Shown here: positions 1 to 64,000 of the stretch, piece after piece | Layout: the number at the start of each line of letters is the position of its first letter | How positions within the stretch are numbered: position 1 is the stretch's first letter | From: Rhodococcus triatomae BKS 15-14 | GTDB taxonomy: Bacteria; Actinomycetota; Actinomycetes; Mycobacteriales; Mycobacteriaceae | Length of the DNA stretch: 64,000 nucleotides | Direction of reading: 5' to 3' | NCBI GenBank assembly: GCA_000341795.1 | Contig: AODO01000013.1 | Span: forward strand, 1 to 64,000 | Position numbers and translations under genes: made by a program | The notes under the pieces: generated by a model | Databases searched by the model: none | Told to the model about the DNA's origin: nothing | Seen by the model: only the letters and a program-made list of their open reading frames with translations

Positions 1-72
1 GACGTGTACACCTGCCCCGCCGTAGATCTCCGGTGGGTATTCCCTGGTCATCATCGCCACACGCACGCGCAT
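1..72 (-). CDS. glgA: Glycogen synthase / GlgM-type glycosyltransferase, N-terminal part only
   Basis: Only the first 24 codons are in the window, read leftward from ATG at 72. They give MRVRVAMMTREYPPE followed by a YGGAGVHV loop, the usual N-terminus of actinobacterial GT5/GT4 glycogen synthases; that loop contacts the sugar nucleotide. Known enzymes of this family use ADP-glucose, either to elongate alpha-glucan or, in mycobacteria, to make maltose-1-phosphate. The gene is divergent from glgC, which makes ADP-glucose, the same arrangement as Rv1212c/Rv1213. The rest of the gene lies to the left of the window. Confidence 0.85.
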   Translation of the reverse strand, partial: MRVRVAMMTREYPPEIYGGAGVHV

Positions 73-161
73 AACGTAACCGTCGGGCGGGGAACCGGCC
101 ACCGCACCACCACGCTCCCGGCGTGATGCCGGTTGCGCTGGCGGGGGCAGGGTGCTGCCGA

Positions 162-167
162 TAGGTT
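162..167 (+). promoter_or_regulatory. -10 element of glgC (leaderless)
   Basis: TAGGTT (TANNNT form) ends 6 bases before the GTG start at 174. No Shine-Dalgarno sequence fits between them, so the transcript probably begins at the start codon. Confidence 0.5.
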
Positions 168-173
168 GGCAGG

Positions 174-1388
174 GTGAGGAGCCAGCCGCACGTGCTTGGA
201 ATAGTGCTCGCCGGGGGCGAGGGGAAACGCCTGTATCCCCTGACGGCCGACCGGGCGAAGCCTGCCGTCCCGTTCGGTGGGGCCTACCGGCTCATCGACT
301 TCGTGTTGAGCAACCTCGTCAACGCGGGCTACCTCAGGATCTGCGTTCTCACGCAGTACAAGTCGCACTCCCTCGACCGCCACATCTCCCAGACGTGGCG
401 ATTGTCGGGATTCGCCGGTGAGTACATCACCCCGGTGCCCGCGCAGCAGCGGCTCGGCCCGCGCTGGTACACCGGGAGCGCGGACGCCATCCTGCAGTCG
501 CTCAACCTCGTCTACGACGAGGATCCCGAGTACATCGTCGTGTTCGGCGCCGACCACGTGTACCGGATGGACCCCGAGCAGATGGTGCGCCACCACATCG
601 AGTCCGGGGCCGGGGTCACCGTCGCGGGGATCCGGGTGCCGCGCAGCGAGGCCTTCGCGTTCGGCTGCATCGACTCCGACGAGTCGGGCCGCATCACCCA
701 GTTCCTGGAGAAGCCCGCGCACCCGCCCGGCACCCCGGACGACCCGAACGTGACCTTCGCGTCGATGGGCAACTACGTGTTCACCACCAAGGTGCTCGTC
801 GACGCGATCCGCGCCGATTCCGAGAACCCGGACTCCGACCACGACATGGGCGGCGACATCATTCCGCAGCTCGTCCGGGAGGGCGCGGCGCACGTCTACG
901 ACTTCGCGGACAACGTCGTGCCTGGCGCCACCGATCGCGACCGCGGCTACTGGCGGGACGTCGGCACCATCGACGCCTTCTACGAGGCGCACATGGACCT
1001 GGTGTCGGTGCACCCGGTGTTCAACCTCTACAACCGGCGCTGGCCGATCCGCGGCGCCGCCGAGAACCTTGCCCCGGCGAAGTTCGTGCAGGGTGGCCTC
1101 GCGCAGGAGTCGATCGTCGGGTCGGGGTGCATCCTGTCCGCGGCGACGGTCCGCAATTCCGTGCTCAGCTCCAACGTGATGGTCGACGACGGCGCGACCG
1201 TCGAGGGCAGCGTCCTGATGCCGGGCGTGCGGATCGGCAAGGGCGCCGTCGTGCGCCGGGCGATCCTCGACAAGAACGTCGTCGTCGGCGAGGGCGAGAT
1301 CATCGGCGTCGACATCGACCGCGACAAGCAGCGGTTCGCGGTGAGCAACGGCGGTGTCGTGACCGTGGGCAAGGGCATCTGGATCTGA
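174..1388 (+). CDS. glgC: Glucose-1-phosphate adenylyltransferase (ADP-glucose pyrophosphorylase)
   Basis: This 404-residue protein makes ADP-glucose from ATP and glucose-1-phosphate, the committed step of glycogen and maltose-1-phosphate synthesis. The N-terminal nucleotidyltransferase domain begins with the LAGGEGKRL loop (residues 12-20). It carries the [10 protein letters not shown] segment and the GADHVYRMD substrate region. Repeats resembling a left-handed beta helix ([25 protein letters not shown]) make up the last 120 residues, as in the whole GlgC family. Length is normal. The GTG start at 174 gives the conserved [15 protein letters not shown] start and sits 6 bases after a TAGGTT hexamer, so the mRNA is probably leaderless. 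It is divergent from glgA; the 101-base gap holds both promoters. Confidence 0.97.
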
Positions 1389-1475
1389 CCGCTGCTGTGG
1401 TCACGCGAGTGATGCACTTGTCGCCGTGGGTGTCTCGGATGAGTAACGACGATACCGCGGAAGCGGCGAACCTGG

Positions 1476-1504
1476 TTGAATTGGAATTCTCAGAGGCGTA
1501 ATGG
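1476..1504 (+). promoter_or_regulatory. Candidate sigma-70-type promoter upstream of the 1601 gene
   Basis: TTGAAT (1476-1481) and TAATGG (1499-1504) are separated by 17 bases. They lie in the 212-base gap before the 1601 gene and would give a leader of about 90 bases. The -10 lacks the final T, so this is only a candidate. Confidence 0.3.
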
Positions 1505-1600
1505 ATTTCGAAGGCATTAGGGTCTGATCTCGGTCCGTCCGGCCGCCGTTTTCCCGGGCCGGTGGCACCGTTGTGCAGGCCCTGGAATTCGGGATGCGCG

Positions 1601-2425
1601 ATGATCGAAGCAGTGCTGCGGGGCCCCGGTCGCAAGGCCGCTCACCCCCGACCGGAGTCACCCCCGCGTGCCGAGGAGGAGGGTGGTGCGGCGGATGCCG
1701 CCGCCCCTCCGGAGTCCGACAGGGTTCGCGCCGCGCCCGACCTCGGCGCCACCCCGGCGCCGGACGCCGACGGGTCACTGGCCCCGGCGGGCTGGTACCC
1801 ACCGGCGGGGAACCCGTGGCACCGCCGCCGCACCCGGCTGTCCCGCCGGCAATGGGCGCTCGGCATCGTGTCGGTGCTCGTCGTCGTCGGCGCCGTATTC
1901 GGTGCGCCGAGGCTGTGGACGGAGATGACCCGCGGATGGGAGGCGGTCCTGCGTCCGGCGGACCCGGCGGAGGAGAACCGAATCAGTCCGGTCTCCCCGC
2001 CGCCCGCGCCACCCGAACCGGGTGCGGTCGCGCCCGGTCCCGTGCACACGGGACTGCCGGGCAGCGCCGGCGCGGTCACGGGTGTCGCGCTCTCCTTCGC
2101 CGACGGGGCGTGTGCACCGGGAGGTCCGTGCACCATGCGGGTCGACGTCGATCTCGACCCGGCTGCGAACGTCCCCGCGGTGACGTGGAACCTCACCGTC
2201 CACGACAGGTGTACGGGTGCGGTCGTGCCCGGACCCGACGTCACCGTCCCGGTCGCGCCCCGCGCGCGCGAGGCGTACGGGCTCGCCGGCGCGGTGCTGC
2301 CGCAGTCGGGGGCCATCGGGCTCGCCGCGGTGACCACCGCTCCGGCGGCGGCCGCATCGGAGCCCGTCCTTCTGCCCGCGGAGAACGCCGGCTGCCCGCC
2401 CGAGGGCAGCAATGCAGGCCGATAA
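1601..2425 (+). CDS. Single-pass membrane protein of unknown function, upstream of and overlapping rodA-pbp
   Basis: I do not recognise a family for this 274-residue protein. Residues 1-85 are polar, rich in Pro, Ala and Glu, and end in a basic stretch (RRRTRLSRRQW). A hydrophobic helix spans about residues 86-104. The remaining 170 residues would lie outside the membrane and include four or more cysteines (CAPGGPC, DRC, AGC) that could form disulfides, with a Pro-rich linker after the helix. The ATG at 1601 is preferred over an in-frame GTG at 1562 because the extra residues look like non-coding translation. Its last 14 bases overlap the start of the RodA-PBP fusion gene, so the two are probably cotranslated. 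An accessory role in septal or lateral wall synthesis is an inference from that coupling. Confidence 0.75.
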   Translation: MIEAVLRGPGRKAAHPRPESPPRAEEEGGAADAAAPPESDRVRAAPDLGATPAPDADGSLAPAGWYPPAGNPWHRRRTRLSRRQWALGIVSVLVVVGAVFGAPRLWTEMTRGWEAVLRPADPAEENRISPVSPPPAPPEPGAVAPGPVHTGLPGSAGAVTGVALSFADGACAPGGPCTMRVDVDLDPAANVPAVTWNLTVHDRCTGAVVPGPDVTVPVAPRAREAYGLAGAVLPQSGAIGLAAVTTAPAAAASEPVLLPAENAGCPPEGSNAGR

Positions 2426-5243
2426 GCGCGTATCCGACCCGTGGCTGGTGACGGCTGCCGTCGTCCTGGTCCTGCTCGGCCTGCTCAACCTCGTCTCCAC
2501 GGGCATGACCTCGTATGCGCTGCGGCACTCCGCCTTCGCGGTGGTCGGGCTCGTCGCGATGTGGGCGACGTCGCGGGTACGGATCAGCACCTTCGGCCGG
2601 ATCGGGTGGGCGGTACTGGGGCTGTCGGTGCTGCTGCTCGCCGCGGTCCCGCTGGTCGGTGTCACGACGATGGGCGCACAACGCTGGCTCGATTTCGGGC
2701 TGTTCACCGTGCAGCCGTCGGAACTGACCAAGCTCGGGCTGGTGCTGATGCCGGCCGCCGTCCTCGCCGCCGGGTACAGCCTGCGACGACTCGCGGCGGT
2801 ACTGCTGGCGGCCGCCGTGCCGATCGCGCTGGTCGCGATCCAGCCCGACCTGTCGACCGCCGTCGTTCTGGTCGCGACGGTGGCGCTCATGCTGATTCTC
2901 GCCCGGGTGCCGCTTCGTCCGATGCTTCCGCTGCTCGCGATCGGGATCGTGTCGGTGCCGCTCGCGGTGCTCTTCCTGCGGCCGTACCAGCTCGAACGGA
3001 TCCACGTCTTCCTCTCCGGTGACGGCGGCGACCCCCAGGGCTCGGGGTGGGCCTCCGCGCAGGCGGACATCGCGGTCGGCAGCGGCGGGCTGTGGGGTCT
3101 GGGCCGGGAGCCGCGCTACGACCTGCGATCGGGGTACCTGCCGGAATCGGAGCACGACCTCGCGTTCGCGAGCCTGGTCTACGGCTGGGGACTCGTCGCG
3201 GGCATCGTGGTGGTAGCGGCGGTGGTGGTGATCGTGTGGCGGTCCACGGTCGCCGCGCGGCTCGCCAGGAGCCGCGAGGCAGCCCTGGTCGCCGCGGGGA
3301 TCGGCGGGTTGTTCGGGGTGCAGGCAGTCGCGTCGATCGGGGCGAGTCTGTCGGTGCTGCCGCAGACCGGCATGCCGATCCCGCTGTTCAGTTACGGCGG
3401 CACGGTCGGGATCGTGTCGTTCGTGGCGATCGGCCTGGTGCTTGCGGTGCGCCGCGACGGAGTCACCCGGCAACTGTGGGCGACCGAGCCGCCACGCCGT
3501 CGCCGTCCGCGCGGGGTGGCGACGGGAGCGCTCGCGGTGACGGCGGCTCTGGTGGCGATGTCCGTCTCGGCGTGGCAGCTGCAGAGCGAGCGCGGTCCGG
3601 AGTTGCGGGCGGCGAGCGACGTCCAGATGATGCGCTGCATCCGGCTGCCCGCCGAACGCGGAAACATCCTCGACCGCACCGGGACACCGGTCGCGAACAA
3701 CGTCGCCGAGTACACCGTCGCGGTCGTGCCGGGCATGTTCGACGCCACCGACGCCGCGCTGCACGCCCGGCTCGCCGCCCTGCTCGCCGTCCCACCGGAG
3801 CGCCTGACCGAGATGCTGCGCGAACGGGGCGACGGGCTGCAGGTGGTGCTCGCCCGGGTCGGACCGGAACAGGCCCGAGCGGTCGTGGACGCGAACCTGC
3901 CGTGGGTGCTGGTGTACCCGACGGGCCGACGCCAGTACCCCCAGGGTTCGCTGCTCGCGTCCGTACTGGGATACGTGGGGGTCGCGGACACCGACGACAT
4001 GCAGCGCTGGCAGAACCTTCCGCTCGGGTCGCGGGTCGGCAAGGCGGGCCTCGAGAAGCAGTACGACGCGCTGCTGCGCGGCACCGACGGCAAACAGTGC
4101 GTCTACGTCGACCCGTCCGGGAACCCGGTCGCGACGGCCGAGCGCGTAGACCCGGTGCACGGTCACGACCTGCGGCTGAACCTCGACGTCGGCATGCAAC
4201 AGGTCGCCACGGACGCGCTGGTGGAGGCGATGAAGACGAGCGGGGGAGACGTCGGTGCCGTGGTGGTGATGGACCCACGGACCGGTGCGGTGCTGACGCT
4301 CGCCAGCGTCCCGAGCTACGACAACAACGTGTACGGTCCGCCGGTCGACGCGGTCGCACTGGCCGCGCAGACCAACACCACCGGGCCCGGCCGGATGCTG
4401 AACCACGCCGTCCAGACCGCTGCGCCACCCGGTTCGACCTTCAAGATCGTCGTCGCGTCGTCCAATGCACAGTTCGGGGTGGTCCCACCGGATCAGCAGC
4501 TGGCGGGTGGAGCGGCGTACACATACGGCGGGCACACGTTCGCGAACTGGCAGCCGATGGGTCCGAACAGTCTGGTTGGCGCCATCCAGTGGTCCGACAA
4601 CGTCTACTTCTACCAACTCGGCGAACGCCTCGGCCCCGAGCGAATGGCCACCACGGCACGCGAACTCGGCGTCGGCAGCCCGTCGGGAGTCGATCTGCCC
4701 GCGGAGTCGCCGGGCTTCCTCGGCACCCCGGAGAACGTCGGAGAGATCGGTGGAACCTGGTATCCCGGTTCGACTCTGCTGATGGGCATCGGTCAGGGCA
4801 CCGTCATCGCCACCCCGATGCAGGTGGCGCGCTGGACGTCCGGGATCGCGACGGGTGCGATGGTCGTGCCGCAGCTTGCCGCGGGGTACGGCCCGGACGG
4901 GAGCGTCGTACTGCCGACAGCGCCGCCGACCCGCCTGTCGTTCGCCGACCTGCTCGGACCGGTCCGCGCCGGCATGCGGGCGTCCGCCGCGGCCGGGACC
5001 GCGGGTCAGCTTGCAACGCTGCCGATCACGGCCGGCGCCAAGACCGGGACCGCGGAGGATCCGTCGGCCCCCGGCCAGGGCCGCAACGCCGGCCTGAACG
5101 CCTGGTTCTCGGCGGTTGCGCCGTTCGAGGCACCGGAGATCGTGGTGACCGCACTCGTCCGTGGCGGCGGATTCGGTTCGGCGACATCGGGTCCGGTCGT
5201 GAAGAAGGTGTTCGAGTACTTCCTGGCGCATCGGGGACGCTGA
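2412..5243 (+). CDS. RodA/FtsW-type glycosyltransferase fused to a class B penicillin-binding protein
   Basis: One 943-residue chain joins the two enzymes that usually form a SEDS-bPBP pair. Residues 1-350 are a multi-pass SEDS peptidoglycan polymerase, with the family segments GAQRWLDFG..QPSELTKL, QPDLSTAVV and PESEHDLAFA. A further membrane helix at about 372-390 leads into a class B transpeptidase. All three penicillin-binding motifs are intact: SxxK at S675-K678, SDN at 728-730 and KTGT at 877-880. The protein should polymerise and cross-link peptidoglycan at the outer face of the membrane. In mycobacteria rodA and pbpA are separate adjacent genes in the pknAB cluster; this fused copy is at a different locus, beside a small membrane protein and an MreB-like gene, so it is probably an additional synthase. 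The start overlaps the upstream gene by 14 bases. Confidence 0.93.
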   Translation: MQADKRVSDPWLVTAAVVLVLLGLLNLVSTGMTSYALRHSAFAVVGLVAMWATSRVRISTFGRIGWAVLGLSVLLLAAVPLVGVTTMGAQRWLDFGLFTVQPSELTKLGLVLMPAAVLAAGYSLRRLAAVLLAAAVPIALVAIQPDLSTAVVLVATVALMLILARVPLRPMLPLLAIGIVSVPLAVLFLRPYQLERIHVFLSGDGGDPQGSGWASAQADIAVGSGGLWGLGREPRYDLRSGYLPESEHDLAFASLVYGWGLVAGIVVVAAVVVIVWRSTVAARLARSREAALVAAGIGGLFGVQAVASIGASLSVLPQTGMPIPLFSYGGTVGIVSFVAIGLVLAVRRDGVTRQLWATEPPRRRRPRGVATGALAVTAALVAMSVSAWQLQSERGPELRAASDVQMMRCIRLPAERGNILDRTGTPVANNVAEYTVAVVPGMFDATDAALHARLAALLAVPPERLTEMLRERGDGLQVVLARVGPEQARAVVDANLPWVLVYPTGRRQYPQGSLLASVLGYVGVADTDDMQRWQNLPLGSRVGKAGLEKQYDALLRGTDGKQCVYVDPSGNPVATAERVDPVHGHDLRLNLDVGMQQVATDALVEAMKTSGGDVGAVVVMDPRTGAVLTLASVPSYDNNVYGPPVDAVALAAQTNTTGPGRMLNHAVQTAAPPGSTFKIVVASSNAQFGVVPPDQQLAGGAAYTYGGHTFANWQPMGPNSLVGAIQWSDNVYFYQLGERLGPERMATTARELGVGSPSGVDLPAESPGFLGTPENVGEIGGTWYPGSTLLMGIGQGTVIATPMQVARWTSGIATGAMVVPQLAAGYGPDGSVVLPTAPPTRLSFADLLGPVRAGMRASAAAGTAGQLATLPITAGAKTGTAEDPSAPGQGRNAGLNAWFSAVAPFEAPEIVVTALVRGGGFGSATSGPVVKKVFEYFLAHRGR

Positions 5244-5254
5244 CCGGCCGAACG

Positions 5255-5293
5255 ACCGCAGGAGCCCGGCCGGGAAGGCCGGGCCCCTGCGGT
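5255..5293. terminator. Bidirectional intrinsic terminator
   Basis: ACCGCAGG..GCCCGGCC pairs with GGCCGGGC..CCTGCGGT around a 5-base loop, giving two 8-bp stems separated by one mismatch. It lies between the convergent rodA-pbp and mreB-like genes and is followed by GGGTTT on the + strand. Confidence 0.85.
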
Positions 5294-5298
5294 GGGTT

Positions 5299-6285
5299 TC
5301 AGCTGTAGGCGGCGACGACCTCGGGATGGTTCAGGCAGGCGGCGGTGCCCTCGGCAACGCACGTGACCGGGCGCTCGGCCATCTTGACGCCGATGCCGAG
5401 CGAGTCCTCGAGCATCTGCGACATGCCGCGCATCAGGGTGCCGCCGCCGATGCCGAGCACACCCTCCGACATCACGTCGCCGACCGCCTGCGGTGGCAGG
5501 TCCTCGAGACAGGCGGACAAGGTCTGCACGATCCCGGTTGCGGTGGGCCGCAAGGCTTCCGAGATCTCTTCCGCACGCAACTGCACCATCCTGGCCCGAC
5601 CGGAGACCGCGTCGCGCCCTTCGACCGTCATGGCCTGGCCGTCGGAGTTGTCGGGGATGCCCACTTTCGCACGCTCGGCGGTCAGCTCGCCGACGATGAT
5701 CCGATGCTCGTCGCGCAGGTAGTGGTAGAGAGCACTCGTCAACTCGTCACCCGCCAGTCGGCAGCTGCGGTGCGAGAGGATCCCGCCGTAGCAGAACGCG
5801 GTGATCTCCGATGTGCCGCCGCCGATGTCGACCACCATGTGCGCGCGGGGCTCGAGCGGATTCATGCCGCTGCCCAGCGCACCCGCGACCGGCACCGGGA
5901 CGAGGGCCACCTTGCGCATCCCGGCCTCGTGCGCGACCTCGACGAGCGCGCGCCGTTCGAGGGTGGTGGCGCCCACCGGCACCGCGACGACGCCCTTGGG
6001 GCGCACGCCGTAGCGTCCGTGTGGCGCGACTCGTCGGATGACGGCGGTGACGAACGCGCGCGCGGAGTCGAGATCCGCGATCACCCCGTCCCGCATCGGC
6101 CGCACCGACGACACCCCCTCCGGTGTCCGTCCGACCAGATCGTGTGCGTCGCCGCCGATCGCGAGGGCGCGGTTCGGATCCTTGGAACGAACCAGCATGA
6201 ACGACGGCTCGTTCAGGACGATGCCTTCGTCGGGCGTGCCGACCACGGTGTTGGTCGTGCCGATATCGATACCCAGTCCACCCAC
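5299..6285 (-). CDS. MreB-like actin-fold ATPase
   Basis: A 328-residue protein of the MreB/Hsp70 actin fold. It shows the phosphate-1 loop (GIDIGTTNT, residues 5-13), a phosphate-2 loop (VVDIGGGTSEI) and the adenosine motif (GIGGGTLMRGM). Length and spacing fit MreB (about 340 residues) rather than DnaK. MreB filaments guide lateral wall synthesis in many rods, but tip-growing Mycobacteriales generally lack or do not need it, so the role here is open. The GTG at 6285 is chosen because GGAGG lies 5 bases upstream (6291-6295) and the product starts MGGLGIDIG; longer frames add unrelated residues. It faces the RodA-PBP fusion tail to tail, and a functional link between them is an inference from position. 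Confidence 0.85.
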   Translation of the reverse strand: MGGLGIDIGTTNTVVGTPDEGIVLNEPSFMLVRSKDPNRALAIGGDAHDLVGRTPEGVSSVRPMRDGVIADLDSARAFVTAVIRRVAPHGRYGVRPKGVVAVPVGATTLERRALVEVAHEAGMRKVALVPVPVAGALGSGMNPLEPRAHMVVDIGGGTSEITAFCYGGILSHRSCRLAGDELTSALYHYLRDEHRIIVGELTAERAKVGIPDNSDGQAMTVEGRDAVSGRARMVQLRAEEISEALRPTATGIVQTLSACLEDLPPQAVGDVMSEGVLGIGGGTLMRGMSQMLEDSLGIGVKMAERPVTCVAEGTAACLNHPEVVAAYS

Positions 6286-6435
6286 GTCGACCTCCGAGAG
6301 GTGTTCGAGCGAGATGACGACAATCGTGTCAATCGTAGGAGGGGGACAGGGGTTTCGTTTCCCAATGCGCGGCACACCGGGAACCGAGACCGGTCTGCAA
6401 CCGTGTTCGCCCCGAACCGTGACCTCGGATACGGG

Positions 6436-7116
6436 CTAGGTGCGCGATGCGCAGAGCAGCCCGTCCCCGACTGGCAGCAGCACCTTCGTCAGACGGTCGT
6501 CCTCCGCGATCGCGCGGGCCGCGGCCCGCACCGCGAGCGTGACGGAGTCGCGCGCGGCCGGATCCGCCACCCGGCCACCGAGCAGCGCGTTGTGGAAGAC
6601 GATGACGCCGCCGGGACGCAGCAGTCGGACGCCCTGCTCGACGTACAGCGGGTGGTCGGCGGGAACGGTGTCGACGAACACCAGATCGTAGGAGCTGTCC
6701 GCGAGCCTCGGCAGCACGTCGAGCCCCCATCCGTTGATCAGGCGCGTCCGTCCGGTCGCGATCGACGCCGCGCGAAACGCCTCCTTGGCGGCGCGCTGGT
6801 GCTCGGGCTCGGGGTCGATGGTGGTGAGCACTCCGTCCGGTCGCATCCCGTCGAGGAGCCACAGCCCGCTCACCCCTGCTCCGGTGCCGATCTCGACGAC
6901 CGTGCGGGCGCCGAGCATCTGGGCGAACAGGCTCAGCAGCGCCCCGACCGACGGGGGCACGGGATCGGCACCGAGGTCCTCGGCCCGCTCACGCGCGGAA
7001 ACGAGGACGTCGTCCTCCAGGACGGACTCCTCGGTGTGGGCCAGCATCTGGTCGCCGTTGGTGTGCACGAGCACGAGGTTATCGCTGTCGCGGTCCGGGC
7101 GTGTCGAGGCGCGCAC
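6436..7116 (-). CDS. SAM-dependent O-methyltransferase (Rv1220c type)
   Basis: A 226-residue class I methyltransferase of the O-methyltransferase 3 family. The SAM-binding loop is [16 protein letters not shown], followed by the acidic TTIDPEPEH segment and the metal-site region YDLVFVD and [11 protein letters not shown]. The closest relative I recognise is Rv1220c, which also sits divergently next to sigE. Its substrate is unknown. The start is uncertain: ATG at 7116 is the longest choice, but a start at the MLAHTEES methionine (about residue 24) would match the length of relatives better. It shares a 244-base gap with sigE. Confidence 0.85.
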
Positions 7117-7264
7117 TCTCGACCCCCGGGGGTGATCCGCGGACGGGACATTCTCAGCCGCAACTCAGGTTGCTCACACGTCCCACACACGCCGTTCGAG
7201 CACAGTGTGGACACAACCTGATCAGCGAACGTGAGATCAGCAGGCAGCAGGAAGTGGCAGCGTC

Positions 7265-7291
7265 GGGAACAAACCGGACACCCCAGGAGTT
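7265..7291 (+). promoter_or_regulatory. Candidate ECF-type (SigE/SigH-like) promoter of sigE
   Basis: GGGAAC at 7265-7270 is followed 18 bases later by GTT at 7289-7291. This resembles the GGGAAY / CGTT promoters read by mycobacterial SigE and SigH. Its position 70 bases before sigE fits autoregulation, but the base before GTT is A rather than C. Confidence 0.4.
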
Positions 7292-7360
7292 GTCAGGGAA
7301 CAAGAGCGCGGTCCGCGCCGCCGCTTCCAGCCGTCCCGAGCAGGAGGTTCATCCATCTCG

Positions 7361-7996
7361 ATGGTCAACGCCCCGTCCGACGTCGACACCACATCCGCCG
7401 ACTTCGACTCCGATCCCGTCCTCAGCGGTACCGCCGCGTTCGACGCCAGCGGAGACCAGTCGGCGATGCCGTCCTGGGACGAACTCGTACGCGAGCACGG
7501 CGACCGCGTGTACCGGCTCGCCTACCGTCTGTCCGGCAATGCGCAGGACGCGGAGGACCTGACGCAGGACACCTTCATCAGGGTGTTCCGCTCGCTGTCG
7601 AACTACCAGGCGGGCACCTTCGAGGGGTGGCTGCACCGCATCACCACGAACCTGTTCCTGGACATGGTGCGCCGGCGCAACCGCATCAAGATGGAGGCAC
7701 TGCCCGAGGACTACGAGCGGGTGCCGTCGCAGAACCCGAACCCCGAGCAGGTGTTCCACGACGCCCGGCTCGACCCCGACCTCCAGGACGCGTTGGACTC
7801 CCTGGCGCCCGAGTTCCGTGCCGCAGTCGTACTGTGTGACGTCGAAGGTCTGTCCTACGAGGAGATCGGTGCCACACTGGGCGTCAAGCTCGGGACCGTG
7901 CGCAGCCGGATCCACCGCGGACGTCAGGCGTTGCGCGATCATCTGACCGCGGCGCAGGCCGGGCGTGAGCTCGAGACAGGAACGACAGTCGCGTGA
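7361..7996 (+). CDS. sigE: ECF sigma factor SigE (envelope stress)
   Basis: A 211-residue extracytoplasmic-function sigma factor. Region 2 lies at about residues 38-110 ([18 protein letters not shown], then [16 protein letters not shown]) and region 4 at about 145-200 ([23 protein letters not shown] helix-turn-helix). In mycobacteria SigE directs the response to cell-wall, detergent and heat stress and is held inactive by RseA. The gene order sigE-rseA-htrA-tatB matches Rv1221-Rv1224. The start is the ATG at 7361; an AGGAGG at 7341-7346 is 14 bases away, farther than ideal, so initiation may be weak or another start may be used. The acidic 35-residue N-terminal extension is typical of SigE. 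Confidence 0.95.
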
Positions 7997-8013
7997 GTGT
8001 GCAGGAGGAGCGG

Positions 8014-8364
8014 ATGACGCAGGGCCGCGGACCTCGCCGGTTCGGTTCCACGGAACATCTGGCCAGCGAGGCGGTAGCCGCCTACGTCGACGGCGAACTG
8101 CAGATGAATGCCTACCTCAGGGCCTCCCAGCACCTGTCCGTGTGCGGGGAGTGCGCGGCCGCCGTCGATGCCCAGCAGCACGCCCGGGTCGCGCTCCGGC
8201 AGTCCGGTGAGATCACCATGCCCGTGTCACTGCTCGGCATCCTCAGCCGGATTCCGACCTGCCAGCCCACCGAGGACGCGGCCCCCGACACCGCCCGGGC
8301 CGGGCGTCGCTCCGCGTTCCCTTCCTCCTCGTACTCGCTGACGACGTGGCGTCGTCGCCGCTGA
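8014..8364 (+). CDS. rseA: Zinc-associated anti-sigma factor RseA
   Basis: A 116-residue soluble anti-sigma factor of the ZAS family. The signature HLSVCGEC (HxxxCxxC) is present, with an upstream Glu/Asp-rich helix (EAVAAYVDGEL). By analogy with Rv1222 it binds SigE and releases it when phosphorylated or oxidised. The ATG at 8014 is preferred: AGGAGG at 8003-8008 lies 5 bases upstream, 17 bases after the sigE stop. A GTG at 7993 overlapping the sigE stop (GTGA) would add seven residues. The C-terminal third is low-complexity and basic. Confidence 0.9.
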   Translation: MTQGRGPRRFGSTEHLASEAVAAYVDGELQMNAYLRASQHLSVCGECAAAVDAQQHARVALRQSGEITMPVSLLGILSRIPTCQPTEDAAPDTARAGRRSAFPSSSYSLTTWRRRR

Positions 8365-8414
8365 CACGGCGGACCCGGCACCCCGCGCCCGTCGGTGGCG
8401 CGGTGCCCGTCGGT

Positions 8415-8420
8415 GATACT
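8415..8420 (+). promoter_or_regulatory. -10-like element before htrA
   Basis: GATACT ends 7 bases before the GTG start at 8428. It is an imperfect form of the TANNNT elements seen at leaderless genes in this window. Confidence 0.35.
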
Positions 8421-8427
8421 GGGTGCC

Positions 8428-9957
8428 GTGACTGACGCCAACGAACCGGACGGTCCGCCCACGCGGTCGCCGAAGTCGGACCAGCCCGATCCGAGCCCGG
8501 CATCCGAGACGACCGCGGCCGAGAACGGTGCGCCGCAGCGCCTGGCGCCGCGGCCGCTGTACCGTCCGACGGTCGATCCCGCCGCCGCTGTCGCATTCGG
8601 TCGCCCCGCCGGTGTCGCCGACTCGTTCGCGCCGTCACGTACCGCCACCGAACCCGTCGTCACGGTGCGGCCCCCCGATCCGGCTGTGGCAGAGGCGTAC
8701 GCCCGGCCCGAGGGCGAGACCGAGACCATTCAACGCGGACCCGACGACGCCGACGAGGGCCCCACCGCGGACACACCCGCCGACCCGTGGCGCGATCCGA
8801 ACGCGGCCGTGCGTCTCGGCGGCGCGGCCGTCGACGCGACCCCACGCACCGCGCTTCCGCCTGCGGAGAAACTCGGTGTGCGCGACGTGCTGCTCGGTGA
8901 CCGCGTCGCACCCCGTGCGCTCGCGGCACTCGCCGGGGTGGCACTCGTCGTCGGGCTCGCCGGCGGTGTCGTCGGCCGCATGACCGCCGAGAACGTCGGC
9001 GCGCTGACCAGTCAGAAGGTGGAGCTGACCCAGTCCAGCGGCGACGACCGCGAGGCCGGACAGGTCGCGAAGGTCGCCGAGGCGGTGCTGCCGTCGGTGG
9101 TCTCGATCCAGGTTGCGCTCGGCGACCAGTCGGGCACCGGCTCCGGAGTCGTCATCGACGGAGCCGGCTACATCGTCACCAACAACCACGTCATCTCGAT
9201 GGCGGCGACGGACCCGGCCAACGCCACGATCCGGGTCGTGTTCTCCGACGGCACCCGCGCGCCCGCGTCGATCGTCGGCCGCGACACGAAGACGGACCTC
9301 GCGGTCCTCAAGGTCGACGTCGGGAACCTGACGGTCGCGCAGCTCGGAAAGTCGTCGGACGTCCAGGTCGGTGACGACGTGGTCGCGGTCGGCTCACCAC
9401 TCGGTCTGAGCAAGACCGTCACCAGTGGCATCGTCAGTGCCCTGCACCGGCCGGTGCGGCTCGGCGGGGAGGGCACCGACACCGATGCGGTGATCGACGC
9501 CGTTCAGACGGACGCCGCGATCAACCCGGGCAACTCGGGTGGTCCGCTCGTCGACGCCGAGGGCCGGGTCATCGGCATCAATTCGGCGATCCGCAGCGAG
9601 AGCGGCGGATCGGTGGGTCTCGGCTTCGCGATCGGGATCGACGACGTCACCCGCGTCGCCCAGGAGCTGATCCGCAACGGGGTGATGCACCATCCGGAGA
9701 TCGGCGTCAACTCGCGCTCGGTGACCAACGAGCAGACCACCGGCGCACAGGTCGCGAACGTGCAGTCGGGCAGCCCCGCCGAGCAGGCGGGCATCGTCGA
9801 GGGCGACGTGATCGTCCGGGTGGGTGACCGTGACGTGACCAATGCGGACGAGTTGGTCGTGGCGGTCCACGGCACCGAGGCGGGGAAACCGGTCCCGGTG
9901 AAGCTGATCCGATCGGGTCGCGAGGTCGAGGTCCAGGTCACCCCCGTTTCCGATTGA
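8428..9957 (+). CDS. htrA: Membrane-anchored HtrA/DegP-type serine protease
   Basis: A 509-residue protease. Residues 1-150 are a disordered, Pro- and acid-rich cytoplasmic part. One membrane helix lies at about 165-185 (LAALAGVALVVGLAGGVV). The trypsin-like domain has the triad H254 (TNNHVIS), D290 (TDLAVLKVD) and S370 (NPGNSGGPL), and a PDZ domain occupies about 410-505. It should degrade or refold misfolded proteins outside the membrane, and in mycobacteria the Rv1223 relative works with the SigE response. The GTG at 8428 is chosen because a GATACT hexamer is 7 bases upstream and no ribosome site precedes the upstream in-frame start at 8395. Confidence 0.93.
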   Translation: MTDANEPDGPPTRSPKSDQPDPSPASETTAAENGAPQRLAPRPLYRPTVDPAAAVAFGRPAGVADSFAPSRTATEPVVTVRPPDPAVAEAYARPEGETETIQRGPDDADEGPTADTPADPWRDPNAAVRLGGAAVDATPRTALPPAEKLGVRDVLLGDRVAPRALAALAGVALVVGLAGGVVGRMTAENVGALTSQKVELTQSSGDDREAGQVAKVAEAVLPSVVSIQVALGDQSGTGSGVVIDGAGYIVTNNHVISMAATDPANATIRVVFSDGTRAPASIVGRDTKTDLAVLKVDVGNLTVAQLGKSSDVQVGDDVVAVGSPLGLSKTVTSGIVSALHRPVRLGGEGTDTDAVIDAVQTDAAINPGNSGGPLVDAEGRVIGINSAIRSESGGSVGLGFAIGIDDVTRVAQELIRNGVMHHPEIGVNSRSVTNEQTTGAQVANVQSGSPAEQAGIVEGDVIVRVGDRDVTNADELVVAVHGTEAGKPVPVKLIRSGREVEVQVTPVSD

Positions 9958-10046
9958 CGCCTCCGGCCGAAACGGCGATACCGGACATCTACTGTGAGGA
10001 TCCCGTGAATTCGGGGTTCGAGGGGACGCGGCGGCGGGGCGGCACG

Positions 10047-10052
10047 TAGTCT
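10047..10052 (+). promoter_or_regulatory. -10 element of tatB (leaderless)
   Basis: TAGTCT ends 6 bases before the GTG at 10059, and there is no Shine-Dalgarno sequence. Confidence 0.5.
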
Positions 10053-10058
10053 GGTCAC

Positions 10059-10460
10059 GTGTTTGGCAACATCGGCTGGGGCGAGTTCATGATCCTGCTC
10101 GTCGCCGCGCTCGTGATCCTCGGACCCGAGCGCCTTCCCGGCGCCGTCTCGTGGATCAGCAAGTCGCTCCGTCAGGTGCGTGAGTACGCCGGTGGCGCGA
10201 CTCAGCAGCTGAAGGACGAACTCGGTCCCGAGTTCGACGACCTGCGCAAGCCGCTCTCCGAGCTGAACCAGCTGCGCGGCATGACGCCGCGCGCAGCGAT
10301 CACCAAGCATCTCCTCGACGGTGACGATTCGATCTTCACGGGCAACTTCGACGACAAGAAGCCGCGGCCCGGAACCACCGGGTCCGCGTCGACACCGAAG
10401 CCGACGACCACCCCGCTCGGTGACGGTGACAAGCCGCCGATCGACATCGACGCGACCTAG
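10059..10460 (+). CDS. tatB: Sec-independent protein translocase subunit TatB
   Basis: A 133-residue TatB. It starts [27 protein letters not shown]: one membrane helix (residues 4-22), the FG(P)ER-type hinge, then an amphipathic helix (about 27-65) and a polar Pro/Thr-rich tail. TatB binds twin-arginine signal peptides with TatC and passes the folded cargo to TatA. TatA and TatC are not in this window, as in M. tuberculosis, where Rv1224 stands alone after htrA. The GTG start lies 6 bases after a TAGTCT hexamer, so the mRNA is probably leaderless and independent of the sigE operon. Confidence 0.95.
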
Positions 10461-10474
10461 ACGGTCCGACTCTC

Positions 10475-10515
10475 GCGACGAGCCCCGCCCGATCCGATCG
10501 GGCGGGGCTCGTCGC
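10475..10515. terminator. Strong bidirectional hairpin after tatB
   Basis: A perfect 19-bp inverted repeat (10475-10493 with 10497-10515) around a 3-base loop lies between the convergent tatB and the secreted-protein gene. No T-run follows on the + strand. Confidence 0.8.
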
Positions 10516-10524
10516 ATTCGAGGA

Positions 10525-10968
10525 TCAGGAGCCGAACAGCTGCTCGATCAGGCCCGGCTCGCCGACCCAGCCGCTCCCGGTGTCGACCGAGCCGAACATG
10601 GGCCGGATCTCGGCCGGCGCCACCAGGTCGGAGTAGGTGATCGTGTACACGACGTCATCGTCGACCGTGCACACGTGCCGCACCTGGTAGGTGCCGTCGG
10701 GCACGCCACCCCACGAGTAGCCCTGCCAGCCGTCGTCGCCGGGGGAGGCGGGCGCGATGTCCTCGACGACGGTTCCGGTGGCCTGGTCGAGCAGCGTCGC
10801 CCCGCACACGGTGCCCAGCGGAACGCCGTCGACCGAGGCGGTCACGTCGTTCTCGATGACGTCGGCGGTCGAGGTGATCGACGCGGCCGAGGCGGTCGCG
10901 GTGGAGAACAGGAGCAGGGGTGCGGCCGCAACCGCGGTCAGGGCAGTGCGCACGAGCAGTGTCGTCAT
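10525..10968 (-). CDS. Small secreted protein of unknown function
   Basis: A 147-residue protein I cannot assign. It starts MTTLLVRTALTAVAAAPLLLF and has a clear Sec signal peptide that should be cut after ATASA (about residue 27). The mature part is acidic, about 120 residues, with two cysteines (TVCGATL and RHVCTVD) that could pair. It repeats short aromatic and Gly-rich turns (WQGYSWGGVPDGTYQVRHV). The ATG at 10968 has an AAGGA 7-11 bases upstream; longer frames add non-signal residues. It is monocistronic, ending just before the tatB terminator hairpin. Confidence 0.75.
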   Translation of the reverse strand: MTTLLVRTALTAVAAAPLLLFSTATASAASITSTADVIENDVTASVDGVPLGTVCGATLLDQATGTVVEDIAPASPGDDGWQGYSWGGVPDGTYQVRHVCTVDDDVVYTITYSDLVAPAEIRPMFGSVDTGSGWVGEPGLIEQLFGS

Positions 10969-11162
10969 TCCCGATCCTTGTGGGCAGGATGCCGCGATCG
11001 CCGCGACACCGTTGAGAGGGCCATCGACTGATGGTTCGCGACACAAGGTAACAATCCGGATGATTCACAGGGATCGAATTGGACAAAGTGTCAGTGTCTC
11101 GGTGTAACGGTGTCGCGGCGTAACAGGTTCTCCGGTCACGGCCGTCGTGCGGGAGGCTCGGG

Positions 11163-12299
11163 CTAGAGGTGCCGGGTGGTGTCGATTCCGAGCGACATTC
11201 CGGCCAGTCCGCGCGCCCGCACGGACAGCTTGTCGGCGATGTCGCGCAGCGCGCTGCCCGCGGCGGAGTCCGGCTGCGCGAGGACGATCGGGACGCCGGC
11301 GTCGCCGCCCTCGCGTACGGCCTGCTCCAGCGGGATCTGGCCGAGCAGGGGAACCTTCGCGCCGACCGCGCGGGTGAGGCGGTCGGCGACGGTCTGGCCG
11401 CCACCGGAACCGAACACGTCCATGCGGGTGCCGTCGGGCAGTTCCATCCACGACATGTTCTCGACGACGCCGACGATCCGCTGCCGGGTCTGCAGTGCGA
11501 TCGATCCGGCGCGTTCGGCGACCTCGGCGGCCGCCTGCTGAGGGGTCGTCACGACGAGGATCTCGGCGCCGGGGATCAACTGCGCGACCGAGATGGCGAC
11601 GTCGCCGGTGCCCGGCGGCAGGTCGAGCAGCAACACGTCGAGATCGCCCCAGAACACGTCGGCCAGGAACTGCTGCAACGCCCGGTGCAGCATCGGACCG
11701 CGCCACACGACGGGGGTGTTGCCCTGGGTGAACTGCGCGATCGAGATCATCTTCACCTCGTGCGCGATGGGCGGCACGATCATGCGCTCGACCTGCGTCG
11801 GCTTCGCGTCGGTCCCGAGCATCCGGGGGATGGAGTGGCCGTAGATGTCGGCGTCGAGGACACCGACCGACAGGCCCTTCGCGGCCATCGCAGCGGCAAG
11901 GTTGACCGTGACGGACGACTTGCCGACGCCGCCCTTCCCGGACGCGACCGCGTAGACACGGGTCAGCGACCCGGGCTGGGCGAACGGGATGACGGGCTCG
12001 GCGGAGTCGCCGCGCAGCGACTTGCGCAGTTCGGTGCGCTGCTCGTCGTTCATCACGTCCAGCTCGACCCGGATCGCGCCGATCCCCGCGACGTCGGCGA
12101 CGGCCTTGGTCACCCGTTCGACGATCTCGGTGCGCATCGGGCACGCGGAGGTGGTCAGGTACACGACGATGTCCACCCCGCCGTCGTCGTCGAGGGTGAC
12201 GCTCTTGACCATGCCCAGGTCGGTGATGGGCTTGCGGATCTCCGGGTCGAGCACCTTGGCGAGGGCACCGCGAACGTCGGACTCGGTCACTGCTGGCAT
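11163..12299 (-). CDS. mrp: Mrp/NBP35-family iron-sulfur carrier ATPase
   Basis: A 378-residue P-loop ATPase that, in this family, carries Fe-S clusters to apoproteins. Residues 1-95 are a DUF59/MIP18 domain (KVLDPEIRKPITDLGMV, with CPM). The deviant Walker A is GKGGVGKSSV, followed by LDADIYGHSIP and LLDLPPGTGD. The CxxC found near the C-terminus of many Mrp proteins is not evident, which is also true of some actinobacterial forms. The ATG at 12299 is chosen because TACCAT lies 7 bases upstream (12312-12307), so it is probably leaderless; an in-frame ATG at 12308 lies inside that hexamer. It is the Rv1229c equivalent and keeps the same neighbours. Confidence 0.93.
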   Translation of the reverse strand: MPAVTESDVRGALAKVLDPEIRKPITDLGMVKSVTLDDDGGVDIVVYLTTSACPMRTEIVERVTKAVADVAGIGAIRVELDVMNDEQRTELRKSLRGDSAEPVIPFAQPGSLTRVYAVASGKGGVGKSSVTVNLAAAMAAKGLSVGVLDADIYGHSIPRMLGTDAKPTQVERMIVPPIAHEVKMISIAQFTQGNTPVVWRGPMLHRALQQFLADVFWGDLDVLLLDLPPGTGDVAISVAQLIPGAEILVVTTPQQAAAEVAERAGSIALQTRQRIVGVVENMSWMELPDGTRMDVFGSGGGQTVADRLTRAVGAKVPLLGQIPLEQAVREGGDAGVPIVLAQPDSAAGSALRDIADKLSVRARGLAGMSLGIDTTRHL

Positions 12300-12306
12300 G
12301 ACACCC

Positions 12307-12312
12307 ATGGTA
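12307..12312 (-). promoter_or_regulatory. -10 element of mrp (leaderless)
   Basis: TACCAT on the minus strand ends 7 bases before ATG at 12299. It also argues against the in-frame ATG at 12308, which lies within the hexamer. Confidence 0.5.
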
Positions 12313-12324
12313 GGTGCCGGGCCG

Positions 12325-13170
12325 TCAGTGGATTCGCGGCAGGTCGGCCGAGCTGGGATTGACGCCCGTCGAGTACGCGAGCGACCACGCGGTCACGTTC
12401 GCGACGTAGGCCATCGAGTTGTTGTAGCGCAGGATCGCCTTGGTCGCGGAGACGATGTCGCGCATGTCGGTGCCGCCGTCGCACAGGTAGTGACCCGTCG
12501 ACGCGGCCGCGTCGTACAGATTCTGCGGGTCGGCGACGCCGTCGCCGTTGCCGTCGATTCCGAACTGCGCCCACGTCGTGGGGATGAACTGGGTGGGCCC
12601 GACCGCCCGGTCGTAGACCGGGTCGCCGTCGAGGGCGCCGCCGTCGGTGTCCATGATGACGGCCTGGCCCGGGAGGCTGCCGTCGAGGGGCAGGCCGATG
12701 ATCGGCTCGAGCAGGTTGCCCTTCTCGTCGGCCTGGCCGCCGTTCGCGTGGCTGGACTCGACCCGGCCGATGCCGGCGATCTGCATCCAGGAGATGCCGC
12801 ACGAGGGGTCCCGTTCGGCGAGGACGCGTTCCGCCGACCGGTAGGCGTCGAAGTTGATCGCCGGAATTCCGAGCGGGCCTTCGGGCAGCGGTGCGGGCGC
12901 TGGTTCCGGCGCGGGTGCGGTCACGGCGAATGCCGGTGTGACGGCGGCAGCCTCCGGCACGACGGCCTTGGCCTCCTGCACGGGTTCGGCCGCGGGCTCG
13001 GCGGCGGAGTCGGTGAGCGGCGAGGCCTTCGCCGTCGTCAGGAACGGGAGGGCGGCGCTCACGCCGTCGACGTTGGACACCGCGACGAGGCCACCCGGAA
13101 CGAGTCCGGCGAGTGCGATGACCGAGTTCCGTCTTGCCTTCGACTCCGTCGGTTTGCTGTGGCGACCCAC
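12325..13170 (-). CDS. Secreted lytic transglycosylase-like protein (Rv1230c type), copy 1
   Basis: A 281-residue exported protein with a lysozyme-like transglycosylase domain. The N-terminus (MGRHSKPTESKARRN, then a hydrophobic run to about residue 40) is a signal peptide or anchor. An Ala/Pro/Glu-rich linker reaches about residue 95. The catalytic domain contains GIGRVESSHAN (the likely catalytic Glu), GPTQFIPTTW and the Tyr/Asn-rich AILRYNNSMAYVANV end. Such enzymes cleave peptidoglycan glycan strands. The GTG at 13170 has AGGAGGT 5-6 bases upstream. A GTCCCCGT/ACGGGGAC hairpin sits just before the ribosome site. It is a paralogue of the next gene, and both resemble Rv1230c. Confidence 0.88.
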   Translation of the reverse strand: MGRHSKPTESKARRNSVIALAGLVPGGLVAVSNVDGVSAALPFLTTAKASPLTDSAAEPAAEPVQEAKAVVPEAAAVTPAFAVTAPAPEPAPAPLPEGPLGIPAINFDAYRSAERVLAERDPSCGISWMQIAGIGRVESSHANGGQADEKGNLLEPIIGLPLDGSLPGQAVIMDTDGGALDGDPVYDRAVGPTQFIPTTWAQFGIDGNGDGVADPQNLYDAAASTGHYLCDGGTDMRDIVSATKAILRYNNSMAYVANVTAWSLAYSTGVNPSSADLPRIH

Positions 13171-13185
13171 GTCGTACCTCCTGCG

Positions 13186-13204
13186 GTCCCCGTGCCACGG
13201 GGAC
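13186..13204 (-). other. Hairpin in the leader of the first transglycosylase gene
   Basis: A perfect 8-bp stem (GTCCCCGT / ACGGGGAC) with a 3-base loop lies a few bases upstream of the AGGAGGT of the 12325-13170 gene. It could affect ribosome loading. I see no known riboswitch motif. Confidence 0.45.
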
Positions 13205-13410
13205 GGTCGTTGGTGAACGCAGGCGACGCTACCCGATTCGCAACATTGCCGTTATGGACCTGTGACCTTTTGGCGCGCGATTCGGCGGCGGAATCCCAGG
13301 TGGAACCGGTAAAACACTAGGTCTCAAAAATATTGCGACATGCGCGAGTCGGATGACGAGCAGATCACGGCCCGGCGAACGGCCTCGCCGACTACCTCCG
13401 CCGGATCACG

Positions 13411-14442
13411 TCACGCCGGCGGGCAGAACGCCAGGCACGGCAGCGGTGGCAGCGTCGGCAGGCCGGGGAGACCCGGAATCAGCGGCTGCGGCGCACCCGG
13501 GGCAGCGGCATCGCGCAGGACGTCCGGGTCGGTCGGGGCGGTCGGGGCGGGGACCGGCGTCGGGGTCGGCTCGGCGGGCAGGCCGGGCTCGACCGGTACC
13601 TCGCGGATCTCGCCGGGCTCCGGGGTGCCGCCCTCCGCGTAGGCCGTCGACCAGCCGATCACGTTCGACGCGTACGCCAACGAGTTGTTGTAGCGCAGGA
13701 CGGCGCGCTGCTCCTGGTCCGGTTCACGCAGGTCGAGGCCGCCGGAGCACAGGTAGCGGGCAGCAGCCAGCGACGCGTCGAACACGTTGTTGGGATCGGC
13801 ACGGCCGTCGTCGTTGCCGTCCGCGGCGTAGCGCGCCCACGTCCCGGGGATGAACTGCATCGGACCGACCGCCCGATCGTGCGACGAGTCGCCGTCGACG
13901 GCGCCACCGTCGGTGTCGCGGATGACGTGGTTGCCCGCGAGCGAGCCGTCGAGACGCGGACCGAGGATCGGGGTCACCGTCGTCCCGGCCGCATCGGTGC
14001 GTCCGCCCCCGGCGTGGCCGGACTCGATCCGGCCGATGCCGGCCAGGAGGTGCCAGGTCACGCCGCAGCCGGGCTGTTCGGCCGCCAGCGTCGCCTCCGC
14101 GGCACGGTAGGCGCCGAGCACCAGCTCCGGAATGCCGAGCGATCCGATCGTCACCGGAATCGGGGTCAGCGCGCCGGTCGCCAGGGGTGACGCGAGCCGC
14201 TCCGCGACCGCCGGAGGCAGGTCGAACGTGACGGGTGGGGGTGGTGTGTACGCGTGCGGAGCCCGGGTGAGCCGTGGTGCGGGTTCGAGCACTTCGACGA
14301 CACCCGCCGGACCGTCGGAGGCGACGGTGGTGACGGCCATCGGGGCGACGGCGGTCCCCGCCGGGCCCCCGACCGACAGGCCCACGGTCACACCGCAGGC
14401 GAGTGCCGCCGCGGCCACGCCGGCCAGGCCCCTCACACGCAT
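13411..14442 (-). CDS. Secreted lytic transglycosylase-like protein (Rv1230c type), copy 2
   Basis: A 343-residue paralogue of the preceding gene. It begins MRVRGLAGVAAAALACG, a signal peptide. The catalytic domain (about residues 125-280) has GIGRIESGHAG with the presumed catalytic Glu, GPMQFIPGTWARY and AVLRYNNSLAYASNV, matching copy 1 almost motif for motif. Unlike copy 1 it has a Pro-rich C-terminal tail of about 60 residues, which may span or bind the wall. The ATG at 14442 begins the signal peptide with GGGGA upstream. The two genes are in tandem on the same strand, 240 bases apart, and probably arose by duplication. Confidence 0.87.
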   Translation of the reverse strand: MRVRGLAGVAAAALACGVTVGLSVGGPAGTAVAPMAVTTVASDGPAGVVEVLEPAPRLTRAPHAYTPPPPVTFDLPPAVAERLASPLATGALTPIPVTIGSLGIPELVLGAYRAAEATLAAEQPGCGVTWHLLAGIGRIESGHAGGGRTDAAGTTVTPILGPRLDGSLAGNHVIRDTDGGAVDGDSSHDRAVGPMQFIPGTWARYAADGNDDGRADPNNVFDASLAAARYLCSGGLDLREPDQEQRAVLRYNNSLAYASNVIGWSTAYAEGGTPEPGEIREVPVEPGLPAEPTPTPVPAPTAPTDPDVLRDAAAPGAPQPLIPGLPGLPTLPPLPCLAFCPPA

Positions 14443-14548
14443 TCGCAATCCCCACGTTCTCGCCGAGCCGGACGCCCCCACCCGTTGTGTGACCGAGGTT
14501 ACATAACGGAAACGGCTCCCGCCGGGTGTTCGGGGGCGACCCGCGAGC

Positions 14549-15073
14549 TCACCGCTTCGGCTGGGGGTCCTCGTCCTCCTCGCGTGCAGCGAGCAGGGAC
14601 TTGATCTCGTCCAGCTCACGGCGCAGGTAGTCACGGGTCGCGACCTCGCCGACCGCGAGGCGCAGCGACGCCAGCTCGCGGGCGAGGAACTCGGTGTCCG
14701 CCTTCGTCTGCTCGGCGCGCGCCCGGTCCTCCTCCAGGGAGACGCGGTCGCGGTTCTCCTGCCGGTTCTGCGCCAGCAGGATCAGCGGAGCCGCGTAGGC
14801 GGCCTGGGTGGAGAACGCCAGGTTCAGCAGGATGAACGGGTACGGATCCCACTGCAGCCCGATCGCGGCGACGTTGAGGATGATCCAGACGATCACCACG
14901 ACGGTCTGGATCAGCAGGTATTTGCCGGTGCCGAGGAAGCGGGCGATGGACTCGCTGACGCGTCCCACCGCCTCGACGTCGATGTGGAACCCGCGCCAGC
15001 CGCCGCCCGGGGTGTCGAGTCGTGCCCGGGCCGACTGGGTCGACCGGTCCGCGCCCGTTCGCTTGTCACTCAC
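14549..15073 (-). CDS. DUF1003 membrane protein (Rv1231c type)
   Basis: A 174-residue DUF1003 protein. After a polar N-terminus (about 40 residues) come two closely spaced helices, at about 56-74 (YLLIQTVVVIVWIILNVAAIGL) and 84-106 (FILLNLAFSTQAAYAAPLILL). A charged coiled-coil tail follows (ENRDRVSLEEDRARAEQTKAD), with both ends probably cytoplasmic. The QNRQ segment is typical of the family, whose function is unknown. The GTG at 15073 lies inside the last codons of the upstream MgtE-domain gene (8-base overlap), with GAGGAGGAG 8 bases before it, so the two are translationally coupled. The Rv1231c-Rv1232c pair has the same order. Confidence 0.9.
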   Translation of the reverse strand: MSDKRTGADRSTQSARARLDTPGGGWRGFHIDVEAVGRVSESIARFLGTGKYLLIQTVVVIVWIILNVAAIGLQWDPYPFILLNLAFSTQAAYAAPLILLAQNRQENRDRVSLEEDRARAEQTKADTEFLARELASLRLAVGEVATRDYLRRELDEIKSLLAAREEDEDPQPKR

Positions 15074-16337
15074 CGGCCAGCTCCTCCTCACGCCAGTCCT
15101 GCGGCAGCAGGTGGTCGAGCACGTCGTCCACGGCCACCGCGCCGAGCAGGTGGCCTTCCGCGTCGACGACCGGCGCGCACACGAGGTTGTACCGCGCGAA
15201 GTAGCGGGTGATCGTGGTCAGTGGATCGTCCGGGTCGAGCGATCCCAGGTCGGTGTCGAGCAGCCCCCCGACGAGCGACGCCGGTGGTTCGCGCAGCAAC
15301 CGTTGCAGGTGCACGCAGCCGAGGTAGCGGCCGGTCGGGGTGGAGATCGGCGCCCGCACCACGAAGGCCATGCTCGCCACGGACGGTGTGAGGTCGGGGT
15401 TGCGGGCCATCGCGAGGGCTTCCGCGACGGTGGTCGCCGGACCGAGGATCACCGGTTCCGGCGTCATCAGGCCACCCGCGGTGTCGGGGGAGTGCTCGAG
15501 GAGGCGGCGCACCGGCTCGGAGTCCTCCGGGTCCATCAACTGCAGCAGCGACTCCGCCTCGGTCTCCGGCAGCTCGCCCAGGAGGTCCGCGGCGTCGTCC
15601 GGGTCCATCGCCTCGAGCACGTCCGCGGCACGCTCCACCTCGAGGTGCGTGAGCAGGTCGGTCTGGTCGTCCGCCGGCAGCTCCTGCAGGATGTCGGCGA
15701 GCCGCTCGTCGTCCAGCGCGACGGCGACCTCGTGACGTCTCTTGTCCGGGAGATCACGCATCGCGTTGGCCACGTCCGCCGCCCGCATGCCGTCGAACTG
15801 GGCGAGCAACTGCGACACGCCCTGACCGGGGAGTTCCAGCTGCGCCTGTGTCAGCCCCTCCACGTGCTGCCACTCCACGACGTGCACCGGTGCGCGGCGT
15901 GCCAGCCTGGCCCGTGGTTTCCGCACCGCCACCCGAGAGACCACCCAGTCCCGGGTACGGGTCAGCTCGATACCCAGATCGACCACGAGGACGTCGATTC
16001 CGGCGAGCTCCTCCAGTTCGGGATCGTCGACCCGGACCCTGGTGTCGACGACCTGCGCGAGCGCCAGCACCTCGCCGGGTTTCTGGGCGAACTTGCGGAG
16101 GCTCACGCTGCCCGTCAGCGTGACCGAACCCGGTTCGACCGCGGTCACCCGGAGCATCGGGACGAAGATGCGCCGACGCGTCACCAGCTCCACGACCAGC
16201 CCCAGCACCCGGGGGCGCTGCCGACCGAACCGGATGCCGATCACCACGTCCCGGACCCGGCCGATGGATTCGCCGTCCGGTCCGAGCACCACGAGGCCCG
16301 CGAGCCTGGCTGCGAAGACCTTGCTCACTGCTGCCAT
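15066..16337 (-). CDS. MgtE intracellular-domain / CBS protein without the channel (Rv1232c type)
   Basis: A 423-residue soluble protein. The N-terminal half (residues 1-200) has PRC-barrel-like repeats (GESIGRVRDVVI and later DVLVVDLGIEL). It is followed by a helical MgtE_N-type domain rich in ADILQELPADDQ and MDPDDAADLLGELP repeats (about 235-320) and two CBS motifs (about 320-415). In MgtE these domains sense Mg2+ and gate the pore, but the five-helix pore domain is absent here. It may therefore be a metal or nucleotide sensor acting on a partner, possibly the coupled DUF1003 protein. The ATG at 16337 lies 7 bases after TAGCCT, so it is probably leaderless. It is divergent from the CitE-like gene. 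Confidence 0.88.
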   Translation of the reverse strand: MAAVSKVFAARLAGLVVLGPDGESIGRVRDVVIGIRFGRQRPRVLGLVVELVTRRRIFVPMLRVTAVEPGSVTLTGSVSLRKFAQKPGEVLALAQVVDTRVRVDDPELEELAGIDVLVVDLGIELTRTRDWVVSRVAVRKPRARLARRAPVHVVEWQHVEGLTQAQLELPGQGVSQLLAQFDGMRAADVANAMRDLPDKRRHEVAVALDDERLADILQELPADDQTDLLTHLEVERAADVLEAMDPDDAADLLGELPETEAESLLQLMDPEDSEPVRRLLEHSPDTAGGLMTPEPVILGPATTVAEALAMARNPDLTPSVASMAFVVRAPISTPTGRYLGCVHLQRLLREPPASLVGGLLDTDLGSLDPDDPLTTITRYFARYNLVCAPVVDAEGHLLGAVAVDDVLDHLLPQDWREEELAGE

Positions 16338-16344
16338 GATGGCA

Positions 16345-16350
16345 AGGCTA
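16345..16350 (-). promoter_or_regulatory. -10 element of the MgtE-domain gene (leaderless)
   Basis: TAGCCT on the minus strand ends 7 bases before ATG at 16337. Confidence 0.5.
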
Positions 16351-16413
16351 ATTGTCTCGGTGTCCGGACGTCGGATCGCGGACGTCGGGTCGCCTCTCGG
16401 TGGGAGGTTCACG

Positions 16414-17370
16414 ATGGTGCAGGCACGTCCACGGCGGTCGGTGCTCGCCGTTCCCGGCAGCAGTCGCAAGATGATCGAGAAGGCGAAGGGGCTGCCCGCG
16501 GACGAGGTGTTCCTCGACCTGGAGGATGCCGTGTCGCCACTGGCAAAGGCACAGGCGCGCACCGAGATCGCGGAGGCGCTGGCGTCGGACGGCTGGGGCT
16601 CCCAGATCAAGGTGGTTCGCGTCAACGACTGGACGACGCAGTGGACGCACCGGGACGTCGTCGACGTGGTGTCGGCCGCGGGCGCCCACGTGGACGCCAT
16701 CCTGCTGCCGAAGGTGGTCGACGCCAGCCACGTTCAGGCGCTCGACCTGCTGTTGACCCAGGTGGAGAAGGCTGCCGGCCTCGAGGTCGGACGGATCGGC
16801 ATCGAGGCACAGATCGAGAACGCGATCGGTCTCACCAACATCGACCGGATCGCAACCGCGAGCCCGCGGGTGCAGACGCTGGTGTTCGGGCCCGCCGATT
16901 TCATGGCGAGCATCAACATGCGGACCCTCGTCGTGGGCGAGCAGCCGGAGGGATACGACACCGGCGACGCCTACCACCACATCCTGATGACGATTCTGAT
17001 GGCGGCTCGCGCACACGGCCTCGAGGCGATCGACGGCCCCTACCTGCAGATCCGCGACGTCGACGCGTTCCGGCGGGCCGCAGCCCGATCGGCGGCGCTC
17101 GGGTTCGACGGCAAGTGGGTGCTCCATCCCACCCAGATCGACGCCGCCAACGAGGTGTTCAGCCCCCGTCAGGAGGACTACGACAAGGCCGAGATGATCC
17201 TGGACGCGTACGAATTCCACACCTCGGCAGCCGGTGGCGCCCGGGGAGCCGCGATGCTCGGTGACGAGATGATCGACGAGGCCAGCGCGAAGATGGCTCA
17301 GGTGATCGCGGCGAAGGGCCGCGCCGCACGAATGACCCGCACGACGCGTTTCGATCCCGAATCTCCGTAA
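16414..17370 (+). CDS. CitE-like HpcH/HpaI-family CoA-ester lyase
   Basis: A 318-residue TIM-barrel lyase related to the citrate lyase beta subunit and malyl-CoA or methylmalyl-CoA lyases. Landmarks are SVLAVPGSS (CoA-binding start), DEVFLDLEDAV (metal and substrate acidic residues), VRVNDW, GIEAQIENA, FGPADFMASI and WVLHPTQIDAANEVFSP. Likely reactions are reversible cleavage of malyl-CoA, citramalyl-CoA or similar esters; the exact substrate cannot be told from sequence. The ATG at 16414 has GGGAGG 6 bases upstream. It is followed by a stress-protein gene 93 bases on. No citrate lyase alpha or gamma genes are nearby, so it is not part of a citrate lyase complex. Confidence 0.9.
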   Translation: MVQARPRRSVLAVPGSSRKMIEKAKGLPADEVFLDLEDAVSPLAKAQARTEIAEALASDGWGSQIKVVRVNDWTTQWTHRDVVDVVSAAGAHVDAILLPKVVDASHVQALDLLLTQVEKAAGLEVGRIGIEAQIENAIGLTNIDRIATASPRVQTLVFGPADFMASINMRTLVVGEQPEGYDTGDAYHHILMTILMAARAHGLEAIDGPYLQIRDVDAFRRAAARSAALGFDGKWVLHPTQIDAANEVFSPRQEDYDKAEMILDAYEFHTSAAGGARGAAMLGDEMIDEASAKMAQVIAAKGRAARMTRTTRFDPESP

Positions 17371-17463
17371 ACTGGACACCAGCCGCAGCGCGACAGCGGC
17401 CCGACGTCACGACCCGACGGACCGGATGCACCCGGTCCACGGGAGAACCAGGAGCGCCGCCGA

Positions 17464-17955
17464 ATGCCGAATCCACTCGGACCGCCGAATCAGCCCGGAC
17501 GGGGCGGACTTCCGACGCCTCCCACCGGATGGCCGATCGGCTCCTATCCCACCTACGCGGAGGCGCAGCGCGCCGTCGACTACCTGTCGGACCAGCAGTT
17601 CTCGGTGGAGGACGTCACCATCGTCGGTGTCGACCTGATGCAGGTCGAGCGCGTACTCGGACGTCTCAGCTGGGCGAAAGTCATTGGTGGCGGCATCGTT
17701 TCGGGTGCGTGGCTCGGCGTCTTCCTCGGTCTGCTGCTCGGTCTGTTCACCGACAACCTGATCGGCCCGCTGATCGCAGGCATCCTCGGCGGCATCGTCT
17801 TCGGTGTCATCTCGACGACCATTCCGTATGCCGCGACGAGGGGCACCCGCGACTTCGCCTCGACCATGCAGCTGGTCGCGGGACGCTACGACGTGCTGTG
17901 CGAACCGAAGACGGCGGAGCGGGCCCGCGACATGCTGGCGAAACTGGCGCTCTGA
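17464..17955 (+). CDS. General stress protein 17M-like membrane protein (Rv1234 type)
   Basis: A 163-residue protein with an N-terminal YflT/GSP17M-like domain: residues 27-60 carry GSYPTYAEAQRAVDYLSD..VEDVTIVGVDLMQVE. Two Gly-rich hydrophobic helices follow at about 76-96 and 101-118 (GGGIVSGAWLGVFLGLLLGL; LIAGILGGIVFGV). The last 40 residues return to a soluble region (YDVLCEPKTAERARDML). It is equivalent to Rv1234 in place and layout. Members are induced by general stress; molecular function is unknown. A 19-base gap separates it from the frameshifted gene downstream, which is probably cotranscribed. Confidence 0.85.
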   Translation: MPNPLGPPNQPGRGGLPTPPTGWPIGSYPTYAEAQRAVDYLSDQQFSVEDVTIVGVDLMQVERVLGRLSWAKVIGGGIVSGAWLGVFLGLLLGLFTDNLIGPLIAGILGGIVFGVISTTIPYAATRGTRDFASTMQLVAGRYDVLCEPKTAERARDMLAKLAL

Positions 17956-17974
17956 CGCCGGCCGGGGGGACGCG

Positions 17975-19103
17975 GTGCGCGACACACTGGAGGTTCGCGA
18001 GCTGGGGCGCGCCACTCTGGCGCGGCAGCACTTGCTCGAAAGGACCGACCAGCCGGCCGTGGAGGTCACACGGCACCTGTACGGCCTGCAGGCGCAGTCG
18101 CCGACCGCGCCCTACTTCGCCCTGTGGGCACGGCTGAGCGGGTTCGGTGCCGAGCAGCTCTCACGGTTGATCGAGGACCGTTCGGTCGTGCGGATCGTGA
18201 CGATGCGGGGAACCGTGCACGCCGTGACCGCGGAGGACGCTCTGGAACTGCGGCCGTGGACGCAACCGATCATGGACCGTGACCTCCGGACGAACACCCA
18301 GCACGCCAAGGCGCTCGCCGACCTCGACCGGCAGTCGCTGGAGTCGTGGGCGCGTGCCCGTCTGGAGGCGTCACCGTCGACACTGGCGGCGCTGCGACCC
18401 GCGCTCGCGGAGCGCTGGCCGGACCGCGATCCGGCGTCCCTCGCGCACGCCGTGCGGGACGTGCTCCCACTGGTGCAGGTTCCGCCGCGCGGCCTGTGGG
18501 GACGGTCGGGCCAGCCGGTCTGCACCACGCTGGAGCACTGGACGGGATCCGCGCTCACGGAACCGGATCCGGAGCGCATCGTGCTGCGCTACCTCGCGGC
18601 GCACGGCCCCGCGACGGTGGCCGACGCGCAGGCGTGGTCGGGACTGACGCGACTGGGCGAGGTCTTCGACCGTCTGCGTGACCGGCTGAGAATCTTTCGG
18701 CGGCCCGGGCGGTGCGGAGCTCTTCGATCTGCCGGACGCACCGCGGCCGGGACGCGACGTGCCGGCGCCGGTCCGGATCCTCGCCCCCTTCGACAGTGTG
18801 CTGCTCTCCCACGCGGACAGGTCGCGAGTGATCGACGACGAACACCGCCGAGTCCTGTTCACCGTCAACGGCATCGTCAAGCCGGCGCTGCTGGTGGACG
18901 GTGAGGTGGCCGGTCACGTCGCGGTGAGCGTGGGCCGGGCCGGGGCGGTCGCAGAGGTCACGGGGTTCCGCCCGCTGGCGAAACGCGTGCTGTCGGAGGT
19001 GGAGGCGGAGGCGCGGCGGTTGCTCGAGTTCGCCCATCCGGGGCTCGATCACGACGTCCGGATCTGCTGGAGCCGACCTCACATCGCCGCAGACACGCCG
19101 TGA
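17975..19103 (+). pseudogene. AlkZ/YcaQ-family (HTH_42) winged-helix DNA glycosylase-like gene, frameshifted
   Basis: Intact frames show the two ends of one family member. From GTG at 17975 (GGGGGGA just upstream) the frame encodes the N-terminal winged-helix part, including LYGLQAQSPTAPYFALW. Its Q-A-Q matches the catalytic QxQ motif of AlkZ-type DNA glycosylases, which excise bulky or cross-linked bases. At about 18691-18700 the reading moves to another frame, where ELFDLPDAP and the C-terminal PVRILAPFDSVLLSHADR continue to 19103. Without the shift the first frame runs to 18904 with unrelated sequence. A single extra base, for example a C near 18698, explains it. It is either a true pseudogene or a base-calling error; the rest of the gene shows no other damage, which favours a recent mutation or an error. 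Confidence 0.8.
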
Positions 19104-19161
19104 GATGCGGGTCACACCACCTGTGACCGGGCGAAACGGTCACCGGGTGTTAGATGGGGTG

Positions 19162-19749
19162 GTGACCGACAACGTCCTGACCTCAGTGCGCGCTCACCTG
19201 GTGGAGCGCTTCGGCGGCACCGAGCCGTCGGCGGCCTCGGTGACGTTCCTGGGGCTCGAGCCGCTCGAGGTCCTGCGCTTCGCGGCCGACTCCGACGGTG
19301 TCGTCCGGTACGCCACCCTGGGCTGTTCCCGGCATCCGATGGGAGATCCCAGCGACCTGGTCGCCGACCCGGTTCGAGGCCCCCGAGCCGAACTCGTCCT
19401 CGTCCTGCGGGGTGGGCTGGACGTGGCCTCCGGCGTGCACCGCTCGCTCGCGATCCTGGCCGCGGCGCCCGCGGTCGAGGGTGTCGTCCTGGCGCTGGAC
19501 GGGCTCGTGGACCTCGGTGAGCCGCTGTGGAAGGGGGCTCCGTTCACGGCAATCCTGTTGGGGGACAGTGGGATCGATGCCCTCGCCCTGCCGGAGCCCG
19601 CGGACCCGGTGCAGTTCCTGGAGGCGGTGCCGATCACCGGAACCGAGGCGGCGTGGGTCCGGCTCAAGGGTGCCCCCGCGCTGCGTGAGGCGTGGGAGGA
19701 GGCGGGTATCGACGTCCGTGATCCGCGGCGCGCTCAGGCATCCCTCTGA
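19162..19749 (+). CDS. Suppressor-of-fused (SUFU) domain protein
   Basis: A 195-residue SUFU-like protein. The family pattern is seen in VRAHLVERFGG, LEVLRFAADSDGVVRYATLGCSRHPM, RAELVLVLRG and the ending EAVPITGTEAAWVRLKG. Bacterial SUFU-domain proteins are common, often in toxin-immunity settings, but this one has no toxin neighbour and its role is unknown. The GTG at 19162 is preferred over 19105 because the family begins here and a TTAGAT hexamer lies 6 bases upstream. The 3' end is 13 bases from the convergent corA gene with no terminator between them. Confidence 0.8.
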   Translation: MTDNVLTSVRAHLVERFGGTEPSAASVTFLGLEPLEVLRFAADSDGVVRYATLGCSRHPMGDPSDLVADPVRGPRAELVLVLRGGLDVASGVHRSLAILAAAPAVEGVVLALDGLVDLGEPLWKGAPFTAILLGDSGIDALALPEPADPVQFLEAVPITGTEAAWVRLKGAPALREAWEEAGIDVRDPRRAQASL

Positions 19750-19762
19750 ACGAGGTGCGGTC

Positions 19763-20842
19763 TCACAGCCAGTCGTTGCGCCGGAACGTGACGAACAGGC
19801 CTCCGCAGACCACCGCGATGACCGCCAGGACGGTGGGATAGCCCAGGGACCATCCCAGTTCGGGCATGTGCTCGAAGTTCATCCCGTAGATGCCGGCGAT
19901 CATCGTCGGGACCGCCGCGATCGCGACCCACGCCGAGATCTTCCGCATGTCGGTGTTCTGTTGCACCGCCACCTTCGCCAGTGCGGCCTCGACCAGGGTG
20001 CTCAGCACCTCGTCGAACTCGGACACCCGCTCTGCCACGATCGTGTGGTGGTCCTGCACGTCCCGGAGATATCGTCGAACCTCTTTCGGCACACCGAGGC
20101 TCGTTTCCTGACCGAGTCGCTGCAGTGGCGCGGCGAGCGGTGCGACGGACTTCCGCAGCTCGACGATCTCCCGCTTGAGGAGATAGATCTGGTCGATGTC
20201 CACGTGGCGGACGCTGAACACGTCCTCCTCCAGCAGGTCGACGTCGCGTTCGACGAGATCGGTCACCGCCAGATAGCTGTCGACCACGTGGTCGGCGATC
20301 GCGTGCAGCACCGTGCTGGGGCCGAGGGCGAGCCGGGCCGGATTCGCGTCCATCACGGCGCGCACCCCGGCCAGGCCGGAATGCTCGCCGTGGCGGACGG
20401 TCACGACGAAGTCGCGGCCGAGGAAGATCATGATCTCCCCGGTCTCGACGATCTCCCGCGCTGTCGAGATGGAGTCGTGCTCGACGTAGTTCACGGTGCG
20501 CAGCACCAGGAACAGGACGTCGTCGTACACCTCGAGTTTGGGACGCTGATGGGCGTGCACGGCGTCCTCGACCATCAGCTCGTGGAGCCCGAAAACCTCT
20601 GCCACGGAATTCATCTGATGGGCGTCCGGAGCGTGCAGGCCGACCCAGACGAAGCCTGCGCCCCGAGTGCGCACCTCCGCCAGTGCGGCCGCGTGGGTGA
20701 ACTTGCCGCGCAACCGCTGCCCGTCGACGTAGACCCCGCAGTCCACGACGGCGCGCGCGGCGGGAACACGGACGGTGGGTACGGGGGGTCGCGCCGCGGC
20801 ACGTGACGACCGGAGGCCCGAGATCGGGGGAATGGACGGCAC
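19763..20842 (-). CDS. corA: CorA-family magnesium/cobalt channel
   Basis: A 359-residue CorA channel. A large N-terminal cytoplasmic domain (about 1-290) with long helices is followed by two membrane helices. The first ends in the pore signature YGMNFEHMPE and the second is TVLAVIAVVCGGLFVTF; the C-terminus is short and basic (RRNDWL). CorA forms pentamers that admit Mg2+ and close when cytoplasmic Mg2+ binds. It is equivalent to Rv1239c. The GTG at 20842 has AGGTGA just upstream. It is divergent from the PHP gene and convergent with the SUFU gene. Confidence 0.95.
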   Translation of the reverse strand: MPSIPPISGLRSSRAAARPPVPTVRVPAARAVVDCGVYVDGQRLRGKFTHAAALAEVRTRGAGFVWVGLHAPDAHQMNSVAEVFGLHELMVEDAVHAHQRPKLEVYDDVLFLVLRTVNYVEHDSISTAREIVETGEIMIFLGRDFVVTVRHGEHSGLAGVRAVMDANPARLALGPSTVLHAIADHVVDSYLAVTDLVERDVDLLEEDVFSVRHVDIDQIYLLKREIVELRKSVAPLAAPLQRLGQETSLGVPKEVRRYLRDVQDHHTIVAERVSEFDEVLSTLVEAALAKVAVQQNTDMRKISAWVAIAAVPTMIAGIYGMNFEHMPELGWSLGYPTVLAVIAVVCGGLFVTFRRNDWL

Positions 20843-20946
20843 GGGTCACCTCCCGGTCGCGGGGACGTCGCGGGCTCATCCTATGTCGCCGCCGACGCCG
20901 GTGCGGCACCCGACGGGCGAGCGAACGGGCCTGGAACAATGGCAGG

Positions 20947-21819
20947 GTGCGTATCGACCTCCACACCCACTCGACAGCTTCGGACGGCACGGACAGCCCC
21001 GCCGGGGTGGTCCGGGGCGCCGCCGAGGCCGGGCTCTCGGTGGTCGCGCTGACCGATCACGACACCACCGCCGGATGGTCGGAGGCCGTCGCGGCGCTCC
21101 CGGCCGGTGTCGCTCTCGTCCGGGGCATGGAGATGTCGTGCACAGGCCGCGGCGAGGACGGGAGGCCCGTTGCGGTTCACCTGCTCGCCTATCTGTTCGA
21201 CCCGACGAACGATGCCTTCGCCCGGGAGCGCGAACGGTTGCGGGACGAGCGGACGGTCCGCCTGCGTGCGATGGCCGAGAGGATGGCCGCGGAGGGGTTG
21301 CCGATCGACCCGGACGCGGTGATGGCCGCGGCGGGGCCGGCGGCGGGGCGCCCGCACCCGGCGCGGGCACTGGTCGAGGCCGGGGTGGTCGGCTCGGTGA
21401 ACGAGGCGTTCGCGGACCTGCTCCGGACCGGTGGCAGGTACTACGTGCACAAGGAGGACACTCCGCTGCCGGAGGCGGTGCGGATGGTGGCCGAAGCGGG
21501 CGGCGTCAGCGTCCTCGCGCACCCGCGGGCGTCCTCGCGCGGCAGGCTGATGGACATGAACCAGATCGGTGAACTCGTCGCCGACGGACTCGGCGGGGTT
21601 GAGGTCGTCCATCACGACCACGGCGCCGCCGACCAGCGGATACTGCGGGGCATCGCCGCGGATCTCGATCTGATCGTCACCGGGTCGTCCGATTTCCACG
21701 GCAGCAACAAGTCGGTCGTGCTCGGCGAGTTCGTCACCGACCCGGAGCAGTACGACCGGATCGTCGCGTCGGCGACCGGTGTCGACGTGGTGACCGGTGT
21801 CGACGTGGTGGCCGGATGA
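20947..21819 (+). CDS. PHP-domain metal-dependent phosphoesterase
   Basis: A 290-residue PHP-family hydrolase. Metal ligands lie in the four usual motifs: HTHSTASDGT (residues 5-14), LTDHD (about 36-40), VLAHPR (about 195-200) and SSDFHG (near 252). Relatives include 3',5'-nucleotide bisphosphate phosphatase and RNase AM-type enzymes; the substrate is not decided by sequence. The GTG at 20947 gives the conserved VRIDLHTHS start, 6 bases after AACAAT (an imperfect -10). The C-terminus carries an 18-bp tandem duplication encoding TGVDVV twice. It overlaps the next gene by 4 bases (ATGA), so they form an operon. Confidence 0.9.
   Translation: MRIDLHTHSTASDGTDSPAGVVRGAAEAGLSVVALTDHDTTAGWSEAVAALPAGVALVRGMEMSCTGRGEDGRPVAVHLLAYLFDPTNDAFARERERLRDERTVRLRAMAERMAAEGLPIDPDAVMAAAGPAAGRPHPARALVEAGVVGSVNEAFADLLRTGGRYYVHKEDTPLPEAVRMVAEAGGVSVLAHPRASSRGRLMDMNQIGELVADGLGGVEVVHHDHGAADQRILRGIAADLDLIVTGSSDFHGSNKSVVLGEFVTDPEQYDRIVASATGVDVVTGVDVVAG
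21775..21810 (+). repeat. 18-bp tandem duplication at the 3' end of the PHP gene
   Basis: ACCGGTGTCGACGTGGTG occurs twice head to tail (21775-21792 and 21793-21810). It adds a second TGVDVV to the C-terminus without breaking the frame. Confidence 0.85.
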
Positions 21820-22187
21820 CCGGGTACCGGGTCCAGGAGCACGATCCCGAATGGGAGCCGCCCACGGACGTGATCCGCACGCCGGGCCGGGCCGTGCCGC
21901 CGCGTGGGCGCAGTGGCGCCGCCCGGGCACTGCAGGCGCTCAGCGGATCGGTCGCGGCGGGCGTCGTCGTGCTCGCACTGGTGGTCGTCGCGGCAGCCTG
22001 GCTCGGCTCTCGCCGCGGGTTCCCGGGGCCGGGTGCGGTGTCGGTGACGGCACACGTCGTCGCGGCTGTGCTGGTGGTCGTCGCGCAGCGATTCGCCGAC
22101 CACCGTCGCGGTGGCGTGGCCACCCTCGGGTCGCTGGTGGTGTTCTTCGTCACAGCGGTCCTGCTGTGCGCCCAGTGGTGGGGGTAG
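21816..22187 (+). CDS. Small three-helix membrane protein (DUF6542-like)
   Basis: A 123-residue integral membrane protein. The first 40 residues are polar (EHDPEWEPPTDVI, then basic RGRSGAAR). Three hydrophobic helices follow at about 46-64, 72-89 and 103-119. It resembles proteins annotated DUF6542 in Corynebacteriales, but I cannot be certain. Its ATG overlaps the PHP stop codon (ATGA), so translation is coupled. No function can be stated. It ends with TAG at 22185-22187, next to a 9-bp inverted repeat. Confidence 0.7.
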   Translation: MTGYRVQEHDPEWEPPTDVIRTPGRAVPPRGRSGAARALQALSGSVAAGVVVLALVVVAAAWLGSRRGFPGPGAVSVTAHVVAAVLVVVAQRFADHRRGGVATLGSLVVFFVTAVLLCAQWWG

Positions 22188-22233
22188 CTCACCGGAATCG
22201 GGGTTCACTTGTGAGATTTGCCAGCGGTGAGCT
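22186..22233 (+). repeat. Inverted repeat after the DUF6542-like gene
   Basis: AGCTCACCG at 22186-22194 is repeated inverted as CGGTGAGCT at 22225-22233, 30 bases apart. It could form a long-looped hairpin ending the PHP operon. There is no T-run, so a terminator role is uncertain. Confidence 0.4.
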
Positions 22234-22520
22234 CTCGGTGGCAGACTTGCTGCACCCCAGAGCCGGTGCCACAGCCCGGCGTGGGAGCGAAGTCGATTTC
22301 AACAAGCGGCAGATTTCGGTCCCCGAGCCCACCCCGCTCGGTGTCATCGAACCTCACAGGCGCGTGCCCAACCAGTAGACCGATCGGGCTCCGATCATGC
22401 ACCCTCTGAGCGTTCACCACCCGTACGAAAACCTGCGGCTGCGTCGAAAAACAACCTTCGCCGCTGCTACTTCCCAGTAACCCGCCCCCGAGTGGTGGCG
22501 CCGTGAGTAGGAGTGTCATC
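22188..22520 (+). other. Long gene-free leader region before malic enzyme
   Basis: About 330 bases hold no convincing gene on either strand. The left end has the 9-bp inverted repeat. The middle is less GC-rich than its surroundings, with short A-runs around 22426-22455, and probably contains the malic enzyme promoter and a long 5' leader. I see no recognisable riboswitch. Confidence 0.5.
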
Positions 22521-23717
22521 GTGTCTCTCGTGACTGAAGCATCCACCCCATCCAAGGTTGAGCTGACCGACGAAGAGATCTTCTCCGGCCATGTCGGTGG
22601 CAAGCTCTCGGTCGAGACCACCGCCCCGCTCGACACCCAGCGGGCCCTGTCGATCGCGTACACCCCGGGCGTCGCCCAGGTGAGCCGCGCCATCGCCGCG
22701 GACGAGACCCTCGCCGACCGCTACACGTGGACCAATCGCCTCGTGGTCGTCGTCAGCGACGGCTCCGCGGTGCTCGGTCTCGGTGACATCGGCCCGCGCG
22801 CCTCGCTGCCGGTCATGGAGGGCAAGTCCGCCCTGTTCAAGAACTTCGCGGGCCTGAACTCGATCCCGCTGGTGCTCGACACGAAGGATCCCGACGCGAT
22901 CGTCGAAACCCTCGTCCGGCTGCGTCCGAGCTTCGGCGCCGTCAACCTCGAGGACATCTCGGCGCCCCGGTGCTTCGAGATCGAGAAGCGCGTCATCGAG
23001 GCGCTCGACTGCCCCGTCATGCACGACGACCAGCACGGCACCGCGATCGTCGCGCTCGCGGCGCTCAAGGGTGCGGCCCGGGTTCAGGACCGTGACATCA
23101 CGAAGCTTCGTGTCGTGATCTCCGGTGCCGGTGCGGCCGGCGTCGCCTGCGCGAACATCCTGCTCGCCGCGGGCATCGCCGACATCACCGTGCTCGACTC
23201 GAAGGGCATCGTCTCAAGCGATCGCGGCGACCTGAACGAGATCAAGGTCGACCTCGCGGCCCGCACCAATCCGGCGGGCCGCACCGGCGGCATCGTCGAG
23301 GCGCTCGACGGGGCAGACGTGTTCCTCGGTGTGTCCGCGGGCACGGTGCCGGAGGAGATCATCGCGACGATGGCGGACGACGCGATCATCTTCGCGATGT
23401 CGAACCCGGATCCGGAGATCCACCCGGACATCGCGCGCAAGCACGCCGCGATCGTCGCGACGGGCCGCAGCGACTTCCCGAACCAGATCAACAACGTGCT
23501 CGCCTTCCCAGGCGTGTTCAAGGGCGCGCTGGACGCGGGCGCACGGCGGATCACCGAGGGCATGAAGCTCGCGGCGGCCGAGGCCATCCTCTCGGTCGTC
23601 GCGGACGAGCTCGCGGTCGACAAGATCGTGCCGAGCCCGCTGGACCCGCGGGTCGCTCCGGCGGTCGCCGAAGCCGTCGCCAAGGCGGCACGCGACGAGG
23701 GCGTCGCCGCGAACTAG
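22521..23717 (+). CDS. NAD(P)-dependent malic enzyme
   Basis: A 398-residue bacterial-type malic enzyme that oxidatively decarboxylates malate to pyruvate with NAD+ or NADP+. The catalytic N-terminal domain shows the IAYTPGVAQVS segment, SDGSAVLGLGDIG and LEDISAP..CFEIE (metal and acid residues), then HDDQHGTA. The Rossmann domain carries VVISGAGAAGVACANILL and FAMSNPDPEI, and PNQINNVLAFPG follows. Length fits the short form without a phosphotransacetylase tail. The GTG at 22521 is chosen because AGGAG lies 7 bases upstream; an in-frame GTG at 22503 has no ribosome site. A 21-bp hairpin terminator follows 9 bases after the stop. Confidence 0.95.
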   Translation: MSLVTEASTPSKVELTDEEIFSGHVGGKLSVETTAPLDTQRALSIAYTPGVAQVSRAIAADETLADRYTWTNRLVVVVSDGSAVLGLGDIGPRASLPVMEGKSALFKNFAGLNSIPLVLDTKDPDAIVETLVRLRPSFGAVNLEDISAPRCFEIEKRVIEALDCPVMHDDQHGTAIVALAALKGAARVQDRDITKLRVVISGAGAAGVACANILLAAGIADITVLDSKGIVSSDRGDLNEIKVDLAARTNPAGRTGGIVEALDGADVFLGVSAGTVPEEIIATMADDAIIFAMSNPDPEIHPDIARKHAAIVATGRSDFPNQINNVLAFPGVFKGALDAGARRITEGMKLAAAEAILSVVADELAVDKIVPSPLDPRVAPAVAEAVAKAARDEGVAAN

Positions 23718-23726
23718 CACCATCTT

Positions 23727-23775
23727 GGTGAGGGGAACCCTCGCCCGATCTGACCGGGCGAGGGTTCCCCTCACC
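23727..23775. terminator. Intrinsic terminator after malic enzyme
   Basis: A perfect 21-bp inverted repeat (23727-23747 with 23755-23775) around a 7-base loop, followed by CGTTT. It is the longest perfect stem I found in the window. Confidence 0.9.
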
Positions 23776-23819
23776 CGTTTCTGGAGCAGGCGATGCGGCG
23801 GGCGTCAATGATGGTTGCC

Positions 23820-24695
23820 ATGCGTGAGATCACCCTCGACCTGGCCGCCGTGCGGTTACGGGCCCTGACCTGGGGTCCCGAGACGGGCAGGCTCGCCGTC
23901 CTGCTGCACGGCTTCCCGGACACCGCCCACACCTGGCGGCACCTCGGTCCCGCCCTGGCGGCAGCGGGCTGGCGCGTCGTGGCACCGTTCACGCGGGGCT
24001 ACGCACCCTCGACGGTGCCGACGGACCGCAGCGGGCACATCGCCGCCCTCGTGGACGACGCCGTCGCGGTCCACCACCACCTCGACGGCGGACGGGATGC
24101 GGTGATCGTCGGTCACGACTGGGGTGCGATCACCGCGAACGCACTCGCCGCGCACCCGGACGGCCCGTTCGTCGCCTCGGTGGCGCTCGCGGTCCCGCCG
24201 TTCGAGTCGTTGCGGAAACGGGCCGCGCTGCCGATCGTTCCGCGGCAGTTGCGCAACAGTTGGTACACGCTGTTCAACCAGCTGCCGTGGCTGCCGGAGC
24301 GGGTCGCGGAGCCGCTGGTGCGCCGGCTGTGGGCGGACTGGTCGCCCGGCTACGACGCGAGCGGCGACCTGCCCGCCGTCCACGCGGCGATGGCCGACCC
24401 CGCGCATCGACGCGCCGTGATCGGCTACTACCGGAACGCCGCCCGGCCGTGGCCACGGGTGCCTGCCGGTTACCGGCGCTGGGCCGGGGCCGAGATGCGG
24501 CGTCCGGTGATCCCGACCCTCTACCTGCACGGCGCCGACGACGGGTGCCTCGACCCGCGTCTCGCCCTGCTCGTCGGCGACTCGCTTCCGAACGGCAGCG
24601 AGTCGCACGTGATCTCCGGTGCGGGTCACTTCCTGCAGTTGGAGCAACCCGAGGAGGTCAACGACAGGATCCTGGCGTTTCTCGCCGAGCGTTGA
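23820..24695 (+). CDS. Alpha/beta hydrolase (epoxide hydrolase-like)
   Basis: A 291-residue alpha/beta hydrolase. HGFPD forms the oxyanion loop, the nucleophile elbow is GHDWGA (Asp nucleophile, as in epoxide hydrolases and haloalkane dehalogenases), and the catalytic His is in GAGHFLQLEQPEEV. A cap domain with aromatic residues (NSWYTLFNQLPWLPE) sits between. The Asp nucleophile separates it from ordinary esterases, but the substrate cannot be assigned. The start is unsure: ATG at 23820 gives a normal N-terminus, while ATGs at 23808 and 23811 are also in frame. An AATGAT hexamer lies 7 bases before 23820. It is isolated from malic enzyme by the terminator. Confidence 0.85.
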   Translation: MREITLDLAAVRLRALTWGPETGRLAVLLHGFPDTAHTWRHLGPALAAAGWRVVAPFTRGYAPSTVPTDRSGHIAALVDDAVAVHHHLDGGRDAVIVGHDWGAITANALAAHPDGPFVASVALAVPPFESLRKRAALPIVPRQLRNSWYTLFNQLPWLPERVAEPLVRRLWADWSPGYDASGDLPAVHAAMADPAHRRAVIGYYRNAARPWPRVPAGYRRWAGAEMRRPVIPTLYLHGADDGCLDPRLALLVGDSLPNGSESHVISGAGHFLQLEQPEEVNDRILAFLAER

Positions 24696-24773
24696 CGGTG
24701 CGACGATGGTGGCCGAGTTGAGGCGACCGGGGATCGACGGCCCGGGCGGGTGACGAAAGGGATGTGACGGACG

Positions 24774-25400
24774 GTGGAGATGCGGGTGCGGACGATGCGC
24801 GCGAGGGCCGGCCGGGTGGCCGGGGTTCTGGTCGTCGCGGCGGTGCTCGGCGGATGCTCACCGAGCAGCCCGCTCACCGACGATCCCGCGCCGCGTCCGG
24901 TCACCGTCGGGGCCGGTGAATCCGCCGAGAGTCAGGTTGTCGCCGAGATCTATGCCGATGTCCTGCGCGGGACCGGATCGACCGTGCGCACTCGTCTCGG
25001 TCTCGACGAGGACGAGACCCTGGCCTTGCTGGACTCGGGGGAGGTGACGCTCGTGCCGGAGTACACGGGATCGCTTCTCCTGCAATTGAACCCGAGATCC
25101 ACCGTGACCGACTCGGACGAGGTGTTCGAGGAGTTGAACAGATCACTGCCCCAGGGTCTCTCGGTGTCGGATCAGGGGCTCGCGGAGGATCCGGCGGTGA
25201 CCGGTGAGGCCGGAGAACGGGCCGCGGCCAACGTGGTGCCCCTGATGCGAACCGGTGCGCTGACCACCGCTCAGATCAAGGCACTCAATGTCGTTGCGGG
25301 AGAGCTCACGTCGGACGACCTCGCCGACATGGGCGAGGAGGTGCGCGGCGGCGAGCGCAGTCCCGACCAGGTGGCCGGCGACTGGCTCGCCGCGCGATAG
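24774..25400 (+). CDS. Lipoprotein related to glycine betaine/osmolyte-binding proteins, internally shortened
   Basis: A 208-residue lipoprotein with signal peptide and lipobox (VLGGC, Cys near residue 28). The first lobe matches OpuAC-type osmolyte-binding proteins: GAGESAESQVVAEIYADVL, then LDSGEVTLVPEYTGSLLLQL. Typical members are about 300 residues and continue with a second lobe. Here the sequence passes from LPQGLSVSDQGLAED almost directly to the usual C-terminal part (NVVPLMRTGALT..LNVVAGELTSDDLADM), so about 90-100 residues of lobe two are missing in frame. It may no longer bind choline-type ligands, or may bind something smaller. No ABC permease or ATPase lies nearby. The GTG at 24774 is used; ATG at 24780 is equally possible. 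Confidence 0.75.
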   Translation: MEMRVRTMRARAGRVAGVLVVAAVLGGCSPSSPLTDDPAPRPVTVGAGESAESQVVAEIYADVLRGTGSTVRTRLGLDEDETLALLDSGEVTLVPEYTGSLLLQLNPRSTVTDSDEVFEELNRSLPQGLSVSDQGLAEDPAVTGEAGERAAANVVPLMRTGALTTAQIKALNVVAGELTSDDLADMGEEVRGGERSPDQVAGDWLAAR

Positions 25401-25414
25401 ATCTCCCCGGGGCG

Positions 25415-26317
25415 TCAGGCCGGCTGCGCCGAGAGCCTCGCGCGCAGGAACTCGCCCAGTTCGGCCACCGCGTCCGCGGACTCGCGGACCAGCGACGCCT
25501 GCAGATGCGCGACGTGCCACAGCGTCGGGTGCTCGGTGTACGCCACGGTGGTGCCGGCCGACCGCATCCGGTCCACCAGATCGACCACCTGCGGGTACAG
25601 CACCTCGGACATCCCGACGTGTACGACGGTCGGGGGCAGACCCGACAGGTCGCCGAGCAGCGGTGCGTATCCGGGATCGCGGGCGTCACCGTCGCCGAGG
25701 TAGGCGGCCGCAGCTCGGTGCGACCATCCGGTGTTGATCACGGTGTCCCTGTCGAACGGGGCGTCGCGGGCGCCCGGATCGACCCACGGCGCGATCAACG
25801 CGAGGGCGGCTGGCTTCACGCTGTACCGGTCGACGAGTCGCCTCGCGGTGGCGAGGGACAGCCCACCGCCCGCCGAATCGCCTGCGACGGCGAGCGTCTC
25901 GGGCGTGAGCCCGTGCTCGCCGAGCAACTCCAGATACGCGGCGACGGCGTCCTCGACGGCGGCAGGGTACGGGTGCTCGGGGGCCAGTCGGTAGTCGAGC
26001 ACGTACACCGCGGACCCGGACTCCCGGGCCAGGTGCGCGGCCAGCGACCGGTGCGTGTCGAGCGATCCGAGCGTGTATCCGCCGCCGTGCAGGTAGAGGA
26101 TCGCCGTGCGGCGCTCGGTGGCGCCGACGGTGATCCGTTCGGCCGGCCGACCGGCGAGCGTCAGTGGCCGAACCACCGTGTCCCGGGGCAGGGCCTGGAG
26201 CACGGATCCGGCATCGATGATCCGCCGGGCCACCGGCGCGGGGAGCGCCGGGTGCAGGGCGAGCCGGTAGAACGGCGCGAGTGCGCCGGCCACCACGGGC
26301 AGCGGCAGGTACGGCAC
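25415..26317 (-). CDS. Alpha/beta hydrolase fold-3 (HSL-family) esterase
   Basis: A 300-residue esterase of the hormone-sensitive lipase family. The oxyanion motif is YLHGGGYTLGS, the nucleophile is in AGDSAGGGL, and the acid and His occur near the C-terminus (VGMSEVLYPQ; LWHVAHL). It should hydrolyse short-chain or activated esters, for example those made by the Baeyer-Villiger monooxygenase two genes upstream. The GTG at 26317 starts 3 bases after the SDR stop, so it is the third gene of the operon. The set monooxygenase-SDR-esterase resembles the start of the M. tuberculosis mymA operon (mymA, lipR, sadH). Confidence 0.88.
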   Translation of the reverse strand: MPYLPLPVVAGALAPFYRLALHPALPAPVARRIIDAGSVLQALPRDTVVRPLTLAGRPAERITVGATERRTAILYLHGGGYTLGSLDTHRSLAAHLARESGSAVYVLDYRLAPEHPYPAAVEDAVAAYLELLGEHGLTPETLAVAGDSAGGGLSLATARRLVDRYSVKPAALALIAPWVDPGARDAPFDRDTVINTGWSHRAAAAYLGDGDARDPGYAPLLGDLSGLPPTVVHVGMSEVLYPQVVDLVDRMRSAGTTVAYTEHPTLWHVAHLQASLVRESADAVAELGEFLRARLSAQPA

Positions 26318-26320
26318 GAC

Positions 26321-27157
26321 CTAGTGCCCCTTCGGCTTCGGCAGGACGCGTCCGGCGACTTCGGCGACGATGCGCTGGTAGCCGGAGCCGACCAGGCGGA
26401 CCCACGCGTCGAGCAGTTTCGCGTCCGCTCCGATCAGCACGCGCGCCTTGCCCTTCCGCACGCCGTTGACGATCACCGCAGCGGCGTCCTCGGGGGAGGT
26501 GCGGGCCAGCTTCCGGTCGAAGAACTGGGAGAACGTCGCGAGGTCCTCGCCCGGGCCCGCGATCGCATTGCGGGCGATGGCCGTCTTGATTCCGCCCGGG
26601 TGCACACAGGTCACCTTTACGGGGTGTTTCGCGATGAGCATCTCCTGGCGGAGCGACTCGGTGAATCCGCGCACTGCGAACTTCGCGGAGTTGTAGGCGG
26701 ACTGTCCCGGCATCGACAACAGGCCGAACAGGCTGGAGACGTTGACGACGTGGCCGTCGCCGGACGCGATCAGGTGCGGCAGGAATGCCTTGGTGCCGTT
26801 GACGACTCCCCAGAAGTCGACGTCCATGACGCGTTCGATGTCCTTGAACTCGGACTTCTCGAACTCGCCGTGGTACGCGATGCCGGCGTTGTTGTACACC
26901 TGGTTGACCTTGCCGAAGTGGGCGAGGACCGCGTCCGCGTACTCGAGCACAGCCTCGCGCTGGGTGACGTCGAGATGATCGGACTTCACGTCGGCGCCGA
27001 GGGCCTTGCACTGCTCGACCGTCTCGGCGAGTCCGACGCTGTTCTGGTCGGAGAGGGCCAGTTTCGCGCCGCGCTCGGCCAGGTTCACCGCGAGGGCCCG
27101 GCCGATCCCGGAGCCGGCGCCGGTGACGACGACGACCTTGCCTGCGAATTCGCTCAC
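26321..27157 (-). CDS. Short-chain dehydrogenase/reductase
   Basis: A 278-residue classical SDR. The cofactor loop is VVTGAGSGIGRAL (residues 10-22), with LALSDQ where an acidic residue after beta-2 suggests NAD(H). NNAG, the catalytic Ser (VNVSSLFG) and YNSAK (Tyr-Lys pair) are intact. The C-terminal part (VLIGADAKLLDAWVRL) resembles mycobacterial SadH-like reductases. It would oxidise an alcohol to the ketone substrate of the monooxygenase. Its start overlaps the monooxygenase stop by 4 bases (ATGA), and its own stop is 3 bases from the esterase. Confidence 0.92.
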   Translation of the reverse strand: MSEFAGKVVVVTGAGSGIGRALAVNLAERGAKLALSDQNSVGLAETVEQCKALGADVKSDHLDVTQREAVLEYADAVLAHFGKVNQVYNNAGIAYHGEFEKSEFKDIERVMDVDFWGVVNGTKAFLPHLIASGDGHVVNVSSLFGLLSMPGQSAYNSAKFAVRGFTESLRQEMLIAKHPVKVTCVHPGGIKTAIARNAIAGPGEDLATFSQFFDRKLARTSPEDAAAVIVNGVRKGKARVLIGADAKLLDAWVRLVGSGYQRIVAEVAGRVLPKPKGH

Positions 27158-28743
27158 TGGACACTCACCTTTTCGTCGTGGTCTTCGTCGTGGTCGGGGG
27201 TGGTCGGCAGCGCGACCGGAACGGGGGCGGGCAGGTCGGCGACGTTGACGCTGTCGTACGCGTCGAGGTCGAACTTCCGTGTGATGTTACGGAACTCGAA
27301 GGTGAACGCGGGCCACAGCGTGGTGTTGTTGCCGTGCTTGTCGAGATACCAGCTGGCGCAGCCACCGTTGTTCCAGACGCTGTGGCTCAGCTTCTCCTGG
27401 AGGTCGCGGTTGTAGCGGTCCTGGGCGTCCTGGCGGACCTCGATGGTGCCGATGTCGTTGCGCTCGATGACGTTGATCGCGTCGACGACGTAGTTCAGCT
27501 GCGACTCGATCATGAACACCATCGAGGTGTGGCCGAGCCCGGTGTTCGGGCCGACGAGGAAGAACATGTTGGGGAAGTTCGCGACGCTCGAGCCCTTGTA
27601 GCCCTGCTGGCCGCTCGCATCGAAGACCTCGGCGAGGGAACGGCCGTCGCGTCCGAAGATGCCGGCGAACGTGGGCGAGTCGGTCACGTGGAAGCCGGTC
27701 GCGACCACGATCGCGTCGACCTCGCGGGTGCGGCCGGTGCCGTCGACGACCCCGGTGGCGGTGACCTCGGTGATGCCGTCGGTGACGAGCTCGACGTTCG
27801 GGCGGGTCAGTGCGGGGTAGTAGTTGTTCGAGATCAGCATGCGCTTGCAGCCGATCTGGAAGTTCGGGGTGACCTTGCGGCGCAGTGCCTTGTCCTTGAC
27901 CTGGCGGCGCAGGTGACGCTCGGCCGCGAACTGCAGCGGCTTCATGAACACCGGAGCCTTCGCCAGGCCCACCACCTGTGTCTCGCGCATCAGGTAGATG
28001 CCGAGGCGGGACAGTCGCTGGAATCCGGGAACGTGCTTGAAGGCGAACTTCTCGACGGCGGTGTACTCGCGGTCGGCCCGCGGCAGGATCCACGGCGCCG
28101 TGCGCTGGTAGACGTCGAGCTGGTCGACCTTGCCCGCCAGCTGCGGCACGATCTGGATCGCGGATGCGCCGGTGCCGATCACCGCGACGCGCTTGCCGGT
28201 GAGGTCGTAGTCGTGGTTCCACTGTGCGGAGTGGAAGATCTCGCCGGTGAAGCCCTCGATGCCCGTGATGTCCGGCAGGGACGGCTCGCAGAGTGCGCCG
28301 ACGGCACTGATGACGATCTTCGCGACGTAGGTGCCCTTCGACGTCTCGACGACCCAGCGCGAGCTGTCCGTGTTCCACGTTGCGGACTGCACGTCGCAAC
28401 CGAAGACGTGCTTGTCGAGCACGTTGTACTTGCGGGACACCGACTCGATGTACCGCTGGATCTCGGGCTGGGGGGAGAACGATCGGGTCCAGTCCGGATT
28501 GAGAGCGAAGGAGTACGAGTACAGGTGCGAGGGGACGTCGCAGGCCGCGCCCGGGTAGGTGTTGTCGCGCCACGTGCCGCCGACGTCCGCGCCGCGCTCG
28601 AGCACGAGGAAGTTCGTCCTGCCCTCCTGGCTCAGCTTGACCGCGGCGCCGAGGCCGGCGAAGCCACTGCCGATGATGAGGGTGTCGACCTCGCGCGGTG
28701 TGGTCTCCGGCGTCGGGGCGTTACCTGTAACTGGAAGACTCAT
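27154..28743 (-). CDS. Flavin-dependent Baeyer-Villiger-type monooxygenase
   Basis: A 529-residue class B flavoprotein monooxygenase. It has an FAD-binding GSGFAGLGAA (about residues 25-34), the Baeyer-Villiger fingerprint FTGEIFHSAQW (FxGxxxHxxxW), an NADPH-binding GTGASAIQ and the ATGF motif. Such enzymes insert oxygen next to ketones to give esters or lactones. The closest functional relatives I recognise are EthA and MymA of M. tuberculosis. The ATG at 28743 lies 7 bases after TATTCT, with TTGACC 18 bases further up, a near-consensus promoter with no leader. The divergent TetR gene and the palindrome between them suggest ligand-controlled expression, like ethA-ethR. Confidence 0.93.
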   Translation of the reverse strand: MSLPVTGNAPTPETTPREVDTLIIGSGFAGLGAAVKLSQEGRTNFLVLERGADVGGTWRDNTYPGAACDVPSHLYSYSFALNPDWTRSFSPQPEIQRYIESVSRKYNVLDKHVFGCDVQSATWNTDSSRWVVETSKGTYVAKIVISAVGALCEPSLPDITGIEGFTGEIFHSAQWNHDYDLTGKRVAVIGTGASAIQIVPQLAGKVDQLDVYQRTAPWILPRADREYTAVEKFAFKHVPGFQRLSRLGIYLMRETQVVGLAKAPVFMKPLQFAAERHLRRQVKDKALRRKVTPNFQIGCKRMLISNNYYPALTRPNVELVTDGITEVTATGVVDGTGRTREVDAIVVATGFHVTDSPTFAGIFGRDGRSLAEVFDASGQQGYKGSSVANFPNMFFLVGPNTGLGHTSMVFMIESQLNYVVDAINVIERNDIGTIEVRQDAQDRYNRDLQEKLSHSVWNNGGCASWYLDKHGNNTTLWPAFTFEFRNITRKFDLDAYDSVNVADLPAPVPVALPTTPDHDEDHDEKVSVQ

Positions 28744-28750
28744 GTACTGC

Positions 28751-28780
28751 AGAATAGTGCTCCTACTGAGCATCGGTCAA
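28751..28780 (-). promoter_or_regulatory. Leaderless promoter of the monooxygenase operon
   Basis: TTGACC (28780-28775) and TATTCT (28756-28751), spaced 18 bases, end 7 bases before ATG at 28743. This is the best sigma-70-type promoter in the window. Its -35 overlaps the TetR palindrome. Confidence 0.7.
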
Positions 28781-28791
28781 CAGTCTGTTGA
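28777..28791. promoter_or_regulatory. Likely TetR operator between monooxygenase operon and tetR
   Basis: TCAACA-GTC-TGTTGA is a perfect 6-3-6 palindrome. It overlaps the -35 of the monooxygenase promoter and lies just upstream of the tetR -10. Binding here would repress the operon and perhaps the regulator itself. Confidence 0.65.
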
Positions 28792-28802
28792 ATGTTGTTC
28801 AG

Positions 28803-28808
28803 TAAGCT
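28803..28808 (+). promoter_or_regulatory. -10 element of tetR (leaderless)
   Basis: TAAGCT ends 7 bases before ATG at 28816. It starts 12 bases after the palindrome at 28777-28791. Confidence 0.5.
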
Positions 28809-28815
28809 TCCGGGC

Positions 28816-29424
28816 ATGGAGGTCACCAAGCGCGTTCGGATGAGCCCGGAGGAGCGGCGAGCGCAACTGCTCGACCTCGGCGCGAGGATGCTCGCCGAGC
28901 GGCCGCTCGAGCAGATCTCCGTCGAGGAGATCGCAGACCAGGCCGGGGTCTCGCGTGGACTGCTGTTCCACTACTTCGCGTCCAAGCACGACTTCCACCT
29001 CGCCATCGTGCGGCACACCAGTGCGCAGATGCTCGCGCACACGGAACCCGACCCGGATCTCGAACCGATGGAGATGCTGCGTGCCTCCGTCACCTCGTAC
29101 GTCGACTACGTCAGCGAGAACCGCGGCACCTACGTGTCGATGCTGAGGGGAAGCGCCAGCGGGGACGAGGAGATGCGCGACGAGTTCGAACGCACCCGCG
29201 CCGCGATGGCCGACCGGATCGTCACCCACCTTCCGCGTCTCGGCATCGATTACGGCCCACGCATCGCCCTCGCGGTCCGGGGCTGGATCGCGTTCGTCGA
29301 GGAAGCGACGATCAGCTGGCTCCGTGACCCCCGGATTCCGCGTGACGAGCTGATCGACCTGCACGTCGCCGCGCTGCCTGCCGTGGCCCTCGGTGCCGCT
29401 GCGGCAATCGACCTGCTGGAGTGA
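28816..29424 (+). CDS. TetR-family regulator divergent from the monooxygenase operon
   Basis: A 202-residue TetR repressor. The helix-turn-helix is at about residues 28-55 (ISVEEIADQAGVSRGLLFHYFASKHDFHLAIV). The C-terminal ligand domain is helical with an aromatic-rich end (VRGWIAFVEEATISWLRD). Shared intergenic space and the palindrome at 28777 make the divergent monooxygenase operon its probable target; the inducer may be a ketone or hydrophobic substrate. The ATG at 28816 lies 7 bases after TAAGCT, so it is probably leaderless; an in-frame ATG at 28792 lies at the edge of the operator and is unlikely. Confidence 0.9.
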   Translation: MEVTKRVRMSPEERRAQLLDLGARMLAERPLEQISVEEIADQAGVSRGLLFHYFASKHDFHLAIVRHTSAQMLAHTEPDPDLEPMEMLRASVTSYVDYVSENRGTYVSMLRGSASGDEEMRDEFERTRAAMADRIVTHLPRLGIDYGPRIALAVRGWIAFVEEATISWLRDPRIPRDELIDLHVAALPAVALGAAAAIDLLE

Positions 29425-29497
29425 CACGGGCGCTTCGGCGCGTGTCGGACACCTCCGCTAGGTTGCGGGTGTCCGTCCCGTCGAGCCGAGGAGATAC

Positions 29498-30025
29498 GTG
29501 TTGTCCGAAAGGGATTCGCCGAACACCGGATGGGAGTCGTCGAGCACGGTTCGGGTGCTGCCTCCCGCCCGGCCCCGCGCACTGGCGAAGGTCCCGTTCG
29601 TCGAACTCGCGGACGGGCGACTGCAGGGGGTGGTGTCCAGCGGCTCCGACATCGGGCGGGTGTACGTCTCCTCGGTCGCCGCGGGCAACCACGAATTCGC
29701 GTGCAGCACCAACAACAACCGGCCCTGTGGCGGTGCTCGGGGAACCTTCTGCAAGCACATCACGACACTGGTCGACGAGGCCGCACTCCAGTACGGCGCA
29801 GAGCGAGTGGCTCGCCACCTTCGTGTCGATCTCGCCGCCGAGGAACCGTCCGGGCGAGACATCGTCGAACGGATGCGTGCGGCAGGCCCGGCCCGCGCCG
29901 ACGCCGGTGCCGCCGCGGGCGTGTTCAGTCAATTCCTCAGGCACCTGGCCTACCTGGAACACGCACCCACCACGACACCGATCCCGGAACTGCACTGGTT
30001 CCCGACCACTCGGGCGGTGCGCTGA
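29498..30025 (+). CDS. SWIM-type zinc-finger protein, first gene of the MoxR-VWA-DUF5682 cassette
   Basis: A 175-residue protein with a putative zinc site C69-x7-C77-x7-C85-x-H87, near the SWIM pattern (CxC..CxH) but with the first two Cys farther apart. Residues 30-68 form a beta-rich part (VELADGRLQGVVSSGSDIGRVYVSS) as in SWIM proteins. The C-terminal half is helical. SWIM domains bind DNA or proteins. GAGGAG at 29488-29493 precedes both a GTG at 29498 (4 bases) and a TTG at 29501 (7 bases); either could be the start. Its TGA shares one base with the next gene's ATG (TGATG), so it is coupled to the cassette. Confidence 0.75.
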   Translation: MLSERDSPNTGWESSSTVRVLPPARPRALAKVPFVELADGRLQGVVSSGSDIGRVYVSSVAAGNHEFACSTNNNRPCGGARGTFCKHITTLVDEAALQYGAERVARHLRVDLAAEEPSGRDIVERMRAAGPARADAGAAAGVFSQFLRHLAYLEHAPTTTPIPELHWFPTTRAVR

Positions 30026-31437
30026 TGCGCGGTGATCTCCTCGCCGAACCCGTCGACGGCGTGGCCGAGGCACTGGCCGCCGTCGACGCGGTCGACCGCG
30101 TGCTCGTCGCGGGTCTGCTCCGGCCGCAGCCCGCGCAGGTCGCCGACCTCGCCCTGATCGCGGAGAGTGTGGCGGGGACACCACTCGCCGTCCGGGTGGC
30201 CGAGGCGGCGGACAAGGCCGCTGCCGGCACCGCGGCAGCGGAACACCTGGTGGCCCTCGCCGCCGCCCGCACCGCGCTTCTCGGGGCGGTCCACGACGCC
30301 CTGGCATCTCGGATCGCCGCTGCCACGGGCACCGTCGCGACCGGTGGGTGGGCGACCACACCCGCTGTGGAGACCCAGCCGACCAACCTGCAGGACGCGG
30401 CGTGTTCGTGGCTGTCCGACCTCGCCCGCGCCGGATGGCAGGGCATCGATGCCGGCCTCGTCGCGGGCGCGGCACCGATCGTGGCGGCGATGCTGCCGGA
30501 TGTCACGCACCGGCGGCTGGCGACACTGCTCGACGGCTTCGCCGCGGAGCTCGCCGCGTCCTGCCCCGGGGCCGCACTGGCGCGGATCCCCGCACGGCGC
30601 TGGGCCGACCTGTGGTCGCGCGCGATGCTGCTGACGCGGCCGGGCGCGGTTGCCGTGCCCACGACAGGTGGCGTCAGTGGCCGGCTCCTTCCGCTCGGCG
30701 TGGACTTGCACGAGCACCTGACCGCCGTGCAGGCCCAGGTGCATGCGGTGCTCGAACCCGCGGACGGCGGCGAGCCGCGGCTGGTGCGGGCGACCGTGTC
30801 GACGCCGAAACCGGAGACGATCGTCGGTGCCGGTGTCTGGCAACTGCTCCGCCCGCACCTGTCGCTGCTCGGTGCGGCCGGAGCGGGTCACTCCGTCGAG
30901 ATCACCGACATGCCGATCACCGCCGAGGGTGACCTGCTCTGGCAGGACGCGAACGCCAGGCCGGGCACGACCGCCGATCCGTTCGTCACCGCCCGGGTGG
31001 TGCTGCCCGCCGCCACAGCGACCGACGTCGCGCCGCTGGACCGGCACCCTGCCCGGATCGCCGCCCCGGTGTTCCTCGACGGCTACACGATCGGCGACGC
31101 AATTCCCGGCGACACCTACACCACCGGACACCCGACGTTCACCGTTGCCGGACAACCGATTCGGGTCGACGTCGACCGCACGCCCTCGGCGAGCCCCCTC
31201 ACCCCGGAGGCCGTCGCGGCGTCGACCGCGTGCATCGCACTGCTCAGGTGGGACGACGGATCGTTCGTGCTCCAGCCGCTCGCCGTCGAGACCGTGCTGA
31301 AGCGGAAGACGGTCGCCGTCCACGCCGACGCGTGGGCGGCGGGCACCGACGACAAGATGGGCGCGAAAGCGGAGAAGGCCGCCACCACCGCGGTGGAGGC
31401 GCTCCGCGAACGCGCCGGAAAGCTGCTCCGGGCATGA
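30025..31437 (+). CDS. Uncharacterised protein of the MoxR-VWA-DUF5682 cassette (in the usual DUF5691 position)
   Basis: I do not recognise a domain with confidence in this 470-residue protein. The first 230 residues are Ala-rich and mostly helical, reminiscent of HEAT-like repeats. The second half is mixed, with PLGVDLHEHLTAVQAQVHAVL, a beta-rich middle and a C-terminal Lys/Ala helix (KMGAKAEKAATTAVEAL). No signal peptide or membrane helix is seen. In related gene sets the position between the SWIM and VWA/MoxR genes is often taken by a DUF5691 protein, so this may be a divergent member; that is an inference from context. It overlaps the SWIM gene by 1 base and the VWA gene by 4 bases. Confidence 0.8.
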   Translation: MRGDLLAEPVDGVAEALAAVDAVDRVLVAGLLRPQPAQVADLALIAESVAGTPLAVRVAEAADKAAAGTAAAEHLVALAAARTALLGAVHDALASRIAAATGTVATGGWATTPAVETQPTNLQDAACSWLSDLARAGWQGIDAGLVAGAAPIVAAMLPDVTHRRLATLLDGFAAELAASCPGAALARIPARRWADLWSRAMLLTRPGAVAVPTTGGVSGRLLPLGVDLHEHLTAVQAQVHAVLEPADGGEPRLVRATVSTPKPETIVGAGVWQLLRPHLSLLGAAGAGHSVEITDMPITAEGDLLWQDANARPGTTADPFVTARVVLPAATATDVAPLDRHPARIAAPVFLDGYTIGDAIPGDTYTTGHPTFTVAGQPIRVDVDRTPSASPLTPEAVAASTACIALLRWDDGSFVLQPLAVETVLKRKTVAVHADAWAAGTDDKMGAKAEKAATTAVEALRERAGKLLRA

Positions 31438-32729
31438 CGACCGACGACGACAACCGCCGCCAGGTCCTCTACTGGCGCCTGCTGTCCCGGCTCTTCGATC
31501 CCGAGGAGCAGGCGTCGCTCGAGATGGCCGGCCTCGGCGTCGTCGAGGACATCGGCCTGCCGCCCGCGCTGCTCGATCCGCACGTGTCCGTGGATTCGGT
31601 CGTGCAGCGCCACCCGGAGCTGTCCGCGGAATTCGACCGTCTGATGGTCCCCGGACCCACCGAGGACGGCGATCGGAACGGAGCCGCACAGGTGCGCCGC
31701 GCGGCGCTGGTGTCGAAGGTCCTGCTCAACGTCTTCGCCACGGGCACGGGCAACGTCACCGCCGAGCAGCTGAGCCGCTGGCAGTCCGACACCGGGTGGC
31801 TGCAACGGGCACTGGGATCGGCCCCGGGCGACCGCACCGGAACACTCGGCCCCGAACTGGGCGCGCTCGAAGCTGACCTCGTCGAACGGATGCAGTTGCG
31901 CGAGGTTCTCGCCGACCCCACACTCGCCGCGCACCTGACGCCGAGCATGTCGCTCATCGAGCAGCTCCTGCGAGACAAGAGCAACCTGTCCGGAATCGCC
32001 CTGGCCAACGCGAAGAACCTGATCCGCCGGTTCGTCGACGAGGTCGCGGAGGTGCTGCGCAATCAGGTGGAGAGTGCCACGGCAGGAACGATCGATCGGT
32101 CGATCCCGCCCAAGCGCACCTATCGAAACCTCGACGTCGACCGCACCGTGTGGAAGAACCTCCCGAACTGGAACCCGGACGACGAGCGGCTGTACGTGGA
32201 CCGGCTCCACTACCGGCACACCGCGCGCCGAACGACACCCCAGCGGCTGATCGTCGTCGTCGACCAGTCCGGCTCCATGGTCGACTCGATGGTCAACTGC
32301 GTCATCCTGGCGTCGATCTTCGCGGGGCTGCCCAAGGTCGACGTGCACCTGATCGCCTACGACACACAGGCACTCGACCTGACCCCGTGGGTACACGACC
32401 CGTTCGAGATGCTGTTGCGCACCAACCTCGGCGGCGGAAACGACGGCATGGTCGCGATGTCGCTGACCCAGCCGAAGATCGCCGAACCACGCAACACCGT
32501 CGTCGTGTGGATCTCCGACTTCTACGAGACCCGGGTGGAGCAGCTGTTCGAGTCGATGGCGGGCGTCCACCGATCCGGCGCGAAGTTCATTCCGGTCGGC
32601 TCGGTGACCAGCGGTGGACGCGGCAGCGTCAACCCGTGGTTCCGTGACCGCTTCAAGGATCTCGGCACCCCGGTGATCTCCGGCCACATCGGCAAGCTCG
32701 TCCACGAGCTCAAGACGTTCCTGACCTAG
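31434..32729 (+). CDS. VWA-domain (CoxE-like) protein of the MoxR cassette
   Basis: A 431-residue cytoplasmic protein. Residues 1-260 are helical and include a segment (KRTYRNLDVDRTVWKNLPNWNPDDERLYVD) typical of VWA proteins that pair with MoxR ATPases. The VWA domain begins near residue 268 with a complete MIDAS: D277-Q-S279-G-S281, a second metal-site region in NLGGGNDGMV, and a later Asp in VVVWISDFYE. VWA domains bind partners through a metal ion. MoxR-VWA pairs act as chaperone-like remodelling or metal-insertion machines. The ATG at 31434 overlaps the previous stop (ATGA), and the gene is followed 10 bases later by the MoxR gene. Confidence 0.9.
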   Translation: MTTDDDNRRQVLYWRLLSRLFDPEEQASLEMAGLGVVEDIGLPPALLDPHVSVDSVVQRHPELSAEFDRLMVPGPTEDGDRNGAAQVRRAALVSKVLLNVFATGTGNVTAEQLSRWQSDTGWLQRALGSAPGDRTGTLGPELGALEADLVERMQLREVLADPTLAAHLTPSMSLIEQLLRDKSNLSGIALANAKNLIRRFVDEVAEVLRNQVESATAGTIDRSIPPKRTYRNLDVDRTVWKNLPNWNPDDERLYVDRLHYRHTARRTTPQRLIVVVDQSGSMVDSMVNCVILASIFAGLPKVDVHLIAYDTQALDLTPWVHDPFEMLLRTNLGGGNDGMVAMSLTQPKIAEPRNTVVVWISDFYETRVEQLFESMAGVHRSGAKFIPVGSVTSGGRGSVNPWFRDRFKDLGTPVISGHIGKLVHELKTFLT

Positions 32730-32739
32730 AGAGGTGTTC

Positions 32740-33852
32740 ATGTCCGACCTGCTGCGCGCTCCCGCCGAGCACAAGTACGCCGACGAGCTGGACTGGCTCG
32801 AGTCGATCGACACCGGCCCCAAGCCGTTCGCGTGGCGGCTGTCGCCGAAGACGGTGCGACTGTTCGTCCTCGGCTCCGACCGGTCCGACGGGTTGGAGCG
32901 CGAGATCGCCCAGAAGTGGTTCGGTGACCGCAGTGTCGTCGAGCGCGCGATCGTCACGCTCGCCTCGGACCGCGGGTTGCTGCTCATCGGCGATCCGGGT
33001 ACCGGCAAGAGCTGGCTCGCGGAACTGCTGGCCGCCGCGATCAGCCGCAACTCGACCCTGGTGGTGCAGGGCACCGCGGGCACGACCGAGGATCAGATCA
33101 AGTACTCGTGGAACGTGTCGATGGTGATCGCGAAGGGGCAGTCGCGCGAGTCGATGATCCCCTCGCCCATCATGACCGCGATGGAGACCGGCGCCATCGG
33201 CCGATTCGAGGAACTGACCCGCTCCACCAGCGACGTGCAGGACGCCCTGATCTCGATCCTGTCGGAGAAGTACGTCTCGGTGCCGGAACTCGACAGCGAC
33301 AACATCGTTTTCGCCAAGCCCGGGTTCTCGGTCATCGCCACCGCGAACAGCCGCGACCGCGGCGTCAACGACCTTTCGTCGGCGCTCAAACGGCGCTTCA
33401 ACTTCGTCCGCATCCCCGTGGTGACGAACAAGAAGAGCGAAGCCGAGATCGTCCGCTTCCGCACCGAGGAGTTGCTGCGCAGGCACTCCATCGAACTCGA
33501 CGTCCCGCCGACCCTGCTCGACGTCCTGCTGCGCAGCTTCGCCGACCTGCGGGCCGCCGCCGTCTCGGCGGGCAGCGACGACGAGAAGCTCGAGTCCGCG
33601 CTGTCCACCGCCGAGCAGATCGGCGTCCTCGAGGACGCGATCCTGCACAGCAACTTCTTCGGAGAGACCGCGCTGACCGCACGCACCCTCGCGTCGTCGC
33701 TCGTCGGGTCGCTGGCCCGCCGCCAGCCGGAGGACCTCGCCATCCTCAACAAGTACCTGCACGGGGTCGTCGAACCGCGCAGCAAGGACGAGGGCGGTGA
33801 GTGGCCCGAGTTCCTCGACGGTGGTCGCGACACCATCGCCACCCTGTCGTGA
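32740..33852 (+). CDS. MoxR-family AAA+ ATPase of the VWA/DUF5682 cassette
   Basis: A 370-residue AAA+ ATPase of the MoxR class. Walker A is GDPGTGKS (K90). The Walker B region is unusual: the expected DE is not obvious, and the segment reads GRFEELTRSTSDVQDALISILSEK. Sensor 1 is IATANSRDRG and the arginine region is LKRRFNFVRI. The C-terminal lid is helical. MoxR proteins form hexamers that remodel proteins together with VWA adaptors, which fits the gene just upstream. The ATG at 32740 has AGAGAGG upstream. Its TGA overlaps the GTG of the DUF5682 gene (GTGA), so the two are coupled. Confidence 0.92.
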   Translation: MSDLLRAPAEHKYADELDWLESIDTGPKPFAWRLSPKTVRLFVLGSDRSDGLEREIAQKWFGDRSVVERAIVTLASDRGLLLIGDPGTGKSWLAELLAAAISRNSTLVVQGTAGTTEDQIKYSWNVSMVIAKGQSRESMIPSPIMTAMETGAIGRFEELTRSTSDVQDALISILSEKYVSVPELDSDNIVFAKPGFSVIATANSRDRGVNDLSSALKRRFNFVRIPVVTNKKSEAEIVRFRTEELLRRHSIELDVPPTLLDVLLRSFADLRAAAVSAGSDDEKLESALSTAEQIGVLEDAILHSNFFGETALTARTLASSLVGSLARRQPEDLAILNKYLHGVVEPRSKDEGGEWPEFLDGGRDTIATLS

Positions 33853-36641
33853 CCGCGTCGACCGGCGCGCCCGCGGCGCGGCAGGGGTTCGACGCCCTCC
33901 GAACCCAGTTGCGGGACGCCGCTGCCGCTTTCGCCGACGGCCCCGACGTCCTCGCGGACATTCTGTCCGGCATCGTCGACGACGTGGACCGGGCTCTGGC
34001 GGAGCCGCTCGAGATCTTTCCCGTGTGCCATCACTCGCCTGCATCGGCGGTCGCGATGGCGCGACGGCTGCGCGAGAAGCAACCCACGGTCGTGTACCTC
34101 GAACTGTGCGAGGACATGGCGCCCCTGCTGACCGAGCTGCGCAACTGCCGGCTGCCGGTCGCGGTCCAGGCGTTCGCCACGGAGGTCGTCGGATTTCCGG
34201 CGGAGTGGGCGCCGCTGTCCGTGGTCGCCCCGATCACCGAGGCGTCCGCCGAGTACCAGGCGATCGCCTACGCACTCGACAGTCCCGGTGTGGAGCTGGT
34301 GCTGGTGGACCGTTCGTCCGACCACGTGTACCAGTGGTCGCCGCGCGAGGACGTACCCGAGACGTCGACGCCCGCGGACCCGGCTCCGGAGGAGGAGGCG
34401 GTTCTGCACGGCGAGGCGATCGGTGTCGAGATCGGTGACCTGCGGCCACGTTTCGCGGAACTCGAGGAGCATCTGCTGCACCACGGCCGGGTACGGCACT
34501 GGTCGGAGTGGTGGCACCAGTACGTCGAGGTTCCGCTCGGCGACGGCGACCACGACACCTACCGGCAGGTGATGACCCTGATCGGCAGCCTCTTCAGGCG
34601 GCTGGCGCCGGGCGACGCCCGGCAGGTCCGAGTGGACGAGGACCGGGAGCGGTACATGTGGACCCGGATGCGGGAGCACCTCGCGCGGACGGGCACCGAT
34701 CCCGCCGACTGCCTGTACGTGTGCGGCGCTTTCCACGCCGCGAGCCGGGTGCCGGAGTTCGGCGTCGCCGGCGCCGACACCTTCGAGATCAGCCCGCCGA
34801 GCGGCAGCACCTGGCGGCACGGGCTGATTCCGTCCAGCCACGCGGCGATCGAGGCGCAGTTCGGACTGGCGGGCGGATCGGTCTCGATCGCCGCGACGGA
34901 ATGGGCCAAGTACCTGAAGCGGTCCAGGACGACACCCTTCCGGCTCGCCGGGCAGGCCGGTACGAAACGTACTCCACGGAAAGGGCTTCCGGCGCCGGTC
35001 CCGGATTCGGGGCAGGGTGACGCGCTCACCGGATTCCTGCAGCGCCCACCGGTGCTCGACGCGCTCGACGAGTCGGAGCTGCTCGGCTGGTCGGTGGAGA
35101 TCGTGCGAGCCGCACGGCGCAACGGCTACCTGGCGTCCACCGCCGACGCCATCGCGGTCTTCCAGACCTCGATCCTGTTGGCCGGACTGCGGGACCGCGC
35201 CAAACCGACTCCGTACGACTTCCAGGATGCGGCGATCACCTGCATCGAGAAGGATCGCGTCCCGGGCCGCCGAGACGTGCAGCGGCTCGTCGAGATCATG
35301 ATGGGCGGTGACCGTGTCGGCCAGGTCGGGTACGACGCGCTGCCACCGCTGGCCCGCGACGTCCACGACCGGCTCGCCCCGCTGAACCTGCCCCTGCAGC
35401 AACGCGGGGTGCGCCGTGCACTGCTCGACATCGCGTCGAACCCGGAGCTCGAAGCGTGCTCCGATCTGCTGTGGATGCTCCGGTACCTGCTGCCGGCCGG
35501 CGCCGCCCGCCCGATCATGGGGGAGCGGAGACTGGGGGAGCGGCCGATCCAGGAGTCGTGGGATCTCGCGCTCGGCACACACCAGCGGGCGCTCATCGAA
35601 CTCGGCTACGAGGGAGTCGGCGTCGAGCAGGTGCTCGAGCAGCGGTTGCGGCGCGCTGCACACCACCCGCGCGCCGGCGCGGCGGTGGTCCTCGGGACCG
35701 TCGAGGACGCGACGCTGTACCTGCGCAGCCCCCGACTGTCCGCCGAACTGGGCGCCCGCGCACTCGATGTGCTGTCCGCCGAGCGCGGCGTGGAGGGTGC
35801 GCCGGAGGTGCTCACCCGCATCCGGCGGCTGCTCGCCCATCACCGCACCGCCGACGCGGTGCTGCCTGCGTGGATCGAATCGTTCGTCAAGGCCGGCTAC
35901 GCCCACTACTGCACGCTGCTCCCGACGGCGTTCGTCGACGACGACGCCACCGCGCCGCAGGTCGCCGCGATGCTGGGGTTCCTGTTCGGTATGGAATCCC
36001 TCGCGTTGTCGCTGGGCTGCGACCGGTCCCAGCTGGAACTTGCTCTTGCACAGGCACATCCGCGGGACCCGGACCGGATCGCGCTGATGTGGGCGGCGCA
36101 GGTCCAGCTCGGGGAGCTGAGCAGGGCCGAACTTCGCGCCCGATGCGACGAACTGCTGTCGAATGCGCTGACCCTGCCCGCGTATCCGCGTTATCTCAGC
36201 GGATTCGTGCACGCGCTCGAACCGGTTCCCGGGCTGGTCGACTTCGTGGTCGAGGTGGTGTCCACGGCGTTCGCACGCTTGCCGGACCGGTTGCTGATCC
36301 CGTGGCTGCCGACACTCGTCGCCACGCTGCGGGCGAGTGGGACGCACCTGGCGCCCCGGCTCACCAGGGAGGCGGCCCGGACCTTCCCCGGCACGCTCGC
36401 GGCGCTGGACCGGTGGGTGCCGCCGTGGCTGCAGCCCGACGACGATCGCCGCCCCGCCGGACGACACACCGATGCACGGGTGCGCCTGCTCGCGTCGTAT
36501 CCCGGATCGTGCACTGCGCTCGCCGAGTTGCTCGGTTACGAGGACCGGTGGGAGGACTCGTCCCCGGACCGCTCCGTCACCCTCCTGGCCGAGTTTCCGG
36601 ACACCGCAGTCGCAGTGGAGGCGCTGATGTCCCCGCGATGA
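33849..36641 (+). CDS. DUF5682 protein (ChaN/EreA-like), last gene of the cassette
   Basis: A 930-residue protein. The first 320 residues carry the DUF5682 landmarks: FPVCHHSPASA (H61, H62), TVVYLELCED, and later YVCGAFHAAS. They place it near the ChaN / erythromycin-esterase / TraB fold, in which His and Glu form a hydrolytic or metal site. The remaining 600 residues are Leu-rich helical repeats, probably a solenoid for partner binding, with no membrane helices. The family is regularly linked to MoxR, VWA and SWIM genes in bacteria, but I know of no established function. The GTG at 33849 overlaps the MoxR stop. It ends 21 bases from a convergent acyltransferase gene. Confidence 0.85.
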   Translation: MTASTGAPAARQGFDALRTQLRDAAAAFADGPDVLADILSGIVDDVDRALAEPLEIFPVCHHSPASAVAMARRLREKQPTVVYLELCEDMAPLLTELRNCRLPVAVQAFATEVVGFPAEWAPLSVVAPITEASAEYQAIAYALDSPGVELVLVDRSSDHVYQWSPREDVPETSTPADPAPEEEAVLHGEAIGVEIGDLRPRFAELEEHLLHHGRVRHWSEWWHQYVEVPLGDGDHDTYRQVMTLIGSLFRRLAPGDARQVRVDEDRERYMWTRMREHLARTGTDPADCLYVCGAFHAASRVPEFGVAGADTFEISPPSGSTWRHGLIPSSHAAIEAQFGLAGGSVSIAATEWAKYLKRSRTTPFRLAGQAGTKRTPRKGLPAPVPDSGQGDALTGFLQRPPVLDALDESELLGWSVEIVRAARRNGYLASTADAIAVFQTSILLAGLRDRAKPTPYDFQDAAITCIEKDRVPGRRDVQRLVEIMMGGDRVGQVGYDALPPLARDVHDRLAPLNLPLQQRGVRRALLDIASNPELEACSDLLWMLRYLLPAGAARPIMGERRLGERPIQESWDLALGTHQRALIELGYEGVGVEQVLEQRLRRAAHHPRAGAAVVLGTVEDATLYLRSPRLSAELGARALDVLSAERGVEGAPEVLTRIRRLLAHHRTADAVLPAWIESFVKAGYAHYCTLLPTAFVDDDATAPQVAAMLGFLFGMESLALSLGCDRSQLELALAQAHPRDPDRIALMWAAQVQLGELSRAELRARCDELLSNALTLPAYPRYLSGFVHALEPVPGLVDFVVEVVSTAFARLPDRLLIPWLPTLVATLRASGTHLAPRLTREAARTFPGTLAALDRWVPPWLQPDDDRRPAGRHTDARVRLLASYPGSCTALAELLGYEDRWEDSSPDRSVTLLAEFPDTAVAVEALMSPR

Positions 36642-36662
36642 GGTGCCGGGACCGGCGAGAGC

Positions 36663-37559
36663 TCATTCGAGTCCGCTCGCCCGTCGCGGGTTCGTGTCGA
36701 CGGTCCAGAGCGGTTGCAGCATGTGCCAATCGGCGGGATGCGCGGCAATCCCGGCAGCGAACCGGTCGGCCAAGGCCTGGGTCGTGTGCTGCACTCCGCC
36801 CGCGGTGTCGACGGGTGGATCGACACGGAATCCCCACCCGTCCGGTGTGAACCAGCAGTGCACGGGAAGCAGCGGGGCCCCCGTGTCGATCGCCAGCCGA
36901 GCGGGACCGGCCGGCATCCGGGCCTGCTCCCCGAAGAACGTCACCGGGACTCCCGTGCCGCTGAGGTCGCGGTCCGCGAGCAAGCCGACGATCCGTCCCC
37001 GTCTCAGCCTGGTCGTGAGGCTGTCGAACGGCGGCTCCGCGCCGCCGCTGAGGGGGATGATCTCGAACCCGAGGCTCTCCCGGAATCGGACGAAACGCTG
37101 GAACAACGACTCGGGCCGGAGCCGTTCGGCGACGACGACCGGAGGCCCGGCACGGTGGGCCAGCCAGACCCCTGCGAGGTCCCAGTTGCCGCTGTGCGAC
37201 AGGGCCAGCACACCGCCGCGTCCGTTCTCGGTCACCGCTCGAATGTGCTCGAGTCCGGTCGCGACCGATTCGACGGTGTCGGTCAGCCGCACCGGATCCA
37301 TCGACGGCAGCCGGAACGCCTCGCACCAGTAGCGGGCGTACGAGCGCATGCTCGCGCGTATCAGGTCGTCGGGTACCCGAGAAGGCGTCGTCGCGACGAC
37401 CCGTGCGAGGTTCCGGCGCAGCTGTTCCGGCCCCCCGTTCAGTGACGCGCGATCCGCCGCGGCGTCGAACAGCCGCCGGGCCCAGGGCTGGGGCAGGGTG
37501 CGAACCAGGCGCCACCCGGCCGCGTAGCCGAGATCCTGGAACTTCTCGCGCCGGTTCAC
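36663..37559 (-). CDS. PatA-like phosphatidylinositol mannoside acyltransferase (LpxL/HtrB family)
   Basis: A 298-residue membrane-associated acyltransferase. It closely follows PatA (Rv2611c) of mycobacteria: GYAAGWRLVRTLP near the N-terminus, GGPEQLRRNLARV, the catalytic HxxxxD motif in SHSGNWDLAGVWL, GFEIIPLSGG, ADRDLSGTGV..FFGE and the ending IAAHPADWHMLQPLW. PatA adds palmitate to the mannose of PIM lipids. The gene is away from the usual pimA-patA locus, so it may be a second copy with another acceptor. The GTG at 37559 fits the PatA N-terminus and has GAGGA about 7 bases upstream; a longer frame adds Arg-rich residues unlike the family. Confidence 0.85.
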   Translation of the reverse strand: MNRREKFQDLGYAAGWRLVRTLPQPWARRLFDAAADRASLNGGPEQLRRNLARVVATTPSRVPDDLIRASMRSYARYWCEAFRLPSMDPVRLTDTVESVATGLEHIRAVTENGRGGVLALSHSGNWDLAGVWLAHRAGPPVVVAERLRPESLFQRFVRFRESLGFEIIPLSGGAEPPFDSLTTRLRRGRIVGLLADRDLSGTGVPVTFFGEQARMPAGPARLAIDTGAPLLPVHCWFTPDGWGFRVDPPVDTAGGVQHTTQALADRFAAGIAAHPADWHMLQPLWTVDTNPRRASGLE

Positions 37560-37771
37560 GGCGTTGTCCTCGCGTCGCGGCCACCGGACACCGGCTGGCC
37601 GACCGGCGGGTCGCGGTCGACGGACCCCGCTCCGTCGGTGGAGTCCTGGCGGTGACCGAACGATCCGGACGATCGCTGACGTTCGCACATCCTCCCAGTC
37701 TCCTCCGCCGAGCGTGACGAGCGAAGGTTGCGACGCTCACCCGTGCGAGGTCGGGAACGTCCCGACCCGTC

Positions 37772-38485
37772 TCACAGGTGCCGCAGGTAGCGGTCGGGGG
37801 AGTCGAGGAAGCTGCGCCAGTCCCGCACCAGATCCAGTTCCTCCCAGCAGGTGTGGCCGATACCGTCGTCGGTCAGTTCCCAGACGTCGGCGCCGGGGCA
37901 GGCCGCCAGGATCGGGGAGTGGGTTGCCATGATCACCTGGGATCCCTCGGCGACCAGGTCGCCGATCACCCCGAGGAGGGCGAGGCACGACCGGAACGAC
38001 AGGGCCGCCTCCGGCTCGTCCAGGATCCACAGTCCGACGCCGACGGGTCGCTCCGCGACGTAGTGCAGGAACGACTGTCCGTGGGACAGTTCGTTGTAGC
38101 CCTGGTCGCGCGCACGCACCCGGTTCTCGTCGGCCGCGGAGAACAGCGAGTGCATCGACTCGGCCCGCAGGAAGCAGCCGCCGTGCGGTTGGGGCCGCGT
38201 GCCCGTGCAGGTCAGGTGGCGCGGCAGATCGGTGTCCTCGGCGCTGGGTCCCGCCGACCACATCCGGTCCTGGGCGCCGGTGAAACCGGTCTGCCACGCA
38301 CCTGCGACGGCCTCGACGAGCGTCGACTTCCCGACTCCGTTCTCGCCGACGACCACCGTCACGGGATTGGTGAATTCCAGACCGTGACTGCACAATTCGG
38401 CAATCGCCGGAAGCTGCAGATACCACGAAGCCGGGTCGAATCCATCCCGTGGGGTGAACTCGACCCGGCTCAGCGGCAGCGTCAC
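37772..38485 (-). CDS. ABC-like AAA ATPase (AAA_15/21 type) of unknown role
   Basis: A 237-residue ATPase with an ABC-type fold but no transport partner. Walker A is VVGENGVGKSTL (about residues 45-56), the signature is ELSHGQSFL and Walker B is LWILDEPEAALS. ATHSPILAACP supplies the switch His. Small soluble ATPases of this kind occur as stand-alone predicted ATPases, and related domains pair with nucleases in defence, but no nuclease adjoins this one. Downstream on the same strand, 25 bases from the end of kgd, it follows kgd and could be read through from it. Confidence 0.85.
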   Translation of the reverse strand: MTLPLSRVEFTPRDGFDPASWYLQLPAIAELCSHGLEFTNPVTVVVGENGVGKSTLVEAVAGAWQTGFTGAQDRMWSAGPSAEDTDLPRHLTCTGTRPQPHGGCFLRAESMHSLFSAADENRVRARDQGYNELSHGQSFLHYVAERPVGVGLWILDEPEAALSFRSCLALLGVIGDLVAEGSQVIMATHSPILAACPGADVWELTDDGIGHTCWEELDLVRDWRSFLDSPDRYLRHL

Positions 38486-38510
38486 GGCTCGCAGTGCGGC
38501 ACGTCAGCGA

Positions 38511-41500
38511 TCAGCGGAACGCCTCGTCGATGATCTCCTGCTGCTCGACGGCGTGCACCTTGCTCGAACCCGAGGACGGGGCCGACATGGCGCGCCGCGA
38601 GATCCGCTTGATGCCGGTCAGCAGGTCGGGCAGCAGCTCCGGCAGCGCCAGACCGAACAGCGGCCACGCACCCTGGTTCGCCGGCTCCTCCTGGACCCAG
38701 CGGAACTCGGTGGCGTTCGGGTACTGCTTGAGCGTCTCGCGCAGGCGGCGGGCCGGCAGCGGGTACAGCTGCTCGATCCGGACGATCGCGACGTCGTCGC
38801 GGCCTTCCTTCTGCTTGCGCGCCAGCAGCTCCCAGTACAGCTTGCCGCTGACCAGCAGGACGCGCTTGACGGCGTTGCGGTCACCGCCGCCGCTCTCGAA
38901 GCCGGGCTCCTCGAACACCGAGCGGAACTTGCCGGTGGTGAAGTCCTCGAGCTCCGAGACCGCGGCCTTGTTGCGCAGCATCGACTTCGGCGTGAACACG
39001 ATCAGCGGACGACGGATGCCGTCGAGGTGGTGGCGACGCAGCAGGTGGAAGTACGACGCCGGGGTGGACGGCACCGCCACGGTCATCGAACCCTCCGCGC
39101 ACAGCTGCAGGAAGCGCTCGATGCGGCCGGACGTGTGGTCCGGTCCCTGACCCTCGTGGCCGTGCGGCAGCAGCAGCACGACGTCGGAGAGCTGACCCCA
39201 CTTGGCCTCACCGGACGAGATGAACTCGTCGATGATGGTCTGCGCGCCGTTGACGAAGTCGCCGAACTGCGCCTCCCACAGCACCAGGGCGTCGGGGTTG
39301 CCGACCGAGTAGCCGTACTCGAAGCCCACACCCGCGTACTCGGTGAGCGCCGAGTCGTAGACCATGTACTTGCCGCCGTTGTCCGCGTCCGCCGCGATCT
39401 GGGCGATGGGGTTGTACTCGCCGCCCGTCTTGCGGTCGATCAGCACCGAGTGCCGCTGCGTGAACGTGCCGCGACGCGAGTCCTGACCGGCGAGACGCAC
39501 CAGTGCGCCCTGCTCGACCAGCGAACCGAACGCCAGCAGCTCCGCGAAAGCCCAGTCGACCTTGCCCTCGCGGGACATCTCGTGCCGCTTCTCGATGACC
39601 GGCTTCACGCGCGGGTGCACGGTGAAGCCCTCGGGCACGTTCAGGAAGGCGTCGCCGATGCGGGCGAGCGTCTCCTTGTCGACCGAGGTCTGCAGGCGCG
39701 CGGGCGGGGTCTGGTCGAGCTCGACCGACTCCGACGGTTCCGGCTTGTACTTCTCCAGCTCACGGACCTCGTTGAAGACCCGCTCCAGCTGTCCCTGGTA
39801 GTCGCGGAGTGCGTCTTCCGCTTCCTTCAGCGAGATGTCGCCGCGTCCGATCAGGTTCTCGGTGTAGCTCTTGCGGACGGAGCGCTTCGTGTCGATCAGG
39901 TCGTACATCGCCGGCTGCGTCATCGACGGGTCGTCGCCCTCGTTGTGGCCGCGGCGGCGGTAGCAGATCATGTCGATGACGACGTCCTTGTGGAACTTCT
40001 CGCGGAAGTCCACGGCCAGCTGGGCCACCCAGACACAGGCCTCGGGATCGTCACCGTTCACGTGGAACACCGGCGCCGCGATCATCTTCGCGACGTCCGT
40101 GCAGTACTCGGACGAGCGTGAGTGCTCCGGCGCGGTGGTGAAACCGACCTGGTTGTTGACGACGATGTGCACGGTGCCGCCGGTGCGGTAGCCGCGCAGC
40201 AGGGACAGGTTGAGGGTCTCCGCGACGACACCCTGGCCGGCGAAGGCCGCGTCGCCGTGCAGCATCAGCGGCAGGACGGTGAAGCCGTCCTCACCCTTGT
40301 CGAGGAGATCCTGCTTGGCGCGGACCAGACCTTCGAGGACCGGGTCCACGGCCTCGAGGTGCGAGGGGTTCGCGGTCAGGGAGACCTTGATGTCGTTGTC
40401 GCCGAACATCTGGATGTAGGTGCCCTCGGCGCCGAGGTGGTACTTCACGTCGCCGGAGCCGTGCGCGGCCGCCGGGTTCATGTTGCCCTCGAACTCGGTG
40501 AAGATCTTCGAGTACGGCTTGCCGACGATGTTCGCGAGCACGTTCAGCCGGCCGCGGTGCGGCATGCCGATGACGACCTCGTCGAGGCTGTGCTCGGCCG
40601 ACTGGTCGATGACCGCGTCCATCATCGGGATGACGGACTCCGCGCCCTCGAGCGAGAAGCGCTTCTGACCGACGTACTTGGTCTGCAGGAAGGTCTCGAA
40701 CGCCTCGGCTGCGTTGAGCTTGCTCAGGATGTACTTCTGCTGCGCGACCGTCGGCTTGACGTGCTTTGCCTCGACACGCTCCTGCAGCCACTTCATCTGC
40801 TCGGGGTCGAGCATGTGCGTGTACTCGACGCCGATGTGGCGGCAGTAGGCGTCACGCAGGATCGACAGCACGTCCCGCAGCTTCATGCGGTCCTTGCCGT
40901 TGAAGCCGCCGACGTTGAACTCGCGGTCGAGATCCCACAGCGTCAGGTCGTGGGTGGTGACGTCGAGGTCGGGGTGGCTGCGGAACTTGTCCTTGACGAA
41001 CTGCAGCGGGTCGGTGTCGGCCATGAGATGGCCGCGGTGGCGGTAGGCGGCGATCAGCTCGAGCACGCGCGTGCTCTTGTCGACCGCGCCCTCCGGCACG
41101 TCCTGACGCCAGCGGACCGGCTCGTAGGGGATGTGCAGCGAGTGGAAGATCTCGTCGTAGAACTCGTCGCTGATCAGCAGGTTGTGGATGGTGCGGAGGA
41201 AGTCGCCGGACTCGGCGCCCTGGATGATCCGGTGGTCGTAGGTCGACGTCAGGGTCATCAGCTTGCCGACGCCCATCTCCGCGAGCTTCTCGTTGCTCGC
41301 GCCCTGGAACTCGGCGGGGTACTCCATCGCGCCTGCGCCGATGATGGCGCCCTGGCCCTGCATGAGGCGGGGCACCGAGTGCACCGTGCCGATGCCGCCC
41401 GGGTTGGTCAGCGAGATCGTCACGCCGGAGAAGTCCTCGGCGGTGAGCTTGCCCTCGCGAGCGCGCCGAACGATGTCCTCGTACGCGCTGTAGAACTGGA

Positions 41501-42287
41501 CGAAGTTCGCCTCTTCGGTGTTCTTGATGGCGGCCACGACGAGGGACCGGCTGCCGTCCTTGCCGGGCAGGTCGATCGCCAGGCCGAGGTTGGTGTGCGC
41601 GGGGGTGACGACGTTCGGCTTGCCGTCGATCTCGGCGAAGTGCCGGTTCATGTTCGGGAACGCCTTGACCGCCTGCACGATGGCGTAGCCGAGCAGGTGG
41701 GTGAACGACACCTTGCCGCCGCGGGTACGGGCGAGGTGGTTGTTGATGACGATCCGGTTGTCGAACATCAGCTTCGCGGGGATGGCGCGAACACTGGTGG
41801 CGGTCGGGATCTGGAGAGAGGCGGACATGTTCCGCGCGACGGTGGCCGCGGCACCGCGCAGCACCTTCGACTCGGGCTCCTCGGCGACGGGCTTCGCTGC
41901 CGGCTTGGCGACAGGAGCAGGTGCCGCGGCGGGCTTGGCGGCGACGGGGGCGGGGGCCGGAGCAGGGGGAGCCGGGGCCGGTGCGGGAGGCGGGGTCGGA
42001 GCGGGCTTCGCGGTCGGCGCGGTCCGTGTGGTGGCGGCACCGTTGGTGGCGCCGTTGGTTGCGGCACCGTTGCTGGTGGTGGTCGTGCTGGTGGTGGTCG
42101 TGCTGGTGGTGGTCGCGGAGGCGGTCACGGGGATCTGCCCGTTCGTGCCCGACGCGTCCGGCTTGTAGTCGGTGAGGAATTCGTGCCAGCTCGCGTCCAC
42201 GGATGAGGGATCATCCTGGAAGCGCTGGTACATCTCGTCGACAAGCCACTGGTTCTGTCCGAATTGTGACGTAGAACTGCTGCTCAC
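38511..42287 (-). CDS. kgd: Multifunctional 2-oxoglutarate metabolism enzyme (E2-E1 fusion, Kgd/OdhA)
   Basis: A 1258-residue actinobacterial E1o protein carrying its own succinyltransferase domain. Residues 1-40 match the E1 N-terminal segment ([18 protein letters not shown]). A Thr/Ser then Ala/Pro linker follows (about 45-125). The E2-type catalytic domain spans about 130-370, with the active His in [11 protein letters not shown] (H352). The thiamine-diphosphate E1 part fills the rest, with [27 protein letters not shown] and the [21 protein letters not shown] region. It oxidises 2-oxoglutarate in the TCA cycle and can form the semialdehyde or hydroxy-oxoadipate. In mycobacteria the FHA protein GarA inhibits it. 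The GTG at 42287 starts [14 protein letters not shown]; the linker holds a 15-bp tandem repeat. Confidence 0.97.
42071..42115 (-). repeat. 15-bp tandem repeat (3 copies) in the kgd linker
   Basis: TGCTGGTGGTGGTCG occurs three times head to tail at 42071-42085, 42086-42100 and 42101-42115. It encodes a repeated Thr-rich pentapeptide, giving (TTTTS)n in the linker before the E2 domain. The copy number can change without breaking the frame. Confidence 0.9.
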
Positions 42288-42416
42288 GGCAGGTGTTCGC
42301 CTCGTTTCTCTCTTGTCCCCGAACGGCGCTGTACTTCAGAGGCTAGTCCCCCGGCGTGACGACTGCGCACCGGGCGCGACACGAGTGATCTGCGTCACGA
42401 ACGGTGCCTCGGCCTC

Positions 42417-45400
42417 CTAATCGAGGACGGCTTCGGCGGCTCGTTTATTCCCGACCTGCCGGAGGGTTGCGCGCCACAGCGCCTCGTACGGCCCGCCGGC
42501 GTGTCGCAGCTCCGAGTGGGAGCCGCACTCGACGACGCGGCCGTGGTCGATCACGACGACGACATCCGCGCGGGCGGCGGTGGCGAGCCGGTGTGCGACG
42601 ACCACCGACGTGCGTCGGCGGGTCAGTCGTCCTCCCGCGTCGAGCACGGTGCGCTCGGTCGCAGGGTCGAGGGTGGCGGTCGCCTCGTCGAGCAGCAGCA
42701 GGTCGGGGTCGACCAGCTCGGCGCGGGCCAGCGCCACGAGTTGCCGCTGCCCCGCGGACAGTCCCTGCCCGCGCTCGCCGATCGGGGTGAGCATGCCGCC
42801 GGGCAGCGCGGCGATGGTGTCGAGCGCTCCGACGGCCCGGGCGGCGGCGGTGATCTGGTCGCGCGTGGCGTCGGGGCGACCGTAGGCGATGTTCGACGCG
42901 ACGTCGCCGGAGAACAGGTGTGCCTCCTGCGGTACCACCCCGAGACGACCGCGGTACTGGTGCAGTGGGTAACGCCGCAGGTCGACGCCGTCGACCCGGA
43001 CCTCGCCCGCGGTGGGGTCGTAGAACCGCGCGAGCAGTTTGACGATCGTGGACTTGCCGGCGCCGGTGCGGCCGACGAGGGCGACGGTCGTCCCCGGCTC
43101 GATCCGCAACCTCACGGAGTCCAGCGCGTCGGTGTCAGCACCTTGATACCGGAACGTCACAGTGGCGAAATCGACCGTACCGGTGAGGTGGCCTTGGATC
43201 GGTGTGGCATCCGCGCTCGGAGCGGTCTCGATCGAGCTCGGCGTGCGCAGCAGGTCGCCGATCCGGCGCAGCCCGACCCTGGCCTGCTGGTAGCCGTCGA
43301 AGACCTGCGAGAGCTGCTGGATCGGACCGAACAGCAAGCCGAGATAGAGCACGAATGCGACGAGGACACCGGTCGTCGCGTCGCCGCCCGCGATCTGTGT
43401 CGCGCCCACGTACACCACTGCGGCGAGCGCGAAATCCGACAGGAGCGTGATCAGCGGAAAGTAGAGCGAGATCGCGGTCTGCGAGCGCATTCGCGCCCTG
43501 CGGTAGCTGTCGGCGCGCTCCGCGAACCGCTGGGCCGCGAAGCCCTCCCGCCGGTAGGCCTGCGCTGCACGCAGGCCCGTGACGTTCTCCTGAAAATCGG
43601 CGTTGACCAGCGAAATTCGCTCCCGTGACACCGTGTACGCGGTGGACGACACCTTCCGGAACACCAGTGTCGCGACCACCAGGGGCGGCACCGCCGCGAG
43701 CACGACGAGCGCCAGCGCCGCGTCGGTGACGATCAGCGCCACGGAGATGCCCACCACGGTCAGCACGCTCACAACGGCGGTCGACAGGCCGGTCTGCAGA
43801 AACGTCGACAGGGCGTCGACGTCGGTCGTCATGCGGGTCATGATCCGGCCGGACAGTTCACGCTCGTAGTAGTCGAGGCCGAGCCGCTGCAGGTGCGCGT
43901 AGCTGCGGACCCTCAGCCCGTAGAGGACACGTTCGCCGGCCCGCGCGGTGATCACCGTCATCGTCGCGACGATCACCCAGTCGAGTGCGACCAGGACGAC
44001 GCCGGCCGCGGTCGCCCACCAGAGGGCCGACGGCTCGTCCGGGGTGACGCCGTGGTCGATCGCGAACCGGACGATCGACGGGAACACGATGCCTATCAGG
44101 GAGTCGACGGCCAGGCACAGGACGACCGCGGCCAGGATCCAGCGGACGGGTCGCAGGATCGACGCCAGCCGGAACTCCGGCTCGGGGCGACGAAGTTCGG
44201 CGTCGTCGAGGCCCGGCAGTTCGGTCGCCGGCGGCAGGGCGGCGACGGCGGCGCGCAGTTCGGGGGTGGCCGCGACATCGCCCATCGCCGCACCGCGGGT
44301 GCCCGCACCACCCGGCCCACCGGGACGCCCGGCGCCCACGGTGGCGGTGCGGGTGGGCACCGTGTCGGTCACGACGGCGTCGAAGGCGGAGCCGGGGACG
44401 GTCGCCGGCCACAACCGTGACTCCTGGGGTTCCCGCGTGCCGCCCCCGACCACCGTGGTGTCGGCCGCCGGGGCCCCGGAACCCGAAGGGACGGCGGCGT
44501 CCTCCGGGTCCGCGAGCAGCTCGCGGAAGAGCGGACAGCGCGAGTCGAGTTCCGCGACGGTCCCCGTGTCCAGGACACGGCCGCCGTCGAGCACCGCGAC
44601 GCGGTCGGCGAGCGAGAGCGTCGACCGGCGGTGGGCGAGGATCAGGGTGGTGCGCTCACCACGCGCGCGGAGGGTCTCGAAGATCGAGGCCTCGGTGGCG
44701 GCGTCGACGGCCGAGGTCGCGTCGTCGAGAATCAGCAGCCGCGGATCGACCAACAGGGCCCGGGCCAGTGCGACGCGCTGGCGTTGTCCGCCCGAGAGGG
44801 TGAGTCCGCGTTCGCCGACGACGGTGTCGTACCCATCGGCCAGCTCCTCGATGAACTCGTCGGCCTGCGCCATTCGCGCCGCCGCGCGGATCTCCTCGGC
44901 GGTCGCATCGGGGCGGCCGAGGGCGATGTTGGCGGACACCGTGTCGGAGAACAGGAAGGGCTCGTCGAACACGAGCCCGACGGCCTCACGCAGCTGGTCC
45001 GCGCTCAGTGTCCCGAGGTCGTGGGGGTGGCCGTCGACGGTGAGTGCGACGCTGCCGGTGTCCGGGGCGTAGAACCGCGGCAGCAGCAGTGACAGGGTCG
45101 TCTTGCCCGACCCGGCCCGGCCGACGACGGCGAGGGTCTCGCCGGGAGCGATGTCGAGGTCCAACCCGTCCAGCACCGGGCGGTCCGCGTCGAACCCGAA
45201 CGTGACGCCCCGCATCCGGACCCCCAGTCGACCGGCCGGGAGCGTGGCCGGGTGAGGCGGGTCGGCGACGCCCGGCTCGGTGTCGATCACCTCGTGGACC
45301 CGCTCGACGGCCGCACGTGTCATCTGCGCGGTCGTCACCACGGACGACAACAACCGGGTCACGTTCGACATGGTTGCGACGTAGGTCGCGAACGCCAGGA

Positions 45401-46238
45401 AGGTGCCGATCGTGATGGTGCCGTTCATGGCGAGCACCCCGCCGAAGGCGATGACGCCCACGAGTCCCAGCTGCGGCAGTGCGGCCATCGTCGGGGTGAA
45501 CCGCGAGTTGATCCGGGCGGCACGGAGGCGTTCCGCGTAGAGGGTGCGGCCGAGCGTCTCGAGCCGGCCGACAGCGCGAGCCTCCTGCCCGAACCCCTTG
45601 ACGACGCGCACACCGGTCACCGTCTCCTCCACGTGCTGGGCGAGGTCGGCGGCGCGTTGCTGAGCGGACCAGGTCGCGGCGAAGAGGGTCGGCCGGAATC
45701 GCCACACCACCAGGGCCACCGCGGGAACCACCAGCAACGCGACGACGGTGAGCAGTGGCGACAGCCACGCCATCACGATCAGCGTCAGCACGAACTGGAG
45801 GAGGGCGCCGGCCGACAGCGGCACCATCGCGAGCAGGCCCTGGACCAGCTGCAGATCGGTGATCGAGCGCGAGACCACCTGACCCGTGCGGATCTGGTCC
45901 TGACCGGCGCCGTCGAGTCGCTGCAACGACGCGAGAAGACCGAGTCGCAGGTCGTGCTGGACGTCGAGGGACAGTCGGCCCGCGAGCATCCGCCGGCCGA
46001 ACTGACATGCGAATCGGACCACACCGAGCCCGGCGATGGTCAGTGCGATCGCAAGAATGCCCTCGGTGACGCCGGCGCCGGCGTCGTCGACGGCCTTCCG
46101 GGTCAGCAGCGGGAACGTGATGTCGATGACGGCCGCCACCATCGTGACCGCGAGGGCGCCGACGGTCAGTGACCGGTGCCGCCAGCACTCGGCGGTGAGT
46201 CGCCGGATCCAGCCGGGACGAGAGGTGGTGTGAGGCAT
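42417..46238 (-). CDS. Fused heterodimeric-type ABC exporter (Rv1273c-Rv1272c in one chain)
   Basis: A 1273-residue protein with two complete half-exporters (TMD1-NBD1-linker-TMD2-NBD2). NBD1 has Walker A GRAGSGKT (K379), signature LSGGQRQR and Walker B LLILDDATSAVD, where Asp replaces the catalytic Glu. NBD2 has Walker A GRTGAGKS (K1062), a changed signature LSAGQRQL and a normal Walker B LLLLDEATATLD. The two deviations fall in the same composite ATP site, so one site should be degenerate and the other active, as in heterodimeric exporters such as TM287/288. A 100-residue Gly/Pro/Ala linker joins the halves. In M. tuberculosis the halves are the separate Rv1272c and Rv1273c. Substrates may be lipids or drugs, not decidable here. 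Confidence 0.94.
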   Translation of the reverse strand: MPHTTSRPGWIRRLTAECWRHRSLTVGALAVTMVAAVIDITFPLLTRKAVDDAGAGVTEGILAIALTIAGLGVVRFACQFGRRMLAGRLSLDVQHDLRLGLLASLQRLDGAGQDQIRTGQVVSRSITDLQLVQGLLAMVPLSAGALLQFVLTLIVMAWLSPLLTVVALLVVPAVALVVWRFRPTLFAATWSAQQRAADLAQHVEETVTGVRVVKGFGQEARAVGRLETLGRTLYAERLRAARINSRFTPTMAALPQLGLVGVIAFGGVLAMNGTITIGTFLAFATYVATMSNVTRLLSSVVTTAQMTRAAVERVHEVIDTEPGVADPPHPATLPAGRLGVRMRGVTFGFDADRPVLDGLDLDIAPGETLAVVGRAGSGKTTLSLLLPRFYAPDTGSVALTVDGHPHDLGTLSADQLREAVGLVFDEPFLFSDTVSANIALGRPDATAEEIRAAARMAQADEFIEELADGYDTVVGERGLTLSGGQRQRVALARALLVDPRLLILDDATSAVDAATEASIFETLRARGERTTLILAHRRSTLSLADRVAVLDGGRVLDTGTVAELDSRCPLFRELLADPEDAAVPSGSGAPAADTTVVGGGTREPQESRLWPATVPGSAFDAVVTDTVPTRTATVGAGRPGGPGGAGTRGAAMGDVAATPELRAAVAALPPATELPGLDDAELRRPEPEFRLASILRPVRWILAAVVLCLAVDSLIGIVFPSIVRFAIDHGVTPDEPSALWWATAAGVVLVALDWVIVATMTVITARAGERVLYGLRVRSYAHLQRLGLDYYERELSGRIMTRMTTDVDALSTFLQTGLSTAVVSVLTVVGISVALIVTDAALALVVLAAVPPLVVATLVFRKVSSTAYTVSRERISLVNADFQENVTGLRAAQAYRREGFAAQRFAERADSYRRARMRSQTAISLYFPLITLLSDFALAAVVYVGATQIAGGDATTGVLVAFVLYLGLLFGPIQQLSQVFDGYQQARVGLRRIGDLLRTPSSIETAPSADATPIQGHLTGTVDFATVTFRYQGADTDALDSVRLRIEPGTTVALVGRTGAGKSTIVKLLARFYDPTAGEVRVDGVDLRRYPLHQYRGRLGVVPQEAHLFSGDVASNIAYGRPDATRDQITAAARAVGALDTIAALPGGMLTPIGERGQGLSAGQRQLVALARAELVDPDLLLLDEATATLDPATERTVLDAGGRLTRRRTSVVVAHRLATAARADVVVVIDHGRVVECGSHSELRHAGGPYEALWRATLRQVGNKRAAEAVLD

Positions 46239-46281
46239 TGCCTCCCACGGTAACCGCCGGGTCGGACGCCTCCTGACCGGG

Positions 46282-47040
46282 TCAGTCGATGTCGCGGCGT
46301 CGGGTCCACCACCAGCCGAGCCCGCAGGCGGCGACGGTCCAGATCGTCAGCGCCACGAGCGATGCCTGCCACGGCGGCAGCCACTCGATCCCGACGGGGA
46401 ACGTCAGGGTGGACAGTGTGAGTGCGCCCGGCAGCCAGCCGACGGCGCCGTCGGCGCCGACGCTGCGGAGCACCGCGCCCACGATCAGCTCGCCCACCGG
46501 AAACCAGGCGAGCAGTGTCACCGCCGCCGCCGTCGACGACGCGAACAGCAGGCTAAGCCCGGCCCCGAGCAGCGCCCAGAGCGTCGTCACCACCACGGCG
46601 ACGGGAAGGAGCGTGAGGAACTGCGGGGTGAACTCGATGGAGTCGCCGCCGAAGACGAGCAGGCACGCGACGGTGACGATCTCGACCGCGACGGCGTACC
46701 CGAACCCGAACAACGCGGTCACCCCGAGCTTGGCGGCGAGCACCGGGTCGCGACCGCGTGTGGTGAGGAAGGTCGGGGTGAAGGTGTGGTGCCGGAACTC
46801 GCTGCCCGCGTTGACCGCACCGAACACCGCGGCGGCCAGCGAGGTGGCCAGGATCGCGATCATCAGTGCGATTGTCGCGGCGGCCTCCGGGTTCTCCTCG
46901 TCGACGAGTTCGAGACCGTCGGCGACGGTCCCGTAGATGGCTCCGGTGAACAGGGCGATGACGACGGGTGCCACCGCGAGCGCCCACCAGAAGCGCAGGG
47001 TCAGGACCTTGCGCAGTTCGGAGGTGACCAGCGTGCTCAT
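46282..47040 (-). CDS. ABC-2-type permease
   Basis: A 252-residue membrane protein with about six helices, beginning MSTLVTSELRKVLTLRFWWALAVAPVV as in BcrB/ABC-2 permeases. It includes a long segment with FGAVNAGSEFRHHTFTPTFLTTR, typical of this permease group. It is the membrane partner of the ATPase just upstream and overlaps its stop by 4 bases (ATGA). Such pairs export peptides, lipids or drugs, or act in signalling; no substrate can be given. Its stop lies 43 bases before the fused exporter's start, and all three genes may share a transcript. Confidence 0.9.
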   Translation of the reverse strand: MSTLVTSELRKVLTLRFWWALAVAPVVIALFTGAIYGTVADGLELVDEENPEAAATIALMIAILATSLAAAVFGAVNAGSEFRHHTFTPTFLTTRGRDPVLAAKLGVTALFGFGYAVAVEIVTVACLLVFGGDSIEFTPQFLTLLPVAVVVTTLWALLGAGLSLLFASSTAAAVTLLAWFPVGELIVGAVLRSVGADGAVGWLPGALTLSTLTFPVGIEWLPPWQASLVALTIWTVAACGLGWWWTRRRDID

Positions 47041-48095
47041 CGAGGACCTCCGGGGTGTCCGGCGGGCGGGGGCGGGTACGCGCCGGGCGGTGGCGCCTGC
47101 GGTGGTTGGCCGGGCGGGGGCGGGTAGCCGGTCGGGGATTGCGCGTGGCCGGGCCGAGGGAACTGGCCGGAGGGGTCGACGTGCTGTGCCGTGTACTGCC
47201 CCGACGTCATCGCGAGGAAGACCTGCTCGAGATCGACACTCTCCGTGTCGGCGCCGAATACCGTCACCCCGGCGGACTCCGCGACGGCGCCGATGGTGGG
47301 GACGGGGGCGCCCCGCACGGCGAGTCGGCCGTCGGGCATCATCTGCGCGTCGACGATCCCCTGCGCGGCGAGCGCGAGCGCGAGCGTCGCGGGGTCGGAG
47401 CTGGTGACGAACACGCGGGCGCTGTGCCGTGCCCGCAGTTCCTCCATGTCGCCCTGGTAGACGAGCGATCCGCGGTTGACGATCACGACGCGGTCCACCG
47501 ACTGTTCGAGCTCACGAAGCAGATGGCTCGACACCAGCACGGTGCGTCCGACCGACGCGTAGGCGCGCAGGAACTCCCGCAGCCAGGCCATGCCCTCCGG
47601 GTCGAGCCCGTTGGCCGGTTCGTCGAGAACCAGGATCTGCGGATCGCCGAGCAGCGCGGTCGCGAGTGCGAGACGCTGCCGCATGCCAAGCGAATGCGTC
47701 GCCACCTTCTGCCGGGCGGCGGACGCGAGCCCGACCATCGCCATCACCTCGTGTGCGCGTTGGTCGGGAACGCCGACGGCTGCCGCGTACACCCGTAGAT
47801 GGTCGATCGTGCTGCGTGCGGGGTGCATTCCTCGGGAATCGAGCACCGCTCCGACGACGCGCGCCGGTTGTCCGAGGTCACCGAACGGGACGCCGGCGAT
47901 CGTGGCGTGACCGGAGGTGGGCGTGACCAGACCGAGCAACATCCGCAGCGTGGTGGTCTTGCCCGCGCCGTTCGGGCCGACGAAACCGGTGATCGATCCC
48001 GTGGGAACCTGGAAACCGAGGTTCGAGACCGCCTGCGAGGCGCCGAACAGTTTCGTCAGGCCGACGGCTTCGATGGCCGGAACTCCAGCATTCAT
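47037..48095 (-). CDS. ABC transporter ATPase with a Pro-rich tail
   Basis: A 352-residue ABC ATPase of the BcrA/DrrA type. Walker A is GPNGAGKTTTL (about residue 39-49), the signature is the variant HSLGMRQRL common in this subfamily, Walker B is ILVLDEPANGLDPEG and the H-loop is SSHLL. The last 55 residues are a Pro/Gly/Tyr/His-rich tail (PPPPGQPPQAPPPGAYPPPP) absent from most relatives and possibly a partner-binding arm. The ATG at 48095 lies 6 bases after TAAGGT, so it is probably leaderless. It is coupled to the permease by ATGA. Confidence 0.93.
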   Translation of the reverse strand: MNAGVPAIEAVGLTKLFGASQAVSNLGFQVPTGSITGFVGPNGAGKTTTLRMLLGLVTPTSGHATIAGVPFGDLGQPARVVGAVLDSRGMHPARSTIDHLRVYAAAVGVPDQRAHEVMAMVGLASAARQKVATHSLGMRQRLALATALLGDPQILVLDEPANGLDPEGMAWLREFLRAYASVGRTVLVSSHLLRELEQSVDRVVIVNRGSLVYQGDMEELRARHSARVFVTSSDPATLALALAAQGIVDAQMMPDGRLAVRGAPVPTIGAVAESAGVTVFGADTESVDLEQVFLAMTSGQYTAQHVDPSGQFPRPGHAQSPTGYPPPPGQPPQAPPPGAYPPPPAGHPGGPR

Positions 48096-48101
48096 GCCAG
48101 A

Positions 48102-48107
48102 ACCTTA
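48102..48107 (-). promoter_or_regulatory. -10 element of the ABC ATPase gene (leaderless)
   Basis: TAAGGT on the minus strand ends 6 bases before ATG at 48095. Confidence 0.5.
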
Positions 48108-48323
48108 GACGTCCCGCCGGGGGTGACCGGAGTGGCGGCCGGACCGTTCGGGGTGTCCGCTGCCCGGGACCGGCCCGGTTTCGCCCGGTGTGCGCCGCGG
48201 TCTTCGCCGGTGGGCGGGTGGAAGTGGCCCGGGGCAGGTGGATCCCGGCGAGTTGCGGTCGGCACCCCCGGCGGACAGGAGTGGTGAACCATGTGTGACA
48301 GCGTGGTCGTCGGAGGTCGTTCG

Positions 48324-48329
48324 TAGTCT
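48324..48329 (+). promoter_or_regulatory. -10 element of the zinc-ribbon protein gene (leaderless)
   Basis: TAGTCT ends 6 bases before ATG at 48336. The same hexamer and spacing precede tatB. Confidence 0.5.
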
Positions 48330-48335
48330 GGCGGC

Positions 48336-48905
48336 ATGAACGACTTGGCGCTTTTCCTTGCGGCGACGGAGCGGGACGCCGCGCTCGACGGGGACGATGT
48401 GGTGGATTCCTTGATCCGGAAGGGGATTCTCCTGCCGGTCGACTGGTCTGGTGAGGACCGGCCCGGGCACGTGGCACAGTTCGTGGCGGGTCGGGTGGCG
48501 GCCTTCGGGAAGGGCGGCGCGCTTGTCGCCGCGGTCGAGTCCGCGGCCGGCGACGCAGCCGCCGCGGTCTCGGACCGCGGCGAGCAGGTGCCGGCGATCC
48601 TGCGCGCAGTGGACGGCGCCCTGGCGGGTGCGGGGCTGGCACTGGGTGAACTCCGTTCCGGAGACGACACGTACCGGATCGGCGTCATGCGGCGCACGAG
48701 GGCCTCGAGTCGCGCGTGGGGTCTGGATCGGCCCTCTCCCGAGGTGCTTTACACCATCGTCTGTCCGTGCGGCGGCATGAACGTGTGGCAACTGCCCGAG
48801 GCGGAAGGCAAACCTGGCGACGGCGAGTGCGACTCGTGTGGTCTGAACTTGTTCGATCCTGCGGGTACCCCGATCGTGCCCATGGTTGTGGAGAACGTCG
48901 GGTAG
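48336..48905 (+). CDS. Uncharacterised protein with a C-terminal zinc-ribbon-like motif
   Basis: I do not recognise this 189-residue protein. The N-terminal 125 residues are Ala/Gly-rich and helical, without membrane segments. The end contains CPC (IVCPCGGMN) and CDSC (GECDSCGLNLFDP), 24 residues apart, a likely four-Cys zinc site. Proteins with such ribbons often bind nucleic acid or act as adaptors, but there is no further clue. The ATG at 48336 lies 6 bases after TAGTCT, so it is probably leaderless. It is divergent from the ABC pair across 240 bases and 84 bases before the MFS gene, which has its own promoter. Confidence 0.75.
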   Translation: MNDLALFLAATERDAALDGDDVVDSLIRKGILLPVDWSGEDRPGHVAQFVAGRVAAFGKGGALVAAVESAAGDAAAAVSDRGEQVPAILRAVDGALAGAGLALGELRSGDDTYRIGVMRRTRASSRAWGLDRPSPEVLYTIVCPCGGMNVWQLPEAEGKPGDGECDSCGLNLFDPAGTPIVPMVVENVG

Positions 48906-48976
48906 CCCTCACGGCGATCGATCGCAGTCGTCGGCGGCTGTGCGAGTCCGGGTGCGGGGGCCCGTTCGTCCGGCCG

Positions 48977-48982
48977 TAGCGT
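48977..48982 (+). promoter_or_regulatory. -10 element of the MFS gene (leaderless)
   Basis: TAGCGT ends 7 bases before ATG at 48990. It argues against a start at the in-frame GTG at 48981, which overlaps it. Confidence 0.5.
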
Positions 48983-48989
48983 GGCGGGA

Positions 48990-50156
48990 ATGGTGGATGC
49001 GGACCCGATCGAGCGTGTGAACACGGGCGGACGTTTCGTCGTGGCGCGGGCGTTCGTCGCGTTGTCGGTGGCGATGGGGCTGGGGCGGTTCGCCTTCACT
49101 CCGATCCTGCCGCTGATGCTCGACCAGGCGGGACTCCGGCCGGAGTCGGCCGCGACGCTCGCCACGGCCAACTACCTCGGATACCTCGCGGGCGCGGTCG
49201 CGGCCATCGCGGTGCACCGGATCGCACAGTCGGTGCTCGTGCTCCGGGTCTCGCTCGTGACGCTGGTGGCGACCGTCGCCGCCATGGCCGCGACGGAATC
49301 TGTCGCGGGGTGGCTGGCGCTGCGGTTCGTCGCCGGCGTCGCGAGTGCCGCGGTGTTCGTGTTCACCACCCGTGTCGCCCACCAGAGGGTGCGCGGCGAC
49401 GGGGACGGCGTCGGCTGGGTGTTCGGCGGTGTCGGTGGCGGGATCGTGCTCTCCGCCGTCGCAGTGCTGGCGCTGGGGGAGACCGCGAACTGGCGGGTCG
49501 CGTGGCTGGTCTCGGCCGCGCTCGCCGCGGTGCTCGCGGTCGTGGCCTGGACGCTGCCCGGGGAACCGCGGACGGCGGTGCCGACCCGGGTCCGGCAGCT
49601 CGCGGCGCCACCTGCGGCGCGGCGCGCCTTCGCGTGGTTGACGGTGGCCTACTTCTGCGAGGGTCTCGGCTACATCGTGTCGGCGACCTTCCTGGTCGCC
49701 GCTGTCGCCGCGGCAGGGTCGGCGCACTGGCTCGGTTCGGCGGTGTGGATCGCGGTGGGTGTCGCGGTGGTGCCCTCGTGCGTGCTCTGGATGCGGCTGG
49801 CCCGCAGGTACTCGCCCGCGTCCGCGATGACGGCTGCCCTGGTGCTCCAGGCGGCTGCGGTGGCGGTGTCGGCGGTGATCGGCGCCGGCGTGGTCCAGAT
49901 GGTCTCGGCGCTGTGCTTCGGCGGGACCATGATCGCGATCGTGATGCTCGCACTGGGTGAGGGGGCTCGGCTCACCGGTCCGCGCGCGGCCGCGATCCTG
50001 ACGTCGGTGTACGGGCTCGGTCAGGTGCTCGGGCCGCTGGCCGTGGCGCCGCTGCTCGGTGGCGGCTACTCCGCTGCGCTCGGCGCCGCGGCGGCGGTAC
50101 TCGCGGTGGGTGCGCTGTGCACCATCCCGGTCCTGCGGGCCGAACGGGCCGCGTAG
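48990..50156 (+). CDS. MFS transporter, YbfB/YjiJ family
   Basis: A 388-residue 12-helix major facilitator. The first helix carries the family signature ALSVAMGLGRFAFTPILPLML, typical of YbfB/YjiJ transporters. The central loop after helix 6 is short and basic (PGEPRTAVPTRVRQL), and a Gly-rich helix 11 (SVYGLGQVLGPLAVAPLLGG) follows. The substrate is unknown for this family; export of small molecules is the usual guess. The ATG at 48990 lies 7 bases after TAGCGT. No regulator or enzyme is coupled to it. Confidence 0.9.
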   Translation: MVDADPIERVNTGGRFVVARAFVALSVAMGLGRFAFTPILPLMLDQAGLRPESAATLATANYLGYLAGAVAAIAVHRIAQSVLVLRVSLVTLVATVAAMAATESVAGWLALRFVAGVASAAVFVFTTRVAHQRVRGDGDGVGWVFGGVGGGIVLSAVAVLALGETANWRVAWLVSAALAAVLAVVAWTLPGEPRTAVPTRVRQLAAPPAARRAFAWLTVAYFCEGLGYIVSATFLVAAVAAAGSAHWLGSAVWIAVGVAVVPSCVLWMRLARRYSPASAMTAALVLQAAAVAVSAVIGAGVVQMVSALCFGGTMIAIVMLALGEGARLTGPRAAAILTSVYGLGQVLGPLAVAPLLGGGYSAALGAAAAVLAVGALCTIPVLRAERAA

Positions 50157-50207
50157 CCCCTGGTCCGGGTCGTTTTCGCCGGACCCCTGGATTTGAATGA
50201 AACTAGC

Positions 50208-50219
50208 AGTTACAGTTAC
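50208..50219 (+). repeat. Short direct repeat upstream of the diiron oxygenase
   Basis: AGTTAC occurs twice in succession in an AT-rich stretch (CAGTTACAGTTACT) 55-65 bases before the ATG at 50275. It lies where a promoter and regulator site would be expected, but I see no clear -10. Confidence 0.35.
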
Positions 50220-50274
50220 TCGTGTTGCGGGCCACCGGCCCATCCACCGCTCGGCACCACACACGGGAGTAGCG

Positions 50275-51261
50275 ATGACACAGTCGACGACTCGAAACGA
50301 CCTCGACCAGGCCGATTACGACGACATCCTGCGTCGCCTGTCCGAGGCGTCCGTGGACAAGCACTTCGATCCCTACGTCGACATCGACTGGGATGCGCCC
50401 GAGTTCGCCGTGACCCCGAACGACCGGCGCTGGATCCTCCAGGCGGAGGACGACCCGCTCGGCACCCACCCGTGGTACCGCTCCCTGCCGGAGGACAAGC
50501 AGATCGAGATCGGGATGTGGCGCCAGGCCAACGTCGCGAAGGTCGGCCTGCAGTTCGAGAACATCCTGATCCGTGGCATGACCCAGTACGTCTTCTCGCT
50601 GCCGAACGGCTCCGCCGAGTACCGGTACTGCACTCACGAGTGCATCGAAGAGGGCAACCACACCCTGATGTTCCAGGAGATGGTGAACCGGATCGGGGTC
50701 GACGCACCCGGCATGGGCCCGGTCATGCGGGCACTCTCGCCGTTCGTCCCCCTCGCCGCAGGCCCCCTCTCGGAGCTCTTCTTCGTCGGTGTGCTCGCGG
50801 GTGAGGAGCCGATCGACCACATCCAGAAGGCGTTCCTGCGCGGGGACGGCAACCTGCACCCCATCATGAAGAGCGTCATGGCGATCCACGTTGCCGAGGA
50901 GGCTCGGCACATCTCGTTCGCGCATCAGTACCTGCGACGCCGCGTTCCCCAGATGTCCCGCCTCGGCCGCTTCGCGCTCTCGCTCGCCATGCCGATCACC
51001 ATGCGCGTGCTCTGCGACGTGATCGTCGTGCCGCCGAAGTCGTTCTGGCGCAAGTTCGACATTCCGAAGTCGGTGCGCAAGGACCTGTTCTGGGGCAAGC
51101 CCGAATCACGCAAGATGCTCCGCGACTACTTCGGTGACGTCCGCATGCTCGCGCAGGACGCGGGCCTGATGAACCGTGCCTCGAAGCTGGTCTGGAAGGC
51201 GTGCAAGATCGACGGCGACGTCTCCCGCTTCCGCAGCGAACCGGTCCGCCGCGCCGCCTGA
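50275..51261 (+). CDS. AurF-type diiron oxygenase (Rv0885-like)
   Basis: A 328-residue helical protein with two diiron-binding motifs of the p-aminobenzoate N-oxygenase AurF family: THECIEEGNHTLMFQEM and IHVAEEARHISFAH (ExxH types), plus an upstream Glu in QFENILIRG. AurF oxidises an aromatic amine to the nitro group; the mycobacterial relative Rv0885 has no known substrate. The ATG at 50275 has GGGAG about 6 bases upstream; a longer frame from 50197 has no ribosome site. The gene is followed 42 bases later by fprB, the same pair as Rv0885-Rv0886, so FprB may reduce the diiron centre directly through its ferredoxin domain. Confidence 0.88.
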   Translation: MTQSTTRNDLDQADYDDILRRLSEASVDKHFDPYVDIDWDAPEFAVTPNDRRWILQAEDDPLGTHPWYRSLPEDKQIEIGMWRQANVAKVGLQFENILIRGMTQYVFSLPNGSAEYRYCTHECIEEGNHTLMFQEMVNRIGVDAPGMGPVMRALSPFVPLAAGPLSELFFVGVLAGEEPIDHIQKAFLRGDGNLHPIMKSVMAIHVAEEARHISFAHQYLRRRVPQMSRLGRFALSLAMPITMRVLCDVIVVPPKSFWRKFDIPKSVRKDLFWGKPESRKMLRDYFGDVRMLAQDAGLMNRASKLVWKACKIDGDVSRFRSEPVRRAA

Positions 51262-51303
51262 GCCGTTCGGCCCGGCTCGACAACCCAGATCGGAACCGCT
51301 CCC

Positions 51304-53070
51304 ATGCCCCATGTCGTCACCCAGTCCTGCTGCAGCGACGCCTCGTGTGTCTACGCCTGCCCGGTCAACTGCATCCACCCGACGCCGGACGAACCGGACT
51401 TCCTCACGGCGGAGATGCTCCACATCGACCCCGTCGCCTGCGTCGACTGCGGTGCCTGCGTGTCGGCGTGCCCCGTCGACGCGATCGTCCCGCAGAAGAA
51501 GCTGACCGAGCCGCAGGTCCAGTACCTGCAGATCAACGCCGACTACTACAAGGAGCCGCACGAGGACCGCGCCCGCATCGGCGGGAGCGCCTCCCGTCCC
51601 GCGCTGGCGAAGGTCACCGCCGCGCCGGTCGTGGCCGCCGAGCGTGGTCCGCTGCGTGTCGCGATCGTCGGATCGGGGCCCGCGGCGATGTACGCGGCGG
51701 ACGAGCTGCTCACCCAGCGGGGTGTGACGGTCGACGTGTTCGACCGGCTTCCGGTGCCGTACGGGCTCGTTCGCGCCGGGGTGGCGCCCGACCACCAGAA
51801 GACCAAGCAGGTCTCGCGGCTGTACGACACGATCTCCGCCCAGCCCGGTTTCCAGTACTACCTGGGCGTCGAGGTCGGTCGCGACGTCACGCACGAGGAG
51901 CTGCTGGCGCATCACCACGCGGTGATCTACGCGGTCGGGGCGTCTCGCGACCGCACCCTCGGAGTGCCGGGGGAGGATCTGCCGGGCAGCACCTCCGCCA
52001 CCGATTTCGTCGCCTGGTACAACGGGCATCCCGACCACGCGAACGACAGCTACGACCTCTCGCACCGCCGCGCCGTCATCGTCGGCAACGGCAACGTCGC
52101 GCTCGACGTGGCCCGCATCCTGACCACCGACCCCGACACACTTGCCGGCACGGACATCGCGCCCTATGCGCTGGAAGCCTTGCGCGGCAGTCGAATCGAG
52201 GAGGTCGTGATCGTGGCGCGGCGCGGGTTCGCGCAGTCGGCGTTCACCGTCCCGGAGTTCGCGGGACTGCTCGACGCACCCGGGGTCGACGTGCTCGTTC
52301 CCGACGCCGAGGCGGCACTCGACCCGATCTCGGATGAACTCGCCTCGCGCGGCGAACTCGATCACGCCACGACGCAGAAGCTGCGCCTGCTCGCGAAACT
52401 CGCCCGGCCGACGGACGGGAGTCGGCGGATCGTCTTCCGGTACCTGCTCTCGCCCGCCGAGATCCTCGGCGACGACCACGTGACCGGAGTCAGGTTCGCC
52501 CGCAACGAGATCGTCGTCGGCGACGACGGCAGTGTGCGCGTGAAGGCGACCGCGGAGAGCGAATCGCTCGAGGCGGGTCTGGTTCTCACGTCGATCGGTT
52601 ATCGCGGGGTGCCGATCGACGGAGTGCCGTTCGACGACGCCCGCGGCGTGATCCCGAACGACGACGGCCGGGTCCTCGCCGCGCCGGGTGCCGACCCACT
52701 CGGCGGCGTGTACGCCACCGGGTGGATCAAGCGTGGCCCCAGCGGGTTCATCGGGACGAACAAGTCCTGCGCCCAGGACACCGTGCGGCACCTCGTCGCC
52801 GATTTCAACGCGGGCCGGCTGGCCCCGCCGTCGGAGGACGCGGCGGCGTTGCGGGCCCTGATCGGTCGGCGCCGGCCCACGTTCATCGACCGGGCGGGCT
52901 GGCAGGTGATCGACGCCGAGGAGCGGCGGCGAGGCGCGGAGTCCGGCCGGGCTCGGGTGAAGATCACCGACGAGGCCGAGCTCGTCGCGTTGGCACGGAC
53001 GGCCGCGACACCGGCCGCCGGGACGCGGACCCCGCGGTTGCTCCGGAAGGGCCGGCTCGTCCCGTCCTGA
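51304..53070 (+). CDS. fprB: Ferredoxin-NADP+ reductase FprB with N-terminal ferredoxin domain
   Basis: A 588-residue flavoprotein. Residues 1-80 are a two-cluster ferredoxin with CCSDASCVYACPVNC and CVDCGACVSACPVDA. The rest is an adrenodoxin-reductase-like module: FAD-binding VAIVGSGPAAMYAADEL (about 118-134), the NADPH-binding VIVGNGNVALDVARIL and a late YATGWIKRGPSGFIGTNK motif. It moves electrons from NADPH through FAD to its own Fe-S clusters and then to a partner. It is equivalent to Rv0886. The last 100 residues are a helical extension usual for FprB. It sits directly after the AurF gene, the likely partner. Confidence 0.95.
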   Translation: MPHVVTQSCCSDASCVYACPVNCIHPTPDEPDFLTAEMLHIDPVACVDCGACVSACPVDAIVPQKKLTEPQVQYLQINADYYKEPHEDRARIGGSASRPALAKVTAAPVVAAERGPLRVAIVGSGPAAMYAADELLTQRGVTVDVFDRLPVPYGLVRAGVAPDHQKTKQVSRLYDTISAQPGFQYYLGVEVGRDVTHEELLAHHHAVIYAVGASRDRTLGVPGEDLPGSTSATDFVAWYNGHPDHANDSYDLSHRRAVIVGNGNVALDVARILTTDPDTLAGTDIAPYALEALRGSRIEEVVIVARRGFAQSAFTVPEFAGLLDAPGVDVLVPDAEAALDPISDELASRGELDHATTQKLRLLAKLARPTDGSRRIVFRYLLSPAEILGDDHVTGVRFARNEIVVGDDGSVRVKATAESESLEAGLVLTSIGYRGVPIDGVPFDDARGVIPNDDGRVLAAPGADPLGGVYATGWIKRGPSGFIGTNKSCAQDTVRHLVADFNAGRLAPPSEDAAALRALIGRRRPTFIDRAGWQVIDAEERRRGAESGRARVKITDEAELVALARTAATPAAGTRTPRLLRKGRLVPS

Positions 53071-53124
53071 CGTCGTCCGCGCGTCGCGGGTGCGCCGGCA
53101 CGCCCCGCGACGCACAATCGTGCG

Positions 53125-54447
53125 ATGACCGTCATCGGAGCGCGGCATCACACCACGGCCCGGCGCTGGTGGGCACGTGCGGCGTTCGCCGCTGTCGCCT
53201 TCACCGCCGTCCTGCTGATCGTCGTCGCCGGGGTGTTCGGAACGCTCGCCCTGGTGGCCACGACCTTCGGCGGCGTCGCCGTGATGGCGGCCTTCGGATA
53301 CTGGTTCCTCTCCGGTCGGGGTGCGGCCCGCTGGATCTGTCTGGCGGTCGCGCTGCTGACGCCGGTCGCGGTACTCGTCATGTTCGTGCAGCAGCGGTTG
53401 CTGTGGGTCGTCCTCGTGGCGCTGGCGGCGACGGCCGTCGCCGTCGCCTGTGCCCGGGTCGCGCTCGACGAGGGCAGGCGGCCGGTGCGGGAGCGAGACA
53501 CAGCGCCGCCGAAACATCCGTTCCTGGTGATGAATCCGCACTCCGGAGGTGGCACCGTCGTCGAGAAGGATCTGGTGCGGCGGGCGGAGGAACTCGGCGC
53601 CGAGGTGGCACTGCTCGACGGACCCGAGATCGTCGACGTCGCGGAACTGGCGCGACAGGCGGTGGCCCATGGCGCCGATCTGCTCGGCGTCGCGGGCGGC
53701 GACGGCACGCAGGCCCTCGTCGCGGCGGTTGCCGCCGAACACGATCTGCCCTTCCTCGTCATCAGCGCGGGCACCCGGAACCACTTCGCGCTCGACCTCG
53801 GGCTCGACCGCAGCGACCCCGTCACCGGCCTCGAGGCACTCCGGGACGGGGTCGAGATCCGCATCGACCTCGGGATGATCGGTGACCGGGTGTTCGTGAA
53901 CAACGCGTCGTTCGGGGTGTACGCGGAGATCGTCCGCAGCCCCGCGTACCGGGACGACAAGGGCGGCACCGTGCTGCGGATGCTGCCGGACCTCCTGGCC
54001 GAGGGTGGGGGACCGCGACTCACGGTGCGGGCAGGCGACGCCACGGTCGACGGACCCCAGGCGGTGCTCGTCAGCAACGGCACCTACCGCACGAACGATC
54101 TCGCCGGGCTGGGGCGCCGCACGGCCCTCGACGACGGTGTGCTCGGACTCGTCACCGTCTCGGTGTCCAGCGCTCGCCAGGCCGTCGGCCTGCTCGGGCG
54201 GGTTCGCGAACGCGGAGTGACCCAGTACGAGGTGACCGAGGCGGTCGTCGATTCGGATGCCGACGAGATCGCGGTCGGGGTGGACGGTGAGTCGCTCACG
54301 GTGCGCACCCCGGTCCGGTGCACCGTCCGTCCCGGCGCGCTGCGTGTGCGGGTGCCGCGGACCCGGCCGGGGGTGCCGCCACCGAAGGTGACCCTGGACT
54401 GGGTTCGCCTTCGGTCGTTGGCGTGGGGTCGCACCCCCGGCCGGTGA
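53125..54447 (+). CDS. Diacylglycerol/sphingosine-kinase-family protein with N-terminal membrane domain
   Basis: A 440-residue protein. Four hydrophobic helices (about 18-38, 42-60, 68-86 and 90-108) form an N-terminal membrane domain. The DAGK catalytic domain follows from about residue 130: FLVMNPHSGGG, the nucleotide motif GVAGGDGTQALV, SAGTRNHFALDLGL and the C-terminal beta domain with VNNASFGVYAEIV and GVDGESLTV. It should phosphorylate a membrane lipid alcohol with ATP; the exact lipid is unknown. A CACAAT hexamer lies 6 bases before the ATG. It ends 5 bases from the convergent DUF305 gene. Confidence 0.92.
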   Translation: MTVIGARHHTTARRWWARAAFAAVAFTAVLLIVVAGVFGTLALVATTFGGVAVMAAFGYWFLSGRGAARWICLAVALLTPVAVLVMFVQQRLLWVVLVALAATAVAVACARVALDEGRRPVRERDTAPPKHPFLVMNPHSGGGTVVEKDLVRRAEELGAEVALLDGPEIVDVAELARQAVAHGADLLGVAGGDGTQALVAAVAAEHDLPFLVISAGTRNHFALDLGLDRSDPVTGLEALRDGVEIRIDLGMIGDRVFVNNASFGVYAEIVRSPAYRDDKGGTVLRMLPDLLAEGGGPRLTVRAGDATVDGPQAVLVSNGTYRTNDLAGLGRRTALDDGVLGLVTVSVSSARQAVGLLGRVRERGVTQYEVTEAVVDSDADEIAVGVDGESLTVRTPVRCTVRPGALRVRVPRTRPGVPPPKVTLDWVRLRSLAWGRTPGR

Positions 54448-54452
54448 CGGCG

Positions 54453-55079
54453 TCACTGGCCGAGCATCGCCCTCATCTGTTCGATCTCGGCCTGCTGGCC
54501 GGCCACGATCTTCCCGGCCAGTTCCTCGACCTGTTCGCTGGAGCCGTCGGCCTGGATCTGCCGTGAGGAGTCGATCGCGCCCTGGTGGTGGTCGATCATC
54601 ATCTCCAGCCAGGCCCGGTCGAATTCGGTGCCGGTGGCGTTCTCCAGGGCGGCCATGTCGTCGGCCGACATCATCCCGCCCATGTCACCCATCGACGAGT
54701 GGTCCATGCCCTCGTTCATCATGGTGGGCTCGCCCCAGGCGCTGAGCCACCCCGTCATCTGCTCGATCTCGGGGTCCTGGGCCGCCTGGATCTGTGACGC
54801 CAGCTCGAGGAGTTCCGCATTGTCGGTGCGGCCCTGCGCGAGCGCTGCCATCTCCACGGCCTGCTGGTGATGCGGGATCATCATCTGCGTCCACATCACA
54901 TCGGCGGAATTGTGGTCGGACGAGGCGTCCGCCGCCGGGGCCGACGTCGTCGTCGACATCGAACCCGTGGAGTCCATCGAGTGGCCTGCGTTGTCGTCGC
55001 TGTCGCTGCATCCGGCGACGATCAGTGCGCCTGCAGTGAGGGCGGCGAGGAATCCGGCGGTTCGGGTGTGCGTGTTCAT
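54453..55079 (-). CDS. DUF305 lipoprotein, Met/His-rich
   Basis: A 208-residue lipoprotein. The lipobox is LIVAGC (Cys near residue 24). The mature part has two DUF305 repeats, each with a four-helix pattern: MWTQMMIPHHQQAVEMAAL and WLEMMIDHHQGAIDSS. Between them lies a Met-rich stretch (MDHSSMGDMGGMM). His and Met are common copper ligands, and DUF305 proteins are often found with copper genes. The ATG at 55079 starts the signal peptide. It lies 64 bases after the DUF6153 gene on the same strand, so both are probably controlled by the CsoR-like operator at 55590. Confidence 0.9.
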   Translation of the reverse strand: MNTHTRTAGFLAALTAGALIVAGCSDSDDNAGHSMDSTGSMSTTTSAPAADASSDHNSADVMWTQMMIPHHQQAVEMAALAQGRTDNAELLELASQIQAAQDPEIEQMTGWLSAWGEPTMMNEGMDHSSMGDMGGMMSADDMAALENATGTEFDRAWLEMMIDHHQGAIDSSRQIQADGSSEQVEELAGKIVAGQQAEIEQMRAMLGQ

Positions 55080-55143
55080 GTGTCTGCCTTGCTCTTCGGG
55101 TGTTTGGAGGGGGCCGGACTGCGCGCGCGGCGCAGTGGCCCTG

Positions 55144-55578
55144 TCACACCCGAAGGAGGCAGAGGGTCGCGAGGCGGGTGGAGGTGCGCGATGCGAAGGG
55201 CGGCCCGCGGCCCGCTCGCAGCCGGATGTCACGCACCCGCGCGGCGAGACCGACGGTGGCGACGGGGACGCCGAACAGCAGCAGCACGAGCAGCAGTGCC
55301 ACGCCGCCGCCGAGGACGGCCAGGCATGCGGCGAGCATGTGTTGGTCGTCCGCGTGGCCCCCGCCCTCGCCGTGGCCCGCGGGTGGTGTGGGGGCGTGGT
55401 CCGTAGCGGACGCGGCCGGATCCGGTTGCATCGCGGATTGAGCGGACTGCGCGGACCGGTGGGCGGCCGGAGCGGGAAGGCTGGTCGCGACGTGGTGCAT
55501 CGCGAGTACCCCGAGGATCACGGCGAGCAACAGGACCGCGCGACGCGGTCCCGTGCTGACGTGCTCGGATCGGGGCAT
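55144..55578 (-). CDS. DUF6153 membrane protein, His/Met-rich
   Basis: A 144-residue protein with two membrane helices: residues 14-31 (AVLLLAVILGVLAMHHVA) and about 85-108 (LAACLAVLGGGVALLLVLLLF). The loop between them is Pro/Ala-rich and includes a His-rich stretch (HGEGGGHADDQHML). The tail is basic. DUF6153 genes commonly precede DUF305 genes in actinobacteria; function is unknown, with a copper link suggested by neighbours and regulation. The ATG at 55578 lies 7 bases after TATAGT, so it is leaderless. That promoter lies within the end of the upstream EcsC-like gene. Confidence 0.82.
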   Translation of the reverse strand: MPRSEHVSTGPRRAVLLLAVILGVLAMHHVATSLPAPAAHRSAQSAQSAMQPDPAASATDHAPTPPAGHGEGGGHADDQHMLAACLAVLGGGVALLLVLLLFGVPVATVGLAARVRDIRLRAGRGPPFASRTSTRLATLCLLRV

Positions 55579-55585
55579 GCCGACG

Positions 55586-55591
55586 ACTATA
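55586..55591 (-). promoter_or_regulatory. -10 element of the DUF6153 gene (leaderless)
   Basis: TATAGT on the minus strand ends 7 bases before ATG at 55578. It overlaps the stop codon of the EcsC-like gene and the edge of the CsoR-like palindrome. Confidence 0.65.
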
Positions 55592-56300
55592 CCCCCTGGG
55601 GGTAGTCTCCCGGGATCGGCTGCGGGTAGGCGTCCACCGTGACGGCCCAGTGCGCCGGCGCGGGGCCGAACGCGTCGCGTGCGTTGGCGATGACGCCCTT
55701 GCCGATCGTCCGGTTGCCCGCACTGCCGATCACGGCGCCGATGCCGGCAGGAACCAGTTTGCCGAACATGAGCGCGCCGCGCTTGACGGCGTACCGGGTG
55801 ACGAAGGTGTGGACCAGGCTGTTGTTCATGCCGCGCACCGTCTGGGTGGGTAGCTTCCCGGACAGCAGCGCGCCCCAGTTCTTGGTGGTCTTCCCGACCG
55901 CCTTCTCGACGATCTCCATGCCTGCGCTGCCGAGGGCGACCGCGAGGACGAGCGCGCGGCGGCGCTCGTGGTTGTCGACGGGGATGCCGTGCACCGAGGC
56001 GACCGCGAGGGTGAACAGGGCGCTCGCCTCGAGGAAGAAGGCGGTCTCGGCGCCGACCGCGGCGATGGAACCGGCGGTCCCGATGCCGGGCACCGCGGCC
56101 GCGGCGCCGACCGCGCCGCCGCTGCCGGTGACCGCGAGCAGGAACGTCCTCTCGAGTCGGTCCACGATCTGCTGCGGACTCTCCCCGGGATGGGCTCGGC
56201 GCAGCCTCGACACGTGCCCCTCCACGGCGGGACCCTGCAGCCTCGCGCCGTTGTCGAGGAGCGAGGTGATCGCCTGCTCGACGCGTCCGGTGATGTCCAT
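55587..56300 (-). CDS. EcsC-like membrane-associated protein
   Basis: A 237-residue protein similar to EcsC-family proteins. Gly/Ala-rich helices fill the middle (LLAVTGSGGAVGAAAAVPGIGTAGSIAAVGAETAFF), and another hydrophobic region lies near the C-terminus (LMFGKLVPAGIGAVIGSAGN). The family is widespread and has no clear function. The ATG at 56300 is chosen because AGGAGG lies 9-10 bases upstream; a longer frame to 56345 has none. The last codons overlap the promoter and operator of the DUF6153 gene, so transcription of this gene may interfere with that promoter. Confidence 0.8.
   Translation of the reverse strand: MDITGRVEQAITSLLDNGARLQGPAVEGHVSRLRRAHPGESPQQIVDRLERTFLLAVTGSGGAVGAAAAVPGIGTAGSIAAVGAETAFFLEASALFTLAVASVHGIPVDNHERRRALVLAVALGSAGMEIVEKAVGKTTKNWGALLSGKLPTQTVRGMNNSLVHTFVTRYAVKRGALMFGKLVPAGIGAVIGSAGNRTIGKGVIANARDAFGPAPAHWAVTVDAYPQPIPGDYPQGV
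55590..55604. promoter_or_regulatory. CsoR/RicR-like copper operator
   Basis: TACCCCC-T-GGGGGTA is a perfect 7-1-7 palindrome of the G/C-tract type bound by CsoR-family copper sensors. It overlaps the -10 of the DUF6153 gene, so the apo-repressor would block the polymerase and Cu(I) would release it. No csoR gene is in the window. Confidence 0.65.
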
Positions 56301-56387
56301 CGGTACGTCCTCCTGCTCGGATCTGCACGGTCGGCAGCCGAACAAGTGTCAAACGTCCGGCGCGTCCCGATTGTTCCAAACAGGCGA

Positions 56388-56393
56388 TAGCCT
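56388..56393 (+). promoter_or_regulatory. -10 element of the AraC-family gene (leaderless)
   Basis: TAGCCT ends 6 bases before ATG at 56400. Confidence 0.5.
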
Positions 56394-56399
56394 CGATGG

Positions 56400-57245
56400 A
56401 TGACCGGTGTCTCGCAGGGGGCGCGTGCGTTGCCCGCCCCGCCGCTACGGTCCTTCCTCGGTCCGTACGCGGGCTATCGGCTGTCCGGTTACCCGCCCGG
56501 TGTCCATCTCGGGATGCCTGCACCCGAGCTGACGGTCGTCGTGTCGCTGGACTCCCCGCTCGCCGTGACCGCGACCGCCCACCCGGAGCAGCCCGCGGGT
56601 GCGTGGGGTGCGCTGGCGAGCGGACTCGCGACCTCGGCGGTGACCATCGCGCACGACGGCACCCAGCACGGCGTCCAGTTGGCGCTCACCCCGGCCGGGT
56701 CGAGGGCGCTGCTCGGTGCGCCCGCCGGTGCGCTCGGGGCGTGGATCGTGGACCTGCGTGACGTCCTCGGCCCCGATGCCCGCGAGCTCACCGAGCGGAT
56801 CGCCGCCGAGCCCGGTTGGCCCGGGCGGTTCGCGATCCTCGACGAGGTGCTGCTGCGCCGGGCCGTCGACGACGCCGTCGATCGCAACCTCGCCCGCGCC
56901 TGGCAGCGGCTCACCTCACCCGGCGCGCCGCGCGTCGCCGATGTGGCGCGGGAGATCGGCTGGAGCAGAAGACATCTGGTCGGCCGATTCACCGCGGAGT
57001 TCGGGGTCGGGCCGAAAGATGCGATGCGGGTGGCCCGCTTCCACCGGTCCAAGGGACTGCAGCAACTGTGCCCCTCGATGACGCTCGCCGACGTCGCTGC
57101 ACGCTGCGGCTTCTACGACCAGGCTCATCTGGCTCGCGAATGGCGGGCACTCGCCGGGGTGCCGCCGTCGAGGTGGCGGGCCGACGAGCAGTTCCCACTC
57201 GTCCAAGACGACGCCCGGTTCGACGGAGCATCGTCGGGGGCATGA
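56400..57245 (+). CDS. AraC-family transcriptional regulator
   Basis: A 281-residue regulator. The N-terminal 150 residues are a sensing domain of the type with FLGPYAGYRLSGYPPGVHLGMPAPE. The AraC DNA-binding domain spans about 160-260: VADVAREIGWSRRHLVGRFTAEFGVGP for the first helix-turn-helix and TLADVAARCGFYDQAHLAREW for the second. The ATG at 56400 lies 6 bases after TAGCCT. Its TGA overlaps the ATG of the VOC gene (ATGA), so the pair is coupled and the VOC enzyme may be linked to the signal sensed. Confidence 0.92.
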   Translation: MTGVSQGARALPAPPLRSFLGPYAGYRLSGYPPGVHLGMPAPELTVVVSLDSPLAVTATAHPEQPAGAWGALASGLATSAVTIAHDGTQHGVQLALTPAGSRALLGAPAGALGAWIVDLRDVLGPDARELTERIAAEPGWPGRFAILDEVLLRRAVDDAVDRNLARAWQRLTSPGAPRVADVAREIGWSRRHLVGRFTAEFGVGPKDAMRVARFHRSKGLQQLCPSMTLADVAARCGFYDQAHLAREWRALAGVPPSRWRADEQFPLVQDDARFDGASSGA

Positions 57246-57649
57246 CGACGGAAGCGAGCACCACCATGACCACCACCCACGTCTGGCCGACGCTGACCTA
57301 TGCGAACGCCCGAACCGCCATCGCGTTCCTCGTCGACGCCTTCGGGTTCGTCGAGAAGGCGGTGTACGGCGACGGTGACCGTGTCGACCACGCCCAACTC
57401 GACTGGCCCGAGGGCGGTGGCATCATGCTCGGCAGCCGCCGCGACGACTCGGTGCTCGCCGACCTCCCGCCCGGCGTCGGATCCGTCTACCTCGTCACCG
57501 ACCGGCCCGACGAACTCCACGACCGCGCCCTCGCCGCGGGCGCGACGATCGTCAAGGGACTGACCGACGAGGACTACGGGTCACGCGGCTTCACCTGCCG
57601 CGACCCCGAGGGCGTCTTCTGGAGCTTCGGCACCTACGGCGGCGAGTAG
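57242..57649 (+). CDS. VOC-superfamily (glyoxalase/bleomycin-resistance-like) protein
   Basis: A 135-residue single-domain VOC protein. It has the two beta-alpha-beta-beta-beta halves: VWPTLTYANARTAIAFLVDAFGFVEK, then VYLVTDRPDELHDRALAAGATIVKGL and the ending GFTCRDPEGVFWSFGTY. Members isomerise, cleave or sequester small molecules using a metal site; His, Glu and aromatic residues are present, but no substrate is evident. It is the second gene of the araC operon (4-base overlap) and ends 10 bases from the convergent TetR gene. Confidence 0.88.
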   Translation: MTTEASTTMTTTHVWPTLTYANARTAIAFLVDAFGFVEKAVYGDGDRVDHAQLDWPEGGGIMLGSRRDDSVLADLPPGVGSVYLVTDRPDELHDRALAAGATIVKGLTDEDYGSRGFTCRDPEGVFWSFGTYGGE

Positions 57650-57659
57650 CCGGCGGCGA

Positions 57660-58292
57660 TCAGCGTCCACCGGCCGGGTCGGCCAGCATCCCGCGCCACG
57701 CGACCTCGAGCGCCTCCCGGCAGCGCTCCTGCGCTCCGCGCTCGTCGAACGGGACGCCCCGGACGACGAGCTGGTAGTAGAACACCCCGGCGAGGAGGTC
57801 GAAGCAGGCGACGACGTCGAGGTCGGCGCGCAGCACGCCTCGCTCCATGCCGGCGCGGAGGAAGTCCTCCACCGGGACGCGCCGCCGGGAGACGTGCGAA
57901 TCCCAGTACGCGCGTTGCAGTTCCCGGTCCTCCATCGCCATCGCGATCCGGCGGCGGAACCGTTCGTCCGGGTAGTCGGTGCGGCCGTCGGCGGAGCCGA
58001 GGAACGCATCGAAGAGCGTCTCGCGCAGGTCCCCGTCGGTCGGCATCGGTCCCGGCTGTTCCCGGCCCCTGTCCACCGCGGTGGCGACCAGCGTGGTGAT
58101 CGACGGCCACCGCCGGTACAGCGCGGCCCGGCTGACGCCGCTGCGTTCGACGATCCGGGCCACGGTCGGCGTCTCGTTCTCGTCGACGAGTGCCAGTGTC
58201 GCGGCGAGGATCTGTCCGTCGATGTCGTCGTTGCGGGGCCGACCCGGACCCCGCCCGCTGGGCGCGGGGTCCGGGGCAGCGGCTGCGGTCAT
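57660..58292 (-). CDS. TetR-family regulator, last gene of the phnDCE-phosphatase operon
   Basis: A 210-residue TetR protein. A flexible N-terminus (AAAAPDPAPSGRGPGRPRNDD) leads to the helix-turn-helix at about residues 45-75 (TVARIVERSGVSRAALYRRWPSITTL). The C-terminal domain (FRRRIAMAMEDRELQRAYWDSH) resembles the TetR_C_11-type regulators. The ATG at 58292 overlaps the phosphatase stop by 4 bases, so the regulator is made with the operon, a negative-feedback layout. Its ligand is unknown. Confidence 0.88.
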   Translation of the reverse strand: MTAAAAPDPAPSGRGPGRPRNDDIDGQILAATLALVDENETPTVARIVERSGVSRAALYRRWPSITTLVATAVDRGREQPGPMPTDGDLRETLFDAFLGSADGRTDYPDERFRRRIAMAMEDRELQRAYWDSHVSRRRVPVEDFLRAGMERGVLRADLDVVACFDLLAGVFYYQLVVRGVPFDERGAQERCREALEVAWRGMLADPAGGR

Positions 58293-59050
58293 GCGCCGAG
58301 CGCGCGCCGACGTAGCCGCGCCACGGTGTCGTCGCCGAGTCCGGCCGCCCGCAGGGGTGCGAGCGGGTCGCCGTGGCGCTCGCGCAGCAGTGCGAGGGTG
58401 GTCCGCATCGGGAGGTCCCACGGTGTGTCGTCCTGGCGGAACGCCTCTTCGTCGAGGTCGAAGCCCATCTGTGCCATCAGGGCGCCCATGACCGGGTTCA
58501 TCCGGGTGTGGACCGCGTCGATGTTGGTGCCGGTGATGCAGTAGTCCGCGACGACGGCGTCGTCGTCGGCGCCGAGCGCGAGCAGCAGGGAGGCGGCGAG
58601 GACTCCGGTCCGGTCCGCGCCCGCGGCGCAGTGGAATGCGGTGGTGCCCGGCGCGAACGCGATGATGTTCAAAGCCGTGACGAGCTGCGGGGCAGCGTTC
58701 TCCAGCATTCCGGCGTACATCTCACCGAACTCGGAACGCGAGGTCGGGACGAGCTGATCCGTGTCGGCGACCCGGCTGATGTCCGCCATCAGTGGAAGGT
58801 GGTGGTAGGCAACGGGGTACCCGGCGAGCGGTCCGCGACCGGTATGTGCGACCTCGGCTCCGGAACGCAGGTCGATCACGCTCACCAGACCGTCCGCGAC
58901 GAGCGCGGCGGCGTCCGCCTCGGTGCAGGTGGACAGGTCGTCGGCACGGATCGCGAGGCCGGGACGCAGGACGCCACCGTCGATGGCGATTCCGCCGAGG
59001 TGGCGGAGGTTCACCGGCGAGCTGAGGGTGATGTCGAGTGCGGCGGTCAT
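58289..59050 (-). CDS. PtpB-like tyrosine/lipid phosphatase
   Basis: A 253-residue protein phosphatase of the Y_phosphatase3 family. The P-loop is HCAAGADRTG (CX5R with Cys nucleophile and Arg), following a FHCAAG strand. The N-terminus has the family start LSSPVNLRHLGGIAIDGGVLRPG..IRADDLS, and a downstream helical part (YCITGTNIDAV) resembles PtpB (Rv0153c), which acts on phosphotyrosine, phosphoserine and phosphoinositides. It has no export signal. It is located right after the importer permease (2-base gap) and overlaps the TetR gene, so it is part of the phosphonate/phosphite-type operon, where it may release phosphate from an imported or internal ester. Confidence 0.88.
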   Translation of the reverse strand: MTAALDITLSSPVNLRHLGGIAIDGGVLRPGLAIRADDLSTCTEADAAALVADGLVSVIDLRSGAEVAHTGRGPLAGYPVAYHHLPLMADISRVADTDQLVPTSRSEFGEMYAGMLENAAPQLVTALNIIAFAPGTTAFHCAAGADRTGVLAASLLLALGADDDAVVADYCITGTNIDAVHTRMNPVMGALMAQMGFDLDEEAFRQDDTPWDLPMRTTLALLRERHGDPLAPLRAAGLGDDTVARLRRRALGA

Positions 59051-59052
59051 GG

Positions 59053-59907
59053 TTAGGTGATTCTCCTTCTGATGAGGGCACTGCCCTGGTCGATGACGGT
59101 GACGAGCACGATGATGCAGATGATGATCGCGCTGAGATGCCCGTAGTCGTACATCTTCATCGCGGTGGTGAGTTCGAGTCCGATGCCGCCCGCGCCGACG
59201 AGTCCGAGGATGGTCGCCCCGCGCACGTTGCCCTCGAACAGCAGCAGTGTGTAGGACACCAGGTTGGGGGCGGCCTGCGGCAGGATGCCGTACGTGATGA
59301 CCTGGCGTTTCGACGCACCGACCGCTTCCATCGCGACGACGGGCCCGCGGTCGACGGCCTCCATGGCCTCGGCGTAGATCTTGCCGATCGACCCGATCGA
59401 GCCGAGGGTCATGGCGAGGATGCCGGCGAACGGTCCGAGGCCGACGGCGGAGACGAACATCAGCGCGAACACCAGGTCGGGGACCGAGCGGATGATGTTC
59501 ATCGTCCAGCGCGCCGTGTAGTACAGCCATCTCGGCGCGATGTTCGACGATGCCGCGAAGGCGACGAGCAGTGAGAGGATGCCGCCGAGCACCGTTCCGA
59601 CGATGGCCATCTGGAGGGTCTCGACGAGCAGTTCGACGATGGTGCCGAACTTCGAGAAGTCGGGTGGGAACAGGCGGGAGAGGAACTCGCCCATGTTGAC
59701 CGCGCCCTCGGACAGCTTCGCGAAGTCGAACTCCGCTCCGTTGAACGACCACACCAGCACGATCAGGGCGATCGGGATGCCCGCGAGGAACCGTCCCCGG
59801 GGGATCGAGAATGCGCTCTCGAGGCGGGCGCGTTCGGCGGGGTCGAGAGCCGGGGAGTTCGTCGAACCCGCTGCCTTGGTGGATGTTTCACGCGACATGA
59901 GCGTCAT
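59053..59907 (-). CDS. phnE: Phosphonate/phosphite-type ABC permease
   Basis: A 284-residue permease with about six membrane helices and the EAA-loop-type segment EAVGASKRQVITYGILPQAAPNLVSY typical of PhnE. It forms the membrane channel for the substrate delivered by PhnD with PhnC energy. The ATG at 59907 has GAGGAG 7 bases upstream and overlaps the phnC stop by 20 bases; the ATG at 59898 is an alternative. The phosphatase gene begins 2 bases after its stop. Confidence 0.92.
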   Translation of the reverse strand: MTLMSRETSTKAAGSTNSPALDPAERARLESAFSIPRGRFLAGIPIALIVLVWSFNGAEFDFAKLSEGAVNMGEFLSRLFPPDFSKFGTIVELLVETLQMAIVGTVLGGILSLLVAFAASSNIAPRWLYYTARWTMNIIRSVPDLVFALMFVSAVGLGPFAGILAMTLGSIGSIGKIYAEAMEAVDRGPVVAMEAVGASKRQVITYGILPQAAPNLVSYTLLLFEGNVRGATILGLVGAGGIGLELTTAMKMYDYGHLSAIIICIIVLVTVIDQGSALIRRRIT

Positions 59908-60709
59908 CGCGGTGCTCCTCGTGTTCGTAGAGCGGGAGAAGCTGCTCGGTGTCGAGTTCGGGGGTGGGCGCCGAGATCAGCATCCGGCCCTGCCGCAGAC
60001 CCACGATGCGGTCACTGTGCCGCAGGGCGAGCGGAAGCACGTGCAGGCTGACCAGGACCGGGATCCGGTACTCCGCGGCGATGCCGCGCAGCAGTTCGAG
60101 CACCGAGTCGGCGAGCTTGGGGTCGAGCGAGGCGACGGGCTCGTCGGCGAGCACGATGCGCGGCTGCTGCATGAGAGCGCGGGCGATCGCGACGCGCTGC
60201 TGCTGTCCACCGCTCAGGGAGCGGGCCTGGTCCTTCGCCTTGTGGGCGATGCCGACCCGGTCGAGGTAGTGCATCGCGAGTTTCCGCTGCTCGCCGGTGA
60301 ATCCGCCGATCAGGTTGATCGGGCCCGCCCGGTGCAGGCCACCGGCGAGGACGTTGGTGAGCACGCTCAACCGCGGAATCAGGTTGAACTGCTGGAACAC
60401 CTGACCGACCTCGGCGCGTAGCTGCCGCTGCTCACGGGTGCGGAGCGCGGAGACGTCGTGTCCCGCGACGTGGACTGTGCCGCCGGCGACGGGCGCGAAA
60501 CCGGTGAGGCTCTTCATGAGTGTCGACTTGCCGGACCCGGATGCGCCGAGCAGCGCGACGGTCTCACCGGCGTGCAGGTCGAGGTCGACGCCGTCGAGTA
60601 CGGTCTGGTCGCCGTAGTCCACCCGCAGGTCACGCACCGTGACCACGGGCGCGGTGCGGTCGGCCGGGGCCGGGGCCGCAGTCGGCGCGGGGACGGTCAC
60701 GGCGGTCAT
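59888..60709 (-). CDS. phnC: Phosphonate/phosphite-type ABC ATPase
   Basis: A 273-residue ABC ATPase with Walker A LLGASGSGKSTLM (about residues 55-67), signature SLSGGQQQRVAIA, Walker B IVLADEPVASLDP and H-loop SLHVLPLAL. The PhnC-specific segments QVFQQFNLIPRLSVLTNVLAG and HRAGPINLIGGF are present. It drives uptake with PhnE and PhnD. The first 25 residues are a Pro/Ala-rich extension (PAPTAAPAPADRTAP). Its ATG overlaps the phnD stop (ATGA). No C-P lyase, phosphonatase or PtxD genes accompany it. Confidence 0.94.
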   Translation of the reverse strand: MTAVTVPAPTAAPAPADRTAPVVTVRDLRVDYGDQTVLDGVDLDLHAGETVALLGASGSGKSTLMKSLTGFAPVAGGTVHVAGHDVSALRTREQRQLRAEVGQVFQQFNLIPRLSVLTNVLAGGLHRAGPINLIGGFTGEQRKLAMHYLDRVGIAHKAKDQARSLSGGQQQRVAIARALMQQPRIVLADEPVASLDPKLADSVLELLRGIAAEYRIPVLVSLHVLPLALRHSDRIVGLRQGRMLISAPTPELDTEQLLPLYEHEEHRDDAHVA

Positions 60710-61617
60710 CCCTCGAGATCCGACAGCTCGACGCCCGCGACCGCGGCGATGTCGATGAAGGACTGGAACTCCGCCGGGCTCGGGTCGATGATCTCCTCGA
60801 GGCCGATGAATCCGGAGTACGCGCCGAGCGCCTCGGCGTTCTCCTCGGAGAACACCTTCGGCAGCGCGTCCTGCAGCTGCGTGCGGGTCTCGTCGTCGAG
60901 CGACTGGCGGGCCAGGATCGCTCCCTGGATCGGCATCGACGGGCTCTCGCCGACCCCGCGCCACTCACCGGCGGCGAAGGGGAACATCGGCTCGCCGAGC
61001 TGGGTCAGCATGACCGCGGTGCACGCGGCGTCGACCTGACCCTGCTCGAGAGCGGCGAAGCTGCCCTCGTGACCACCGGCGAAGATCGCCTCGTAGTCGG
61101 TGCCCCGCTCGAGCCCCGCCTCGTGCAGCATGTAGACGGGCATGAAGTAGCCGGAGCTCGAGGCCTGGTCGGCGAAGGCGACGGTTTTGCCCTTCAGATC
61201 GGTCAGGGACCGGACCGGCGAGTCGTCGAGCACGACGCACGTCGACACGGGGGCGTCGCTGCCCTTCCAGGCGAGCAGCGCGTCCACCTCTCCGGTGTTC
61301 ATGGCGAGCGCGGACGGGAAGCCGCTCATGATGCCGAAGTCGACGTGATCGGACCGGATCGCTTCGACGACGCTGAGGTAGTCGGGGACGTCCCGGATCT
61401 CGACGGAACGTCCGGTCGCGGCCTCGAGCTTGTCGGCGAGCACCTCGACGGGGTTCGCCGCGGTCGGATCGTCGCCGACCGGGGTGGTGGCGATGGTGAT
61501 GGGGGCGCCGGTCGCGGAGCCCTCGGCGTCCGCGCTGTCCGACGAGCAGCCGGTCAGGGCGACGACGAGGGCGCCGGCGCCCAGGAGGCCGAGGAGGGGG
61601 GTGGTGTGGCGACGCAT
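60706..61617 (-). CDS. phnD: Phosphonate/phosphite-type substrate-binding lipoprotein
   Basis: A 303-residue lipoprotein with signal peptide and lipobox (VALTGC, Cys 24). The PhnD-like fold is seen in ATGRSVEIRDVPDYLSVVEAIRSDHVDFGIMSGFPSAL, a Ser/Gly-rich substrate loop (DQASSSGYFMPVYMLH) and the central GGHEGSFAALEQGQVDAACT, all standard for phosphonate or phosphite binding proteins. Which phosphorus compound it binds cannot be read from sequence; phosphite, hypophosphite or methylphosphonate are candidates. It is the first gene of the five-gene operon phnD-phnC-phnE-phosphatase-TetR. A GTTCACCCGG element lies about 100 bases upstream. Confidence 0.92.
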   Translation of the reverse strand: MRRHTTPLLGLLGAGALVVALTGCSSDSADAEGSATGAPITIATTPVGDDPTAANPVEVLADKLEAATGRSVEIRDVPDYLSVVEAIRSDHVDFGIMSGFPSALAMNTGEVDALLAWKGSDAPVSTCVVLDDSPVRSLTDLKGKTVAFADQASSSGYFMPVYMLHEAGLERGTDYEAIFAGGHEGSFAALEQGQVDAACTAVMLTQLGEPMFPFAAGEWRGVGESPSMPIQGAILARQSLDDETRTQLQDALPKVFSEENAEALGAYSGFIGLEEIIDPSPAEFQSFIDIAAVAGVELSDLEG

Positions 61618-61718
61618 GGTGTCCCTTTCACGTCACGTCGGGTGGTTTCGAGAACGTGGGTATTCGAACTGCCCGAGATGACGCGGAATTACGAGACCGC
61701 CGTACTGGAAATGGGCCA

Positions 61719-61728
61719 CCGGGTGAAC
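61719..61728 (-). promoter_or_regulatory. Candidate Pho-box half-site upstream of phnD
   Basis: GTTCACCCGG on the minus strand matches one direct-repeat unit of actinobacterial PhoP boxes. The next 11 bases do not repeat it well, so control by phosphate limitation is only suggested. Confidence 0.35.
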
Positions 61729-61763
61729 ACTCGGTCGCGCAGGTGTGATCCGGGACGCAGGCG

Positions 61764-62792
61764 TCAGCCGGCCGAGTGTCCGGTGGGGACGACCTCGTCG
61801 GGTTTCGGCGCAGGTGGAGGGGTGCCGTCGCCGAACGGTCTGCCGCCCAACGCTTCCCGACCGTGTGGGGTGAGCCACCCGGACAGGTCCGGGCCCTTCG
61901 GGACGATCCCGGTCGGGTTGATGTCCCGGTGGACCACGTAGTAGTGCCGCTTGATCTGCGCGAAGTCGACCGTGTCGCCGAATCCCGGCGTCTGGAACAG
62001 GTCCCGCGCGTAGGCCCACAGCACGTCCATCTCGGTGAGTGTGCTGCGGTTGCACTTGAAATGCCCGTGGTAGACGGGATCGAAGCGGACGAGGGTGGTG
62101 AACAGCCGCACGTCCGCCTCGGTGATGGTGTCGCCGACGAGGAATCGTTGGTCCCGCAGCCGCTCGGTCAACCAGTCGAGGCGGGCGAACAGCCGGTCGT
62201 AGGCGGCGTCGTACGACTCCTGCGACCCGGCGAACCCGCACCGGTACACGCCGTTGTTGACGTCGCGGAACACCAGATCGGCGACCTCGTCGATCTCGTC
62301 GCGCAGGTGCTCGGGATACAGCTGCGGAGCACCCTCGCGGTGGTAGGCGGTCCATTCCGTCGACAGGTCCAGGGTGATCTGCGGATAGTTGTTGGTGACC
62401 ACCGCGCCGGACGGGATGTCGACGATCGCCGGGACGGTGATCCCGCGCGGGTACCCGGGGTCGCGGGCGAGGTACGCGTCCTGCAGGCGGGGGATCTTCA
62501 GGACCGGATCGATTCCGCCGGGGTCGAGATCGAAGGTCCAGCTGCGCTCGTCGTGTGTGGGTCCGCACAGCCCCATCGACAGCACGCTCTCGAGTCCGAG
62601 CAGTCGGCGGACGATGATCGCGCGGTTCGCCCACGGGCACGCCCGGGCCGCGACCAGCCGGTAGCGGCCGGGCGAGGTGGGGTAGCCGTCCCGTCCGTCG
62701 GCGGTGATCCGAGTCTCGATGTACCGGGTGTCCCGGACGAACTCCTTGCCCGGGTCGACGTAGGCGCCGCTCGTGCTGTTGTTGTCGGTCAC
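61764..62792 (-). CDS. Xi-class glutathione transferase-like (S-mycothiolyl/glutathionyl-hydroquinone reductase)
   Basis: A 342-residue protein of the YqjG/EcM4 family. The catalytic Cys is in ARACPWANRAII. Family segments include LSMGLCGPTHDERSWTF and PAIVDIPSGAVVTNNYPQI, then DVNNGVYRCGFAGSQE and FLVGDTITEADVRLFTTLVRFDPVY in the helical C-terminal domain. These enzymes remove a thiol group from quinol adducts. Actinobacteria use mycothiol in place of glutathione, so the natural adduct is probably mycothiolyl-quinol; this is an inference. The GTG at 62792 lies 6 bases after TAACCT. The Pro-rich last 25 residues are a minor extension. Confidence 0.9.
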   Translation of the reverse strand: MTDNNSTSGAYVDPGKEFVRDTRYIETRITADGRDGYPTSPGRYRLVAARACPWANRAIIVRRLLGLESVLSMGLCGPTHDERSWTFDLDPGGIDPVLKIPRLQDAYLARDPGYPRGITVPAIVDIPSGAVVTNNYPQITLDLSTEWTAYHREGAPQLYPEHLRDEIDEVADLVFRDVNNGVYRCGFAGSQESYDAAYDRLFARLDWLTERLRDQRFLVGDTITEADVRLFTTLVRFDPVYHGHFKCNRSTLTEMDVLWAYARDLFQTPGFGDTVDFAQIKRHYYVVHRDINPTGIVPKGPDLSGWLTPHGREALGGRPFGDGTPPPAPKPDEVVPTGHSAG

Positions 62793-62798
62793 CCTTTC

Positions 62799-62804
62799 AG
62801 GTTA
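62799..62804 (-). promoter_or_regulatory. -10 element of the xi-class GST gene (leaderless)
   Basis: TAACCT on the minus strand ends 6 bases before GTG at 62792. A GAAAGG follows it, but too close to the start to act as a ribosome site. Confidence 0.45.
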
Positions 62805-62839
62805 CGGCGCGCGGGAGCGGTCGACCTGTGTGAAGCGAG

Positions 62840-63526
62840 TCAGGGGAGGGTGACCTCGGTGACCGAGCCGAGTTCCTCGAATCCGAGACGCGCGGCGAGA
62901 CGGCGGGACGCGGTGTTGCCCGGGTGGCTGCTCCACTGCGGGATCATTCCCTCGTCGATCGCGTCGTTCGTGCACAATCGCCCCACGACGGTGCCGTGGC
63001 CCCGGCGTCGCCCGGCGGGCACGGTGAGCACCCCGACGCGCGCGACGATGCCCTGCCATTCGTCGTATCCCGCGGAGGCGAGGGGATTCTCGTCCTCGTC
63101 GAGAAGGGTGAACCAGTTCCGGCGGGTGGTGAGTGCCGCCTCGGCGACGTCGTCGGGTGGGCACGCCGTCTGCAGTGCCTGGACGTGCGGCTGGACGTGG
63201 GAGATGAGCGGATTGTCGACGTCGATGTCGTCGCGGGGCTCGGCGGCGTAGGAGAGCAGCCGCGGTGCCGAGCACCGCCCGGCACGGTCCTTGGTCAGCT
63301 CCATCAGAACGGGTCGGGACGACAGGGCCTCGTCGTCGAGCCCGGAGGCGCGGTCGAGGAGCCACTCCGGCCCGACGAGTGCGGTGGACGTGCCGAGTCG
63401 GATGTGGACCACGCGGCGCTCGGCGAGGCCGACGCTGCGGGCGCCGCCGCGGCGCAGGGCGTCGTCGGGCAGTCCGAGCTCACGCGACCAGGCGAGGGCG
63501 ACGATGTCGAATTGGTGCGAGTCCAC
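62840..63526 (-). CDS. GNAT-family acetyltransferase-like protein
   Basis: A 228-residue protein with a C-terminal GNAT domain. VARVGVLTVPAGRRRGHGTVVGRL provides the acetyl-CoA Q/RxxGxG/A-like loop, and GNTASRRLAARLGFEELGSV is the usual last helix and strand. The N-terminal 100 residues (VHIRLGTSTALVGPEWLLDR) are less typical and may bind the acceptor. No substrate is evident. The GTG at 63526 lies 7 bases after TACCGT and gives the natural start VDSHQFDIV; longer frames are non-coding. It lies 47 bases upstream of the GST gene, on the same strand. Confidence 0.85.
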   Translation of the reverse strand: MDSHQFDIVALAWSRELGLPDDALRRGGARSVGLAERRVVHIRLGTSTALVGPEWLLDRASGLDDEALSSRPVLMELTKDRAGRCSAPRLLSYAAEPRDDIDVDNPLISHVQPHVQALQTACPPDDVAEAALTTRRNWFTLLDEDENPLASAGYDEWQGIVARVGVLTVPAGRRRGHGTVVGRLCTNDAIDEGMIPQWSSHPGNTASRRLAARLGFEELGSVTEVTLP

Positions 63527-63533
63527 GGTCCTG

Positions 63534-63539
63534 ACGGTA
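63534..63539 (-). promoter_or_regulatory. -10 element of the GNAT gene (leaderless)
   Basis: TACCGT on the minus strand ends 7 bases before GTG at 63526. Confidence 0.5.
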
Positions 63540-63600
63540 TCGGGTGCCGCGGACCCACCTCGGGCCGCGGCAACCTTGACCGGCAACTGTTCCGCGCCGT

Positions 63601-63618
63601 ATATTCCGCACGGAATAT
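63601..63618. promoter_or_regulatory. Palindromic operator before padR
   Basis: ATATTCCG-CA-CGGAATAT is a perfect 8-2-8 palindrome, AT-rich against its surroundings, 22 bases before the PadR start. It is a likely autoregulatory PadR site and may also affect the divergent GNAT gene. Confidence 0.65.
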
Positions 63619-63640
63619 TTGCGCGGAAGGAGGTACGGGC

Positions 63641-64000
63641 GTGCCCGGCACTCCACTGGGGACCACCGTCCTCGCACTGCTCAACGAGCGCGACATGCAT
63701 CCCTACGAGATGTTCCAACTGCTCCAGCAGCGTCGCCGCGACCGGCTGGTCAAGCTGCGCGCCGGATCGCTGTACCACGCGGTGGGTCGGCTCGAAGCAG
63801 CGGAACTGATCGTCGCCGTCGCCACCGAACGGGACGGGAACCGTCCCGAACGCACCACCTACGCGATCACCGACGCAGGCCGCACCGAACTGCGTGCGCG
63901 CGTCGGGGAGGCACTCGAACGGTCGGTGCGCGAATTCCCGCAGTTTCCCCTCGCCCTGTCCGAGGCACACAACCTCCACGGCGAGGAGGTCGTGCAACGG
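63641..64000 (+). CDS. PadR-family transcriptional regulator (partial, runs off the window)
   Basis: The first 120 codons of a PadR regulator are present, with no stop before 64000. The winged helix is clear: TPLGTTVLALLNERDMHPYEMFQLLQQRRRDRLVKLRAGSLYHAVGRLEAAELI, followed by the wing (ATERDGNRPERTTYAITDAG). The rest would be the C-terminal dimer domain. The GTG at 63641 has AAGGAGG 7 bases upstream. PadR proteins repress drug-efflux, phenolic-acid or stress genes; the target is outside the window or is the divergent GNAT gene. Confidence 0.93.
   Translation, partial: MPGTPLGTTVLALLNERDMHPYEMFQLLQQRRRDRLVKLRAGSLYHAVGRLEAAELIVAVATERDGNRPERTTYAITDAGRTELRARVGEALERSVREFPQFPLALSEAHNLHGEEVVQR

What the first reader, a model, noticed from the sequence alone, without database searches (positions are those of the whole stretch)
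29498..36641. Five-gene coupled cassette: SWIM zinc protein, unassigned protein, VWA, MoxR AAA+ and DUF5682 protein
Four of five junctions overlap or are within 10 bases (TGATG, ATGA, 10-base gap, GTGA), so the set is one translational unit. It joins a hexameric remodelling ATPase with a metal-dependent adaptor (intact MIDAS D277/S279/S281), a zinc protein with an unusual C-x7-C-x7-C-x-H spacing, and a 930-residue protein with a ChaN/EreA-like His-rich active region plus a helical solenoid. Sets like this recur in bacteria, but I know of no established function. The 470-residue second gene has no domain I recognise. A regulated protein-remodelling or conflict (defence) system is a reasonable hypothesis. 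The MoxR Walker B region also lacks an obvious DE pair.
Basis: partly seen in the sequence, partly recalled or inferred. Interest (0 to 1): 0.78.

Follow-up and report, generated by a model that had tools for sequence, protein, structure and literature searches.

The report
Five-gene MoxR-VWA machine, relative of yehLMPQ
Five tightly linked genes in a probable Rhodococcus genome encode a variant of the unstudied E. coli yehLMPQ protein-remodelling module, in which the zinc protein seems to be split in two and one half belongs to no known family.

Summary
In detail: five co-directional, tightly packed genes (29498-36641). It is not an orphan set. MoxR is 41% identical to E. coli YehL over 340 residues, VWA 32% identical to YehP over 265, and the 930-aa protein matches PF18934/DUF5682, the family of YehM. 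E. coli yehL-yehM-yehP-yehQ is therefore the homologous module, and "YehL" is a named MoxR subfamily in print. The five genes keep order and strand in 80 of the 80 best relatives (all Actinomycetota); no flanking family occurs in more than 8 of 80. In 9 of 80 loci the SWIM-like protein and the "unassigned" 470-aa protein are one ORF, so gene 2 is probably half of a YehQ-like adaptor; its modelled relative ends in what may be two OB folds (weak matches). MoxR Walker B is an invariant EE, not a defect. The cassette is accessory: 2 of 6 listed congeners carry it, at one syntenic site. Defence is not supported: no effector turnover, few defence neighbours, and yehLMPQ is nearly universal in E. coli. 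Best reading: a MoxR-VWA motor remodels or metallates the DUF5682 protein, a putative Tiki-like enzyme on a helical solenoid, with SWIM-g2 as adaptor. Function is unproven.

The parts
29498..30025 (+). gene 1, SWIM-like zinc protein (175 aa), C69-x7-C77-x7-C85-x-H87
   Evidence: ligands invariant 81 of 81; no Pfam SWIM hit; one ORF with gene 2 in 9 of 80 relatives
30025..31437 (+). gene 2 (g2), 470 aa, no known family; helical half plus beta half with two OB-like domains in a modelled relative; probably the C-terminal half of the SWIM adaptor
   Evidence: (no family); model of a natural Streptomyces fusion, L102; weak OB matches
31434..32729 (+). gene 3, CoxE-type VWA protein (431 aa), YehP homologue, MIDAS D277-S279-S281
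   Evidence: PF05762 E 3.3e-26; 32% to YehP over 265 aa, E 5e-42
32740..33852 (+). gene 4, MoxR AAA+ ATPase (370 aa), YehL type; Walker A GDPGTGKS, Walker B RFEELTR
   Evidence: AAA_5 E 2.4e-37; 41% to YehL over 340 aa, E 5e-85; RavA E 0.083 over 33 aa
33849..36641 (+). gene 5, DUF5682 protein (930 aa), YehM homologue: N-domain with H61 H62, E85, D154, R266-E267, G293-H296; C-terminal helical (HEAT-like) solenoid
   Evidence: PF18934 100 bits, E 8.9e-29; cross-type invariants in 16 of 16; model and matches

Best explanation
It is an actinobacterial variant of the YehL-type MoxR-VWA module (E. coli yehLMPQ). Mechanism (inferred): MoxR forms an ATP-driven hexamer; the CoxE-type VWA protein docks on it and grips a partner through its MIDAS; the partner is the DUF5682 protein, whose N-domain may be a Tiki/ChaN-type metal-dependent enzyme and whose C-terminus is a helical scaffold. 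ATP hydrolysis changes the conformation of DUF5682, either loading its metal or switching it on, much as NorQD serves nitric oxide reductase. The split SWIM-g2 adaptor recruits the substrate, possibly a nucleic acid. Shown here: homology to yehLMPQ, conserved linkage, intact ATPase and zinc-ligand residues and the MIDAS DxSxS, SWIM-g2 and DUF5682-VWA single ORFs in relatives. Not shown: any contact, activity, metal or substrate.
For: Homology. Order and strand kept in 80 of the 80 best relatives. MoxR and VWA beside DUF5682, and a SWIM-motif ORF beside them or within about 2 kb, in 20 of 20 other loci from 17 genomes. One-ORF forms: SWIM-g2 in 9 of 80; DUF5682 and VWA in 5 of those 20 loci, both domains confirmed by Pfam in the one checked, L161, 1266 aa. 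Cross-type invariant residues in DUF5682. YehL is a named MoxR subfamily (107, passage). NorQD abstract for the mechanism.
Confidence: 0.5

Rival explanations
1. A conflict/defence system like the MoxR-vWA ternary systems: MoxR-VWA sets a threshold, SWIM-g2 senses invader nucleic acid, and DUF5682 is the effector enzyme.
For: Patchy: 7 of 201 family genomes carry the full-length type and 2 of the 6 listed congeners, at one syntenic site. The tree puts the window cassette inside a Streptomyces/Pseudonocardiaceae clade, apart from a same-family cassette (G060, a long branch whose place is unsure), which suggests transfer. No flanking family in more than 8 of 80 loci. MoxR has weak matches to MADS defence ATPases: MadB E 4.4e-10, 39 bits against a cut-off of 475, and mad8 E 1.7e-6. 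OB-like domain in g2's relative.
Against: Kaur et al. ask for effector turnover and variable segments: the first is not seen, and per-gene entropy is low (99, no yardstick). No PADLOC match for SWIM, g2 or DUF5682; TerY E 0.0013 for VWA. At most 5 of 139 neighbours match PADLOC at 1e-20. yehLMPQ is in 5301 of 5426 E. coli genomes. No relative of DUF5682 in 50,697 phage records and no close relative of MoxR in viral contigs.
Confidence: 0.15
2. A cofactor- or metal-insertion chaperone (CoxD/CoxE, NorQ/NorD or Mg-chelatase-like) whose client is an enzyme encoded elsewhere; DUF5682 is a scaffold, not the client.
For: MoxR plus CoxE-type VWA (PF05762); weak cobaltochelatase match of VWA, E 0.0049; helical solenoid in DUF5682; a copper-evolution study lists yehM among mutated genes (50, passages).
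Against: No conserved neighbouring enzyme found beyond the five genes; DUF5682-VWA single ORFs favour DUF5682 as the direct partner; N-domain residues are invariant like an active site.
Confidence: 0.25
3. A row of unrelated genes that merely share a promoter.
For: None beyond co-direction.
Against: 80 of 80 conserved sets with poorly conserved flanks, and two kinds of fusion.
Confidence: 0.02

Closest known systems
E. coli yehL-yehM-yehP-yehQ (YehL subfamily of MoxR; no function found in the searches made)
   Same: Homologous MoxR, DUF5682 and VWA proteins plus a SWIM protein, all adjacent
   Different: Gene order differs (SWIM-g2-VWA-MoxR-DUF5682 here); SWIM protein apparently split in two, with C-x7-C-x7-C-x-H instead of CxC...CxH; DUF5682 930 against 759 aa; nearly universal in E. 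coli, patchy here
Actinobacterial loci with SWIM, DUF5691, MoxR, DUF5682 and VWA (L152, L155, L165)
   Same: Same four core families plus a fifth gene
   Different: Fifth gene is DUF5691/PF18944, to which g2 shows no detectable similarity
MoxR-vWA ternary conflict systems (VMAP, iSTAND, FtsH, beta-propeller; Kaur et al. 2020, PMC7159879)
   Same: MoxR plus vWA pair with a further component
   Different: That paper's main text has no YehL, YehP, SWIM, DUF5682, EreA or TraB; no variable effector here
NorQ/NorD (PMC13036017, abstract and section list seen)
   Same: MoxR AAA+ with VWA partner; model for how ATPase work reaches a metal client
   Different: Client is nitric oxide reductase; no SWIM or DUF5682 protein (recalled)

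Membership tests
YehL-type MoxR-VWA module (yehLMPQ) | MoxR ATPase closest to YehL | tested here: met
   41% over 340 aa, E 5e-85; RavA only 33 aa, E 0.083 (117); no tree of all MoxR subfamilies was made
YehL-type MoxR-VWA module (yehLMPQ) | YehP-like VWA | tested here: met
   32% over 265 aa, E 5e-42; ViaA best E 3.3 (119)
YehL-type MoxR-VWA module (yehLMPQ) | DUF5682 (YehM) protein | tested here: met
   PF18934 100 bits, E 8.9e-29, though hmmscan missed it; hhalign to YehM prob 92.6, E 4.7e-7 (40)
YehL-type MoxR-VWA module (yehLMPQ) | SWIM protein (YehQ) | tested here: inconclusive
   Four invariant C/C/C/H ligands and natural SWIM-g2 ORFs of about YehQ size; but no PF04434 hit and no significant profile match to YehQ
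MoxR-vWA ternary conflict systems | Variable effector within a constant operon | tested here: not met
   Same five genes in 80 of the 80 best relatives
MoxR-vWA ternary conflict systems | Hypervariable segment | tested here: inconclusive
   Mean entropy 0.18-0.75 bits per gene, most variable 30-residue windows up to 1.89 bits (g2 94-123); low, but no known conflict system was measured as a yardstick
MoxR-vWA ternary conflict systems | VMAP, iSTAND, FtsH or beta-propeller third component | tested here: inconclusive
   No such Pfam match above cut-off, but the same scan missed DUF5682, so absence is weak
MoxR-vWA ternary conflict systems | Lateral transfer and patchy presence | tested here: met
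   Patchy; transfer suggested by the tree, with a long-branch caveat
Tiki/TraB/ChaN superfamily (DUF5682 N-domain) | Sequence match to superfamily models | tested here: inconclusive
   TraB_PrgY_gumN and ChaN models match 3 of 16 members each, best E 0.013 and 0.019
Tiki/TraB/ChaN superfamily (DUF5682 N-domain) | Invariant His near the N-terminus, Glu and a later GxxH (motif definition recalled, from no call) | tested here: met
   H61, H62, E85, G293, H296 invariant in 16 of 16
Tiki/TraB/ChaN superfamily (DUF5682 N-domain) | Fold | tested here: inconclusive
   N-domain pLDDT mostly under 60
DUF5691 (PF18944) for g2 | Profile match | tested here: not met
   No hmmscan hit; hhalign E 0.34 against a set of five DUF5691 proteins

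The most novel reading that the evidence does not exclude
A further class of MoxR-VWA machine, unlike the four described ternary systems: a nucleic-acid-binding SWIM-OB adaptor (split in this lineage) recruits a target, and the MoxR-VWA motor switches on a Tiki-like metallohydrolase (DUF5682) held on a helical scaffold. E. coli yehLMPQ would be its unrecognised model-organism member.
Probability: 0.15. Interest if true: 0.75.

Novelty: new variant of a known kind. Interest (0 to 1): 0.5.

Why it matters
It ties an unassigned actinobacterial cassette to a nearly universal E. coli operon for which the searches here found no function, so the question can be tested in a model organism. It also offers two kinds of natural fusion that predict direct partners, and suggests that the last unassigned gene is half of a split adaptor.

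Tried and rejected

Literature: DUF5682 with MoxR, and DUF5682 or DUF5691, zero papers; MoxR/SWIM/vWA/conflict systems; 'SWIM zinc finger' with MoxR, zero; yeh gene names; Tiki/TraB/EreA/ChaN/GumN, nothing useful in the 20 of 148 listed; YehL with RavA/MoxR (106). Only listings were seen except: PMC7159879 (outline, sections 6 and 8, term finds); PMC10910872, PMC12409786, PMC3893208, PMC11834572, PMC11432383, PMC6442406 (passages); PMC13036017 (abstract and section list). PMC8422072 was opened for yehP/yehM and has neither. PMC6442406 lists wild, mutated and deleted yehQ strains; I did not read the phenotype. PMC12409786 lists yehM among genes mutated in copper-evolved E. coli. Most of the listed whole-word hits for 'Yehl' look like a surname (25 of 581 listed), so a paper on YehL could be hidden there.
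Full report
WHAT IS THERE. Five genes on the + strand, 29498-36641, with junctions TGATG, ATGA, a 10-base gap and GTGA. It counted five junctions; five genes have four, and all are tight. A TetR gene lies 73 bases upstream on the same strand, but the four congeners without the cassette keep it, so I leave it out.

FAMILIES. VWA is CoxE-type (PF05762, E 3.3e-26) and MoxR is AAA_5 (E 2.4e-37); hmmscan gave genes 1 and 2 no Pfam family at E 1 and gene 5 only a sub-threshold match. NCBIfam gave no family at its cut-off; below it, MoxR matches GvpN (E 1.9e-12) and MadB (E 4.4e-10) (10). PADLOC has only weak matches for MoxR (best mad8, E 1.7e-6) and VWA (TerY, E 0.0013), and none for the other three (11). 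Gene 5 is nevertheless DUF5682: the genome search with PF18934 scores it 100 bits, E 8.9e-29, profile positions 3-677 of 727 (64), and a Streptomyces homologue in the same five-gene order is annotated DUF5682 (20).

RELATION TO E. COLI. K-12 carries yehL (MoxR), yehM, yehP (VWA), yehQ (SWIM) in a row (25). The window MoxR is 41% identical to YehL over 340 residues (118), while RavA matches only over 33 residues, E 0.083 (117). VWA is 32% identical to YehP over 265 (120) and does not match ViaA (119). YehM is DUF5682 at E 2.4e-98 and YehQ has SWIM motifs (39). A profile of window-type DUF5682 aligns to YehM over 484 columns, prob 92.6, E 4.7e-7 (40). YehL is one of seven MoxR subfamilies in PMC3893208 (107, passage) and one of nine in PMC11432383 (109, passage). 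The operon gives a match in 5301 of 5426 E. coli genomes, 5162 with at least 80% coverage (104); intactness of each gene was not checked.

CONSERVATION OF THE UNIT. All 80 have the five genes in the same order and strand (48). Before that, 17 loci from the order-wide search and the plasmids showed the same order (41); in one of them (L040) the MoxR and DUF5682 ORFs were incomplete as picked. Among flanking ORFs picked by codon bias, no family outside the cassette occurs in more than 8 of 80 loci (49); some loci sit on short contigs, so this is a lower bound. Two larger clusters in that output (18 and 14 loci) are, by position, antisense ORFs inside the cassette.

OTHER TYPES. I read 16 further DUF5682 regions chosen from the 26 matches, three from the order-wide search, and E. 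coli: 20 loci from 17 genomes. MoxR and VWA sit beside DUF5682, and an ORF with a C-x-C...C-x-H motif lies beside them or within about 2 kb, in 20 of 20. The motif search was a loose pattern and also gave chance opposite-strand or odd hits in two loci; of six such SWIM proteins given to Pfam, five matched PF04434 and one (L161) did not. Several loci add DUF5691: five of six candidates matched PF18944, two of them only in part, and in L165 it is fused to SWIM (74). In five loci (L160-L162, L166, L167) DUF5682 and VWA lie on one ORF (64, 68); Pfam confirms both domains in L161, 1266 aa, the only one checked.

GENE 5. Across 16 sequences of all types these are among the invariant residues (window numbering): H61, H62, P64, E85, P103, E135, D154, W222, E227, R266, E267, M270, G293, H296 (134; also 101, 15 rows). 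This looks like an active or metal site. Besides DUF5682 (15 of 16 members), the only models matching more than one member are TraB_PrgY_gumN and the ChaN/Tiki-superfamily haem-binding family, 3 members each, E 0.013 and 0.019; single members match CBM46 (E 0.0047), DUF3027 and Glyco_transf_4, which I read as chance (137). The AlphaFold model (mean pLDDT 54.5) is poor in this domain and good only for the C-terminal helices, about 590-820 (133), which match helical-repeat proteins (138).

RESIDUES. Zn ligands 81 of 81; MIDAS D, S, S, D 80 of 80; MIDAS T is T in 53 and N in 27 including the window; MoxR K90, S91, E157, E158, N203, R218, R219 81 of 81 (99). The EE Walker B is shared by YehL and every MoxR aligned, 12 of 12 (45).

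DISTRIBUTION AND TRANSFER. With the window DUF5682 protein: 19 of 101 genomes of the order, three of them weak (17); 5 of 296 of the phylum, with few candidates scored per genome (32); 22 of 201 of the family, of which 7 are full-length window type and 15 weak (84). With PF18934: 17 of 198 of the phylum, and E. coli and Deinobacterium chartae among 14 controls (64). Of six genus members listed, two have the cassette; the flanks (hydrolase-SDR-monooxygenase-TetR and AAA-kgd) are kept in 6 of 6, and in the four without it TetR and AAA lie about 1.1-4.3 kb apart (94). G472 is probably Rhodococcus sp. RD6.2 (its contig has the same length as that of L046), so the window is probably Rhodococcus (inference). 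In the DUF5682 tree the window and RD6.2 pair (support 100) inside a Streptomyces/Pseudonocardiaceae clade (support 100), while same-family G060 falls in the other clade; G060 is a long branch whose place the tool calls unsure (96). Transfer is suggested, not proven. Genus labels are otherwise clustered (16 changes, least possible 15), so the cassette is not hyper-mobile.

DEFENCE? Kaur et al. list effector turnover, variable segments and patchiness as marks (52). The first is not met (48), the second is low but has no yardstick (99), the third is met (84). Of 139 nearest neighbours given (of 150 selected), at most 5 match PADLOC at 1e-20 (131); the commonest Pfam family among them is Phytase, 7 of 139 (132). 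I had no background rate for either.

MECHANISM. Described for other MoxR-VWA pairs: VWA grips a peptide of the client and MoxR ATPase work changes its conformation (51); NorQ twists a NorD linker for metal insertion (110, abstract). By analogy, and because of the DUF5682-VWA single ORFs, I infer that DUF5682 is the direct partner. Substrate, metal and physiological role are unknown. Confidence: module identity about 0.9, the stated mechanism about 0.5.

Noticed in passing
L160-L162, L166, L167: DUF5682 and VWA encoded on one ORF; both domains confirmed by Pfam in L161 only.
   Followed up: partly
L191-L194, interval between TetR and the AAA gene: The syntenic site is 1.1-4.3 kb long in congeners without the cassette, so it may be a variable spot; its content was not read.
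   Followed up: no
L040: MoxR and DUF5682 ORFs appear incomplete or split as picked; possible decay, sequencing error or ORF picking.
   Followed up: no
window 36663-37688 (-): Predicted acyltransferase between the cassette and the AAA gene; not found at this site in the five congeners read, which keep relatives of it elsewhere.
   Followed up: partly
genomes G123 and G256: Three DUF5682 matches in one genome, suggesting paralogous modules of different types.
   Followed up: no
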